From NCBI GenBank assembly GCA_963971425.1, contig OZ020524.1, positions 6,496,417 through 6,560,416 on the forward strand: 64,000 nt of DNA. Direction: 5' to 3'. This document shows, in pieces, positions 1 to 64,000 of this stretch. Positions within the stretch are counted from its first letter, which is position 1, and every line of letters begins with the position of its first letter. Source of the stretch: Bryoerythrophyllum caledonicum. Taxonomy: Eukaryota; Streptophyta; Bryopsida; Pottiales; Pottiaceae. The notes beneath the pieces were generated by a model that made no database searches, was not told the origin of the DNA, and saw only the letters and a program-made list of their open reading frames with translations. The position numbers and the translations under genes are program-made.

Positions 1-561
1 ACTTTTGAAATTGGAAAAAATTCTCGGCAAATTCATGTTTAGAGAAGTGCATACGAGCGTTATTCATCAAGTTGTCTAGCTCTTACTTTTAAAAGTGGAA
101 GGACTTTTTTAATGATTTGGGGCGCATTTGCCGGAGGACAAAAGTCAGAACTTGTCTTTATGCCTAAAGGTCAACGTTCTGCTAAGGATTTTATAGAAGT
201 GGTTTACGATGCCAAATTGGTTCATTTCATGGGTCAAATTCCACAAGGAGTGCTTATGGAAGATGGGGCACCCGTCCATAGGAGCAAAATATGTGAAGAA
301 TGGAGACAAAGCCACCTTCTCGAAAAGCTCAACTGGCCTGCAAACTCTCCCGATCTCAATCCAATCGAGAACGTTTGGAGGATGTTAAAAGATGTTGTGC
401 AACATGGCAAACAATGCCCTAGAAGCTTAGATGTGTTGAAGGTAGTTCTTGAAAGAGAGTGGAAGTTAGTCAATGGTACAAAGCTCCTTCAACTATGTCA
501 TTCTATGCCCTCTAGGTTACTAGCAGTGATTGATACTAATGGAGGACATACACGTTGGTAG
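1..561 (+). mobile_element. Tc1/mariner-type transposase, 3' part (cut by window edge)
   Basis: An open frame from 112 to 561 encodes the C-terminal half of a DDE transposase. The segment MEDGAPVHRSK carries the second catalytic Asp and NSPDLNPIENVW the terminal Glu, with 34 residues between them, the DD34E spacing of Tc1-like elements. Related sequence (FEIGKNSRQIHV-like) lies upstream of 112 in other frames, so the gene is probably disrupted before that point or begins outside the window. The enzyme would cut and paste its own element at TA sites. Tc1-like DD34E transposases are rare in flowering plants and commoner in algae and animals. The family assignment is firm; completeness cannot be judged because the 5' part is missing. 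Confidence 0.85.
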
Positions 562-1672
562 ATATGGAATAACTTTTTTGTATACATCTTTTGGCTTTGA
601 AATTTTATCTCACATGTTACCAGCGTAGAGATGATCTTGTGCCAAAAATTTCACTATGTATCAACAAAAACTCAATCCTAAGGAGGGCGTCAAAGTTGGA
701 AGTAGTAAAATGGTTTTCCCCTTTGTTTCTCAAAACTACACATGTTGGTAGATTTGGAATATTATTTTTTGTATGGGTCTTTTGGACTTGAAATTTTCCA
801 CACATGCAAACAACATAAAAATATTTTTGCTCCAAATATTTCATGGGCAAAAAAAATTTCTTCAATTCTTGGGAGGGTGTCAAAGTTGGCAGTTGTGACA
901 CTTTTCTCACAGCTATCCGATGTTGGTAGATCTTACATAAGTTTTTTTGTATAAGTCTCCTGGACTTGAAATTTGGTATGCATGTTTTCAACATAAAGAT
1001 GATGCTGTCCCCAAATTTTCATGGTAAAATAACAATTTCTCAGCTTTGGGGAGGGTGTCAAAGTTGGCAGCAGTGTAGGACACTATCCCTGGAACTACTA
1101 AACGGCCAATTTGAATGTCACCCTATTGTACAATCTCAATCTATACTTCTATACCTCCATGCTCACAAATTTTCTTAATCTTCGACTGCCCAAATTAAGA
1201 GAATTTAGTGTTTGAAGCAAAAGCAAAAAACAAATCTTCAATTTTGAAGTAAAATAACAAAATAAATGAGGCATATTTCAAAAAATAAATCAATAAAGGC
1301 ATGTTCAAACAATCACCAATCCATATTTTTATATTCAATAAATTCATTCATGTGTAAATTGAAAATTCATACAATCAAAACAAAGGTTTGTGCTTAGTTT
1401 TGAAGCAAAAAATATCAAATGAGAAAAATGAAGACATCAAATTTTTATGAGGAAATGAGTTTTTTATGCACCTTGCTTAAAAGTAGTGAAAATGTTTTGA
1501 CTTGTCTTGGAGTGAGTGTTTTTCATTATGGAAGCCTAATCTCAAATAGAATAATGTTTCTCACTTGTGTAAAAATTCTTACATTTAAAAGAGGGTTGTA
1601 GCAAAAGTAAGTTGCCCAATATGCCCGCTCTCAAAGCATTTTCTCTAGGGCGGCATAACTTTATTTCTTTAA
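562..1672. other. AT-rich intergenic DNA with short internal duplications
   Basis: No gene is seen. Between about 560 and 1080 a roughly 155-bp unit recurs three times in degenerate form (each has a 'ttggtagat...ataa.tttttttgtat..gtct.ttgg.cttgaaattt' pattern and 'gggtgtcaaagttggcag'), so this is a decayed tandem array. The rest is low-complexity AT-rich sequence. Confidence 0.5.
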
Positions 1673-2465
1673 CCCTTTGGCACCCATTTCATGTTTTTTT
1701 AAACCAAGATAGGTGCTATTTTTTTTCTTTGAACTTATTTTGATGGAGAAATAATGCCTAAATTTGATATCTAACCTTACAAAATATGAATTTGAACCAT
1801 GGCTTAAACTTTGGGGAAAACTTCTACAACATCCAATTATTGATGAAAAAGATTATGGTGTTTGATGTTACCATACATTGGGAGTGAAAATTGTGGATTT
1901 TGGAGAGCATACTACTTTATCCATCAATTTATTCTTGCAAAAAAAATTTATACTTCAAATAAAAGAGGTTAAGATGTGCACTAGATTGATAGCTTTTGCA
2001 TTGACATATCATATGTGAAGTAAACATTTATACATGATTATTGGTGATTATTTAACTTTTGTCTACTTGATTGTATACGACGATGTTCCAAACTTCTATG
2101 GATGAAAACGGGAGTTTATTATGCAATGAGAGAAATCAACAATCAGGAAACAATGACAAGTCGCTTCAAGACAAATTTCAATGAAAATTTAAGACCAAAT
2201 CATTTTGCATGTGTATGAAATACAACATAATATAAGGCATGGTATTCATTGTATTTTAGTGTATTTGATGTATTTTGCAATGTGTTTCTAGCTTTTCCAA
2301 GAGTTTTATATCTCCAAATTGTGATATGATTTTTACATAGGTTACATGTAATGTGTGCGCAGATCTTAACTTTAATTGTCACAACCTAATTCCTCATGGA
2401 TTTTCATGCAAGTTGAGATTTAACACATCTGGAGTCCACATTTAGGTCTTGTGGGCTCCAAAGGA
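1673..2465. mobile_element. piggyBac-like MITE, copy 1 (793 bp)
   Basis: The segment is bounded by TTAA on both sides (1669-1672 and 2466-2469). Its ends are imperfect inverted repeats, CCCTTTGGCA on the left and the complement of TGGGCTCCAAAGGA on the right. It aligns along most of its length with the copy at 3291-4083 and has the same length. TTAA duplication with CCC-type termini is the hallmark of piggyBac elements. No transposase frame is present, so it is non-autonomous. Confidence 0.75.
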
Positions 2466-2679
2466 TTAAATGAGTTTCCTATTTCCCCAGAAGTCAATGG
2501 GTTGCCACTGGCCCTTTCCAGCGAGGTGATGCCAAATGAGGCCACCAGAATCCCAGATACAGTATGCCCATCACAATTTTCAAAACCACACTAATTGAAA
2601 TCGTACTAATTAAATGAGGACCAGTTGCCGCCCACACTTTGGAGTTAGGAAGGGTATTCAAAGCACTTCCTCAACTACG

Positions 2680-3052
2680 GTATACCGTAGGTGAACCTCT
2701 AGTTTGGCTTAAAATAATTAGAAAAGTCCATGCCGAATTAAGTGGAAAATAATTTTTTGAAAACGTCGAATTTATTGGAAATGTATATTTGTAGATTTTG
2801 TCACATTGAGAGATATCAAAGGGGATTGAGGCTTGGAAAGGTCTTCGTTCATGGCCTCTCATGCATGAACCTTGGCTTTGGAATCCAGAGGTTTTGAGTT
2901 CAATCCCCATGGACGTCAAAGTAGGTAAGATACAGTAATTTATGACTTCTTGCCGAAAATTACATTATTATTTTGAATGCCGAATGTCATTTTTCACTTT
3001 TATTAATTATTCGGCATTAAGGTGCCTAACCAAAGGTTCACCTAGGGTACCC
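2680..3052. mobile_element. MITE with about 30-bp terminal inverted repeats
   Basis: The left end reads GTATACCGTAGGTGAACC and continues with CTCTAGTTTGGC. The right end is its imperfect inverse (GCCTAACCAAAGGTTCACC and then TAGGGTACC). Subterminal GCCGAAT/ATTCGGC blocks are also inverted. No coding capacity is seen. A short fragment with the same end motif lies at about 56975-57040. Superfamily not assigned. Confidence 0.6.
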
Positions 3053-4190
3053 CTGACCGACAGATTAAGCAATGTGCATATAAGGAGAGCCCAAATAATA
3101 ATACATTTATTTCTCAGTGATAGCCAATAGAATTACGATCTCAATTCTAGTAATTTCATATTTTTCCGACGAGATGTGGATTTGTTATGAGTTTTTAAAG
3201 TGGTCAACCATGTTTATCCTATTTTTGCCAAAGGTACCCTCCATTAGTGCCGACCAAATGTTTGGGGTCTTGACCAATAGTAAGGCTTAACCCTCTACCG
3301 CACGGGTATGTTTTTGGAAAAATCAAGATTTCTGCTGATTTTTTTTCTTTGAAGCGAATTTGATGGAAATAGAATATGTAATATTAATATCCAACCTTAC
3401 AAAATTGAACTTAACCCATGACGGGAAATTTTGCACAACATCCAACGGTTGATGGAATATATTATAGTGTTTAAAGTTATCGTATATTGGTAGTGAAAAT
3501 TGTGGATTTTGGAGGGTAAACTACTTTAACCATCAATAGATTCTTGCAAGAATTTTTCTACTTTGAATTTGGAGCGGTTCACATGTGCACTAGGTTGATA
3601 GCTTTTGCATTGACATATCATATGTGAAGAAAATATTTATACACAATTATTGGTGAGTTTTTTTCTTTTTTCTACTTGATTGTATACAAAAATGTTCCAA
3701 CTTTATACGAATCAAAACGGAAGTTTTGTATGTGAGGAGAGAGATCTACAATCACAAAACAATGAAGGATGTCTTAAAGACGAAGTTCAATCAAAATTTT
3801 AGATCAAAATCAATGCACATGTGTGTGAAATACCACATAGTATGTGGCATGGTATTCATTGCATTCACTGTATTTTAGTGTATTTGGTGTATTTTGTGTT
3901 GTATTCCTAGTTTTTCCAAGAGTTCTATAAATCCAAATCATGATCTGATTGTTGAAGAATGTTCATGTAATGTGTGCGCAAATTCAAACCTTGTATTTTG
4001 AAGCCTAATTCCTCATGGATTTCATGCAAATTGAGTTTTAGCACCTCTGGAGTCATATTTTGGGTTTCCTAGGCGGTAAAGGGTTAATTTGGAGGTGACC
4101 AAGAGTGAATGGGTGGAAATGGGGCGGATATGGGGTGGAATTGGGACCAAATATAGAGAGGTAGTAATAAGAAGGTGGCGGTCACGAGGG
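3053..4190. repeat. Dispersed repeat 'R1', copy 1, split by a piggyBac-like MITE
   Basis: The sequence from about 3060 (AGCAATGTGCATAT...) to 3290 continues after the inserted MITE at 4088-4190 (TTTGGAGGTGACCAAGAGTG, GGGCGGATATGG). The same order occurs uninterrupted at 60060-60470 and, more diverged, in CCD1 intron 12 at 53045-53400. The uninterrupted copy reads GCGTTAATTTGG across the junction, which is the empty site for the MITE. Confidence 0.7.
3291..4083. mobile_element. piggyBac-like MITE, copy 2 (793 bp), with matching empty site
   Basis: The element begins CCCTCTACCGC and ends GCGGTAAAGGG, an 11-bp inverted repeat with one mismatch, and is flanked by TTAA at 3287-3290 and 4084-4087. 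The flanking R1 repeat exists without the insertion at about 60350-60362, which confirms a precise TTAA insertion. The interior has no transposase frame. Confidence 0.85.
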
Positions 4191-6658
4191 GAGATACCTT
4201 AGTCACTAGTCTCCATCCAAGAGTTGGTGACTAGCTAAAATGACATCCCGCCATTCATCCAACTTATGGAAATTGTTGTTTTTTTTTAATGTCTCAAAAA
4301 AATTTATGTTGTTCTTTAAGATGGTAGTTATAAGGCATCCAACATTTACTTTTTAAGCATGACGACATATTGGTTTACAGTCTGTGGAGCATATACACCT
4401 TTTGTTGATGGTTTGGTGCGGAATTCCTTTGATGATTGTGAAAACTCGTCTACATATACTGCATGTGGATGACCCACCTCCGAAAGTCAACAACCACAAA
4501 TCGGAAGAGGGCCTTAACAAGGAAATAAGTTGGAAATATTGTTCCGCCCGCACCAAATCTCCTTTCTTGCGAATTTGTCAAACTATGGCTTAGTGTCTCA
4601 TTGCATTTGTCAGAAGCACACAATTTCATGCAATGAACTATTGATTATGGATTGAAAACACTATTAAAAACGGTGACAAATGATTGGAATGTGATATGAA
4701 TACATGAATTACTAGGGTCTATAAAGATTAAATTTAGATGTGAATAAAAAAAAATTGTTCTTCAAATTAAAAATGAATGAGCTTCTTACGCATAGTTCTA
4801 AGTGTGAATATTTTGGTTTTGTGGACATTATTATCTCAAGAACAATATAACTGTAGAGTAAAAATTTAGATTTGTCTATCTAACCCCAAGCTACATAATA
4901 AAATTGGTTTGGGAAAAGGTCTTTTCATTTAGCATTTTTCGTATAATTAATGGTCACTTGTAGATTACAAAGAAGATATTTCTTAAATTAATGTATCAAG
5001 GTATTCTCTCAAACAAAACCCAAGTATAAATCACTCTTATTACTATTTATCTTTATAAAGAATAAGGGTGATTCAATTTGACAGTAACTGAGGCATGACA
5101 TCCTCAGGCGGTTATAGCCTTGTTGAAATTGACAGAGCCTGGGTCAAACCGACAGAACGTTGTTCAAATAGACCGTAGCCATCATTTGTATGCCGTTCAT
5201 TTATTAATCTTAAATTTATATAAATGAAATCCTACCTACTTGCACAAAATTCAACTAAGAAATTTACTTATCTCAAGCAAACTCCCGCATGTCTTTTCCA
5301 AGACATCCCCATCACTCCATCACGAGTGCCTATTTTAACTTATTATTATTCCTTCCTTTTCATACAATTTATTCTCAATTATAGATACCGTTTATGGACT
5401 TACAAGAGAATTCTAAATTAAAATACTACAATGACACACTATTCATCTCCGGATGTTAAAACAAATATTAATGTTCAATGTTACTAAAAAGGGTGATCAA
5501 TCCTAAGAAACATCTCTCACTTCATATTCTTGATCTTTAATAATTCATAATCTATCTAAATCATTGTCATCACAATATTCTTAATTTAGAATTAATATAT
5601 TTATTCAAATCCTTGTAATAAAGAACTACAAATAAATTACACTACAGTTCTCAATAAGTATCACATATCTACGATATCATAATATTTCTATTGATAGTGG
5701 AAAAAATACATTTTATTAACCAGTTATTTACTATGCGCAATTCACTCTCCTTTCCAGGACACCAAATAGTGACTCTCAATCAGGTACGTCAAATTGACAA
5801 AATACCACTGCTCACGCACTCTCCCATACTAGAAAAGTGTTGCTTCAATTAGACATAAGACTCCTTTGACTAATACTGCTCTCTGGCTTACTCCATGTCC
5901 AGTAGACTGTTACTCATTTCCTCATAACTGGTTGCATGCATGATGGCTCGAAACAGCCCTTTCCAACTATGTCAATTTGAAACTCAGCATGACTCATTCT
6001 CACACAAACCATAACAAACTAAATTGCAAATTGTACTTCGTGATAACAAATGAATAAACTGGAGACATACTATACTCTATAGAAAACAAAATTGAAATCA
6101 CTATTGTTGAATTGACATGATGTATTCCTTTAAGTAATTACAACAAGTAAACATCAACTTGAAATTGAACATGAGCCAGAATTCATAACATTTCTACACT
6201 TTAATCAAACTATTCACTCAAGCTCTCTCCAGTGACATATACACTCAAGATATTCTATTTTCTAATGTGTTGTAGTGTTTTACTTCTTCTTTAGACTTTG
6301 CTTATATGTTCAAAGTCTAGTTGACAATCCTTCATATCTAGATTTCAAAAGGTGTAGCCGTCATGTCTAGTAGAATCAGATTATAAGGGATGGCGGCTAC
6401 AAGTCTATTAGAGTTTCCTTTTTAATCTCACAAGCTTAATCATATATCTCCTTTAACTATTTTCAAAATGGTTTTAAGAAATAAAACCTTTCACACTGTC
6501 AAATCAAAAAAAGTTCAAACTGAAAATTTTAACATTTACAAATTTTAACCTTGATATATCACCCTTGTTAGTAGCACACCTTCATATTATTACCCAAGCC
6601 CTTGAAACCAATTTCCGTAGTTCAAATCCACTTGTTAATATTCCTATTAGTGTCAATG
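4191..6658. other. AT-rich intergenic DNA
   Basis: No gene is recognised. The words AATAAGGGTGATT (about 5062-5075) and ATCACCCTTGTT (about 6556-6567) are inverted relative to each other and could be the ends of a roughly 1.5-kb decayed element, but I see no target duplication or coding sequence. Several words such as ATTTGACA recur inside. Confidence 0.35.
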
Positions 6659-6992
6659 GAGTTTTCCTGAAAGTCACCAAGATACACCATATATGTACCC
6701 AAAATCTTAGGTCTTATGTTAGTAACCGGGACCACATGCACATGGTGTCTTGGCTTGGAAAAGGTTTGGGGAAACTATTGGTCAATCCTTTGAGAACTTA
6801 GGGTACTATGGGGAAGCTTTAGCTTGCATGGGATAGGGCCCAAGAACATTGATTGCAAAGCATTTTATTGGTGCAGAAAAAGGCGATATGAAATTTCCTC
6901 ATGCTCTCTTTCTTTCCGTTTATACATCTCATACTGTTTGGCACCATATTCCTCCTGACTTGTCCCTTAAGGAAGCACTTTCAAGAAAACTC
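6659..6992. mobile_element. 'GAGTTTTC' MITE family, copy 1
   Basis: The ends are GAGTTTTCCTGAAAG on the left and CTTTCAAGAAAACTC on the right. The interior shares the words GGGCCCAAGAACATTGATTG, CTTTAGCTTGCATGGG and GCACATGGTGT (in inverted order) with copies near 26.1, 57.2 and 57.6 kb. It is therefore a dispersed non-autonomous DNA transposon in reverse orientation to those copies. No coding sequence. Confidence 0.65.
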
Positions 6993-7116
6993 TACTAATA
7001 TTACTAATTTTCCTCAAAAAATGTAGTGTAAGTGTGACAATGACAAGAGGTGACTAGATAAAAGCTTTCTAGATACAAAGAATTTAATTTTGCCCAAAAT
7101 TCCTAATTCCCTCATT

Positions 7117-7482
7117 GTACTTGTCGATAACCCTGAGAATATCTTTAGTTACTGCATAACTTTGGTCAAATCATTTGGAAGTTGTACATGTGGATAACTG
7201 TGAGAATATTTCAATTTATTGCATGACTTCAATCAAATCATCTGGAAGTTGTACATGTGGATAACTCTGAGAATATTTCAATTTATTGCATGACTTCAGT
7301 CAAATCATATTTCTATTTATTACATGACTTCAGTCAAATCATCTGGAAGTTGTACATGTGGATAACTCTGAGAATATTTATATTTATTGCATGACTTCAG
7401 TCAAATCATCTCGAAGTTGTACTTGTCAATAACTATGAGAATATATTTATTTATTGCATAACTTGGTCAAATCATCTGGAAG
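7117..7482. repeat. Tandem repeat, 67-bp unit, about five copies
   Basis: A unit of the form GTACATGTGGATAACTCTGA, then GAATATTTCAATTTATTGCATGAC, then TTCAGTCAAATCATCTGGAAGTT repeats about five times. The third unit has an internal duplication of its last 40 bp. The outer units are the most diverged, as expected for an array that expands in its middle. Confidence 0.85.
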
Positions 7483-8400
7483 TGTATGTCAGATCTGAGG
7501 CGTTATTGTATGTTTAGCCTACTAGATTATGATCTACTCTAGCAATTAAGGACAAGGTTTTCTTGCGCAATGACTAGATGTGGGTCTCCATTCACGAAAA
7601 GTACAATGTTGCAACTGTCATGTTGTCATACCAAAGTTCTTAAAAGCCCAGTTCCAACCACTAATTTCAACAAAAATATTAGTGGACATTTACTCTATAT
7701 TTTTCAAAGTTTGACATTGTCTCAAATGAAATATTTTAAACCTTGACCATACGTAAAAGTTCTATTCACATATGTACCATCAAACAAATAAGGTAAAAAT
7801 ATACAAATATTTTGTATCAAGCCTTCGATAATTGAAAAGTAAATCTATACAAAAGCTTTTGTTTCTACCTTTATTTTTATTTCTCAATGGACCTCAAGAT
7901 TATCACATTATGCATAAATCCTCTAAATGTAATATTATCAAACATGTCACACCTTGTTCATATCACGTTTTTTTTAGTAAAATGGAGGGTGTGATATTAT
8001 CCAGCGGTTATACCATGTTATGTAACTAATCAAATTACAAAGCAGGTGAGATTTCGTGGCGTCCTTCACCCAATGCCAACAAATGAGAGCGAGTAAAAGA
8101 GAGAAGACATGCCATGGATAACCAACTCATGGAGGGTACCCAACGCCAATCGGCTTTGTTCGACTTTCGAGGCAAGGCCACCAATGAGAGCTCAATTGAG
8201 GTGGATCAACCCAAAATTGCACACTTCATGACCCAATGCCGATAATGACTGGTGTTTTCAAAATTTGAGTTGTCGGTTTTAGGTCACTTCATGCACCATT
8301 TCATGCATTTACCATTTTCATGCACCATGCCATGCATACTCTACTAATCGGAATTGGGTGGCGGATCGGAATTGGGTGCTTCTACCTTAACGGTTTTGCA
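7483..8400. other. Intergenic DNA, no gene seen
   Basis: AT-rich to about 8030, then mixed sequence with short direct repeats (TTCATGCACCAT, CGGAATTGGGTG). ORFs here are short and match nothing I recognise. Confidence 0.4.
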
Positions 8401-8918
8401 ACCCCCCAAAAGATCCATCTCCCTAAATCTCCTCATTCACACCACCAACCCCATTAAAGCCCCGTTTCACACCAAAATACCCCGATTCACACCAACCCCG
8501 TAAGGACCCCCGTTCACACGGCCGCGTGGAAGCAGGCCCCAAAATAGCCTAATTCAGATTGCGCCCTTTGTTGAGATTGAACAATTGCCATGAGAGTGCC
8601 GTTGCGACTCACGCCGATCCTCAAAGTGTGTGCCAAGCCGCAACCTCGCCACTGACCCCATCCCAAACCTCACTCCCACCTTACGCCGCGGCGTCACTCT
8701 CCCGTTTTGGTTTCCATGGCACCCGAACCTCCTCTCGCTCCTCCTCAATCGCCTGCTACCAACTTCTGCCAACCTCTCATGGCCACCGCTTCCGTCATGT
8801 AATTGCGCCTCCTAGAGTCACCAAACCCCTGCCATTTTAGACGAGGGAAACCGGTCACCAGCCAGGCAGGGAGGGAGCTTCTTCCCAGGCGAGGGTGTTT
8901 TCCAAAGGCAGAGTGAGT
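8401..8918 (+). promoter_or_regulatory. Presumed promoter and 5' UTR of the NAA40-MAPK gene
   Basis: Base composition changes abruptly at about 8390 to GC-rich, CpG-containing sequence, including a run of degenerate CCCCGTTTCACACCAA-like units at about 8400-8520. This GC-rich block leads directly into the first coding ATG at 8919. I see no clear TATA box. Small ORFs on both strands in 8554-8939 overlap one another and are not considered genes. Confidence 0.4.
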
Positions 8919-11900
8919 ATGGATCGGAAGAAGCATCACTTGGACCAGGGATCCTCCAGTCGAGAGAAGCTCCTAGATGTGAGTTTTTCTTCTCCTTCTG
9001 GATGTGTTGGTTGTGTGGGTGTGGCGGTTTGTCGGTAGGTTTTGGTGTGGGAGCGATCTGGGTGAACCTAGGATCTGGAATTGGCGTTATTTGTGTGGGT
9101 GAAAATTCTCGTTTTTAGGGTTCAGTGATGGTTTTTTTCTTTGTGAATTTAACGGTTTGGGTTGGGCGTCAGGATTTGAAGGATGCGGAGAATGCAGTTC
9201 GAGCTGCAGCTGCCAAGGGCGATCCCATTGTGGAGTTTCCTTCGTTTCGGACCTACAATCGGAATGGTAGTGGTTGGTTGTTTGAGCCGCCCCAGAATTG
9301 GTGTTGTTGTGAATACTGACTCGGGTCATGATCGGTGTTGCAGGTTTGAATGTGATCTTGGAAGCTGGCTCGGGTGATGCGTTAAGCGAATCTACGAAGC
9401 AATGCATGGAAAGGCTGTTGATGGTCAGGCACCACCCAATAGCCACTGCTATGTCCACGTGATGTGATTCTCACTCCAGTTCCTTTTGTGCAGAGCAGAT
9501 GAACATGGAAGTGCTGTTTGGGCCGCACGAGTGGCCAGCCGAGGAGAACATGAAGCGGTGGGAGATGGTGTCGCCGGAGGCACGCTACATCTTGGCCCGG
9601 AAACCACCCTCCGAAGCCAGCAGCAGCGATCTGGTGGCGTTTGTGCACTTCAGGTTCGGTCTGGAGCACGCGGTTCCCGTTCTGTACATATACGAGACGC
9701 AGCTTGACAAGTCGGTGCAGGGAAAAGGACTCGGCAAGTTCTTGATGCAGCTCCTTGAATTGGTGGCCCGGAAGGTAAATTGTTTGCTTTCGGAGATGCT
9801 ACAACATGATCACTCCTTCCTTCTCGAAGCCGGCTATACCTTCTAACGCCAAGCTCTTCCATTGACTGAGTTGAATGACACACCACCAAGCTCTTGCATT
9901 GATCTAATCACTAGTAAGAGTGAGGAAAGAGCAGTATCAAGATCAAAAGAGGGGCATCTTGTTGAGACTTTACAGAGGAGTAGATCAACTTGCCTGTGAG
10001 TTTTCCCATGTAGACCGTGACCTAGTAGCAACAGTGTACCTGCAACAGAATGTTGAGGATACTTATCATCCATTTATCTCTAACACGGCTCCTGGTGTTG
10101 TTTGGTTTTTATGTGCAGAATAATATGAGAGCTGTGCTCTTAGCTGTGCATAAAAGAAACACAAGGGCGCTCTCGTTCTACACTGGACGTCTAGGGTAAA
10201 CAAAACTCACCTTCCGAGTTTCTTACGCTTAGTATTCGACAACAAGTCACTTAATAAGATACACCTCCTCTTTTGGTTCATTATTCCTCTCTCGGCAAGG
10301 CAGTGAAAAAAGAGTTTAATGAATATCTGCCGCCTTTCTCTCCTTGGAGCTAATTCTAGAGGTATTTAGAGCTGGATTTAAAATGGCAAAAGAGGGTGAA
10401 ACTTTGGGTGACTTTACAAGAGATGTTCTTAGTAGTGTTCTTCAGCTTCTGTTGATCTTATAAACCAACGTTCTGTTGCAGGTACACCGTTGCATCTAGG
10501 TCACGGTCTACATGGGAAAACTCACAGGCAAGTTGATCTACTCCTTTGTAAAGTCTCAACAAGACACTCCTCTTTTGATCTAGATACTGCTCTTTCCTCA
10601 CACTTACTTGCTATTCGATCAATGCAAGAGATTGGTGGTGTCGCAACTAGAATTCTTCAACTCAGTCAATGGAAGAGCTTAGTGTTAGAAGGTAGCTGCC
10701 TTAGAGAAGGAAGGAGTGATCATGTTGTAGCATGTATAACTTCATCATCTCTAAACTTTTGTTGACCTTTGTTCAGACCGGAACCGAGATGAAGTACGAG
10801 ATTCTGTGCAAGTCCTTTGAAGCGGAGGAGCGGAGGAGCGTTGACATGGACTGCGAGTCGCGCCACGAGAGCGGCGACGCGAGCTGCCAGACGACCTTGG
10901 AAGAAGCCGAGCAGACCGAGGACAACGAGGACAACGATGATGACGAGGAAGAGCAGAATCCTCTGCCCGACACAGAATGCGAGTCGCGCATGAAGTACAC
11001 GCAGTACAACGTGCGTGGCGACAAGTTTGAGGTGTATGACAAGTACGTGATGATAGGGCCTATTGGGCACGGCGCGTATGGCGATGTGTGCGCGTTCACG
11101 AATCGCGAGACGGGCGAGAAAGTGGCCATCAAGAAGATCGGCAACGCGTTCCAGAACAACACCACCGCGCGACGCACGCTCCGGGAGATTCTCCTGCTGC
11201 GCCACACGGAGCACGACAACATCATCCCCATCCGCGACATCATCGTCCCAGCGACCATCGAGGAGTTCCACGACGCGTACATCGCGAACGAGCTCATGGA
11301 CACGGACTTGCACCAGATCGTGCGCTCCACCAAGCTCGACGAGTACCACTGCCAGTTCCTGCTCTACCAGCTGCTGCGCGGCCTCAAGTACATCCACTCC
11401 GCAAACATCCTCCACCGCGACCTCAAGCCAAGTAACCTGCTCATCAACTGCAACGACTGCCTGCTCAAGATCTGCGACTTCGGCCTGGCGCGCACCTCGG
11501 CTGAGGACGACTTCCTCACCGAGTATGTCGTGACGCGCCCCTACCGCGCGCCGGAGCTCCTGCTTGGGAGCAGGATGTACACTGCCGCGGTCGACATGTG
11601 GTCAGTCGGCTGCATCTTCATGGAGATGCTCACTGGGCAACCTCTCTTCCCGATCCGCTCCAGACAAGAGCATCCAGTGAACCACCTGAAGCTTATCACG
11701 GAGCTCCTCGGCACCCCAGACGCCTCGGATCTGTCCTTCCTCCAGAACCCGGACGCGCGCCAGCGGATTCAGATGGCGCTACTAGGCCAAGAGCGGAAGC
11801 CCCTCATCTCCCGGTTTCCACAAACCACAGCCATTGCCTGTGACCTCGCCGAGAAGATGCTCAGGTTCAACCCCTCCAACCGGATCACGGCGGAGGAGGC

Positions 11901-12057
11901 GTTGGCGCATCCGTATCTGGCCGCACTTCACGACCTGAGCGATGAGCCCACTTGTCACCTCATGTTCGACTTCGATGCGTATCTGCCCAATCTCACGGTG
12001 GACCATGTGAAGCATCTCATCTGGAGGGAGGCCACCTTGATCAACTCCCCGCAATAG
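8919..12057 (+). CDS. NAA40: NatD (NAA40) N-terminal acetyltransferase fused in frame to a MAP kinase
   Basis: Seven exons: 8919-8978, 9173-9266, 9344-9423, 9499-9774 (or from 9496), 10119-10195, 10482-10527, 10777-12057. All phases agree and the predicted protein has 637 aa. Residues 1-230 are NAA40, which in known species acetylates the N termini of histones H4 and H2A. Matches include [37 protein letters not shown], the acetyl-CoA loop QGKGLGKF (152-159) and the family's terminal strand KYEILCK. In other species NAA40 ends soon after this strand. Here no stop follows; an acidic linker (about 246-275) leads into a complete MAPK domain. Intron 6 uses a GC donor (CAG/GCAAGT). Exon 5 is 77 nt, so skipping it would break the frame before the kinase. 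Seen: open frame and splice sites. Inferred: one translated fusion protein. Confidence 0.8.
9795..10055 (-). repeat. Left arm of inverted repeat in NAA40 intron 4, with antisense copy of exon 6
   Basis: This segment is the reverse complement of 10466-10738 with roughly 90% identity by eye. It contains an inverted copy of the exon 6 acceptor, of exon 6 itself (would read [15 protein letters not shown]) and of the GC donor, then part of the gene-associated repeat family. It lies about 20 bases downstream of the exon 4 donor. Confidence 0.9.
10315..10455 (+). repeat. Gene-associated repeat 'GAR', half copy in NAA40 intron 5
   Basis: It matches the second half of the GAR consensus (GCCGCCTTTCTC, GAGCTAATTCTAGA, ATTTAGAGCTG, TTTAAAATGG, GACTTTACAA). 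Same orientation as the gene. Confidence 0.6.
10466..10738 (+). repeat. Right arm of inverted repeat: exon 6 and intron 6 of NAA40
   Basis: This is the parental arm because it carries the functional exon 6 (10482-10527) in sense orientation, followed by intron 6 with a GAR-family segment (GCTCTTTCCTCAC, GATCAATGCAAGAG, ATGGAAGAGCTTAG, GATCATGTTGTAGCATG). The copy at 9795-10055 is inverted. The two arms could pair in the pre-mRNA, placing exon 5 in a loop of about 410 nt. Confidence 0.9.
10528..10533 (+). other. Non-canonical GC splice donor of intron 6
   Basis: The exon 6 end and donor read CAG/GCAAGT, the typical strong context of GC-AG introns. A GT donor giving the conserved YEILCK frame is not seen nearby. 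The phase (0) matches exon 7 at 10777. Confidence 0.7.
10777..12057 (+). CDS. MAP kinase moiety (TEY class, intronless), last exon of the NAA40 gene
   Basis: The exon encodes a full MAPK catalytic domain: glycine loop [16 protein letters not shown] lysine (fusion residue 330), [10 protein letters not shown] (catalytic Asp 426), DFG (445), activation-loop TEY (459-461), RAPE, WSVGCIF and the C-terminal LIWREA helix. The Trp of the usual TRWYRAPE is Pro here (TRPYRAPE), and the segment after PLFP is divergent ([11 protein letters not shown] rather than GKDYVHQ). The domain lacks introns, whereas plant TEY MAPK genes normally have several, which suggests a retrocopy. GC content is far above the surroundings. 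If translated separately, starts could be ATG 10846 or 10990, but the frame is open from the NAA40 splice acceptor onward. Upstream partners would be MAPK kinases; the target of this version is unknown. Confidence 0.85.
10852..10989 (+). repeat. 12-bp direct repeats bounding the acidic linker
   Basis: TGCGAGTCGCGC occurs at 10852-10863 and 10978-10989, exactly 126 nt (42 codons) apart. Both are in the same frame and encode CESR. They enclose the acidic linker between the acetyltransferase and the kinase. Confidence 0.9.
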
Positions 12058-12249
12058 CATCCTTGTGAAGGTCTCTCTTGTTCTCGCGGCGTCAAGTCGG
12101 TGGTGCCACACCCTGGAGGTACTTGGCCTCTCTTTTTCTTTTGTGAAGTCACCTGAAGTTTTGATCATAGTAGCTCCTATTCTTTCATAATCTGAATTGA
12201 ATGTTCAATCGAAAATCAGCTTCGAAGGAGAGAAATGCAGCTATCACTG

Positions 12250-12385
12250 ACGACACTCTTTTTTCACTCTCAAAAACGGTCAAAACTAAGGTTGACTTGA
12301 GTTTAGAGACCAGCAAGCTCTTCTTCTTGTGATCTAGTAACTATTTAGAGTGAGTGACTTCACAAATAACTCTTACACTAGTGCA
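12250..12385 (-). repeat. GAR-family fragment downstream of the MAPK stop
   Basis: It contains CTCTCAAAAACGG, GACTTGAGTTTAGAGACCAG, CAAGCTCTTC and ACTTCACAAATAACTCTTA, matching the GAR consensus in reverse orientation. Confidence 0.55.
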
Positions 12386-12579
12386 GAGAATATGACTACC
12401 ATGTCCTCCGATCTTGTCTTCAAGCTACCACATCTGGAGAAGAAAAGAAAAGCCTGTGTGATGTGAACATTGAGAATGTGAAACACGTGTTAATGATATC
12501 TACACGTCTTTTACATTATCAACATTCACATCATACCTCGAAAAAGAAGACTTGTATGTAGGCCATCCAATCAATACCT

Positions 12580-12800
12580 GATATAAAGGCTGCAAGCTCT
12601 TGTATTCGTCTAATAACTAATAATAGTGAGCAAAGTGTTAAAAAAGATCGATCAATGGAAGAGCTTAGATATCCTTAAACTCAAGTAATGAGTAGTGCTG
12701 AATAGGAAGAATTATGAATCTTACCCTTTTTGAGCTGATTACAGAAATCCAGAGCTGGCATCTCAAAACTCATGCTATCTTTACCCCACTCCCTTTTCTG
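12580..12800. repeat. GAR-family fragments downstream of the MAPK stop
   Basis: Two partial copies: 12580-12700 (GCAAGCTCTTG, GATCAATGGAAGAGCTTAG) and 12735-12800 (GAGCTGATTACAGAAATCCAG, CAAAACTCATGCTATCTTTAC). Confidence 0.5.
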
Positions 12801-14454
12801 AATTTTTTAAATTAAATTTCTTGCAGCTTTGTGTAGCTTATGTGAAAAAGTTGTGGTTTTTTTTTTGTTTCTTTTTTTCAGGGCTTGTAAGCTGTGCAGT
12901 TGTGGACGATGGGACTTGGATGCTGGTTTGTAACTCTATGATGTAGGTCTCACTTTCTCTCAATCACCCAAAGGGCATGTCCATTCATCCATCCGTCTGA
13001 GTTTTGGTGTAGCATAGACAGTTTGGGATCCAGAATGGCGTGATATACTACATTAGTGTAGTGTACTTACAATTGTAGGGTAAATACTTGTTCATGGATA
13101 GTGTCATTTTTACGTACAACACACCGCCACTGTAGGACTTGTTCAACTTGAGCAATTCTCTTAACCAATTTGTCAGTCACTGTGCCTAGTTCTGATTGAA
13201 TGGGTTTTTTTTTAGTTCTTGTTGAATGGATGTTATTGAGCGGTCCTGTGTAAGTTTGAGGCATCCTTGATTTCTAAGGGTGAAGAGTTGCAAGCGTTAA
13301 TAATATTCAATGTGAAGAACAAGGCGATTTAACAAGCGATTTTGGTGCATTGGCTGTTGTAACTTTTGCCATGATTGGCTGTTGTCATTGCAGTCTTAAA
13401 ATGCACTTCGAGCTTTCCAACATATCTATCAGATCTCTAAGCAATGTAAGCTTTGCCAATCTACAATGGTTTTCATGAATTGGGGTTGTGATGAAATGTA
13501 ACCACTGTGTAAACCTTGTTTTGCATAATCTATTATGGTTGTAGATTCTCAGGGCCTTTTGGTTCACCTAGGCACTGAAGCGTTAACTTCTAAAGGACTA
13601 TAAGTTCTTAAGTGTTTTGCAGTTAAATAGTTCAAGTGTTTAGCACAATCAAAACAGTTGTGCAACAGGAAGGGGTCTAATTTGAACAAAATATACATTA
13701 TTTTGATGTGGGATCAAAATGTTGATCAAATCTTACTTCATATGGTGAACATTATAGGTTTTTTTTTTTTCTTGAAGTTAAAAACAAGAATTAAGAAGGA
13801 AAACAAAAAAAACAAAAAAATTCATGTCAACGAATAAGGAAGAAGGAAAGTGTTCTTTCATACAAGGTGCTTGGAAACTTCGCATAAAGTGAAGTGTTTT
13901 GCAATACAGAACGTCTTTCGTAGTATCTCATAGAAGATAATGTTGGCTACTTGTATATGCAATCTCAAAGTTGGTAGACAAACTTCACATAATTGCCTGA
14001 GCCGCGTGCCCTCACAACAAAGAAATTACTTCAGGTAGCATAACTTCTTCATCAAAATGCAAAGAAAGAGAGACATCTCCATAAAGCTCTTCCAATAACC
14101 GATTTTAATGACAACTTTTAGAAGAGGAACTTAAGAAGACGATGTCTGAAAAATTGGGCTTAAGTTCGGGTGAACACAGCCCAAACTCAACCTCGGTTAC
14201 ATTCCCAGGAGGGTCATGCCAGAAGTGATTTTATGCAACAAATGAGCTCCTCCTCATGTACAATCTATCAAGCATGAAACAGGAATGATTTTCCAAAAAG
14301 TACCTCTCTCTCTCTCCTTGTCCCAAGATGACCAAAGAAGCGGTGTTCTATCACCACAGGACCTTGTTTGCAAGTGACTCTCTACACAGCAATTGATGGA
14401 TCCTCTTGTACAATCTCTGTCAACGTCTCAAGCATGAAGCAGGGGATGTTACCT

Positions 14455-14805
14455 CTAGTCAAAGAAACTTTTTTTGCGGGTGCCTCGCTCCTTGTCCTTG
14501 CGAGTGTGCTCCTCGCCCTCGTTGAGAGCCTGCACGATCTCGTCCTCCTCAATCTGGTTGTGGGTGCGGGTGTCCTTCTCCTTGGCCTCGTTGGCCACCC
14601 GCTTCACCAGATAAACCGCCTCGTCGTCCTCCATCACCACTTCATCCTTGGGCTGCAACGACCGCCCCACGGCCTCCCGCCCCCGCGTCAAGATGCCCCC
14701 CGTGCCCAGCTCCACCGCCGCCCACCCTAGCGCCAGCCCTGCTGCGGCCAGAATGGCACTCGCCACCATGTTGCCCTTCCTCTCGTTATCCTTCCCCTTC
14801 CCCAT
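14455..14805 (-). CDS. Small OEP7-like outer-envelope membrane protein
   Basis: A 116-residue single-exon protein starting at ATG 14805 (MGKGKDNERKGN). A lysine-rich N terminus is followed by one hydrophobic segment (about 14-32: MVASAILAAAGLALGWAAV), then REAVGRSLQPKDEV and a long charged C-terminal tail (about 55-116) rich in E, K and R. The ALGWAAVEL core and following basic stretch resemble chloroplast outer envelope protein OEP7 (ALGWLAIEI), a signal-anchored protein of about 64 residues. This one is longer because of the charged tail. The frame is open upstream to 14865 but only a TTG lies there. Role unknown even for OEP7 relatives. Assignment is by similarity of one short motif, so moderate at best. 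Confidence 0.5.
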   Translation of the reverse strand: MGKGKDNERKGNMVASAILAAAGLALGWAAVELGTGGILTRGREAVGRSLQPKDEVVMEDDEAVYLVKRVANEAKEKDTRTHNQIEEDEIVQALNEGEEHTRKDKERGTRKKSFFD

Positions 14806-15772
14806 CGCAACAACTTTTCTGCTACAAACAGAGATATCCTTCAACCCCTCTGGACTTCCCTCCAAACTCCTCTGGTTACCTCCTCTCTGCTACAAAAGAG
14901 CTGTCGTTTCAGTCCTCCCCTGCTGCAATTCTCCTCTTCAACCTCCTCTGGAACTCTCTGCTACGATAGAGATATCCTTCAACTCCTCTGCAAACTTCTC
15001 TGCAAATCTCTGCCACAATAGAGATATTCTTGAAGGTTAGGAGTTTGGGGCACTGGGGGTTTGGTTGTGAGTTGCAAATGTGAGGTGGACTTTACTACTA
15101 AGCTGCTATACTAATTATTGCTAATGGTGCGAGTGACACTGATTCTCAAAGCACGCACTGTTCTGCAAGATCTCAGAATTAGAGAGAGCTGAAAATTATT
15201 GAAGTCTAACGTTTAGTATCACCTATCCTCCCTCGCGTTTAGTGTCACTCGCGCAACCGAACTTCAAGCCACTTCCATCAAGCTTTCATCTCTCATCTAT
15301 TATGCATGAGCATGAGAGTGAGACATTTGTACCTCATGGAAAGGCTCTGGCTTTTAATGTGGCAGCAACAACTGTCGGATAAAACTGCAAGAGAACGTGT
15401 CAGCAGCTGCAGCAGTCGCCGATTTCAGTCGTCCTGAACACAATGAGAGCCAAACGCTTGTTAGAGGTCAGAAGGAGCATTAAATCGAGGTTTAAGAATG
15501 GTGACTGCTGTATTGGGGAGGCATAATAATGAGTACAAAAAAATCAGTGAAGAAAACTTCATTCTAAAAGTAATGAAGAGATTCCACGCCTTGTGAAGAA
15601 ACTATGCTACAGATATATTGCTACAAATGGTCTGTCTATTTGTACATAATGGGTACGTCTAACTGTTTGTACATAATGGGTAGAACTCAGTACAAAATCT
15701 CTCTTCGCTTGGAGAAAGCGACACACGCGAAGAGATTGGTGTGGCCTGGGAAAGAAGACAATGGGGGGAACG
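14806..15772. other. OEP7-like gene 5' region and MAP3K-epsilon 3' flank
   Basis: The 14820-15030 stretch carries three degenerate repeats of CTGCTACAATAGAGATATCC and TTCAACCCCTCT. The likely 3' UTR of MAP3K-epsilon lies just below 15773; a 24-bp word, TGTTTGTACATAATGGGTA-like, is repeated at about 15630-15680. No further gene is seen. Confidence 0.4.
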
Positions 15773-18700
15773 TCATAGCGCCGTGTTGATGTGCAGGGCT
15801 TTCAAGAGAGCTGTGGCCACTTGCTTCACCAGCACTTGTCCGCCTGATCGCTCTCCATCACGTCTCTCTTCGATGAGCTTTTGCAACCGGCTGGGCAGGT
15901 CGTGCTCAACAATGAGTTGCTTGGGTCTTGGGTGATGCTCATACACGGCCTGCAATCGAAAAAGATAACAGCTCATGATAAAAATAACTGCCAGGAAATC
16001 AAAGGAAAGTGAAGAAACCAGAGACACAACCAGAATCCAAAACCTTTGTACTAACCTTTATCATTTTGAGTAGCAAAAGACGTGCAATGGCGGCTTTGTG
16101 GTCAAGGCGCCCCACAAGTAGAGGTGTCAAGCCTGAGACCGCCAAGGCTGTGTTGAGGCGAACCGATTTGCTGCAACAGAAGGTCCAAGACACCACTAAG
16201 AGAAACTCACTTTATAAAAAGCTGGTTGAAAAGTGTTCAGATCCCAGATTGTAGAGGGTAATGGCATGTTTACATACTTAATCATTTTCAGAAAGGGCTC
16301 GAGAATTTGCACGAAAGAGTTTCCGCCGCAGGAACGGAAGAACTCCACCAGCTTCAACACCGATTCCGGCGCCACTAGCACAGACTCTACTTTTCGGAGC
16401 TCATTATCATGAGCTAGGCACACAGCAAGAGAGTCTATTGCGGTCACGGCCCAATCCTTGTCATCAAGCAGGCCGAGGTAGATGTCGAGCCCTTTGTAGG
16501 CTCTAAGCTGCTCCCTGCCGAAAAGGAAACGAAAATGTCAGTGAAACGCTCAGAAAAGTAACAGCTGTGAAAAGCAGAGATCATTTTCCAGGAATCAGCC
16601 TGGCATTTTTTCATGAAAATTACCTGGTATAGCGAGATGCATGTGCCATATCACATAGCAATGGTAACGCATACTGCTTGAGAGGAGAGTCGGTCAAAAT
16701 AATGTGTATCAAATGAGGAATGATGCCACTCTCCGCAGCTTGCTCTTGCCTACGTTTGTTGATCTTACACAAGTTGTGTAAAGAGCTCAACACCTGCAGA
16801 AATAGGTGTCAAAAGCATCGATAATTACTGGCATGCACATGTAGCTCCTTGCAAGTGTGCCAATTCATAGTTTCATATTGTCATAAAAATGTTATTAGAT
16901 ATTCACCTCGTTTTGTATCATGTCGACGTACAAACCCTCCTGCTGCTCCAGAAAAGGCACGAGATGCTTGATAGCATCTGCTCGTTGCAAGGGCTCCAGT
17001 GTACTGGGCTCTACCGACAGTTGGTTAACGCACCTTAGAATCTGACCATACAAAAAACCACGGTTGTCAAAAGACATGCTGTCCAATTCCAATATTGAAG
17101 AAATGCTCCCACTGACATTTGATAAATCCACACATGAACTCAAACAGATGAAACTACATCATCAATAAAAGAATAAGAACAAAGCATAGAACCAAATCTC
17201 CGACCTCCTACTAAAAATTGGAGAAGTTATGTTGTGCTACCTTGACAAGAATAGGAGCCTCCAGCTTGTTCAGCATCTGAAAGAGTCGAATTAGAAGACT
17301 AAGACTGCACATGTGCAACTTCACAACAGCATCTCCGGCTGAAAACTCTACAAGCAAGTCACACACTTTCGTGGTGTACTCACGTGCCTCATCAGGATTT
17401 AGCACTGATTGTGAGCGAGCCAGCAAACCCGATGAGGTGGTGCTCCCAAGCCGGACGTTTGGATAGCCAGATGCTGATAGCACACTTGATGCCGTTTGGG
17501 AGGTAAGCGCTGAAACACTCGTTGAAGGCTCACCCTGCAAATCAGAAATCAAACTCAGTTCTGGCGTGTTCACAAATAATGGCCGACAAAAGCAGATATA
17601 TTCTTTACAAGAGAAAAGAAAGAACCACATACGGCATTCCAGAATCCTTGGATATCAAGCCTCCCAGATGGAGAAGGTGAGAGCCTCGCATTTCTGCCAG
17701 TTTTTGTGTGAGGAAGTCCAACCATCTCCACAGTCCCATTATCCCTCTCCAAATCTACACCAACATCGCAACATCAGAACAAACAAACTTGTGCACAAAC
17801 ACAACCACTTCACGATTGGTAGGTAGAACAAGAATAGCACCTGAGTCAAAGCTTCCATTTCTTCGTGCATGGTGCAGGAGAGGCAGCGCACTGTCGCTTC
17901 TGTCCGAGGGATTTCTCACATGATCAGGCCGTGGCCTAGAATCTTTATCTATCTGTCATTGACAATAGATGCATTTGAGATATTTAAAATGCCACCCCCT
18001 CTTTTGATCTACTCTTTTCTCACTCCTGATAGCTTTTAGATCAATGGACGAGCTTGGTGGTCTCTAAACTTAAGTTAGAACTACTTTTAGCCACCTTGGA
18101 GAATGGAAAAGGAGAGGCCATGTTGCAGCATGAATCTTAGCCCCCTTTCTTCTCTTTGAGCTGATTCTAGAAATTTAGAGGTGATTTTATGAGAGGTAAA
18201 TCCATGGTATCTTTGTCTCGCTTTACAAATGACTCTATTGTCATAATCAGACTTAGAAGACCATTTCAAGGCAACAAGAGTACCTGAGGTGGAGGATCAG
18301 GAAAAGCATGGCCATTGCGGCTGGGCACGTCAAAGGAAGCCCATGAAAATTCTTCTCCAGACAGAAGAGGTCTGCTTGAGTCGCCATTGGAGCGCACATC
18401 ATCTTCTCTTCCAAGGCGAGCGTGGTTAGCAATCCATGCACTTGTGTCTCCATATTGCAGAAATGGATTCCTTGATGCGCCTGGTTGTCTCCACGGATCT
18501 AGAGCAGCAACTTTGGCTTGGTCGAGCTGGCTCCGACTTTCCTGGCCGGGTAGGAACCTCAGGTAATCTGGAAGACCGGTAGGTTTATGAGGTTGGCCCG
18601 GTTGCAGCCTCGGTAAATCACCATCTGCAGCTCCATGCTCTCTGGTGACTTTGGCCGAGTCCAATTGCCCGGAGAACGGACGAAACGCCTCGACGGAGGC

Positions 18701-21700
18701 CATCCTTGATTGGTCCAGAGGACCGGATTGAGCCTTCAAATTTGGTCGTTCAGGAGGCCCTGTCAATGGGATCAATGGGATCAGTTCTTTTCTGATCCAC
18801 CTTTAGTAATAAAAATCTATAGTGAAGCTCTTTTGTACCACGTTTCGGACACAACAGTTGAGTTTCTTGTAAACTCACCCACATTTTCAAGAAATTACCC
18901 CCTCCTTTGAGTTTAATATTCACTCTTAATAGCTATCAGATCAATGGAACAGCTCAAGCTAGAAGTATTTTTTGCTGCCTTTGAGGAAGAGGAGAGGTCA
19001 TGGATCTTAGCCGCCAGTAAGCTGATTATAGAATAAAATGAGAGCTACTTATGGCTGATCTTAAAATGAGATAAGAGGTCAAAACTCATGGTATCTTTGC
19101 CTCACTTTCCTAATAACTCTGATACCTGGAGGTTTGCTTGCAGAATTCTCGATCGTAGTTGAATTAGCACTGGAAGAGCCCGCTTGTTGTCCAGCCCTTG
19201 CAGCTTCATTGAGATTATGGAGAGTGTTGACAAGCCGAAGAAGTACACCACTCTTTGCAAAGATGCGGCAGAAGTCGTTCTTGGAGGCTGTCCCTTGCAA
19301 CTCGAAGACCTGCCACATCCCATCAATGGCCATGTGCACCATATCTCTACGCCCCAGCCCACACAATGCATATCAAACAAAGAGCCTCAATATTCTCATA
19401 TCTATATTTCCTAGAGATTCTGAATACTACAATAGACCGACTGTAACATCACCAAAAAGACTGTTCCGATAAACAAACAAACGGCTTCAAGAGCAGATTC
19501 TCGTATCTATGTTTCCTGTTTTTTCTGAATATTACAACCATGGAAATAGAGAACTTTGACATCTGTAAAAACGTACCTATATTTCGCATAATCCGGCTCC
19601 AGGAACCCCACTAACACAGGAAGGCCGCGACAAGAGATGAACATCTGCAAAGTTATGGGACTGCAGTAAAACAGAAAACAGGAAGAGTTAACGAAAATTA
19701 CTTACGAGTGGTTGTCAACAGAAAGATACGATTTACGCATGTTACATCGACTACACAATAAAAAGAGTTTACCGAACACTTCATCTAACTACCAAAAGGT
19801 GATCACCTTCCCATATAAATAGTTTCTTAGACCTTTATGAAAATGTCAGATGGAAAATATTTTGAACTTGGTCTAAGAGAATTTTCACCTTGTTTGACAA
19901 AGCTGTCGTACAAAATTTGCTACCTCCATCCGAATGTCGCGGGAGCGATCCGTGCCTGCGAAGGCTGTTACTATAGGAACCTGCAGGAATTGATCGATCA
20001 AATGAATAGAGTATCTCTTGTAAAATCTATTTACGACATTGTGAGATTGATGTTTCCATAAAAAAAAAGGCTGGATATGTTGATATACTTACTAGGCCGA
20101 TTAGACAAGCATTTTCCTGGAGGTCGACATTGTCTTGTATGACGTGGTTTAACAGTCTCAGAACTTGATGCAAGACCTGTTCAGTTTCATCACAAAAGCA
20201 ACGTCAAAAGGTAAAGGACATAGAGAAAAAAGAAACCAAACACAGGCATATATCAAAAATTACATCAACACTTACATATAATGAAATTAGAAGCTCTGTT
20301 TAACTCCTCTAATGCTGGATCAGTCACATACGATCTGCAACAAAGACTAAAAGGAGTGATAGACCCAAGTTTCTTACCTTATTGTTGCTAGTCTCCAACA
20401 TGTCCATCAAAGGGATGAGACCATGGCGGCTAATAAGGCGCGCCTTCTGATTCGGAAATTCTCGGAGAATGAGGACTAGCCTCTGGCACGCTGAAATCAC
20501 AGCATCTTCCTGCTCGTGTATATTCCCAATCTTCACATGCCCCATCAGCCTGGTAAATTCTGTGGACTGCATCCCAATTGTCCAACCAGTTAAGGAATAT
20601 TCTGTACACAAACACAACAATAAGGTATTGCAGTAAAGGAGACATACCTGCTTGGAAAAGTACTCACGAGCTTGTGCGGTGGTCTCAAACCCCTAGAATA
20701 CCACGTTCAAAACGCTTAGAAAGAGCATGATTAATATGTCATGGATGCACATCATACCCTTAAAGCTAGAGTGGTAAAAATTCTGTACCAATTCAGCAAT
20801 GTCGAACTCGTTTTCATCAGGGGCAATGAGAGGTCTGAAGGAACCCGAATTGCTTTTCCTGATATCTGACTTCATCTTCACTTGCTTTTGAGAAACCTGA
20901 GGCTTTAGCTTGGCTCTAGTAGGTGCAAAAGAAATAGAGAGTCCTGGAGCAGGCATGTTCATCGAAGTAGAGGTCGAGGCTTCGTCTCCGTGAGCTCTCG
21001 GATCATCGAAAAGATCCTCCATCAAACCGTCCAAGGAAAGCTCCTTCGACCGACTGAACTGAGTTCCAGTTTCTGGAGTCGCCGTCAATCCCTGATTAAG
21101 TACATGATTCAGATACACATTAGAGTAATTTGTAAAGTGAGGCAAAGATACCGAAAGTTTTAACATCGTTTCTTATATTCAGCCCCAAACAGCTCTAAAT
21201 TTCTATAATCAGCTCAAAGAGGAGAAAGGCGGCTAAGATTCATGCTACAACATGACCTCTCTTTCTTCCTTCTCAAAGACGGCTAAATGTACTTCTAACT
21301 TAAGCTTCAATACCACCAAGCTCTTCCATACTTAATTGAACGATTCTAGTTGAGACACCACCAAGGTCTTCTAGCTATTAGAGTGAGGAAAGAGTAGTCA
21401 AAAGAGAAGGGAATCTTATTGAAACTTTAGCCAGTTGCGACTTCGTATCCATTTCATGAGAATGCAGCAGGCCAGTGGCACAAAGTGTGTACCTCTGAGT
21501 TGAAAAGAGATCCCGAAGGCTCAATGTCTTGCTGATTGCCTTCCTTCATCTTGGAAGGCTCAGGAGTCAAATTGGACAGCTTTCCTGATCTGGTTCCATT
21601 CTCAAGCCATCGCCCATGCATGTCACTCAGCAGATGCTCGCCATTCAGGTCCAGAGCGCTGCTGATTTCCGGTCTGGAAGGGACGGAATCAGGAGAGTCG

Positions 21701-24629
21701 ACTCGGCCAATCGCATGCAGATTTGTGATTGAGACCAGCTTGGTTTGTGAGCTTGCGTCGTCTCCAACAGGTTCAGGTGGACGTGAGTTCTGAGCGCCGG
21801 ACAATCCTTGAAGGTGTGAGCGAGGGATTCGTATGGGTGCCTGGCGGCCTATGCTATTGCTCATATTGCTGCTGGCGCCACTTGCTTCATTGCTCATTGT
21901 CGACGAATTAGCCTTCAAATCATCGTCCTGAAAAAAAAACAGTTAACAAGATGCTACAGAAAGAGCAACCAGAATTGAAGAGAATACAAGCAATCGTATT
22001 TGTGGACTCTTACTAGCCATCAGATCAATAGAAGAGCTTGATGGTCTCTAACTCAAGTTAAAAGTACTTTTAGCTGCCTTTGAGAATGGAAAAGGAGAGG
22101 TCATGTTGTTCCATGAATCTTAGGCGCCTTTTTCCTCTTTGAGCTGATTATAGAAATTTAGAGCTATTTAGGGTTGATTTTCAAATGAGAAACGAGGTCA
22201 AAACTCGTGGTATCTTTGCCTCACTTCACAAATAACTCTAATAAGGATCTTGTTACGTGTTTTGAAGAGACTTACGGAGCCCGACTCAAAGGGGTCCCTC
22301 AAGATTAGGGGCTCCTCTTGCCCTGCAGTAGGATCCTGGTTGTTCTGGTCCTCGATTGTCCTTTCCACAACCGTGGACACAACCTGTGGAATGTTGCTGC
22401 ACACAAAAAGGAACGCAAGTTTAAGCCCCACTCCTACCTTCAACAAACCATCTATAATGTCAGTGGGTCAAACTCATGAGTTGAATATTCATACCTATCC
22501 AACGTGCTTTGTAGATTTCGTCTTGAGCTGCGGATCCATGGATGATTCAACAAAGTCTTTGCATCTGGCCGCAACTTTGCATCCTGTGATGTAGTGAAGT
22601 CAGAAATAGCTGAGAACATTTCCTCAAGCAATTAAAAAGAAATGGCTTCAAACTATTAAATGTTTTAAAAGTAACGTGTCATCAAGTCACAAATCAGAGT
22701 GTTTGGTTTCAAACCTTCTGAAAGCACTTTAGAAGGAAATCCGTGATTGCGTCTGACACATGTTCAGGCAAAGGAGGACGTGGATCCTGAAACCACGAAA
22801 CAAAAGCTTAGAACCTTCGCGATTTTTGCTCCATCTTCACTAAACTTTGGCAAGAGTCGGTGTCCTCCAAATATGCAATTAATTGGAGACTAGAAACAAA
22901 AGGCACTTAAAGACAAACCTCTGGAAACTCTTCGCACGTTTGGGGAATGAAATATGACCTGAACAATGCGATACAGAGCGGGCATTGGTTGCAGCTCATA
23001 ATAAGGTGGTATGCACGTTAGAAGCTCAATGACTGTGCACCCGACACTCCAAATGTCTGATGCTGCACTTACTCCGGACATTTCAATAACCTGGCAACAA
23101 AAGACGCACCCATGAGCTGATGATTTAGGTTCTAACGAAGCAACTATCTAGTTCTGCAAAACTAGACGGGCCCTGATTCCGTATCATTAAACAGAGCTAT
23201 TTGATCACGATAAAATACTTAAGGAATATATGGAACTCAAGGTGCTGTGATGAATAATAATATAAGATAAGAGACCTCAGGAGCCATCCAGTACGGTGTT
23301 CCAACGACCGAATGCGTGTTCATGTCAGCTTCTGTCAGCTTGGTTGCAACTCCAAAATCAGCCAGCTTCACCAACCCCTGATTCCACACCCAAAAGTTCA
23401 GGTTCAGTAGAAAAAATAAAAATTACCTACATAAGCAGCAAGACTGAAGAACCATCTCAATCAACTTACCTCTTTCGTTGTGAGAATGTTAGCGCCCTTG
23501 ATATCTCTGTGAATGACACCTTGTTCGTGCAAATACACCAGTCCTTCCAAAACCTAGACAACAATTAAACCTCAACGTCAAGAAACGTCTTAAATGTAAA
23601 CCTTCACCCTTGACAGACCACAAAATCATGGAACGAGATCAACTAACCTGGGCAATGTACACAGCAACCAATGACTCAGGAAACGCCCCAAACTTGCTGG
23701 GTTTGATGATGCTAGCCAACGATCCATTTTCCACAAACCTGTGGAATCGCCACTCTTGATAAATGGACAACAATAATAATATCACAACAGTAAATTCCAA
23801 GAGGTTAATGAATGAACTTACTCGAGAATGATATACAAATGCGTTTTAGTCTTGAAAGACCCTTGATACTTAACGATGTTCCTATGATTCAGATTCTGGA
23901 TAAGGACACAATAAGGTGTCAGTAAAAAATAACACATCATGCAGAAAATCATTGAAAAAATTGCACAATTGAGAGAGACGAAATGGAATACCTTTAGAAG
24001 ATCGATCTCTGACTGCAACATTACCCCATCACAACCCATGCGTTAGCTAGGTGTCATGAAAAAGAGATTAATGACAGTGGACAAATCACATGGAAAAACG
24101 AGCTTGTGACAGAAAACTACTCACCATAATGCTGGCCAGATCTTCAGAGGGAATGTTCTCCAGCGAGACCTGCTTGATCGCCACAAAGTCCCCATTCTCC
24201 AAATCTAAACCCTTGTACACTCGCCCATACGCTCCTTTCCCAATTTCATCTCCCAGCAACTGCCATAATCAGATACCAGAGCCTTCAATTAACACAAGGC
24301 TAAGCGAATCCTCCGAGCATACCGATTCCTCAAAACATGAACGAGCAAGCTGATTGCAGAAACGAATGCAACATGTGTCATGGATGAGGTCCTAAAAACC
24401 TTGATTAGCCATAACTGGAACTTCCCTAATCAATACTTCTCCCATCAAAATTGAGGTCCACCTCTGGCGCAATTAGGGCATCATCTAAGATTTCCATAAA
24501 AAGTACCGCAGTGACTACTACTTCTAGGTCTGAATGCAGCAGCAGCAGGAACGAGAATCGACGACTACTCACGTATTTATCATTCAGGGTTTTAGACTTA
24601 TGAAAGTGGGACGCCCCCGGGCGCGACAT
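15773..24629 (-). CDS. MAP3KE1: MAP3K-epsilon protein kinase (complete, 28 exons)
   Basis: A Ser/Thr kinase of the plant MAP3K-epsilon/Cdc7 type, known for roles in cell division and pollen plasma-membrane integrity. Exons in transcript order: 24629-24573, 24259-24125, 24012-23992, 23895-23822, 23738-23648, 23553-23470, 23377-23276, 23090-22959, 22786-22715, 22583-22495, 22396-22276, 21927-21493, 21091-20789, 20692-20648, 20566-20378, 20176-20093, 19980-19889, 19660-19577, 19346-19126, 18759-18284, 17952-17841, 17754-17633, 17534-17241, 17041-16907, 16793-16624, 16514-16278, 16170-16056, 15949-15773. All phases agree: 1422 aa (Arabidopsis about 1370). Kinase about 20-275: GKGAYGRV, Lys48, HRDIK (Asp143), DFG (161-163), [10 protein letters not shown] disordered Ser/Pro-rich middle and two ARM/HEAT-like blocks follow; the end ALHINTAL matches the family. 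Transcribed toward the NAA40-MAPK gene. All key residues present. Confidence 0.95.
17985..18245 (+). repeat. GAR repeat in MAP3K-epsilon intron (between exons 20 and 21)
   Basis: Near full-length copy: CTCTTTTGATCTACTCTTT, AGATCAATGGACGAGCTTGG, CTAAACTTAAGTTAGAA, GGAGAGGCCATGTTGCAGC, TTTGAGCTGATTCTAGAAAT, GGTATCTTTGTCTCGCTTTA, CAAATGACTCTA. It is antisense to the gene and fills most of the intron. Confidence 0.8.
18896..19125 (+). repeat. GAR repeat in MAP3K-epsilon intron (between exons 19 and 20)
   Basis: It contains AATAGCTATCAGATCAATGG, GCCTTTGAGGAAGAGGAGAG, AGCTGATTATAGAAT, GATCTTAAAATGAGATAAGA and GGTCAAAACTCATGGTATCT, ending in CACTTTCCTAATAACTCTGA immediately before the exon. Antisense to the gene. 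Confidence 0.8.
21135..21425 (-). repeat. GAR repeat in MAP3K-epsilon intron (between exons 12 and 13)
   Basis: Near full-length copy in the opposite orientation to the others in this gene: GTAAAGTGAGGCAAAGATAC at one end, AATTTCTATAATCAGCTCAA, TCATGCTACAACATGACCTC, ACCACCAAGCTCTTCC and GAGTGAGGAAAGAGTAG at the other end. It contains a partial internal duplication of the ACCACCAAG segment. Confidence 0.8.
22000..22250 (+). repeat. GAR repeat in MAP3K-epsilon intron (between exons 11 and 12)
   Basis: Near full-length copy running from GACTCTTACTAGCCATCAGA to CACTTCACAAATAACTCTAA. It occupies about 250 of the roughly 350 bases of the intron. Antisense to the gene. Confidence 0.85.
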
Positions 24630-25546
24630 AATGACTCAAATCTCTTGATCCAAACCACGCTCTCATCGTGCTCCCACCGCAACAACGCCGAATGCCCCAA
24701 CCTCCTCGCCCACCATCTCCTACGACCCTAATTCGGAACCCAACTCCAATTCAACCTCCCCAACTCGCTGATCATGAAAACTGAGCTTGCGGAAGAGATG
24801 GATCGTGATCTACGTGGTCGAGGCAGAAGCGCGAGAGACCTGGTGACACCGAAGAGAGCGAAATTGGGATATGGCGATGGCGGAGACGGCAACAACAACA
24901 AACATCAAACAACACTCACACCCGCGACCAAAACAACAAAACCCGTCGCTGAAAACCGCGTCGTGTGCAAATCCGTCCCCGGACGCCAAATCTAGCCGAG
25001 ATGTACATTTAGAGCAACACATTGAGGCTGTCAGCTTTGGGCGTCCGACGCAAAATAAACATCTAGATCACGGGTGCGACTCGACGGCTACGGGTTCCGT
25101 AACGGGTCTGAGTGAAGGAAGAGGTGGGATCCGAGGTGGCGGTGCCAGAGGGGACGGGGGATGGGCCAGCTAGGCCGCGACGTCCGACGTGGAGGGACAG
25201 CTAGGAGGGGGAGCTGGGGTCGTATCCGACGTGGACGTCCAGGTAGGACGAGAGCGCCGGCGGAGGTGGGGCGTTAATTGCCTGCCGGCTTTGGGGGCCC
25301 GTGTGGCGAGAGGGGCCCACCCCAGTGTTCCCGGGCGGGGGAGCGCGAGACCCGAGGCCGCACCTGCGGACGCTCAGGTGGCCCACCCTCAGCGTCAGGA
25401 ATGATGCAATTTCTATTGTAAATATATGCTATTCACAATGAGGACACTGTTGGTGCAGTTACCAGTCATGTGCGCCACTGTGCTCTGATGCTTTGTCAGA
25501 GGATTCGGAGTCAGTGGGGCCCATTTCAAATCCAGAAACTGGAGTA
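24630..25546. promoter_or_regulatory. GC-rich upstream region of MAP3K-epsilon
   Basis: The first about 750 bp upstream of the MAP3K-epsilon ATG are GC-rich and CpG-containing, unlike the AT-rich DNA beyond 25.4 kb, consistent with a promoter and 5' UTR. Overlapping short ORFs on both strands (24774-25404) look like chance frames in GC-rich DNA. No individual element could be assigned. Confidence 0.35.
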
Positions 25547-26005
25547 CAGTCCACCCTCTTTAAATGTTACCTCCATAAGTGTTATTCCTCGATAAATGTT
25601 ATGAAAAATCTCGCTCCCGAAAAATTAACACTACTAAGTGTTATATGTTAAGTGTTATGACATTATCCGCTCCCTCCTTTGTTAATTTCACCTCTATAAA
25701 TGTTAAAGTTAGTAAAATTGGAGAAAGTATGGGGCAATAAATAGGTGCAAGGCTAGTAAAATGTAATGTAGGGTAGTAAAATTGGCCAAGTAAGATGCAA
25801 ATTAGGGTTTATGGTGATTCTTTAGGATGAAAATGTCTTAATGGATGAAAAAAATGAATGTAAAATATATTGGTGGATGAAAAATTGATGAATAATGAAA
25901 GGAAAATGGCTTAAAAATTAGATCAGAACTCGATATGTGTTATACCTCGATAAGTGTTATGCTTTTGACCGCTCCCGAGGAGTATCATTTAAAGAGGGTA
26001 GACTG
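25547..26005. mobile_element. Tc1/mariner (pogo-like) MITE, 459 bp
   Basis: The ends are inverted repeats CAGTCCACCCTCTTTAAATG and the complement of CATTTAAAGAGGGTAGACTG, flanked by TA on both sides (25545-25546 and 26006-26007). Subterminal CTCGATAAGTGTTAT / CCGCTCCCGA blocks are repeated several times. TA duplication and CAGT termini fit the pogo/Tigger branch. No transposase frame. Confidence 0.8.
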
Positions 26006-26134
26006 TAGTAGTAAGAACTCCGGCCTTATTAAGGTCGGCGTGTATAAAGTGTCTGTTCGTTCCTAACACTGTATCAATGTCCAGAAGACAAAGAAACTGG
26101 ACAATAAAGGAGTCTACGAAAGGATTAGATAATA

Positions 26135-26722
26135 GAGTTTTCCTGAAAATGCACCCCGAAGAGGAATACGGTGCCAGATAGGACGAAACTTTTTTTTGCA
26201 CGAGAAGAGACGTCCAAAAATTTCATACTCCATTTTTCTGCACCAATGAGATGCACAGCAATCAATGCTCTTGGGTCCTACCCCATGCAAGCTAAAGCTC
26301 CCTTGTAGTACCCCAAGTTCCCTAAAAGGTTGACTGGTGGTTCCCCACACCTTTCCCAAGCCAAGTCACCATGGGATCTCCTTATTCACCCTAGTTGAGC
26401 GTGGGTTGGACGCCACACTTGGGTGGGACCATTTTTCTGGCCTTGCCCAATTTAGGGTTCTATAGGCTTTTTGGGATTTTTTTGGACAAATTTGGGGCCT
26501 ACGGCGGGAATTTCCCCTCAGTAGCCCCCCATTGGATCAAGTAGGCCCCCCCTCCAACATAAAAATAGGGGCCGATTTTGTCCCTACCCTTCCAAGCCTG
26601 GCGCCCAACCCACGCTCGACCGGGGTATTTAGGCAAATCCGTCACCATGTGCATGTGGTCCCAGTTACTAACATGAAACCCTAAGATTTGTGGTGAAAGA
26701 TCATTCACGTTCAGGAAAACTC
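26135..26722. mobile_element. 'GAGTTTTC' MITE family, copy 2, with a nested MULE-type MITE
   Basis: It begins GAGTTTTCCTGAAAATG and ends TTCAGGAAAACTC. The interior matches the 57.1-57.5 kb copy (GCACCAATGAGATGCACA, CCTACCCCATGCAAGCTAAA, GTGCATGTGGTCC). A 267-bp foreign segment at 26374-26640 interrupts it. Confidence 0.75.
26374..26640. mobile_element. Mutator-like MITE nested in the GAGTTTTC MITE, with 9-bp target duplication
   Basis: The segment is flanked by GTCACCATG at 26365-26373 and 26641-26649. The related 57-kb copy reads AAGCCACCATGTGCATG through the same point without the insert. The ends form a roughly 40-bp imperfect inverted repeat whose inner part is GAGCGTGGGTTGG(A/G)CGCC. 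A 9-bp duplication with long terminal repeats is typical of Mutator-like elements. Confidence 0.75.
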
Positions 26723-26755
26723 TAGTGTAACATCCTAATGGGTTTTGGGGGCCAA

Positions 26756-27020
26756 GGTGAATTGACCCCCTCGTTGGGACTTACTCGAGGGGACCACGAG
26801 GTGGTGGGGCCAAACCTGGCCCCATTTTGTTTTTAGATGGGCCCCTAATTATAGCAAGGGAGAGTCTTCAAGTGTTAAATATAGCCATGGGGCCCAAATT
26901 TATCCAAAAAAATCCAAAAAAATCTTTGGATCCTCGAAAATAAGAGGGCCACAAAAATGACCCCACGCAATTAAAATGAGGCCCACCTCAGATAAGTCCC
27001 AGCGAGGGGGTCAATTTGCC
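26756..27020. mobile_element. Fold-back MITE, about 265 bp
   Basis: GGTGAATTGACCCCCTCGTT plus GGGACTTA at 26756-26783 is matched inversely at 26993-27020 (TAAGTCCCAGCGAGGGGGTC plus AATTTGCC). The interior is GC-rich without a frame. No target duplication is evident. Confidence 0.65.
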
Positions 27021-27953
27021 CTAGCCGGTTTTGGGCTAGTTCATTTCGGTAGCACTGGCCAGCAGATTCCTAAATGGGCTAAAATCACCTAAAAAGCTAC
27101 AAGAAAAATTTGAGCTGCTAATAATACACTGTTACAAGTTGAACACTTCTTAGAAAACATCAAAGTTTTGTTGAAAGTCCTTGAAGAGGAAAGAAATGCA
27201 AAAGATAGGGTAAGATTTATATATGAAAATATAGAGATTTGCTACGTTGCTTTGTTGAGGACAATGGGTTTGTACACTAGTCTTGAATGTCATATTTCAA
27301 TGACCAACAAAAGTAAGTCAAAGTCATTTTATAAGAATTTAGATCTTCTACCATGCACATTTTGAATAAATAAAATTAAAAATATTAAATGGATTACTTT
27401 AAATTATGGTTTAATACGTCTTGGACAAAATCTTGTAACTTCATATTAGGAATTTCTACTCATATTCACATATGCCTTCATTTACTTTTGTATGGAAGGT
27501 TACTTTAGAACCTCCAAACCGTATTGTGGTAGAGCTTATAGGCATGGTCTTGGTGGTGGAACAAATAGACACTTTATTCACGCCGGCCCCTTTGTGGGGA
27601 CCGATGTTCTTCTTCTTCTGGTAGAGCTTCATATAGTGAAGAACACCAATCTTGTGAATTATTGTCCTATACTTGCTTGTGATTGTAATGTACAAGTTGT
27701 TTATGGCATAATGTGCAATTTATTTGAGTAGTTATATTGCACTTGCGTCAACTTTTTGTCTTCGATCAAGACAATCTTAGAAAGTTGTAGGCTTGTAAAT
27801 CTATGAAATGAATAAATAAAAAGTTGCATATTTTTCATGCCATGTTTTAGAATCAAGAGGGGAAATTTATGCAATTTTCTACTTAGTTCTAGTAAAAATT
27901 GTCCGATCTAAAACTTTACGCAACAACAAAAACTATGTTGAGCAATTATAAAA
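27021..27953. other. AT-rich DNA with one copy of an inverted 32-bp word
   Basis: At about 27557-27588 the word GACACTTTATTCACGCCGGC occurs; its near-complement lies at about 26033-26062 (GGTCGGCGTGTATAAAGTGTC). These may be the ends of an older element broken up by the 25.5-27 kb MITE cluster. No gene is recognised. Confidence 0.35.
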
Positions 27954-30900
27954 AACACGCAATTAAGCAATTATGCACTTAGCGAAGTGCACTGGTTGCT
28001 GGTACAAAGCCGCAAGTTATTTGCTCATAACTTTAAAAAAAATCAAAATTTGGCAAAAGTTTAGTATGTTTTTTGTCACAAAATTTTGGTGTTTGTCGTG
28101 TCAAACATTGGCATCTTCATGTTCATATAAGTAATATATTTTTTACATTTGCTACCTTTTTTTAGAAAATATATGATTTCTTATCTAGTTTGCAAATCCT
28201 ACTGCAAAATTATAATCATGTGCCCAAAGAGATTATAAATGTGTTTTGAGATATTATAGGATTTTAGAGTACTCCACTACAAATACAATGTGTAAGAGAT
28301 ACAAATATGCTACACTCCTTGTCTTTCTCTAAAATTTGGTATATAGCCAACTAACATCATGCTTAACATTATGGTAATTAATCGAGACCTTTTATAGTGC
28401 GAAAATTAGACACCAATTGAAGTCAAAGTCTGCTGATCCGGTAAAACGAAGGGAAGAAAATGAGCCTTTTCTCTACTTCAAACATTATAATCTTTCAATC
28501 CGTGTGGTCAAACTTTATAAAATTTTGTGAGTATATTACTTTATAAGTCATAATTGAGATCCTACGGTTAAAACTACAAAAAAACTTCATTTTTTCTTCT
28601 TTGCGAATTGCACAAAAATAAGCATTTTTAAACGATTTTTGATTGAGATATTCTCAACATAATTTATGGACCAACATACTTTGGGTATCAATAACAAGTG
28701 TATCACCAGCAGGGTATGACTTCCTGGGCACCACTACCCGATTATCAACCACGGTATCAACTTAGGATATCAATTTAGGGTTTTGGATTAGGGTTTTTGA
28801 ATTGTGGGTATCAATAAAGGATATCAATCCTTTGCAGCATTGGGTAGTCCTACGAGGGGTGTGCGCGCGCACACCTCTGGCAGTAGTTGTGAGGGAGGTT
28901 GTGAGGGAGGACAATGGAGGGAAGTTGAGAGGGAGGGGAGGGAACTTGTGGGCGGCTAGGGTTTGGGAGAGATGGGTTTGGAAGAGGGATTTGAAAGAGA
29001 GGGATTCTGCGCCGACCTCCGCCGACCTTTGCGTTTGCGCCGACCTCCGTTGCACGAAGACGATACATGCACGAATTTGCACCGACCTCCGTTGCTCAAA
29101 GACGATGTTGCACCAACGTACCAGAGTCGACGTACGAGAGTCTGCACCGACCTCCTTTGCACAAAGACGATATTCTCAACGAGCAGAGATCTAAGTCGAT
29201 GCAAGATGAGTCGATCTGATCTCTGCTGGTGTCTGTTGGTCTTTGGTCTTTGTTAGACTCTGCTGGTGCGGAACTCAAATCTCGACGCAAGATTACATTG
29301 GTACGGCGCAAGATTACTCTGGTACGGATCTCGGCGCAAGGTCGCAAGATGAGCAACGTACCAGAGTCTGCTGCAGATTTGAGTCGATCTGAGTTGGCGG
29401 AAGATGATCTCTGCGCAAGCGAAGTCAGACTGCGCCGATGACCTCGCGACCTTGCTTGCTTGTGCCGAAACCTTGCGACCTTGCGCCGAGATCCGCCGAC
29501 TTCACTTGCGCCGATGATCTCAGATCGACCTCCGACCTTGCGCAAATCTCTTGTTTGCTCCGCCGACCTCAAGCTTGCACTGCAGATCTTCAACCTTTGC
29601 CTGCGCCTGACCTGAGTCTCTCCGCGCTCTTTCGCTTGCACAAGACCTCAGCAATGACCTCAGGCTCGACCGCAAAGAGGCAGACAGCGGCGCAACGCAG
29701 GGAAAAGCTGTGCAAAGAGGCAAGCAGCGGTGTAGCGCAGGGAGATGCTCCGCGAAGCTGCGCAGAGAGACAGCCAGCACAGGAATACGGTAGGGATACG
29801 GTATGGATACGGTAGGGAGATGACAGGGAGACTTGTTTCGAGCTTCGCGCAAGGATATCACAGCTTCACCGCTTTAGTCCTTCTCCGCAACTTCGCAGTT
29901 TAATCCTTCTCGGCAGCTTTGCATGATGGTGAGTGTTCTCCGAAACTTATTACAAATCAGCCTTCTCCGCAGCTTTGCGCAGGGAGATCGTAGCTTCGAG
30001 CCTTCTCCGCAGCTTCGTACGATGATCAGCCTTCTCCGAAGTTTATTGTAAATCAGCCTTCTCCGCAGCTTCGAGCCTTCTCCAAACAGCTGTGGTGCAC
30101 GATGATGCGGTGTTCCGAGGTCTGCTGCTGCGGTGCACGATGATGCGGTGATGTCATCCAAGATCTCGTCCGGATGTGCTAGATGTTGCACCAGCAGTGG
30201 GGGGTGTGCGCGCGCACACCTCTAGTCTATGGAACTCCATGGGATCGCCTAGGATCTCATGGGAACACGGCGGCTAGGGTTTTTTAGTTTAAGTTTGGGT
30301 TCCTAGTGGCGGCGGCTAGGGTTTGGACCTGTGGTGGCTAGGGTTTGGGATTGTGAGCTGACTTGTGCTAATACATGATGGGATTGAGTGCTAATACATG
30401 AAATAAAAATTGACTCACATACTACAATATATTGCAATACTACAAAAATATATTGCAATACTACAATGTATTGCAATTCTACAAAAAAAGGCTCACATAC
30501 TACAATATATTGCAATGCAAACCGAAGCTATTAATGATGACTGTTTGCAAGCAGCCCTAAATTCTATGGAGTAGATAGTGTGCCTTTATGAGCATACTAG
30601 TTATGTATGGTAATTGATATATAGTGCATGTGTGAGAGTAGTATATTATAAGGGTGATGTAAGACATTATGTCATTAATCCTATAGAGTAAAGGTATTTT
30701 ACTATTGGTGCTAAGTCCATTTGTAGAAGCATCTGTATTTAGTTTCTACCATTGTATGCATTATGTACTACGTAGAATATCTTTTAATCAACTGCCAACC
30801 CTTGCGTACAGTATGTTTTTTGTCATTACGCATGTTTGTACACTACAATCCTTCAAATCTATCTTTGAAATATTGTAAAACTATATTAAATACACATTTA

Positions 30901-31143
30901 TCTAGTATTAACAAGGGGCCACCTCAAATTAGTTGAAAATGCCAAAAAATCGCTTCCAATATTAACAACCATGATTGCACATAATATTGTTGCACAAGCT
31001 CAATTTTTATTTTTTATTTTATTTTTCTTTTTCTTTTGGAGAAACATTTTTTTTGGCAATTTTGACACTTTTGTTCGCAATGGCCGCCGTTGTACCTAAG
31101 TGCACTTTTATTTGTTGAGGGCAAAATTGCTTAATTGTGTGTT
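27954..31143. mobile_element. Unclassified TIR transposon family, element A (3190 bp)
   Basis: The ends AACACGCAATTAAGCAATTA... and its inverse (...AAAATTGCTTAATTGTGTGTT) match the ends of element B at 39570-43892. AAAA flanks both sides (27950-27953, 31144-31147), agreeing with the 4-bp duplication seen for B. Just inside the left TIR lies a palindrome (GCACTTAGCGAAGTGC). Near 30.5 kb a short coding tail reads IAMQTEAINDDCLQAALNSME followed by a stop, shared with element B. A GC-rich central block (28858-30227) is bounded on both sides by GGTGTGCGCGCGCACACC. A 4-bp target duplication is known for Sola- and Ginger-type elements, but I cannot assign a superfamily. It looks like an internally deleted copy. 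Confidence 0.7.
28858..30227. repeat. GC-rich central block of element A, bounded by 18-bp CpG palindromes
   Basis: GGTGTGCGCGCGCACACC occurs at both ends of the block. Inside are many degenerate repeats: GCGCCGACCTCCG, then CTTGCGCCGA, then CTTCTCCGCAGCTTCG units. Long overlapping ORFs on both strands are by-products of this repeat composition. Element B has a shorter block (41815-42437) with different content at the matching place. Confidence 0.6.
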
Positions 31144-31690
31144 AAAAGAAGATATAAAAGTTGTAATAATGGATACCCTACATGTCCACAAAAATGCGCC
31201 ATTCATGAAAGCATAAATAGAATTGAAACAAATGTTGGATGATGGACATGACTCACAAGTAAGAAAAGAACTCATATATTGACATAGAACCACATTAAGT
31301 AGAGGTTTGAATGTTGTCAATGCCACATACATTTGACAATGAATAATTGATATCATATTATCGAAACAAAGGAAAATGAAATTTGCTTAAATAGATGCAA
31401 CTAGTGTTAAATTTTAGAATTGAACAATCTCATGATTTAAGACATGTTCACTAGGCGATAAGTCTTGATGGTGGTTGAATAATGTTGTAGGTTTATATAA
31501 TGCCACGAAAGAAATCAAAATTGCCATACAGCTACATGGATTACAAACATCAATAGAGCATAAATGATAGCCATTTTTAAAACACTACAAACTATAACCA
31601 TTAAATACCCATATGGACTTGCGCACATCTTCACAAATTGTGTAAACATATGATATATTATGAATACGCAAACACAATACTCAACCTTAC
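31144..31690. other. AT-rich DNA, no gene seen
   Basis: No coding or repeat structure I can name. Confidence 0.3.
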
Positions 31691-32840
31691 ATCATAGCCA
31701 CCCTGATAAAACCATTATTGCCTCAATGGTACAAACGTTTCAATTGTGTACACAACTTACAAACTTATACAAAATAAGGCCCATGTCAACATTGATGGAA
31801 ACGAACAAGCATACCAACTAGCCAAAATAGGTTGGGATAAAGAACATAGGACCCGCAGTGCAAAACACACATACAAACATACCCGCACATCACTATACTG
31901 CTACTATAGAGATGAATGGACGTCCATAGGTCACACCCCGTATAAAGGTTCCATAAGATTTCTATTCAAATACCTTAAATGACACGACCTTGATAACAAC
32001 TTGATGGAACTCATTGAAAATTTTCCATACATTGAAAAGTGGACATGAAGTGAAGACATTGATAACGAACTCTTCAATAACTTTTGGAAAAATTCCCTTA
32101 TCACATAGTCACAAAAAACGTGCATTAATTAAAATTTAGGATAGGTCAATATATGAGAAATGCCCAAAAACAACTTTTCTTTGGACTTGAAAGATGTCCC
32201 TTTATCACGTGCTCCATTTGTAATTCCACACAACTAGATACATAGGTACATATGCTACTCATGTGCCAACAAGAACACCTACACTCACTAATTGTAAAAT
32301 GGCACAACAATGCAGTATGAGAAATTAAAAACTACTTGTATTCTCTGGTGATATCCGTTGTTTTATTCTTATGAACGCTTGAACCTTTAATAACAACCCA
32401 TGAAAAAACATGGTTCTACCATGGTTACATTTGTGTATATGTGGTACAAAGAGGTGCTAGTGCAACACTAGATTTAAACTAGATCTGCTATATATCTCAT
32501 ACTTACCATACAATAGTCCTCTATTAGAAGATCCTAATTCAAATATTATCATATAATTCATAGAATTCACATACTACAATGACAGATTCTTGCCATACAC
32601 AATTGAACAAAAGATAAACAAATATCAATCCTTTTTAAATGAAATTAGTACATTGGGATGGAAAGTTGATCCTCTCATAGTAATTACAGCTGGAGCTAGA
32701 GCTACTACCCATACCCCCTCTATGAAATCAATTGAAGACACATTCAAAATTCTAGTTGCCTTTGTTGAAAACACTTTTAAAAATATCAACCCCATTATTA
32801 TAGCTATTCAACACGTGGTGATAGTCAACTAGGCTAATAT
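31690..32840 (+). mobile_element. Decayed LINE tail: RNase H, zinc cluster and PD-(D/E)XK-like domain
   Basis: Three coding blocks on the plus strand occur in order, each in its own open stretch. The first (about 31745-31980) has KAHVNIDGNEQAYQLAKIG, the C-terminal core of RNase H. The second (about 32165-32330) has CPFITCSICNSTQLDT then HMLLMCQQEHLHSLI, a Cys/His cluster. The third (about 32555-32832) has FIEFTYYNDRFLPYTIEQK and then WKVDPLIVITAGARATTH, resembling a restriction-type endonuclease core. RNase H, zinc cluster and endonuclease at the C terminus fit Dualen/RandI-type LINEs of green algae. In-frame stops and frameshifts separate the blocks (for instance a stop after FLFKYLK and one inside the zinc cluster). 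No reverse transcriptase is seen upstream, so this is 5'-truncated or rearranged. The endonuclease assignment is tentative. Confidence 0.5.
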
Positions 32841-34538
32841 GAAAAACCTATCATAAAGGGTGTAGGGCTAAAGTCACAAGCGTTCTCTTGCTGCCTAGTG
32901 CCGATTTGGCTTTGGCTTTGGATAGCTAATGATGGAATGTGATTGTTGACTTCTCCAACATTCCAAGGCTCTTAAACTTTTAGAAGTCGGCCTTATGGTT
33001 TGATAAAAAGAAGTATATATGTTATTACTACATACCTCTCACAGATATCTCAAATACCGGACAAATATACTTCTTTTGAGAGGTTCACAAGGTAAAATAC
33101 TTTGAAAACTTCATGACACGTCCATACCATAATGTGTTCATATATTATGATTGAAAATTCTACATTGGAAACTTAAATTGACTTTTATTGATAAAAATAT
33201 ACTATTTTTTACGACTTCTAAATTAGGGCTTGATGTTGATTTTTGCTTCAAATTCTTATTCAACCTTCTACACCGTACAAAATTCTATCTTTGACACATA
33301 ATATGTTCCTGAAAGAACTTAATTTTTCCATCATTTTCTTCAAAATGAGTTTTTCTTGCCCTGATTGAACATATATATTGCACAATATATATGGTATATT
33401 TTCAGCCTTTGTAGTATGGAATATGCTCCATGTTTATTATGGATATGCCTAATGAAATCAATACATGTGTCCTGTCAACACGAAGTCCAAAAAATTGGTA
33501 CCTTGTCCAAGCTATCTTCCATTAACCTAACATTTTATTGGCCACAACCTCTTCACATTTTTTCAACTTATGGTCAAGTTGTGCCAGTATTTGGCACCTT
33601 GCTTGAATTTTTTGGCTTTTTTGAGTTGTTTTGTAAGTCATTGTTTGGAATAATGTTACCTTTACTATGAGTTGTTTGCACTAATTTATTGGGAGAGGTA
33701 AAAGAGGTGACGGCTTTGCTTTTGGATTGGATTGTTGAATAAGTACAAGCATATTGTTGTATGCTTCCGTCAGGCTGAATGCGTGAAGATAAACATGAAG
33801 AAGAACTAAGTAAATTCTAGCCTAAAATGCATACTCCACACATAAAATTGCTATTGAATATTATCATGAACATGTTGGACTTATATCTAAAAGCACCTGC
33901 ATGAATCAAAATGCCTACATCGGAGCATGTGCTCAAATAAAGTGGTATGCAATGACATTGCAATATGTATCCTTATTAAAACTATCCCCTAGGATGAAGT
34001 TTGCCAGCGAGCTTTGAATTTGGTTGCACTTGGGATTTGTATCAATGATCAGCATTTTGAAAGAGAGACTTGTCTACTGAAGCATGCTAAGTCATTCATA
34101 TTGGTTATGATATTTTTATAAGCATGGTCCTAGATCATTGTTCCTCATTTGTGTAAACACTCGTCCAGTGCTCAAATATAATCTCAAAGATTGGAAACAT
34201 AACTTCACATACATCGGTTGTGATCTTTCACAATCAAGCCGCCTGAAGGATCTAGTGTGTCACGGTGAATGCCTGGTAATTGCAACGCAACCGAGTTCAC
34301 GACACATAGAACCGGTAGAATTTACGATGCTAGAACAGTTTGGTGAATGTGCGGGGTAAAGTGCCGACTCTTGGTAGAAAAGCGCCAACCAATGGCCAAT
34401 CACCACCTTCCGGAGAAGATCTCCAGGGCCGCACCAACCCCAACAACGGACCATCTATGCTGCAGGTTGCAGGCCCACATGATGGCTTTGAAGGTATGGT
34501 GGCACATCTTCTCCTCTCCAACGCCGCTCCTCCACTAG
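32841..34538. other. Unassigned DNA with one unrecognised open frame
   Basis: AT-rich to about 34.1 kb. An open frame at 34138-34356 (+) encodes LKDWKHNFTYIGCDLSQSSR and then LVCHGECLVIATQPSSRH, which looks compositionally like real protein, but I do not recognise it and see no start context or partner exon. It may be a transposon fragment. Confidence 0.3.
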
Positions 34539-34735
34539 TGTTGAGAACCGGTGGAGATGCTCTAAAGCAATCTTGCGAAGAGATTTGATGGACACAATTA
34601 TGGTCCTAAGCCAAATGGTGGGTCTCGGTCAAATAGTGGTCTTGAATTGTTGTACTATATATATACAATATCCATGTGATTAATATATAGTTTCTTTGGC
34701 AAATTCCACACACGTTCTTCCGTTCTACACCTACA
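34539..34735 (+). mobile_element. Possible short LTR fossil (Ty1/copia-like)
   Basis: The segment starts TGTTGAGAACC, carries a TATATATA promoter-like core and ends in TTCTACACCTACA, the general form of a short copia-type LTR. No flanking duplication or paired LTR is visible in the window, so this is only suggestive. Confidence 0.25.
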
Positions 34736-34906
34736 ATGACAACGACATGCAAGGAAGCAGCTTCACCTTAAATCTGGGTTGCAAGAAACAACAATGTCCG
34801 CGATCCATGCCACGAACACGATACAAAGTCCATCACCAACGGAGATCAAAGGCATCATCACACTAAGCCAGCCATTGTATATCAACAACATCACTCCTCA
34901 TCCTAA

Positions 34907-35276
34907 GGGCATCTTCAATGCACACACGCAATATCCACCCGGAACCGCAACGTTAAGTGAGGTGTAGCGAGCATGAGGAGAATTTGGGGAAGGATGAAGG
35001 GAAGAACGTCTCAACACAGCATGACCCTGTACAAGCGCTTCACACTTTTGACATGGCAGCAAAAAGGAACGGAGTCAATGCCTAAAGTTTTGGCTCTTTT
35101 ATTTTCAAAGAGATGTTCACAGTTTGAAAGGGTGGCAAATGTAGCCTGTGGGAGGCCAAACTTAGCGAGCCTTCAAATGTTCAGGGTTTGTTTATGGGTG
35201 GGTTGGGGTGGGGTTTGGTTCTAACCTTGAAAGGTCAATGCCGAAACCTTATCTCAAGGATGCATTGAGGATGCTC
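34907..35276. mobile_element. PIF/Harbinger-type MITE, 370 bp, TAA duplication
   Basis: The ends are GGGCATCTTCAATGCA and the complement of TGCATTGAGGATGCTC, flanked by TAA at 34904-34906 and 35277-35279. The 3-bp TAA/TTA target duplication and GAGCATC-type ends are typical of Tourist/PIF elements. A similar element lies at 37112-37599. Confidence 0.8.
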
Positions 35277-36100
35277 TAAACACATAAGTAAAGGGAGGAT
35301 AAGTTACGTCACGACAGCTCGTAGACTCACATGACGACCGTACGAGGCTTTATCTCCCAGATACGGTCCCTAAAAGTCCGGGTCGGACTCCTCATGCCCA
35401 TACGAGTTTCATGGTAAAATCTGATATGGTTTCTGACCAAACCATTTCGTTACCCTTTACTAATTTACCTTCTTAACCATAGAATTTCCACAACATTCCC
35501 ATTGCGTTTCCAATGAGTTCCCATGTTGTTCCCCAAAGTTCCCCATAGTGTTCCCAAATGTGTTCCCCAACGTTCCCCATCGGCCCCAACACATTCCCCA
35601 TTTCCAAAGAGTTCCCAGAGCTTTTACACTCGAAACCAATTTATTCTTTTAAAATTTTCTCCAAACCTACCTTTTGGGGCCACCACCAATCGTTGGGGCC
35701 CGAAACGCAGGCTCATCCACACACATGTGCGTGAGCTTAAAACATCCCCACCCGTACCTGGCACTGGTCGATGCCGAGGTGGAGGATTTCTCTTCAGGCC
35801 CACCGCTTCGCAGTCTTGACCAAGCGGCGTCGCCGGGCGGCCTCCCAACTTGTCTCCGTGCACTCCGTTGCATGGAGCTCAACGGGCGGAGCTGCAAGCC
35901 CGGTCTTCTGCAATTGGGCAAAATTGACCTCTTTAATGGCGTCTTAATGGCATATTTCTCTGGATAAGCTTGCAAATTACATTCACTGTAGCAGATTTCT
36001 GGTAATTTTCGAGCATATTTTGGTAATTTTTGAGGTTCGTGGGTGTTGTAGAGTGTCGCTTCCTGTGTGTAGTTTATTGTGCGTGTCTAGTGTTGTAGGG
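35277..36100. repeat. Dispersed 'GTTCCC' repeat and adjacent GC-rich segment
   Basis: About 35460-35720 consists of degenerate GTTCCC(C/A)A-type units followed by AATTTATT...CCTACCTTTTGGGGCCACCA. The same arrangement, inverted, occurs at 59460-59770. The GC-rich DNA at 35700-35970 has overlapping ORFs on both strands but no recognisable product. Confidence 0.5.
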
Positions 36101-36599
36101 TTTTGTTTTTTTCTTCTACAATTTCTTGAGAAATCATTATGGCGGCGGGAACCAAGGGCGTGCTTTATAGTACTAAGAGAGGAAGAAGTTCAAAATTGCA
36201 AATCTTTCTTGCATGTCTCACAAGATCGGATTGTTCACAGTGAGTAGTGCCTGATTAATTTTTGGAAGCGTATTAAAGACCATTTCAATGAGAATCGATT
36301 GGAGGGAGATCGACCAAGACGGTCATTGGAGACAAAATTTGGGATCATCAAAACGGTTGTTAGCCTGTTGAGTAGTTGCTATTCCTAATTTCATACTCAA
36401 AAGTTAGGGTTTTGTAAGACATACGAATTGATAAGCTTCAGATTATGAAATGACCTCAAATTGAACAATTTCAGTTGAAGGATCTTTAATCCAACGGTCT
36501 AAGTCTTGTTGAGTCTTGTTTTACACATTCTTTGTATGTGACGTAGTACAATATGTTTAGTAAGAATTACACCTTTTGGAATGAGGATCTTCAACTACT

Positions 36600-37830
36600 G
36601 TGTTTCAGTCTAGGTTTAGGTTCAATCAGAAGCGATTCATGTGTTCAAAACGGCACTATACGTGTAGAATTAAAAAACTAATTGCAGTTTATCATGTCTT
36701 AGAGCTATTGTAAGAGGATTTTTCATCTAACATGTTTCATTTGGAGTCGCTTTCATATCCGTGGATCACACTGTAGATTTTAAAAAATCTGTGCTTACAA
36801 TTTAGCATGAGTTACACCTCTAGATTGAAGTTTCTCCAACTAACATATGAAAACTAGTAAATCCGTCTGGACGTAGTTTTCATATCCGTGGTTCAGACTA
36901 TACATTTTTGTAAGCAGAGTCAAATTAATCATGACTTACAACTCTAGATTGAAGGTTTTTCAACTAACATGGCTCATTTGAAGGTCGTTTCAATTTCCGA
37001 ATCGTGTCATGTTCAAAAAGACACCATAGGTGTAGAATAATGTGGTTCATAGTAAACTGGTTTGAAGAGCTTCCAATTAACAAGGTTAATTTCTAGGTTT
37101 AGCAAAGCTTAGAGCATCCCCACCCCTAACGGGGAATTTTCCACACTAGGGGAGAGAGGTGCCGAAGTTTGAGGGGACGGGAGGGAGGTTATTCTCTTCC
37201 CCGTACCCGTCTCCAAATTGGCCACTCCAGAAGAACGCCAACGCCCGACGCTGACGTCGCAGTTGGCCGCAACTTGCCAGATTTTTTTTGTTTGATTGTT
37301 TTTGTTTTTTTTTGTTTTTTTTGTCACGCAGCTATGTGTGGCCACAGCCAGTTCTAGCATGCCACATGACAGGCAGGGAGTGGGTGGCCATGATGCCAAA
37401 AGTTGACGGGGCCCCAGGGAACTGTTGGAGTTCCCGTCAACGGGGCCCAGGGAACTGTTGGAGTTCCCGTCAACGGGACCAAAAACTCCGAAACCCCACT
37501 CCGCTTCCCCGTTTTGAGGCATGCAGTGCGGCGGGACCTCCGCCTGGCCACTGCATTCTTGTCGTTTTGGCGGGATGTAGTGGCGGGATGGAGATGCTCT
37601 TAGCACCTCTAGAATAATGCTTTTTCAACTAACATGTATGATTTGGAGGTCGTTTCAATAGCTGAATCGGGTAATGTTCAAAACGACACCATATGGGTCG
37701 GTAAATTAGTTAAGCATGACTTACATCTCTGGTTTCAAAAGCTTCCAACTAAAAGGTTCATTTTGACTTCATAGCAAAACTTAGCACCTTTGGATTGAAG
37801 GTATTTCAACTAACATCTTTCTGTGATGAA
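36600..37830. repeat. Degenerate tandem array with roughly 130-210 bp unit
   Basis: The words CACCTCTAGATTGAAG, TTTTTCAACTAACATG, CATTTGGAGGTCGTTTCAAT and GTTCAAAACGACACCATA recur in the same order several times. The array is interrupted by the MITE at 37112-37599 and continues after it with AGCACCTCTAGAATAATGC. Confidence 0.7.
37112..37599. mobile_element. PIF/Harbinger-type MITE, 488 bp, TTA duplication
   Basis: The ends are GAGCATCCCCACCCC and the complement of GGGATGGAGATGCTC, flanked by TTA (37109-37111 and 37600-37602). Inside, CAACGGGGCCCAGGGAACTG and GTTGGAGTTCCCGT occur twice in tandem. Inserted into the tandem array around it. Confidence 0.85.
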
Positions 37831-38640
37831 CATTGCACTGCATGCAAGTCAGTGGATCAAACGGTCAAGATGTGTTGAAGGATGCGCGCGAGCTCTACAA
37901 ACAGAAGACGCCTAAGTGTAGGGAGTTTCGATATGAGCACTGTTGGTTGGTTTTGCGTGATTATCCAAACTGAGCAAACAGTTGGAGTGTGTCAAAATCT
38001 CCCAAGTCAAAGAGGAAGAGACCCGAGGAGGCTACCACGGATTCAAGAAGTCCAGATGTTTCAACTAGAGAGGAATTAACGGACGTCGGTGACGGGAGTG
38101 GTGGAAATGTCGGTTGTCAATGTAAAGCAAGACCTGGAGGAGTGAAGGCGGCTAAGGAAGTACAACTGCGAGTGAAGTAGAAGGAGGGTGTTGTTTATGC
38201 ACAAGCAGTAGCGACACAAAAGATTGCCGACGCTCTAATGTTGAAGGCCCAAGGTTTAGTTGATCAAAACCTTGCCATGCTCATGCAGTTTGATGAAAAA
38301 AATTTACCAAACAAGGAGGACTCAAAGACCTACTTCTGGTTGAAGAAAAAGCCAAAATGCAGAAATTTGAGAAGTACTTGGCAGACGAACGTCAACGCCA
38401 AAAAGACCTCGAGGCTCTCTTTGAGCGTGAGCGCAAGAGTAAATCCATTGAACGTGTAGCTGAAGAGGAGCACGACAATGCAGGCAAAGATGAGGACGAG
38501 GAAGACGGATTGCGCGGCGAAGATGAGGATGGTGGACTATGCAGTGAAGACAACCATGGTTGGCTGGAGGAGACAGAGGAGCCTGAAGTTCAAATCCTAG
38601 GGTCTAAGGTGCCCTTGACGTTTCAAAGCCTAAAGTGGTA

Positions 38641-39569
38641 ACGGTCTACAACAACGGAGACGGTCATGGTAAGTCGTTGGTTAATACTCGGCTTATTTAA
38701 AATCCAAGTTGTTTCAGTGATAGAACTTTTTTTTAATTTTTCATGTTTAGACCAAAGGTGGATGTTGTATGTGTCTGTTCATGGACAATTTTCATTTTTG
38801 TGCCACAATGAAAAGAAAGGACGTTGAATTTGAATTGGGTCATGTTTCTTGCAAATGTTATTTCCGGTGTTTTTCTTAATTTTTGAAATTTCGCTATTTA
38901 ACATTTTCTTTTTGTTTAATTTGTTTACCATGTATCCATGACTGCACCTTCTCTTTTATGCGATGCCATGGAATGTCCTTGATCTGCTTATGAGGTCATT
39001 CAGTTATTTAAAATTTCACTTTAGCTCAAAATGTTATTTTTGGTGATTTTCTTTTTATCTCAAATTTTGCTTTGTTATGCTTTCTTTTGTTCAAGTTGAT
39101 ACCAAGTACTCAAGATGATAGCAACGGCAATTTGATGTGATGCCATGCAATGTCCTCAGTCTACTTATGAGCTCATTTAGTTGTTTAAAATTTCACTCTA
39201 GCTCAAAGATTTGCCTATATGGATTGAAAGATTTATGTGTTTTAAGTAGAGAGAACGGTTCATTTTCTTCACTATGCTAAGTGAAAAAGTAAACTTTGAC
39301 TTCATTTGGTGTACAAATTTCTCACTACAAAAGGTCTAAATTAATTACCATCAAGTCAAGCATGATGTTTTCTCCTTTTACACAAATTTTTAGAGGTAGA
39401 AGTAGGGTATTACATATTCCTAAAATTGTGCAAGGAGTTAGGGTTTGAACGTTTTATTTTTTGTGAACTTCATATTTTTTACAATTCAAATCGATACAGT
39501 CAATAAGAAACTTTGCATCACATTTTGCAGTTGAAAAAATAGAGAGTGAATTATACAAAATTCTCTAAG
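38641..39569. repeat. AT-rich DNA with dispersed repeat 'R2', copy 1
   Basis: No gene. The stretch 38830-39200 has two tandem copies of a roughly 190-bp unit (GATGCCATG.AATGTCCT..GTCTGCTTATGAGCTCATT). From 39200 to 39560 is R2 (GATTGAAAGATTTATGTG, GTGCAAGGAGTTAGGG, TTTTGTGAACTTCATATTTT), also found at 41260-41620 and 44190-44520. Confidence 0.5.
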
Positions 39570-40458
39570 AACACGCAATTAAGCAATTATGCACTTGGCC
39601 TTTTAAAAGTGCACTTAGTAACAATGGCGGCCAATGCGTTGAAAAAATCCAATTTGTTTTTTTTAATTCTTGTTTTTAGAAATAAAATTTAAGATCTAGG
39701 AACAATTTTCCATATAACCAGAAATGTTAATTCAACAAGCTTTTTTCTGGCATTTTTGACAAATTCAATATTGAACTTGGTTAAAATTTGATGAATATTT
39801 GTTTCACATTCAGCATTATGTTTTTGGAAAGAAGCTTGTCAAGTACTATACAAAATATGCAATTACGTAAACTTGAACACTATACAATAAATGCCAATCG
39901 ATATGAATATATTACATGTAGAACATGATACATAAGAGGAAGGAAATTAATATAATGCGTATATTCTTGTACTTGGTGATGTAATCAATCAATGGGAAAA
40001 ACCTCTCGGATTTATTGGTAATTTGTCACTAAACATCTTACATTACCCTTACAATATACTACTCTTGCACATACCCTACATGCCAATTACCAATTACCAT
40101 ACACTCATTGTAGTATCTTCCTCTACTACATATCATTCAAGGCTGCTTGCAACTGGTCGTTGTCAATTGCTTTGGTTTGCATTGCAATATATTCTAATAT
40201 GCAAGCCGTAGCGGACCGAAGGATTCAAATCTTGCTTTCAACTTGCGATCCGAATACATTTTACCTTTTCGTCCGGAAAGCGCGAGTCATCGTTCTTTCT
40301 CTATCCATAAAAATTGCATGCCTCATTCTCTATCCAGCTGTGGGTCCACATGAGGACTCCTAGAATGTATCCATGCAATTTGCATACCGTTGTGCGGTGC
40401 GCCTTGTTTTGTCAACATTTTCCCCTCGCATGATGGGCCACTACCAACAAACCTTTAT

Positions 40459-40695
40459 CTAATGACTCCTTTGATTTATCCCATCTTCAATCACCTTCCC
40501 TACATGGAACGGTACACCACCTTCAACCTCAGCTCTATCAACGCTTAAGGCTACAAATTGTCCACAATTGTTATCAGATTGTGGATTGAATGGTGGAAAA
40601 AGGTCGTGATTAACTTCATTCCCTGCCCCTTCTTCGACTCGTTCCTGAACATGGTTGTGTTCCGGTCGTTGCGCCCCACGCACCGCTTGATTCAA
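40459..40695 (-). pseudogene. Coding remnant inside element B, unknown family
   Basis: The open stretch contains NNCGQFVALSVDRAEVEGGV and then PFHVGKVIEDG, which looks like part of a conserved transposon-encoded protein that I cannot name. Similar coding flavour continues toward 40110 on the same strand with stops between, ending in the IAMQTKAIDNDQLQAALN tail. Confidence 0.4.
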
Positions 40696-41814
40696 TGGTC
40701 TATGAAGACCAAAGTATCCGAAACATAGTTATCCAAAACATGGTTATCCAATATATCAAAAAGGAATGCTTTGAAGATTTATAAGTTTTCTGTACTAGAG
40801 AAAGTAAAGTTTTTCCAATCCCTTGCTAGAAAACATTTGACTCTAATTTAGAATTTCAATTCACACAAAAGACAATAATTATTTTCTAGTCAATTCTAAA
40901 AGTTTTATTTTTTCCTTTGTGTGTATGGAAAATCTTGACAACAATAGAGACTTCTAACAAAACTCATAAGTCCCCATTATTAGGTATGAACTAACTTTCA
41001 AACCATGATTGCAAATACGATAAATTGAATACCTCCAAAAACTTGTTATGAAGGGCATATGCATATTGAAATTTCAATTAACATAAGTATCCGCTGGAAT
41101 TAACCCCTAAAATCCTAAGCGTTTTTTCATCAAGAAAACACCCCAAAATTGCCACAACGAAATAGTGGCAAAAGCATCAAATTTTGACGTCTCATTTTGG
41201 ACTTCCAACTATAAGATCTCAAAGCATGCATCTATATAAAGTCACCATACTTTTATGCTGCAATCCACCGCACGGATAGAAACATAGTATTTGAAATTTA
41301 GAAAATGGTTAATTTTCTTTCTTGCATTTTGTAGGTCAACAGACTTTGACTTCACTTGGTATCAAGTCTTTGCACTACACAAGGTCTAATTTGTTTACAA
41401 TTGTGTTCAGCATGATGTTGGTTTTATATTCTCCAATTTTTAGGCATAGAAACGGAGTGTAGCATATTCAAAACAATTGTGCAAGGAGTGGAAGTTAAAA
41501 TCTTTTGTAAAATTATGATTTCACGTTTTATTTTTTTGTGAACAAAGTATGTTGTAGTATGATAATCCAAACGGATGATAAAAAGGTTTTCACCACATAT
41601 TATGGTTTAATTTTTTTTTAATTTTTTTTTTGAAGATCTCTGGTTTTATGTATAATATAAGTGCTCAACATGTGTGAAAATGTTTAACTTGGTTTAAAAT
41701 GTTCTTTTTACATCAAATCCTAGATCTAAAGACCCCAAATCTCGAAACCCTAATTTATAAAACCCTAATTCTAGCGGTGCCGCCGTTTCCATATTTGGAA
41801 AACTGACCTCAAGG

Positions 41815-42437
41815 GTGTGCGTACGCGGGGGTGTCTTAGGTGGTTAGGGTTTCAAGTGCGCAAGGATAGTCGTGTCCATGGTGTGTTAGGGTTTCAAGAT
41901 GAGGTGTTAGGGTGTTAGGGTTTCGCCATGGGGTGTTAGGTTGTTGCTCTACGCAACGAGGCTGCTCCACCTCGCAACTAGGCTGCTGCACCTCGCAACT
42001 AGGCTACTGCACCTCACAATTGGCTGCTGCTTCTGCTCCTTGTGCTAAGCCTGCACGACCTAAATCCAAATAGCAGCCATGGGCTGTTGCGGCGTAGCTT
42101 GAACAACCGCCCCCTCCCTACACCAAATCTTCCTCCTCACTTGGTCGTCTTGCTCTCCGCGTGGTCATTCTCCTCGCCGTCCTTGCTTGATCGTCTTCCT
42201 CGCCATCCTCACTTGGTCGTCTTCCTTGCCGTCCTCGCCTATCGTCGACTTCCTCGCCCTCACCCACCTTCCTTCCCTCCTAGCCGCCACCTCACGCCTC
42301 ATCAGAACCCTATCTCTCTCTTCTAGTTCTAATCTCACCTCTCCTTCTAACTCTAACCCTCTCTCTCCATCCCCTTGCGCTCGTTGTCTCTCCCTCTCCC
42401 TGTCCCTCTAAAACTCCCTGCGTACGCACACCCCTCA
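41815..42437. repeat. GC-rich central block of element B
   Basis: It is bounded by GGGTGTGCGTACGC and its inverse GCGTACGCACACCCC. Inside are GTGTTAGGGTTTC units, CTCGCAACTAGGCTGCTGC units and CT-rich sequence. It corresponds in position to 28858-30227 of element A but differs in content and length. Confidence 0.55.
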
Positions 42438-43479
42438 CGTCCTTGGTCCACCACCAGGATACCCGGATGGTACCATGCCTTGCTCATACCTTGTTGTGAT
42501 GATACCCTGCCCGGCAAATCATCTGGAGTTGCTACGGTGTAAAGGGGAAAAAAGAAAAAGAAAAAAGTTTTTTTTCCATAGATTTGGGCAAAACGGAAAC
42601 GCCTATAACTCATTTTTGACAATGCAAAACAACTTGAAATTTTTTTTCCTTATAGATTGACTTTGGAGGTATCATTCACATATTTTTTCAGATTTTTTTC
42701 ATTTTTTCTCTTTTTTCTAAAAATCGTCAAAAGTTGCTGAATTCACCGCAGTGAAGATTTGCAGAAATTCTTCCGATTTCCTAGATTCTAGCTCTAGCAC
42801 CAAATCTGAATTTGAGTCATTAAAATGAATTTTTTTGATATTGAGTCCAACTAATGAAATGAAGTTTATGAAGCTTAGTTTCCATTCCAAGTTGAATTTT
42901 TTTGGCATTTCATCCGTTGTTTTTCATCCTCTTTTTTCATCCTCATTTTCATCCATTGTGGTTTTCCATCTACTATGGTTTTCATCCGCTGGTTATCATC
43001 CTCTTTTTCTATTTTCATCCCCATCAAGATTTTTGTTTTCAACCACCGTACGTATTTCATGTAGGAAACAATTTACGATGTGAATTTAAGAAAGAAAGAG
43101 CTGGATGTTGTCTTTCATTATACAGAGGCGTACACCGTATTGACAATTATATATGTGTTCTGATCATGGTGAAGTTGCTTGCGCGTGGCATCATGGCACC
43201 ATCGCTTCCAGTCAACGTTATCCTTGGGAGCAATATGGTTCGTGGAGCGCGGTGGACGCGGCGTTGAAGCTAGTATTGTGGCCATGGAACACGTTGCGGG
43301 AGTCGTTGCAGGAGTCGCTTTGCCACAAGATGATGAAGACTCTTGAGTCATACCGTACCTGGACATACATGATGTTTAGATGACTAGTATAGTGTGATTC
43401 ATATGTTCGCTTTAGAGATGGTATGTTTAATTATAGTATATGATATTTGTAGTATTCAATATTTATATTCTGTATGTAT

Positions 43480-43500
43480 ATATATATATATATAATATAC
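43480..43500. repeat. Short (TA)n microsatellite
   Basis: About ten TA units in AT-rich DNA within element B. Confidence 0.8.
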
Positions 43501-43892
43501 AGTGCTAAACCACACACTTTATCATTGTATTGCGTACATTATCATTATATCTCCTAAAACAAATTGTATTTGTAGCACGACACTGAAAATCATCTCATGA
43601 AACAAAATGTGTATAAATAGGTTCTTATAAATACATGGTCAATGTAATTTTGTACATGGAATAAGAACAAAATGCCATAATCATATATTATGCATAATAG
43701 TGAAAAGTATTCACTTAATATGTACACATCAAGAAACCAATATTTAATGAAATTGTTACAAAAACATAACAAAGAAGATATAGGGATTTCCTAATTTAAT
43801 TTTTTTCAAAACACATTTCCGCTCAAAATCTTGTTATTATTGAGCACCAAATAGCGCACTTGGCCAAGTGCATAATTGCTTAATTGCATGTT

Positions 43893-46519
43893 TAAGTTTT
43901 TTGTCAAATGGAATAACTTTTTATAGTGCCTTGCCCAAATATGTGTGACAATGAGCAAAAATGTTTGATTTGGATTGAATGGTAGTTTTTGCTGAAGAAA
44001 AGACTTTTCCGTGGACAATGTAACCTCTAAAATTCCTTGACAATTTCACACAAAATGCACTTCTGAATTTCTTGATTCTATTGCAATGAGTAAGGAAAGA
44101 AAAAAATTATGTTTCTCTCCAACTTTAACCCTAGGATCTTAGTTCAAACATATTCATTAAGTTACTCATACAATTTCATCAACTTTGATCGTATGGATCG
44201 AAAGATTATAGTGTTTCGAGTAGAGAAAAGGGTTCATTTTCTTCCTTCCGTTTGGTGGATCTTGTGTTAAGTGGTAGAGATGGGGTGTAGCATATTTTCT
44301 AAAATTGTGCAAGGAGTGAGGTTCAGAAGTTGCCAAATCACGTTTGATTTTTTTGTGAACTTGATATGTTTCAAAATGGAAATCCAAACGGTCCATAAGA
44401 AGGTTAACATCACATTATCTGCAAATCTTCAAGTTTCACGTGGAAAACATGAATTTATTCTAGTACTTTGCCAAAAATGTGTGACAATGTGTGAAAATGC
44501 TTGACTTCAGTTAAAAACTTTATTTGCACTAAAGGAAAGAGTTTTTTCTTGAAAAATTGAAAGGAAATTTTCATTACATGCTTGCATTGAAAATTTCATG
44601 TGAAAAAGATTGTCCTAGCAAAAGCTTATGGTGTTGCTCACACTTCAAAAACCTACTTGCAGTCGCAAAGTTTTTTTTTAAAGATGTTGTAAATTTTTTT
44701 CCATTACTCTGATGAGAAAAGAAATAATAGTACCATGTACCTCTTGTCTTCTTGAATCCTTGTACAAAATTTCAATAAACTTGAAACAAATTTGCAAACA
44801 TAGAAACATGCCCAGGATTTGCAAAAGCCAAGCTCGGGTCTTTTTGCATGTAGGAGTTGAAATGAAATAATATTACATGTTTGTATTGAGAATTGATCGT
44901 GAAAAAAAATTATTCTATCAATAGTTTTGGAAGTTTCCCACACGACAAAAACCTGGCCGCATTCAAGAATTATTTTGTAAGATGTCATAAGTTTTTTTTA
45001 CCCTCCTTCCAACAAGAAGAAAAAATATATACCCATGTACCTATGATCTTCTTGCATCTTTAAACATAATTTTTTTAAAAATCATTCAAAACTCCGACCA
45101 AGATATAATGTCTAGGATTTGGAAAAGCCCACCTCGAGATTGTTTGCATTATGGGATCAAAACACGGAAATGTTCAGTACTTTTTGAAGATTGTTTAATA
45201 GAAACATCTTTCATTTGGAGGTCATTTCGGTATTTGAGCCTTATCATGTAAAATACGAACATGTTTTCAAAATCCCATTTTCCGTATAAATAAAATAGGA
45301 CCCCGTTATCACTTTTGGTTTTTAATTCGATCGTTTCCAAGTGGCACAATGGCACCCTCTGAAACAAAGTCTCTTAGAGGAATCACTTTGTCTTTTTGTC
45401 ACTCTACTTACAAATCAAATGTATCCTTTGTAAGAGTCATTTATCATTTAAATGCACCTTCTTAAGGAGAGTTTCACCGCATATTGTTGTCCACAATAAT
45501 ATAATGTTCTATGTATGTATGAAAAAACTCAAAGGGTCTACATTCAATACCATCATGTCAAGTTTGATACTATTTTTATGTACTTCAATTTTAGAGGTGC
45601 AAATTGAGTGTGGCATATTTATAAATAGGTGCACTGAGCGGTAGTGTAAGCATAGTCAAGTCACAATTTGGTTTGTAATGTGTTGAATATAGTTTAGAGT
45701 AACATTTCAAGCAATTGATTTGGAAGTTTATGCTTGAACTTATAAGAGACACAATGTAACTAAACAATACGAAGATCTCAGTGATGGTTGGGAGAATAAG
45801 AACCTTTATCGGTAACTTTGAAATGGTAATTGTACGTGAAATGACAAATCTTTGTTTGTCCATATGATAGCAAATATATGACTTGGTACTATTGAAAATT
45901 GATATTTCAAGAAACTATTATAGTTAAAGTTATTTGAAGAACCAACTATGCTCCCGACAGTAATTTATAAGAGATGAACATAATTTTCTTTGGTTGTAAG
46001 CGAACAATAAAACATATATTCTATGTACCGCTAAACTTATTTCATTTATAAAGAAAATGATAATTACATATTACAAACATGAGAACGTCATAGATATTTG
46101 TGGAAGTCGATTGGAAAGTTTTTGCAAATTGTCCCTAAACCATTCTAATTTGTTTACCACCTTTGAGTAGGACTTTTTATATGAGGGCGGTTAATAATAG
46201 CATTAGCAAAACCAATGCATCTGCATTAATATGGTTGATTTATAAAATGTTACTACATGTAGACAATATGTTTTACAATCTTAAAGATTTAGTTTGTTAT
46301 AAATAATATTACTGACACAAATTAGAATGAGGGTTGTTTTTAAATAACTGAAGAAATGAAAAATATATTAGTACATGAATTGTAATTCATAAAAGAGTAT
46401 AAGTATTTTATGTAAACTAGAAAAAATTGTAGTCTGGTAAAAAAATACAATATCAGAATAAAAAAACAAAAATCATATAAAATCAAAGACTACCAAATTC
46501 ATGCGCAACTAGCAGTGCC
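43893..46519. repeat. AT-rich DNA with R2 repeat copy and a tandem duplication
   Basis: R2 copy at 44190-44520. Between about 44570 and 45150 a roughly 300-bp unit occurs twice or more (ACCATGTACCTCTTGTCTTC, CAGGATTTGCAAAAGCC, AGCTCGGGTCTTTTTGCAT). The rest, 45.4-46.5 kb, is AT-rich with no recognised gene. Confidence 0.45.
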
Positions 46520-47808
46520 TTTTAGCTGCCACAAGTGCTCAATGAGATCACCTCGAAGGCTGCAGTGATTGTCACCATTTTCTATCTCAATCGTCTCTAC
46601 CATGAGATCATCAAATGATAACTCTCTGTATGGAGGGGTACATTCTCAACCTCTAACTTTGGAATGTAATTATCAAGATTGGGGACCCCCCGCTCATCAT
46701 CCAAATTCATGTTGTGCAAGATACAACATGCAAACATGATATCAGCAATGGTACCCATGTCCCATTGACGGCACGGGTTTCTAATGATGGCAAAGTGTGC
46801 CTACAGTACTCCAAAGCAATGCTCCACGTCTTTGCGGCAAGCCTCTTGCCGCTTGGCAAAATGTTTCCGCTTCTCATCAAGTGGCTCATGAATGCTCTGG
46901 ACAAAGCAAGCCCACTTTGGGAAAATACTATTAGATAATAGGTAATACTTGTTGTACTCCTTACCATTCACTTGGAAAGTGAAGTCTGAGGCTTCACTAG
47001 TGAGCATGTTATTGATCATCGGGGATCGAACAGGAACATTTAGGTCATTGTTAGATCCTAGAAACCCAAAGAATATGTGCGAGATGTGCAGTCGCTGATT
47101 TGCAATTGCCTCCAATATAATAGACTTCTTTCTCTTTCTATCATCAAATGCCCCCTGCCAGACAATTAGGCAATTCTTCCACTCATAGTGCATACTGTCA
47201 ATGGAACCGAACATCCCAGGAAATCCACGAGCATCATTGATAGCAAACTACGCCTCAAAATCCGCCCTGGTGGGTTGCCTCAGGTGATACGCTTCCAACT
47301 CTGCCATAATTGCCTTCCAGAATCGCTTTAAGCACTCCATAGCGGTGCTCTCGCTAGTCCTACAGTAATCATCCTAAGCATCCGCAGTGACTCCCAGGGC
47401 AAGCATACAAAGAGTTGCAGTGGCCTGTCGCCGAGAGGACAACCCTAACAAACCAGTCGTATCTCTCTTCTGGACAAAATAAGAATCATGTGCACAAATT
47501 CTTCCAAGAATGGAGAGAAATAAAGACCTCCTAATACGAAAACATTGTTGAAAGATTTGTAGTCCATGAACAGGACGATCGCAAAAATAATCCAACTCCA
47601 TGCGCTTGTCCATCTCCACCCACGCTCTCTCAGTAATCCCTTGCTTCCCAACACAAGAACCGCCCCGTGGTCTTGGTGGTGGGGAGGAATCCTCTTCCAA
47701 CATGACGTCATTGAACCCTAAAACCGCGATGATGGCCTCATCGTCATCATCATCATCCTCTCAAAACAAAGCCCGTGCACTCATAAATTTTGACCTCCAC
47801 GCCTCCAT
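46520..47808 (-). pseudogene. PIF/Harbinger transposase (HARBI1-like nuclease), inactivated
   Basis: One reading frame on the minus strand runs from ATG 47808 (MEAWRSKFMSARALF) to about 46560. It contains an acidic N-terminal stretch, FCDRPVHGLQIFQQCFRIRR, RRQATATLCMLALGVTADA, MFGSIDSMHYEWKNC (first catalytic Asp), LGSNNDLNVPVRSP (second Asp), KDVEHCFGVL (third, Glu) and CCILHNM. At least four in-frame stops interrupt it: near 47758 (after RALF), 47374 (after VTADA), about 47249 (after ADFEA) and 46801 (where GVLQAHF is expected). Frame and catalytic residues are otherwise preserved, so decay is mostly by point mutation. It faces the ORF1 remnant at 36.1-38.6 kb, with element B inserted between them. 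Confidence 0.85.
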
Positions 47809-48180
47809 CCCCAAGAAACCCCTAAAACCCTACTAAAATTATTGTTACTAGAGTGTAAATAAGAAGGAAATTAAAAAAAAACCACAAACAGCCTCTGGCG
47901 TAGTAGAGAAGTCTTTGGCGCTGAAGAGAAACCTCTAGTGTAGAAGAGAAGTCTCTGGTGCATACCAACGGGCATGGACATGGGGGTACGGTAATGGGGG
48001 CGGCAAGAGGGGGAAGGACGGTTTTAGGGTTTGGCAGTGGGGAAAGGAGCATATGCCCGTGGATTTACTAGGGTGCGGTTGTCTACGTTGAGCTGCCACC
48101 GGGTAGCGGTGGGCAACGCAAGAGGTCATTTGGCCCGTGCTCATGCATCCCGCCGGATTGCATTCCAACGATGCTCGTCA

Positions 48181-48210
48181 CGGTTCGGGCACTTAACGAA
48201 GTGCCCGAAC
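48181..48210. repeat. Perfect hairpin, 13-bp arms
   Basis: GGTTCGGGCACTT, AACG loop, AAGTGCCCGAACC. The GCACTT...AAGTGC core resembles the palindromes just inside the TIRs of elements A and B, so it may be a terminal remnant of a related transposon. Confidence 0.6.
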
Positions 48211-48344
48211 CCGCACATGGTCCCATATCGTGCCCGGCGCACATGGTATTATGAAGTTTTCAACTGCAATTCCCCCCCCCCACTTACATGCAATGAGGCT
48301 CCCACACTTACATGCGATGAGGCTCACCATGTCAGGGCCCGAGA

Positions 48345-48347
<3 letters not shown>

Positions 48348-48397
<50 letters not shown>
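48348..48397. repeat. Poly(A) tract, 50 nt
   Basis: An uninterrupted A run, followed by CCCCGAAAAGC. No flanking duplication is seen. Confidence 0.9.
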
Positions 48398-48399
<2 letters not shown>

Positions 48400-48782
48400 C
48401 CGAAAAGCAAAAAAAGAACCCCGAAATATGGGGTCAGGTCCCTTAAAGTTCATTTCCGGGTGCATGTGCGTCGACCAATTAATGACCGGGTTTGGGCCAC
48501 CGGGGGTTGCGTCGCGGTGGCCGTGCTCTTAGTACGATCGTCTAGATGTAGTGATCGGACACTGCACCAACAAGTTCATTGTGGATACATTCAAACTAAC
48601 AGATCAACTGTCCTCCACCGCAACCTCCACACGAACAGTCCATCTCTCCGATGCTAGTGAGGAGGACTGTGTTCCAGAGCTAGATACTAGACACTAGATC
48701 ATATGTTTGGTTGCGGATTCTAGATGCTATCCTCCTCGACAATCTCCACACGAACAATCCATCTTTCCAGTTCTGCCGAACC

Positions 48783-51700
48783 ATGGCCACCAGCACGGCC
48801 TCCATCCATCGCCTCACCGCTTCTTCAATTGGAGCTCCTCGCACCAGCAGGCGAGTGTCGGCTGTCGTCATGGAGAGGGAGCCCGGGGCCGAGGTTGCTG
48901 CGGTGCGGGGGCGGTCGGGGAGTGTGACCAAGGTGGAGTTTCGGAGGCCCAGTGGCGGCAGCTGGGCGGCGGCGTTCTGTGACTCCGTGGAGCGCGCCGT
49001 GGTGTGGGCGTTTGACCAGGGGCTGCGCGACAAGGAGGCTTACCTACTGTCGGACAATTACGCGCCCATCGAGGAGATGGCGCCCGTCGCGGACTTGCCC
49101 GTCGTCGGCTCCATCCCGGTGAGTGAGTGAGTGAGTGAGTGGGAAGAATCCTGAGCTTCTCGTGAGTGGGGTGTGAATTCTTGGAGGTGAATTCTAGAAC
49201 TAGCATCGAGTACTTGTGTCTACTGTTTTAGGTTTTTTCTTGAGATGTACTGAGCTAGTACTCGAAGTACCCAACTGATTCTCTTGTCGCTATGTTTGCT
49301 GAAGGAATGCATGAATGGGGAGTTTGTGCGTGTGGGTCCAAATCCAAGGTTCAAGCCAGTTTCTGGATACCACTGGTACTACATTTTCTTCTTTTTCATG
49401 CCGGTCGTAGTTTACAGTAATTCTAATTGATTTCTATTCCACGGTGGCTGAATTATTTTAAGGATCACATTACGTGCTTCTTCGCCTTAACCTCAGTGGA
49501 CAATCTCCTGAATTTATCATGGTCTTGTATCCACATGGAAAGCTGATTTTTTTTGGTTTTTTTGTGCGCAGGTTTGATGGAGATGGGTAAGCTGCTCAAC
49601 ATCATCTGCTGGATTTTTTATGTCGATCCTCTGAAGGAAACGAGAGTTTTTTGAGGTCATCTTCTGGTAGGGCGTTTATTGAGAATTATCTGCATTTGTG
49701 GGGGTTGGTAGGATGATTCATGGAGTAAGCATCAAAGATGGCAAAGTCTCTTATGTGGCCCGTTTTGTTAAAACGGCTCGGCTACAACAAGAGGAGTATT
49801 ACGGAGCAGCCAAATTCATGAAGGTATCACAGAAAATGATAATCAGTGTCACAAACCCCAGTTGGCTTGCTCAATTCTGACTGTTATATCAAATTGGTCC
49901 AACAGGGTATTCCATGAGCAATAGTGTCACTAATGTAGATGAATAATCTACTAAAATGCACTAGTTATCAATTTTTGTGTGGTCATAGCGAGCTGCTTCT
50001 CATTTTTTGGTCAGGAATGGCTCTCAATCTTAAGAATTGTTTCTGAGCCTTTCCGTCTTTGTAGATTGGACAACTGAAAGGCCTTCGGGGACTGTTTTAT
50101 CTGGCAGTGGAGAAACTTCGATTGAGCTTAGGTGTTCTTGACGACTCAAATGGCATCTTTTCAGGTCAGAGAGCCAAAGCTTCAACAAGATATTGACTAC
50201 TCTTTCCTCACTCCAAACAGTTATTAGATCACTAGAAGAGCTTGGTGGTCTTAGCCTTTCCCTCTCAGAAAGAATTCCATGGATACGAGCCGCCTTTCTC
50301 TCAATCTTGTGCTAGAACCATCTATGAAAATGGGTGATCGTTTTGCAGGCAACACAAACCTGGTGTATCATAACAAGCGGCTTCTTGTGTTGCATGAAAC
50401 CGACAAACCGTGTACGTTTTTCACTGCAACACTTCATGAAAGGTTTTTTCTTCTTCTTCTTCTTCTCCTTCATAACTTGGGTCGTTCGCTTGCAGATGCG
50501 ATTAAGGTGTTGGAAGATGGGGATTTGCAAACACTAGGCCTTGAAAGCTACGAGCAGAAACTGCAGCATCCTTTCACTGCTCACCCAAAACTGGACTCCA
50601 CCACAGGTCCGAATGTTTTCATTACCCCCCTCTTTTAAACTCTTTCCTCACTCTAAAGAGTCATTAGATCACGAGAAAGAGCTTGGTGGTCTTTAAACTT
50701 AAGTCAAAGTAGTTGCCTCTGCCTTTCTTTCCTTTGAGGTGATATTAGATCGAAAAGGAGAAGTATTTTCTTGACTTTACTAATAACTCTCTTTTTTATT
50801 TGAATTTATGTTTTGGTGTGATCAGGTGAGATGTTCCTGTTCGGATACCAAATCGAGGCTCCATACGTGATCTACCGTGTGGTGTCCAAGGACGGAGTGA
50901 TTGGGGAGCCGGTGCCGATCACCATTCCTCATGGCGTCATGATGCACGACTTCGCCATCACAGAGAATTACGCCCTGTTCATGGACCTGCCACTTCTCCT
51001 CAACCCCACGGTATGTACATAAAAACATAAAAAAAAAGAGAGGACGAAAGGTGTCTTCATGTCTGTAAAATCACCGCAAGAAATAAGTCACATCTCATGA
51101 ACTCTTGGAGTGAAACCTGAGCTTGTACTGATCAAGCTAATAGTGCTTAAATAAAACCATTTCTGGAGTCTGTAGAATCACATATCTCATGAAAATGTGG
51201 AGTGGAACCTGAGGTTTAGGGTTTAGGGCTTGTACTGATGAAGCTGATAGTGCTTAAATAAAACATAGATGCCACTTCTGAAGTCCTTGTTGTTTTGTTT
51301 TCAGGGCATGCCGAAGGATGAGTTCATTTTCAAGTTCGATTCCAGCCAAGAGTGTCGGTTTGGACTCCTCCCACGGTACGCCACTACTGAGTCCCAGATT
51401 CGCTGGTTCACCATCCCCACATGTTTCATCTTCCACAACGGTAAGCAACATCCACTCCCAGGAAGAAGATTATGAACAAGTTGGTTTTTCCTCCTTATTT
51501 CCTAAACACTAGCCCCACTCTTTCCTCTTGTAATGCCTATTTCCAAATATAGATGGTGATGACAAGGTTGTACACCTTCCGAACATGGGATATGCCTTTT
51601 ATAACATATATCTATAATGGTATTCTGAGAGTAAATGTAATAGGGCTAATTAAGGAAGTTGCCTGATTTTGAGAGGTGCATCTCACATTCATGGCTTTTT

Positions 51701-54259
51701 CTTCGTGCAGCGAATGCATGGGAAGAAGGAGATGAGGTTGTCTTGACAACCTGCAGAATGCCTGGCATCCAGCTGGACTTGGAGTTAGAGTACAAGAAGG
51801 AGAAGGCATGGAGTGTTCAGTCCAGATTGTAAGCACCTATCTTTTAACTTACCAGTTCCAAGTGCAGGGTTTAGGGTTTAAGGTTCACCTAGAGTACAAG
51901 AAGGAGAAGGCACAGATTGTCAGAATGAAGTATACAATACGTATAGTATAAGAAGGAGAAGGCATAGATTGTTACCTCTAGATTGTGAGAAGCTATCTTT
52001 TTTTCCTTACCACATGTGTTTAGGGTTTATGGCGTTACTTACTCTGGGTTTTAGGGTTTGGGGTTGAAAGTTAAACCTACCTCTTAGAGGAGAAGACATG
52101 GAGTGTTAACTTCAGATTGTGGAAACCTATCTGTTGTTTTCTTAGGGTTTAGGTTTTAAGGTTTACCTGACCTTATGTCTTCAGAAGGTCATGAGATTAT
52201 TAGGTTTTAAGATTGTGAAAACCTTGTGCAGTTATGAGTTCAGAATGAACATGAAGACTGGGGAGGTGAAGCAAAGGCAGCTCTCAGATCTAAGCACAGA
52301 TTTTCCAAGGATCAACGAGGAGTACACGGGCAGGTATTGGAAATATTTCTCAATCAAGAAAAGAAAAAGAGATCGGAATATAAGAGTCATTTGTAAAGTC
52401 ACTCAAAACTTCAAAAGCTACCGACTTTTGGATTTTTAACACCACTAGTTCTAACTCTTATCCTCTTAATAGCTATTAGATGTTTTGAAGAGTTTGTGGT
52501 CTCTAAGTTTAAGTTCAAGCGGGGTATCTAAGAAAGAGGTCAAAACTCATGGTATTGTTTGCTCGCTATACAAAATTGCATCATCATGTGAGCAATTGTA
52601 AGAGAATCTTCTTACATTTATTGTTGTTTTAAGTCATATGAGGTCTTTTCAAGTAAATGTCTCTATTAAAGATGAAATTATTTTTCAAGGAAGGAACCCC
52701 TTTGCCGTGGTTCGGTAACGCAAAGATGGTGTTTTTATGTCAGTTACTGTGATTATGGAGGTTTGCAGGAAGGTGCAGTATGTGTATTGTGGAGTGTTCG
52801 ACGAGATGAACAGGGTGATTGGTGTGGCAAAGTATGACCTTAGTAAAGAGCCGTCTCCAGCTGCCCGCGTTTTAGAAGTTAGGGGCAACATTGTGGGAGT
52901 GTTCAAGCATGGGCCCGGCCGCTCTGGGAGCGAGGCTGTCTTTGTGCCGTCCAAGTCTGGCATGGACGGACCCGAAGACGACGGCTATTTGATTCAATTC
53001 GTGTATGACGAGAATATCAGGTATGAGCTTTTTCTAAAGTATCAAATAACCTTTTAAGATAATCATGTACAGTCCACAAGTTTAGCAATGTGCAAATATG
53101 GACGGAACAAATAATAATACTTTGATTTTTTAGTGATAGTCAGTAGATTCACAATATTTACTCAAGTAATTTCATATTTTTGAAATGAGAATTAGTTATG
53201 AATTTTCAAAATGTGTTGCCATGTATAGTCAGTGGCTGCCAATAGTTACTCTCCATAAGCCAACCAAAAGTATAGAGTCTTGATTAATGTTGAACCTCCA
53301 TTTGGAGTTAAATGGGTGATAATGGAATGGAAGTGGGTTGGATATACCCCAATTTTATAGGTGTTGGTCATGGGTTTTTTTTAATTATAGGGGGGTTATC
53401 TTAGCTGCAATAGTACCAACAACATTATTGGTTGTTCACTCATTGATCACAATCCTTGGTCTTCACGCTCCAAGAGTGTAGGATGTGGGTTGAAAGGAGA
53501 GAGCATTTGAGTCAGAACTTGTATTGGGTGGTCAATGACCATTGGGATAATTTTTTAGTGCTAGTTCATAATCTTGACCAGAGTTTTTGTTTGTTTACCT
53601 TTAGGAAATCAGAGGTTGTTATCATTGATGCAAAGACAATGGCGGTAGAACCCACAGCGTCTGTGAGCTTGCCAAGGCGAGTTCCTTATGGCTTTCATGC
53701 GCTTTTTGTCAACCAGGTATTCATTAACTCCTTAAACTATCAAAGACAAATGACTAGTTTGCGGTTGTTGTGGCACATTATTGTATGTAGTAGGCCAGGT
53801 TTGCGGAAGATTGAAACTAGCACCATACTTAAATGCCGTAGTTTCAATTTTCCACAGAGGTGGCGCCACATACAATTAATGTACCCAAATGACCACAAAA
53901 TGGTGGCTTGTCATTAAAGGGTTCATTCCAAAACTTTGAGCATGCTAGAGTTATTTGCACAACTTGTAATTAAAGTTTTTCAACCTCTCTATTTGGGTTA
54001 AAATTCAACTTTTTGGGTTAAAATTGTAGCATGTTTGATGTGAATAGTGTAGTTCATTTCCTCTTGGCTTGGAAGAATACAAACATAAATTGGATGAATA
54101 TCAAGAGAACTCATAACTATGTTTAGGGTCAACGTTATGTTGGATTGGGTTATTAAGTATAGATTGTCATGCATTCCATTTTGTTTTATCATAGACTAGT
54201 AGTATTGATGCATCTCTTGTGGTGTGATGTAGGAGCAATTGAAGTTGCAACAAGCATAA
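48783..54259 (+). CDS. CCD1: Carotenoid cleavage dioxygenase 1 (complete, 14 exons)
   Basis: A non-haem iron enzyme that cleaves carotenoids and apocarotenoids, mainly at the 9,10 (9',10') bonds, giving ionone-type volatiles. Exons: 48783-49118, 49305-49375, 49572-49586, 49712-49823, 50065-50164, 50349-50411, 50496-50606, 50826-51010, 51305-51440, 51711-51828, 52232-52333, 52769-53020, 53605-53716, 54233-54259. Phases agree: 579 aa (Arabidopsis CCD1 538). The four iron ligands are present: His262 (FTAHPK), His310 (MMHDFA), His375 (CFIFHN), His565 (YGFHALF). The last exon, EQLKLQQA, matches the family end. Exon 3 is a 15-nt microexon within the FDGDGMIHG motif. The first 30 residues ([20 protein letters not shown]...) are Ser/Thr/Arg-rich and lack acids, like a plastid transit peptide, whereas angiosperm CCD1 is cytosolic. 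ATG 48783 is the first in-frame ATG and has good context. Confidence 0.95.
49572..49586 (+). other. 15-nt microexon of CCD1
   Basis: GTTTGATGGAGATGG between GCGCAG and GTAAGC completes the Trp codon of exon 2 and encodes Phe-Asp-Gly-Asp plus two bases of Gly. Without it the conserved W-FDGDG-MIH motif is lost, and it keeps the frame (15 nt). Confidence 0.9.
50195..50345 (+). repeat. GAR repeat in CCD1 intron 5
   Basis: TACTCTTTCCTCACTCCAAA, TTATTAGATCACTAGAAGAG and CTTGGTGGTCTTAG, then GCCGCCTTTCTC. Sense orientation; it fills most of the 184-nt intron. Confidence 0.7.
50638..50790 (+). repeat. GAR repeat in CCD1 intron 7
   Basis: AACTCTTTCCTCACTCTAAA, AAGAGCTTGGTGGTCTTTAA and ACTTAAGT, ending TTGACTTTACTAATAACTCT. 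Sense orientation; it occupies about 150 of 219 intron bases. Confidence 0.75.
52380..52575 (+). repeat. GAR repeat in CCD1 intron 11
   Basis: TAACTCTTATCCTCTTAATA, GCTATTAGATGTTTTGAAGA and AGAGGTCAAAACTCATGGTA. The left end is preceded by an inverted end fragment (AAGAGTCATTTGTAAAGTCA). Confidence 0.65.
53045..53400. repeat. Dispersed repeat R1, diverged copy in CCD1 intron 12
   Basis: TTAGCAATGTGCAAATATGG, AATAATAATACTTTGATTTT, AAGTAATTTCATATTTTTG and GTTAAATGGGTGATAATGG match R1 at 3053-3290 and 60060-60470 in the same order. Confidence 0.65.
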
Positions 54260-55046
54260 TCATTTCAAAGAGCAACAAGACATGAATCTATGCTCTTCTC
54301 AAATGTAAAGATGACCAATTTTGACAATGTCCAATAATCTTCTACCTATGGTGTACAATTTAAACAAAAAATAAGTTAAGACTCCAGCAAGTGTAGATGG
54401 AAGTCAAGGGAAGTCATCCATGGGACTTTGGTCCATTGTAAATATTGTGTTGGGTGTACGGTTTAGGGTTTAGGGCTTAGGTTTTGTGGAAGGTGATAAT
54501 TTGTGAAGTTTTATGTTATGCTTCACATCATGAGACAATGTTGAGCAAGTTGGAATTTCAGCTCAATTCTTGGTTTGTCTTGACATCTTATATCTTACAT
54601 CCCTTGTTCTTGATCATGGATTGAAACATAACCAAAGTGGTGGCAAGTAATTGGTGGATGATATAAGTACAATAATAGAATGTTCTATTTACAAGGGTCG
54701 GGGTTTACAAGGATTTACTTCAAGGTTTCAGAAGCAATCTGTGAAATGTCATTTTTCAAATTCAAAAGAATGGATCTGAACTTCTCACTTCAAATTTTAA
54801 GTGTGGATATTTTGTTTTACGGTGAAAAATTTCACAAATATGTTGCATGGCTTAATCCCAAGTGACCCTACAACCGCTTTTTGGTGTCTCGATGGAGTTC
54901 AAACTTGCACACAAATTATAAGTTCACTTTTCAAAAAAAGAGGACTTAAAGAAGTATTTAAAGAAGTCTTGAAATACTTCATAATACATTGTCATTTAGA
55001 CCAAATCCACTCAAATACAATGAATGCTTACATTTACAATGCAACA
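54260..55046. other. CCD1 3' flank, AT-rich
   Basis: Probable 3' UTR then AT-rich DNA. No further gene is seen. Confidence 0.35.
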
Positions 55047-55384
55047 GGGCACCACGGCCTTGGTGTAGTGGTTTGAGTCATGGCACACCGGTGAGGTGGT
55101 TGTGAGTTCAAGTCCTATTGCCGGCATGGTGCCTACCACCATAGTCCACCCAATTATGGTGGGGTCCCAAGGCCTCGTTGTATGGGGACCCACAAAGCCC
55201 TTGGGGGAGATGACATGTCGGTTGCCTCTAAGGCAATTAGTGTAGGGAAGCACTTAGTGTAGAAAAGTGTTTACCTTGGAGAGAGGGGAGTAGTTCTATT
55301 ACACTAGCCTATGTGCCGTCGCCATATGCTTAGTGAAGAGACGCTGGTCTCGGAGTTCTTCTTCTTCTTCTTTCTTCTTCTTCT
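55047..55384 (+). mobile_element. tRNA-derived SINE, 338 bp, with 9-bp target duplication
   Basis: An internal polymerase III promoter is visible: box A TGGTGTAGTGG (55061-55071) and box B GAGTTCAAGTCC (about 55104-55115). A tRNA-unrelated body follows, then a (TTC)n tail. The direct repeat AATGCAACA flanks it at 55038-55046 and 55385-55393. The element appears intact and therefore fairly young. Confidence 0.85.
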
Positions 55385-55549
55385 AATGCAACATAGTATA
55401 ATGTTTTCATACCCATGGAAAACAATCTTGGTTTAAAATTTCATTGAAAGTTGTTCCTAAGAGACTTTTCAATGTTTTGTGAATGCTGATCTCTCTAAAA
55501 ACATATGAAGTTTTTGTTTTCATTTAACAACATATAAGTTTTGGAACAT

Positions 55550-55910
55550 TTTCATAAATAATCAAGTACTAGACAATAGATGAAGATTGATAAAGAATCA
55601 TGGGCAAATGTATACATGTGTTGTATGTCAATGCAAAGTTATGAACATAGTGCACATCCAAACCTCGCCCAAATTTTAAAAATTGTATGATTCTTTTGGT
55701 TGATAAAGTAATACACTCAAAAATCCACAATTTTCACTACCAATGTTTTGTACATTGACTTTTAAAACACTAAAATCTATTCAAAAATGTTGTGCAAATT
55801 TTCCCAAAGTTAAAATTATAAAATCATGGGTTAGGTTCAATTTTGTAAGGTTGGATACCAAAATTAGACATTGTATTTCCATCATAAGCATCGCAATGAA
55901 AGAAATCAAC
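55550..55910 (-). mobile_element. piggyBac-like MITE, copy 3, partial and inverted
   Basis: The reverse complement matches the interior of the copies at 1673-2465 and 3291-4083: ATATCCAACCTTACAAAATT-type sequence, GGTAGTGAAAATTGTGGATT, GATGTGCACTA, GCATTGACAT. The termini and TTAA sites are not recognisable, so it is a truncated or old copy. Confidence 0.65.
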
Positions 55911-57129
55911 ACAACTCTTGAGATTGTATATGGCTTGGAATTTTGAGGAACTTTCAAAATGCTAGGTGGAATGTGCGATGCTAATCATTCCAAGCATGCT
56001 AATGTCTGTTTTGTTAACAACGTGCCATTATGTCAACAACATGCACAAAGATTTGAGGAATCTACAATTTGGTTTTGAGAATAGACATTCTTGTCCTCCC
56101 AAGGAAATGATCTTCTAGGATCAAATTCTATACTCTTTGGAACAAAATGGCCATTTGCAACCTTTCTAAATGCATATCGGATTGTCTCGCCATGAAGAAT
56201 GAAGAATGGCTCCTAATGGACCCTACAAATCCTTCTCTCTATCCTTGATCTTAACATTACCTACTTTCGGACATTTCCTATTTGAAAGCATGTTTTTCTT
56301 AAAAATTTAAAAGTCCTCTATAAATTCAATGGTCTCATGTCAATCTTCATAGCATGGACTTGGTGGTTTTTAAGTGATGAATTTTGTGGATTTAGGAAGG
56401 CCTATTGAGTACCTCAACATAAATCTTGTATATTGGTAGTAGGTAGTTGGTGTTAATGGGGCATGTAATGTTAAAAATATATTTTACATTGAAATTGGGA
56501 AGAATATTCTCCTAAGTTTATGACATTCAAATGTGACCATTACATATGAGTACATGCTAATATACAAGGAAAACTGACGACTACCCTACGTAGGGGTCAC
56601 TTTTGGCACCTACCTACCAAATCTGTAATTTTTCCAAATTGCAAAGTGGTTCGGACACAATGGATATCAATGAGAATCACCTAGGCATTACATGCGTATC
56701 AACTAGGCACTAATGAGATATCACCTAAACAAATCTCTTGAATTTCCTAAAAAAAATTGGGCATTGTCCATTGTGAATTAATTATGTACAGAAAAAGACC
56801 ACTTTGTACGGTAGTTACATGCCAATCAAGTGAAATCATTACTAGGCCATTTTCTTCACGTATGGCTTTCAAGAAATCTCATCCATTCTCCATTGATGTC
56901 TTCCAAGGTCAAGGATAGTTTATATTAATATTTTCTTCAATTTCAACATTTTCACTTAGTAATTTCCAAATAATTCGGCATGGTTTTTTTTTAATTAATA
57001 GAAGCCGAAGGTGAACTTCACCTAGAGTACCTTACATTCTCAAAGAGTTGACCCAATAGCTCCCCACTCTAATCCAAATCCAAGTCACCATGTCCATGTC
57101 GTCCCAATTACTAATATAAGAGATAAAGT
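55911..57129. other. AT-rich DNA with small MITE fragments
   Basis: At 56975-57040 lies an end fragment of the MITE seen at 2680-3052 (ATTCGGCATGG, GGTGAACTTCACCTAGAGTA). At 57060-57125 lies a fragment of the GAGTTTTC MITE (CCAAGTCACCATGTCCATG). No gene. Confidence 0.4.
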
Positions 57130-57466
57130 ATTGGATGACAAGTAGGATGATCAAGTTCTATTTTCAAGAAAAGTTTCTCAAAGTAAAAACGAGAATAGAC
57201 TTCCTAAAATCTCATACTCGCTTTTTTTGCACCAATGAAATGCACAAGTGTTCATGGCAATCAATGCTCTTTGGCCCTACTTCATACAAGCTCAAGCTTT
57301 CCCATAATACTTCAAGTTTCCAAGAAGCTGACGGATGGTTCTCCTACACTTTCCCTAGCCAAGCCACCATGTGCATGTGGTCCTAGAAACTAACATACGA
57401 CCTAAGATTTGGACAAACATGCGGGGTCACCCTCCATACTTTTAGAAAAACTCTAGTATCTCTATA
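57130..57466 (+). mobile_element. 'GAGTTTTC' MITE family, copy 3 (holds the empty site for the 26-kb nested MITE)
   Basis: It shares GCACCAATGAAATGCACA, CAATGCTCTTTGGCCCTAC and CCACCATGTGCATGTGGTCC with copy 2 and ends AGAAAAACTCTAGTATCTCT. The sequence runs uninterrupted where copy 2 has the 267-bp insertion. The left end is unclear. Confidence 0.65.
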
Positions 57467-57483
57467 CGAGACCCTAACATTAA

Positions 57484-57710
57484 TAGAGATACTAGAGTTT
57501 TCAAAAAAAATCTATTAGAACTTTCCTCATAGTGCTTCCCAATTCAAGAGAAAAATCAGTAGGAACACGGTGCCAAGACATGACAAAAACATTTATGTAC
57601 AAGAATAATCTTCCAAAAATCTCAAACTCCCTTTTTCCGCACCAATGAGATGCATGCCAATCAATGCTCTTGGGCCCTACCCCATGCAAGCTAAAGCTCC
57701 CAAAAGCTTC
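57484..57710 (+). mobile_element. 'GAGTTTTC' MITE family, copy 4 (right end truncated)
   Basis: It begins AGAGATACTAGAGTTTTC, the inverse of the end of copy 3 only about 16 bp away, and continues through GCACCAATGAGATGCATGCC and TACCCCATGCAAGCTAAAGC before breaking off. The pair forms a near-palindrome at 57444-57506. Confidence 0.65.
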
Positions 57711-58009
57711 GGGTGAAAACTATTCTGGTGGTGCATGGTGTGTGGCGAAGTGTGCCCAGTACATACCCGGCATATACCCGCCAGGAATCCCTCCCTGAGA
57801 TCTCTCCACCACCTTATCCGCGCCAACCTGCAAATCTCGTCACCTCACAATACAGTAAGAAAGTGTGAAGGCAGATCCAGGTTCTCGGTATGAAGTAGCT
57901 GAAACCTTAGCTTGGAGAATGCATGATGAACGCTCTCTCCGGACATAGAAGAAAGAAGCGGTCAAGAATGAATAAGGTAGGAAAAAAACCAGTAAGAGTG
58001 GAAGCAGAT
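57711..58009. other. 3' flank of the ALS3-like gene
   Basis: Probable 3' UTR of the minus-strand gene and unassigned sequence. Nothing else is recognised. Confidence 0.3.
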
Positions 58010-58855
58010 CTAGTCCGCAGCAGCGAACACTTTGGTCTCGAGCTGATACGTGTTGGTGAAGAAGAAGGGCCAGCTGAGATACGTGGCGAGGACGCCGCTG
58101 AAGGTGGCGGCACCGACGAGCATGTTCATGACGACGATCTGGAGCTGGATGGCCTCCATGGGCGACGCGCCGCCCATGATGAGGCCGGTCATGGCGCCGG
58201 GGAGCGAGATGATGCCGACCGTCTTGGCGTTGTCCAGCACGGGCGAGAGGCCCACCACGAGCGCGCGCCGCACCTGCGTCAGGGCCGCGCGCCTTGGCGT
58301 GGCGCCCAGGGCCAGCGCCGTCTCAATCAGCCCCTGCTGCAGGCGCATGTCCTCGCGCATGCGCTTCAGCGTCACGCCCGTCACCGTCATGGCGTTCCCG
58401 ACCATCATGCCCGCCACCGGGATGATGTAGCGCGGCGTGAACGGGAACACCTGCAGGCCGACCAGCAGCGCCATGGTGAGCCCCGTTCCGCCCAGGATCG
58501 ACGCGCCCGAGACGTACCCCGCGTTCGGGACGTGCTTCGCGCGCTTCCCCGCCGTGTAGCCCGCCACGGACACCATCAGGCAGTAGGCGAGCAGGATCCA
58601 GAGCGCGCTGGTCTGCGTGAAGATGAACTCCAGGACGAATCCGATCGCGGAGAGCTGCAGGAAGGCGCGCGCGATTGAGTACGCCATCTCGCGCTCGATC
58701 CCGAGCTTCTGGAAGTAGGACACGGCGATTGCGACGGCCACGACCGCGAGCGCCAGCGCCGGGCGCACCATCCCGTGCGAGAATTCGTCCCATGCCTTGC
58801 TCCAGTCGATGGCGCTCACGGACGCGTGCAGCCGCATCGTCTGGTTCCCGTTCAT
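58010..58855 (-). CDS. ALS3: ALS3/STAR2-type permease (FetB/YbbM, UPF0014 family)
   Basis: An intronless 281-residue membrane protein from ATG 58855. After a soluble N terminus of about 27 residues it has about seven hydrophobic segments. The family's most conserved region is intact: FTPRYIIPVAGMMVGNAMTV (139-158), TGVTLKRMRED (159-169), ETALALGATPRRA (178-190), LSPVLDNAKTVG (203-214) and SLPGAMTGLIMGGASP (217-232). In plants ALS3/STAR2 is a transmembrane half-transporter that pairs with the ATP-binding subunit STAR1 and gives aluminium tolerance; bacterial FetB relatives export iron. No ATP-binding partner gene is seen in the window. GC-rich and free of introns, unlike the long genes here. 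Length fits the family (about 270-290). Confidence 0.93.
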   Translation of the reverse strand: MNGNQTMRLHASVSAIDWSKAWDEFSHGMVRPALALAVVAVAIAVSYFQKLGIEREMAYSIARAFLQLSAIGFVLEFIFTQTSALWILLAYCLMVSVAGYTAGKRAKHVPNAGYVSGASILGGTGLTMALLVGLQVFPFTPRYIIPVAGMMVGNAMTVTGVTLKRMREDMRLQQGLIETALALGATPRRAALTQVRRALVVGLSPVLDNAKTVGIISLPGAMTGLIMGGASPMEAIQLQIVVMNMLVGAATFSGVLATYLSWPFFFTNTYQLETKVFAAAD

Positions 58856-59459
58856 CCCTGGAAAAACCCAACGCCCTCCGTGCTCCTATCGAATGTGTTC
58901 CTATTAAAGCACCTCCCTCTTTCAAAACCCAGCACCAAAGACGCACAATCTCACGCGCGAGCTCTTCCTTTCAACCAATAGCTCCAATTGGATGGCGTGT
59001 CTCCAAAAAACGCACTCCAATTTTACAAATCAAGCTTGCACTGACGATGCTCACATCACATCCAAACCACCTACAAACGAGCATGTCAGAACTCCGACCG
59101 TAAACCCCGACGACAACAGACCTCAAGATGAAATCCACAACTAATAACAAGAGAATCGACCTACTGTTCGGGTGTTGAAGTTGATTGTTCAGAGTTGCCG
59201 CGACACGTTTTGGCGACTCGTTCGGCGAATTCGTGAGTGGGAGAGGAGCGAGAGTGAAAATGGGGGGACGGTGGTGGTGCTCCTCTTGGCGATGTGCGCG
59301 GGTGAGCAGGCAGCTGTTCACGTCGCGTCGCTGTGCCTTCACGTCGCTGTGACTCGCGGAGATAACGGCCGGTGCGCAAAAGACGTCACGGATGTTTGGG
59401 ATCTAGCACTGGCGTAGATGTGGGTTCCGAAGTAGCCGGTCTACGGACGTGGTCCAGCT
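58856..59459. promoter_or_regulatory. Presumed promoter region of the ALS3-like gene
   Basis: Moderately GC-rich non-coding sequence upstream of the minus-strand ATG. Overlapping short ORFs at 58971-59417 on both strands are not supported. No specific element is identified. Confidence 0.3.
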
Positions 59460-59900
59460 GGGCTTCCACGTCGGTATTACGAAACGATTGGTGGTGGCTC
59501 CCACAAAACAAAAGGTAAATTTGGATAAATTTTAAATATGTAAATTGGTTCCTAGGTGAAAAATCATTGGGAACTCTTTGGGAACATGGAGAACGCGTTG
59601 GGAACGCATTGGGGAACATATTGGGAACTTTGGGGAACAACGTGGGAACTCATTGGGAACGCATTGGGAACGCATTGGGGAACATATTGGGAACTTTGGG
59701 GAACAACGTGGGAACTCATTGGGAACGCATTGGGAACGCATTGGGAACATTGTGGTAATAATATGGTTAAAAAGGTAAATGAGGAGGGTTACCATATGGT
59801 TTGGTTTGGAACCACATCGGATTAAACCCTAAACTCATGTGGGCATGAGGAGCCAAACCCAAACTTTTAGGGGCCATATGTGGGAGATGAAGCCCCATAT
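59460..59900. repeat. 'TGGGAAC' minisatellite in inverted copy of the 35.5-kb repeat
   Basis: A roughly 64-bp unit (GCATTGGGGAACATATTGGG, AACTTTGGGGAACAACGTGG, GAACTCATTGGGAAC) occurs twice in tandem at about 59590-59745, itself built of TGGGAAC-like words. All three plus-strand frames are open only because of this composition. The flanks match 35390-35720 in inverse orientation. Confidence 0.75.
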
Positions 59901-60059
59901 GGTCATCATGTGCGTCAACCTATAGAGTTGTTCTTATATTTCTATTTCTACTATGGATCATCTTTATTTTTACAAAACACGAGAAGAGGTGGGTTGATGG
60001 AATTCACATTAAATTGTTTTCTGGTAGGGCTTTTTCTCAAAAGTCTATGCTAATCTAGC

Positions 60060-60470
60060 CTGTTACCCCCAAAATTAGCAATGTGCATATTTGGAGGGGA
60101 TGCACATATAATAGTAAATAGTACTCTGTACTGTCATTGAAAAATGATAAGGATCAAATAATTTTTCAATGACAATACAGAACACTATTAACTACAATTT
60201 CATCCCAAGCGATTTCAGATTTTTTTCCAAATGAAAGTGAATTTACAAATGTCTAGTCATTTATTGGTCTGTCATGTTCAGTTCGTTATTGCCATTAGGT
60301 ATCCCCCATTAGCACTAACCAAATGTAAGGGGTTTTGACCAATAGCAAGCGTTAATTTGGATCTGTGAAAGAGTGAATGGGCGGATATGGGTTGAAATGG
60401 GGCGGAAATGGGACCATTTACAGAGTGGCAGTAACAAAAAGATGGTGGTGATGGATTGGATTGCCTTAGT
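60060..60470. repeat. Dispersed repeat R1, uninterrupted copy
   Basis: Same order of motifs as 3053-3290 plus 4088-4190. It reads AGCAAGCGTTAATTTGGATC where copy 1 carries the piggyBac-like MITE. An inner duplication, ATTGAAAAATGATAA / TTTTTCAATGACAATAC, forms a small inverted repeat at about 60140-60180. Confidence 0.75.
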
Positions 60471-60490
60471 TTGTTTTTCCATTACTGTGG

Positions 60491-60545
60491 TTTGAATCTA
60501 TATATTTTTTTTTTTTTTTTTTTTTTTTTTGGATTTGAATCTATA
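60491..60545. repeat. Poly(T) tract flanked by a 12-bp duplication
   Basis: TTTGAATCTATA at 60491-60502 and again at 60534-60545 encloses about 26 T (60505-60530) and GGA. This looks like a retrotransposition event that left only a poly(A) tail, in minus orientation, with a target duplication. Confidence 0.6.
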
Positions 60546-61139
60546 CTCATCCCTTAGCTAAGTTATAACGCCCGCTATCTTTTAAACTCTGCTAATTTCT
60601 ATCCTACTGATGTGGATGAAGGGGCTGATTGGGCTAAAATTCCCAAACGCTCTGTTGAGTTTTAACCAAGTTTTAATTTCTATTCAACTATTGATAGATC
60701 AATCTACAAGTGCTACAATTAGCTATAGCTTATCTCAGGGATGAATGTGGATACAATTGATAATGAATGTTATATTGTCCATTAACTTCTAATACAAGGT
60801 GTTTAACTTGAGATTAAATATAGCGGCTACCATAAATATCCATATAGTGAAGTGGTTTTCAAATTGCATGGGTTGTAGCCAGGTGGTGGGGTGGTAAGAG
60901 TTTTTTCTGGCCAACCTTAATTAGTATAGCACATGGCACCTAATTTTATTTGATTCCCTCAAGGTTTGCCACTTGTAGAGATTACACATGCAAAGATCAT
61001 GAAGACGTGTGTACAACTTAATATGCACACACGTTGTACACACCACAATCTTCTCAATGCAAGTGGACTTGTGAGGCTTTTGTCTTGGAATTTTCTTCTA
61101 AGGTTTCAAGTGGCCTTTAGTAATTTGTTATAGCTCCTA
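60546..61139. other. AT-rich DNA, no gene seen
   Basis: No recognisable coding sequence or repeat boundary. Confidence 0.3.
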
Positions 61140-63400
61140 GAAGGTATGAAAATCACCCTATGGCAGTCTTTGAGATATATGAGCAAGGCAACTCACATGG
61201 CAAGATTTCAGCAGTTTTAGACATTTCTCAAAGCACTTATTTCAACATAGTTCAAAGGCTTGGTGGAAGGAAGAATCTGAAAGACAAAGTTTTACCAAAT
61301 AGACAAAGGATTCTTAATCCCTAAATTTCCTTTACAATTTCATACCAAAAACACTTCAAAACTACCTCTCTAAGATGCAACATTGCAAGACTGATTGAAA
61401 CAACATTTTACTACTTTCAACCATAGGATCTTCAATTTAACTACTACAAGGTGACACTCAAAAAAAAATCATAAACTTTGACTGCACGGATTGTAAGATA
61501 CATGCATTTGAAAAGTGCATTGTGTTTTTTTCTTCCATGAGCGGATAGGGTCAACGTACTTTGACTCAAAATATTGGCATACTTTTCCACTACGCATTGC
61601 ATGAATTTGATGAATCTATGTTCTACCTTGTGTTTGGTCATTGCACGCAAAAAAATAGCAAGTAATGGAGGTGGTTAGGATAAGAAAAAAAAACTTGCAA
61701 TGACTAGGGGTATAGAAAGTAGCCATTTACTTAGGAAAGGAGTTTTAATTTTTAAATAGAAAAAATTTGTTGGATTTAAAATCCAAACAATGGATAGAAC
61801 TATCATGCCTTCTTTTGTTAATAGAAAAATAAAAATAAAAAATGAAAATCCTAATTTCTATGCGTTTTTAAGTTTAAACAATGAAGGTTGCCAAGAACTT
61901 TCCTTCATTGCTACCCACTACAAAAAAAATGCACCATTCAACTCTAGAGTAGTACTATTCAACTCTACAATACCTTGCCCGCCCTACCCACACGCCCCAT
62001 TTCAAACTTTGAACCTCAATAACTTTACAGTCGCTTCACACCAGGCCGAGTCGAGAGTCCGTTTGCCAAAAAATTTGCCCAAACTATGGCAAGAGTCCAA
62101 ACTTTTGCTTTAAAAAAAACATTGAAATATTTATATTGAAGCCTTTGGGCGGTTGTGGTGTGAAGCTCCAAAGCCCAAGTCCAAAGTCCAAATCCCAAAA
62201 AAACTAGTCAATAAAAATCAGCCAAAAAATCAGTCCAAAAAAATCAGCCCAAAAAAATCAGCCAGAAAATTTGGCCTCTTTCATCTATTAGTCTAGATCT
62301 TGTCAGATTTTGATTATTTTCTGAAAAAATCGATGGAGTCTCAAAAGAAGTTTGGGTCGACTAAAACGACGACCCAAGTTTTGCTCGAGAGTTTGTCGCC
62401 TTGGCCCCAAAACTCTCCAAAAGTACGGCCACGTAGGCACATTGGAAGACAACGGCCTTTGAACTTTGGCCTTTGGTGTGAAGGCCGAGAGGCTGGACTT
62501 TGGCCATTCAAGCAATCTCGTTGGTGGAAACCAACGGACTCTCGACTTCGGTGTTAGGTGTGAAGCGGCCCTTAGTTTTGTGAAGTTGTTCAGAATTTAT
62601 TTTCTCACGAAGCTATTACTTATATCCATCTATGATAAAAATTTCAAAAATTCATGATCTAAATCGACACTGGTGTAAGCTACCCAAAATTACTAGAAGC
62701 CCACCTTGGGACTTTTTGCATTTAGGGGTTAATGAACATTGTGAGTGTGACATTTTGAGGAGGTTAAATGATTGAAATACTAGTGTAGTGACAATTGTAG
62801 GAAGAGCTTTACAATATAAGGGCATGCAATCGAATGACAGCATGCTTAGAAGGAGTATTTGGAGGCAAGGGTTGAGAGCATGTGTGAAGACAAAGAAGCC
62901 ACTTTTGACAAAGAAACATTGAGCACGTTGTTTGCAGTGGGCAAAGAAGTGCATGCATGCAAATTGGAAGTTCTAGGCTCATGTCATTTTTCTGATGAGT
63001 CCAAATACAATCTTTTTGGCTAAGATGGGCGTCAATATTGCTGAAGAAAAAATGAGAATGTCTTTCAAAGAAACATGTGCAATCCACAGTCAAACATGGG
63101 GGTGGAAGCATAATGATTTGAGTTTGTATGAGTTGGAAAGGAATTGACAAGCTTCATTTGATAGAAGGGAAGATGGATAAATATGTATATTGCAACATTA
63201 TAGAAACAATACTTATGGGCACTATACAAATGCAAGGTTTAGAACATGATCAAATTGTTTTCCAACATGACAATGACCCAAAGCATACTGCACATTATGT
63301 TGTAGATTGGTTGTTTGCTCAATATTTCTCTTCATTGGACACCATCTTCAATCACCTGACCTCAATTCAACATAACATCTTTGGATTGAAGTAGATCGTC
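61140..63400 (+). pseudogene. Tc1-type transposase, decayed and split by a nested MITE
   Basis: The N-terminal helix-turn-helix block at about 61140-61325 reads MAVFEIYEQGNSHGKISAVL, then DISQSTYFNIVQRLGGRKNL. A middle block at about 62690-63100 has LRACVKTKKPLLTKKH and QWAKKCMHANWKF, the usual region before the SDE motif. The C-terminal block (63128-63394) has VFQHDNDPKHTAHYVVDWL, with the second catalytic Asp. Stops after RRLND, TKKH, ANWKF and ELERN, plus frame changes (the QHDNDPKHTA block lies in another frame), show it is inactive. About 1.3 kb of unrelated DNA, including a MITE at about 62028-62570, separates the first two blocks. It differs from the element at 1-561 (DNDPKHTA against EDGAPVHRS). 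Confidence 0.7.
62028..62570. mobile_element. MITE with about 38-bp terminal inverted repeats
   Basis: The left end CGCTTCACACC...GAGTCGAGAGTCCGTTTG is matched inversely on the right by AACGGACTCTCGACTTCGGT and GGTGTGAAGCG. No transposase frame and no clear target duplication. It lies within the split Tc1 remnant. Confidence 0.65.
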
Positions 63401-63815
<415 letters not shown>

Positions 63816-63839
63816 CCCAAGCTCCCCCTCCATGTGCAC

Positions 63840-64000
63840 CAAACCCTAATGAAGTCATCCGGCAGATGAACACTGGGATGGATGAAGGTCATCCAGTTGC
63901 CCAGGTTTATCCGACTGACGGATGAAAACTAGTCAGGACGGAAATCATCCGCCTGGCCAGGTTTCATCCGGCCAGCCCAGTGGATGAAAAGCTATCCAGG
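63840..64000. repeat. Clustered GGATGAA / CATCCGG inverted words at the window end
   Basis: TCATCCGG, GGATGAA, TCATCCAG and GGATGAAAA alternate at short spacing, with CCAGG words between. The pattern looks like the subterminal repeats of a DNA transposon that continues beyond the window. Confidence 0.45.

Follow-up and report, generated by a model that had tools for sequence, protein, structure and literature searches.

Acetylation of the N-termini of histones H4 and H2A by NatD (NAA40) is reported to be near-complete (87-99%) and to be made largely on the ribosome, where the human enzyme docks via a basic N-terminal helix (PMC12716425). When residues 3-19 of human NatD were mutated, binding to ribosomes with nascent H4 gave no detectable signal and association with ribosomes in cells fell notably; a short form of the enzyme without the helix was suggested by the authors to act post-translationally (PMC12716425). 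A review of plant N-acetylation describes Arabidopsis NAA40 as not yet characterised and reports that BLAST finds NAA40 in mosses (PMC9692967). Among the kinases of MAPK cascades, the MKK3-type MAPKK with an NTF2 domain has been seen only in Viridiplantae (PMC8064577), and PMC5350094 deals with MPK4a/b, the MAPKs of moss immunity.

The window analysed here, a 64,000-nucleotide stretch of the genome of the moss Bryoerythrophyllum caledonicum, carries a gene in which a NAA40-type acetyltransferase is joined to a MAP kinase. The original prediction knew of no described protein that joins the two, and the open-licence PMC literature agrees: no published account of a moss acetyltransferase-MAPK fusion was found in searches for moss MAPK, NAA40/NatD in plants and TRPYRAPE. 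The word acetyltransferase is absent from the main text of two plant MAPK surveys that include Physcomitrella (PMC4363184, PMC8064577), and the accessible text of the N-acetylation review (PMC9692967) makes no mention of the fusion.

Structure of the fused gene

The fused gene occupies positions 8919-12057 of the window on the + strand. When the exon model was rebuilt, seven exons with consistent phases gave one frame of 637 codons plus a stop, as had been predicted for the frame, coordinates, splice phases and length. In the 637-aa product, a NAA40-type GNAT domain is followed by a linker of 59 residues and then by a complete TEY MAPK, with zero stops between the halves, and both PF00583 (3.4e-10) and PF00069 (3.1e-66) are found within this single protein.

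Exon 1 (8919..8978, GTGAGT donor) encodes the N-terminus, in which the basic ribosome helix of NatD is not conserved. The NAA40 part continues through exon 2 (9173..9266), which ends in phase 1, and exon 3 (9344..9423, 80 nt). Exon 4 (9499..9774) carries the GNAT core with the equivalents of W90, E129, Y136, Y138 and E139 and the acetyl-CoA loop QGKGLG; its acceptor was set at 9499 and not at 9496 because three related proteins (P0001-P0003, below) read LLM or LLL directly before MNM. The GNAT domain extends into exon 5 (10119..10195, 77 nt), and its C-terminal part lies in exon 6 (10482..10527, 46 nt), the donor of which is GC (GCAAGT); donors are GT in the other five of the six introns. Exon 7 (10777..12057) sits inside a 445-codon open frame (10720-12057) and contains the end of NAA40, the linker and the whole kinase. 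Within it, alignments place the last NAA40 strand at 10777..10812, followed by the linker at 10813..10989 (59 codons; the corresponding Ceratodon stretch is predicted to be disordered) and the complete MAPK at 10990..12054, with TEY, HRD, DFG and the CD motif as well as the clade marks TRPYRAPE and the QEHPV insert. All these features are on the + strand.

The same architecture in other mosses

A database search with the whole protein (8000 candidates scored, 7532 matches, best 120 listed) returned, among the best 120, four proteins that cover both halves. P0001, a 651-aa Ceratodon purpureus protein annotated 'hypothetical protein', aligns with 100% of the query at 89% identity. P0002 (671 aa, contig of at most 2664 nt) and P0003 (644 aa, contig of at most 2556 nt) are 83% and 80% identical, each over 100% of the query. 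P0004, the 614-aa Physcomitrium patens 'MAPK 4b-like isoform X3', is 80% identical over 87%; it is the sole record of the Physcomitrium fusion among the matches listed and is without the usual N-terminus. The contigs of P0002 and P0003 hold frames of 671 and 644 codons and leave no room for six introns like those of the window, from which we infer that both probably represent spliced RNA. A further record, P0005 (437 aa), starts in an apparent intron 3' end (MIFILPCQ), continues with TGAVTNYDILCK and runs on into the kinase; read in this way, it carries the joining exon. The exon-4 pieces P0190, P0196, P0199 and P0208 look like single exons between intron translations. As judged from these proteins, the joined acetyltransferase-MAPK form is common to distant mosses.

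A chance or assembly join was ruled out because the joined architecture recurs in four other proteins, plus a fifth with the joining exon. The window, P0001-P0004 and P0005 all have the last NAA40 strand, the linker and the kinase in a single frame, and in the window the three also lie in a single exon. Neither a NAA40-sized search (107 matches, all listed) nor the kinase-sized matches listed (8000 scored, best 120 listed) contained a full-length product with just one half of the fused gene; on these matches, separate neighbouring genes were rejected. Separate products may be hidden, since database entries were clustered at 90% and the kinase matches are the best 120. The earlier expectation of a single translated protein is supported by the relatives, in which one annotated protein and unbroken frames in short contigs are found.

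The window species' own fusion is read from genome sequence. The databases name the fusions MPK4b-like or hypothetical protein; these names hide the acetyltransferase half, and surveys of moss MAPKs may therefore miss it.

The kinase half belongs to a separate MAPK branch

The best solved match of the second half in the PDB is MPK4 (7w5c, 4.5e-130), presumably the Arabidopsis protein. In the alignment to MPK4, the GxGxxG, VAIK, HRD, DFG, TEY and APE motifs are present in the window kinase. The CD motif is also present, and its LHDxxDEPxC pattern occurs in 13/13 database members of the branch. These motifs and the PF00069 match uphold the assignment to a full TEY-class MAPK. The kinase part has no intron in the window.

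Behind the activation loop, where most MAPKs read TRWYRAPE, the window reads TRPYRAPE. Among the 157 kinase matches listed, 143 have TRWYRAPE, 13 have TRPYRAPE and one has neither; the CD motif and the QEHPV insert occur together in every TRPYRAPE kinase (13/13), and eight of these kinases are without a NAA40 end. Such a change from W to P could alter the substrate choice of the kinase.

In a kinase tree of 30 rows, a branch supported at 100/99 divided 14 TRPYRAPE kinases from 16 canonical rows, p38 among them; the branching order within the canonical set is largely open, groups C and D are not included, and a long-branch warning applies chiefly to the p38 outgroup. Inside the branch, the five full fusions group at 100/99 and are joined by P0005 (85/86), then by the unfused P0006 (85/74), the Sphagnum-type P0007 and P0008 (94/94) and Diphasiastrum (94/84). 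This order suggests that the kinase branch arose first and that the fusion was formed within mosses after Sphagnum had split off. The unfused kinases of the branch are P0008 (Sphagnum magellanicum), P0007, P0011 (Diphasiastrum) and P0006, P0012, P0013, P0016 and P0228.

Two candidates were set aside during this comparison. The Physcomitrium protein named MPK4b (P0024) is another kinase, of canonical type, with 63% identity in the kinase part, and the likeness of HLCGKF in the upstream reading of P0007 to the NAA40 end was judged too weak. A Pkinase search of the moss's own genome recovered the window kinase among 129 matches; the search does not distinguish branches.

A separate NAA40 in the same genome

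The genome of the window species (437 Mb in 894 contigs, with the window on C12) was searched for other copies. A separate NAA40 lies on contig C10 at about 8582294-8584325. As spliced, with sites placed by hand from GT/AG sites and homology, it is 259 aa long (the last exon possibly splices on), and 130 of 240 aligned residues agree with the fusion's first 240. The six intron phases of the two copies are the same (0,1,0,0,2,0), exons 3, 5 and 6 are equal in length (80, 77 and 46 nt), and four of the six introns fall in the same alignment column, the other two being at most three columns off. No kinase match better than E = 1.3 was found in 9.5 kb around the C10 copy. Thus, the fused half is a duplicated paralogue, and with its introns retained it seems to have arisen by duplication at the DNA level. 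On C3 there is a partial copy that is decayed, and that of the window is intact. Separate NAA40s also occur in Ceratodon, Physcomitrium and Sphagnum.

In a NAA40 tree of 22 rows, for which the odd N-terminus of P0004 was trimmed, the five fused halves formed one clade (100/100) on a branch of length 0.95, joined to five separate moss NAA40s (100/99); P0121 and P0176 were taken as moss solely by their position in this tree. The separate Sphagnum NAA40 grouped with the other separate moss copies (94/85) and the fused clade fell outside. This topology does not agree in a simple way with the order suggested by the kinase tree, so the NAA40 duplication may predate the fusion event, or the tree may be misled by the long branch of the fused copies.

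Proposed function of the fused acetyltransferase

We propose that the gene encodes one bifunctional moss protein in which MAPK signalling would be paired with off-ribosome N-terminal acetylation, a reading to which we give a probability of roughly 0.55. The first half has human NAA40 as its best solved match in the PDB (3.9e-32, residues 28-224). Five of the six PDB matches are named NAA40 and the sixth is C825.04c, which we take to be the fission yeast relative; PF00583 is also found. By alignment, the window and four relatives retain the QGxGLG loop and the equivalents of W90, E129, Y136, Y138 and E139, and with the kinase motifs this confirms that both halves carry their catalytic motifs. 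The numbering of Y85, W90 and E139 is the one we assume for NatD. Two substrate residues of human NatD are altered in the window, Y85 to F and D127 to G, the remaining ones being as in NatD; F at position 85 is also found in the separate Sphagnum NAA40. The roles of D127, E129, Y136 and Y138 in NatD are given in PMC7790372, which also reports that the aspartate at D127 is missing from the streptophyte NAA40 cluster.

The basic N-terminal helix is kept in 4/4 separate moss NAA40s and absent from 4/4 fused proteins. Over the first 26 residues, the net charge of the four fused proteins is -1, -1, +3 and -3 (window -1). By comparison, four separate moss NAA40s carry +6 to +8, and the separate copy of the window species carries +6. 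P0004, as an isoform without the N-terminus, was excluded from this table, and 5/17 named rows without the anchor motif were dropped. Among 41 standalone NAA40 rows with anchor, start Met and length (from 107 matches), the median is +4 and the range -3 to +8; the three rows below zero have other predicted N-termini. The fused acetyltransferase would work off the ribosome because the ribosome-binding helix is lost.

The two halves have changed at different rates. Against P0001, P0002, P0003 and P0004, the window is 99.4, 97.5, 96.3 and 94.4% identical in the kinase and 92.4, 75.8, 72.5 and 60.0% in the NAA40 half (computed on a 638-aa model with the exon-4 acceptor one codon earlier, at 9496); the last figure includes the odd N-terminus of P0004, the GNAT core of which is 70.7% identical. 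Linker identity to the same proteins is 68, 57, 69 and 47%; these values come from 42-47 aligned residues, a further 27-36 columns being gapped. The relatives' linkers retain a repeated D-x-[DEN]-C-x-S motif. The linker described as acidic in the original prediction does exist, but among the six sequences aligned the very acidic 12-residue run is confined to the window. The faster NAA40 half (60-92% vs 94-99%) and its long branch (0.95) also fit relaxed or lost acetyltransferase function.

AlphaFold of P0001 (46-row alignment) gave a mean pLDDT of 83.1 and a pTM of 0.58, with two confident domains and pLDDT below 50 at residues 1-10 and 245-293, the latter being the linker. The folds of both halves are assigned from sequence matches and this model. 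With this pTM and the low-pLDDT linker, the model does not fix how the two domains lie relative to each other.

A possible but less probable alternative is that the kinase is the working part and that the NAA40 half, as a pseudo-enzyme, has been retained for targeting, as a scaffold or to sense acetyl-CoA, histones being acetylated by the separate NAA40. A separate copy with an intact basic helix is indeed present in the same genome, as in Ceratodon, Physcomitrium and Sphagnum, and the faster change of the fused half, its long branch and the Y85 to F substitution would agree with loss of activity; the retention of W90, E129, Y136, Y138, E139 and the QGxGLG loop in all five proteins argues against it, as does the GNAT core, which is constrained, being 71-93% identical between the window and the four relatives. 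We regard as improbable a further alternative, in which the acetyltransferase half is active on non-histone targets (other N-termini, lysines or the kinase itself) for kinase control: Y85 to F, D127 to G, the loss of the ribosome-docking helix and the tether to a kinase would suit it, but the other substrate residues are as in NatD and no result indicates an alternative substrate. An annotation or read-through artefact, with two adjacent genes giving separate products, is very improbable, for the genome-only evidence in this species and the kinases without NAA40 in Sphagnum and Diphasiastrum records are outweighed by the shared frame of strand, linker and kinase in the relatives, the unbroken frames in short contigs and the lack of separate full-length products among the matches listed.

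Discussion

In the bifunctional protein that we favour, the two halves are connected by a flexible linker; the gene would have arisen when an intronless MAPK gene was fused into the last exon of an intron-bearing NAA40 copy. The kinase, which carries the motifs to be expected for docking and for activation by a MAPKK, would be activated at TEY by an upstream MAPKK, and the acetyltransferase would act off the ribosome on free or nuclear histones H4/H2A or on other SGRG-like N-termini. The fusion would co-locate the two activities, so that one could control the other. The claim that the first half is a NatD histone acetyltransferase stands as far as its NAA40-type sequence goes; a working histone NatD is not established, as the half is a diverged paralogue that has lost the ribosome helix and a standard NAA40 is encoded elsewhere in the genome.

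Coupling of a MAPK cascade to histone acetylation is kept as a hypothesis. It is rather doubtful that mosses evolved a two-enzyme signalling protein whose NatD copy, once off the ribosome, would acetylate the N-termini of free or chromatin histones in response to stimuli, being driven by the tethered MAPK and perhaps reporting acetyl-CoA to it. If that were true, a largely constitutive and irreversible histone mark would become open to signalling. MAPKs phosphorylate S/T-P sites, and H4 Ser1 is therefore not an obvious target of the kinase. Physcomitrium is a moss open to genetic manipulation; with a NatD copy and a MAPK physically linked, and the link conserved, tractable mosses offer a direct way to ask whether the mark can be signalled, and also whether a second catalytic domain can be housed in a MAPK.

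Close to the fusion are the unfused kinases of its own branch, which have the same marks and are 62-88% identical in the kinase, but whose records have no NAA40 end. Plant group A/B MAPKs (AtMPK4 7w5c, AtMPK6 6dtl) share TEY, HRD, DFG and the CD motif LHDxxDEPxC. The window kinase differs from them in its own branch (100/99), which may or may not derive from A/B, in TRPYRAPE for TRWYRAPE, in the QEHPV insert, in the absence of an intron and in the N-terminal enzyme. The MKK3-type MAPKK with an NTF2 domain is likewise a MAPK-cascade kinase with an extra domain, although there the added domain is non-enzymatic and is carried by a MAPKK rather than a MAPK. With NAA40/NatD (human 9rg7, 4u9w; plant AT1G18335 type) the fused half shares most substrate and acetyl-CoA residues; it differs in being joined to a kinase, in having no basic ribosome-binding helix and in the changes of Y85 to F and D127 to G.

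Inverted repeat around exons 5 and 6

Intron 4 of the fusion gene holds an inverted copy of exon 6 together with the intron sequence that flanks this exon. The two arms of the resulting inverted repeat lie at 9796-10055 and 10466-10733 of the window, and 236 of 258 aligned bases are identical between them. The inverted exon 6 copy translates into the same 15 residues as are found in the Ceratodon purpureus fusion protein; sense exon 6 has S where both of these have T. The middle of the arm (query about 54-176) matches many sites across the moss's own genome (at least 47 matches to the arm), and a dispersed repeat may therefore have carried exon 6 around the genome.

The predicted fold of the fusion gene pre-mRNA is a very long hairpin, at -530 kcal/mol for 1002 nt (a value without a shuffle control at this length). 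In this fold exon 5 lies within the loop and the stem includes exon 6. Loss of exons 5 and 6 together (123 nt) would keep the kinase frame; loss of either exon alone would break it.

Other protein-family matches in the window

A DDE_3 transposase-like open frame is present at 43-561 (PF13358, 2e-14). At 53447-53917 lies a fragment from the C terminus of a protein of the RPE65/carotenoid-cleavage type (PF03055, 3.9e-9). The UPF0014 open frame on the minus strand (58010-58885; PF03649, 7.5e-67) is presumably part of an ALS3/STAR2-like ABC transporter.

Related sequences elsewhere in the genome

A lone exon 6-like stretch (94% over 69 nt) is located on C12, the window's own contig, at 236485-236556 (L009 2989-3057), away from the fusion gene. 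On another contig, C3, a decayed partial copy of the gene is seen (L010 4430-5133). It matches window 10472-11271 (82% over 800 columns, including 96 gap positions) and comprises exon 6, intron 6, the linker including the acidic run, and the beginning of the kinase, interrupted by a stop and frame breaks. This decayed copy and the intact fusion gene of the window provide a natural contrast.
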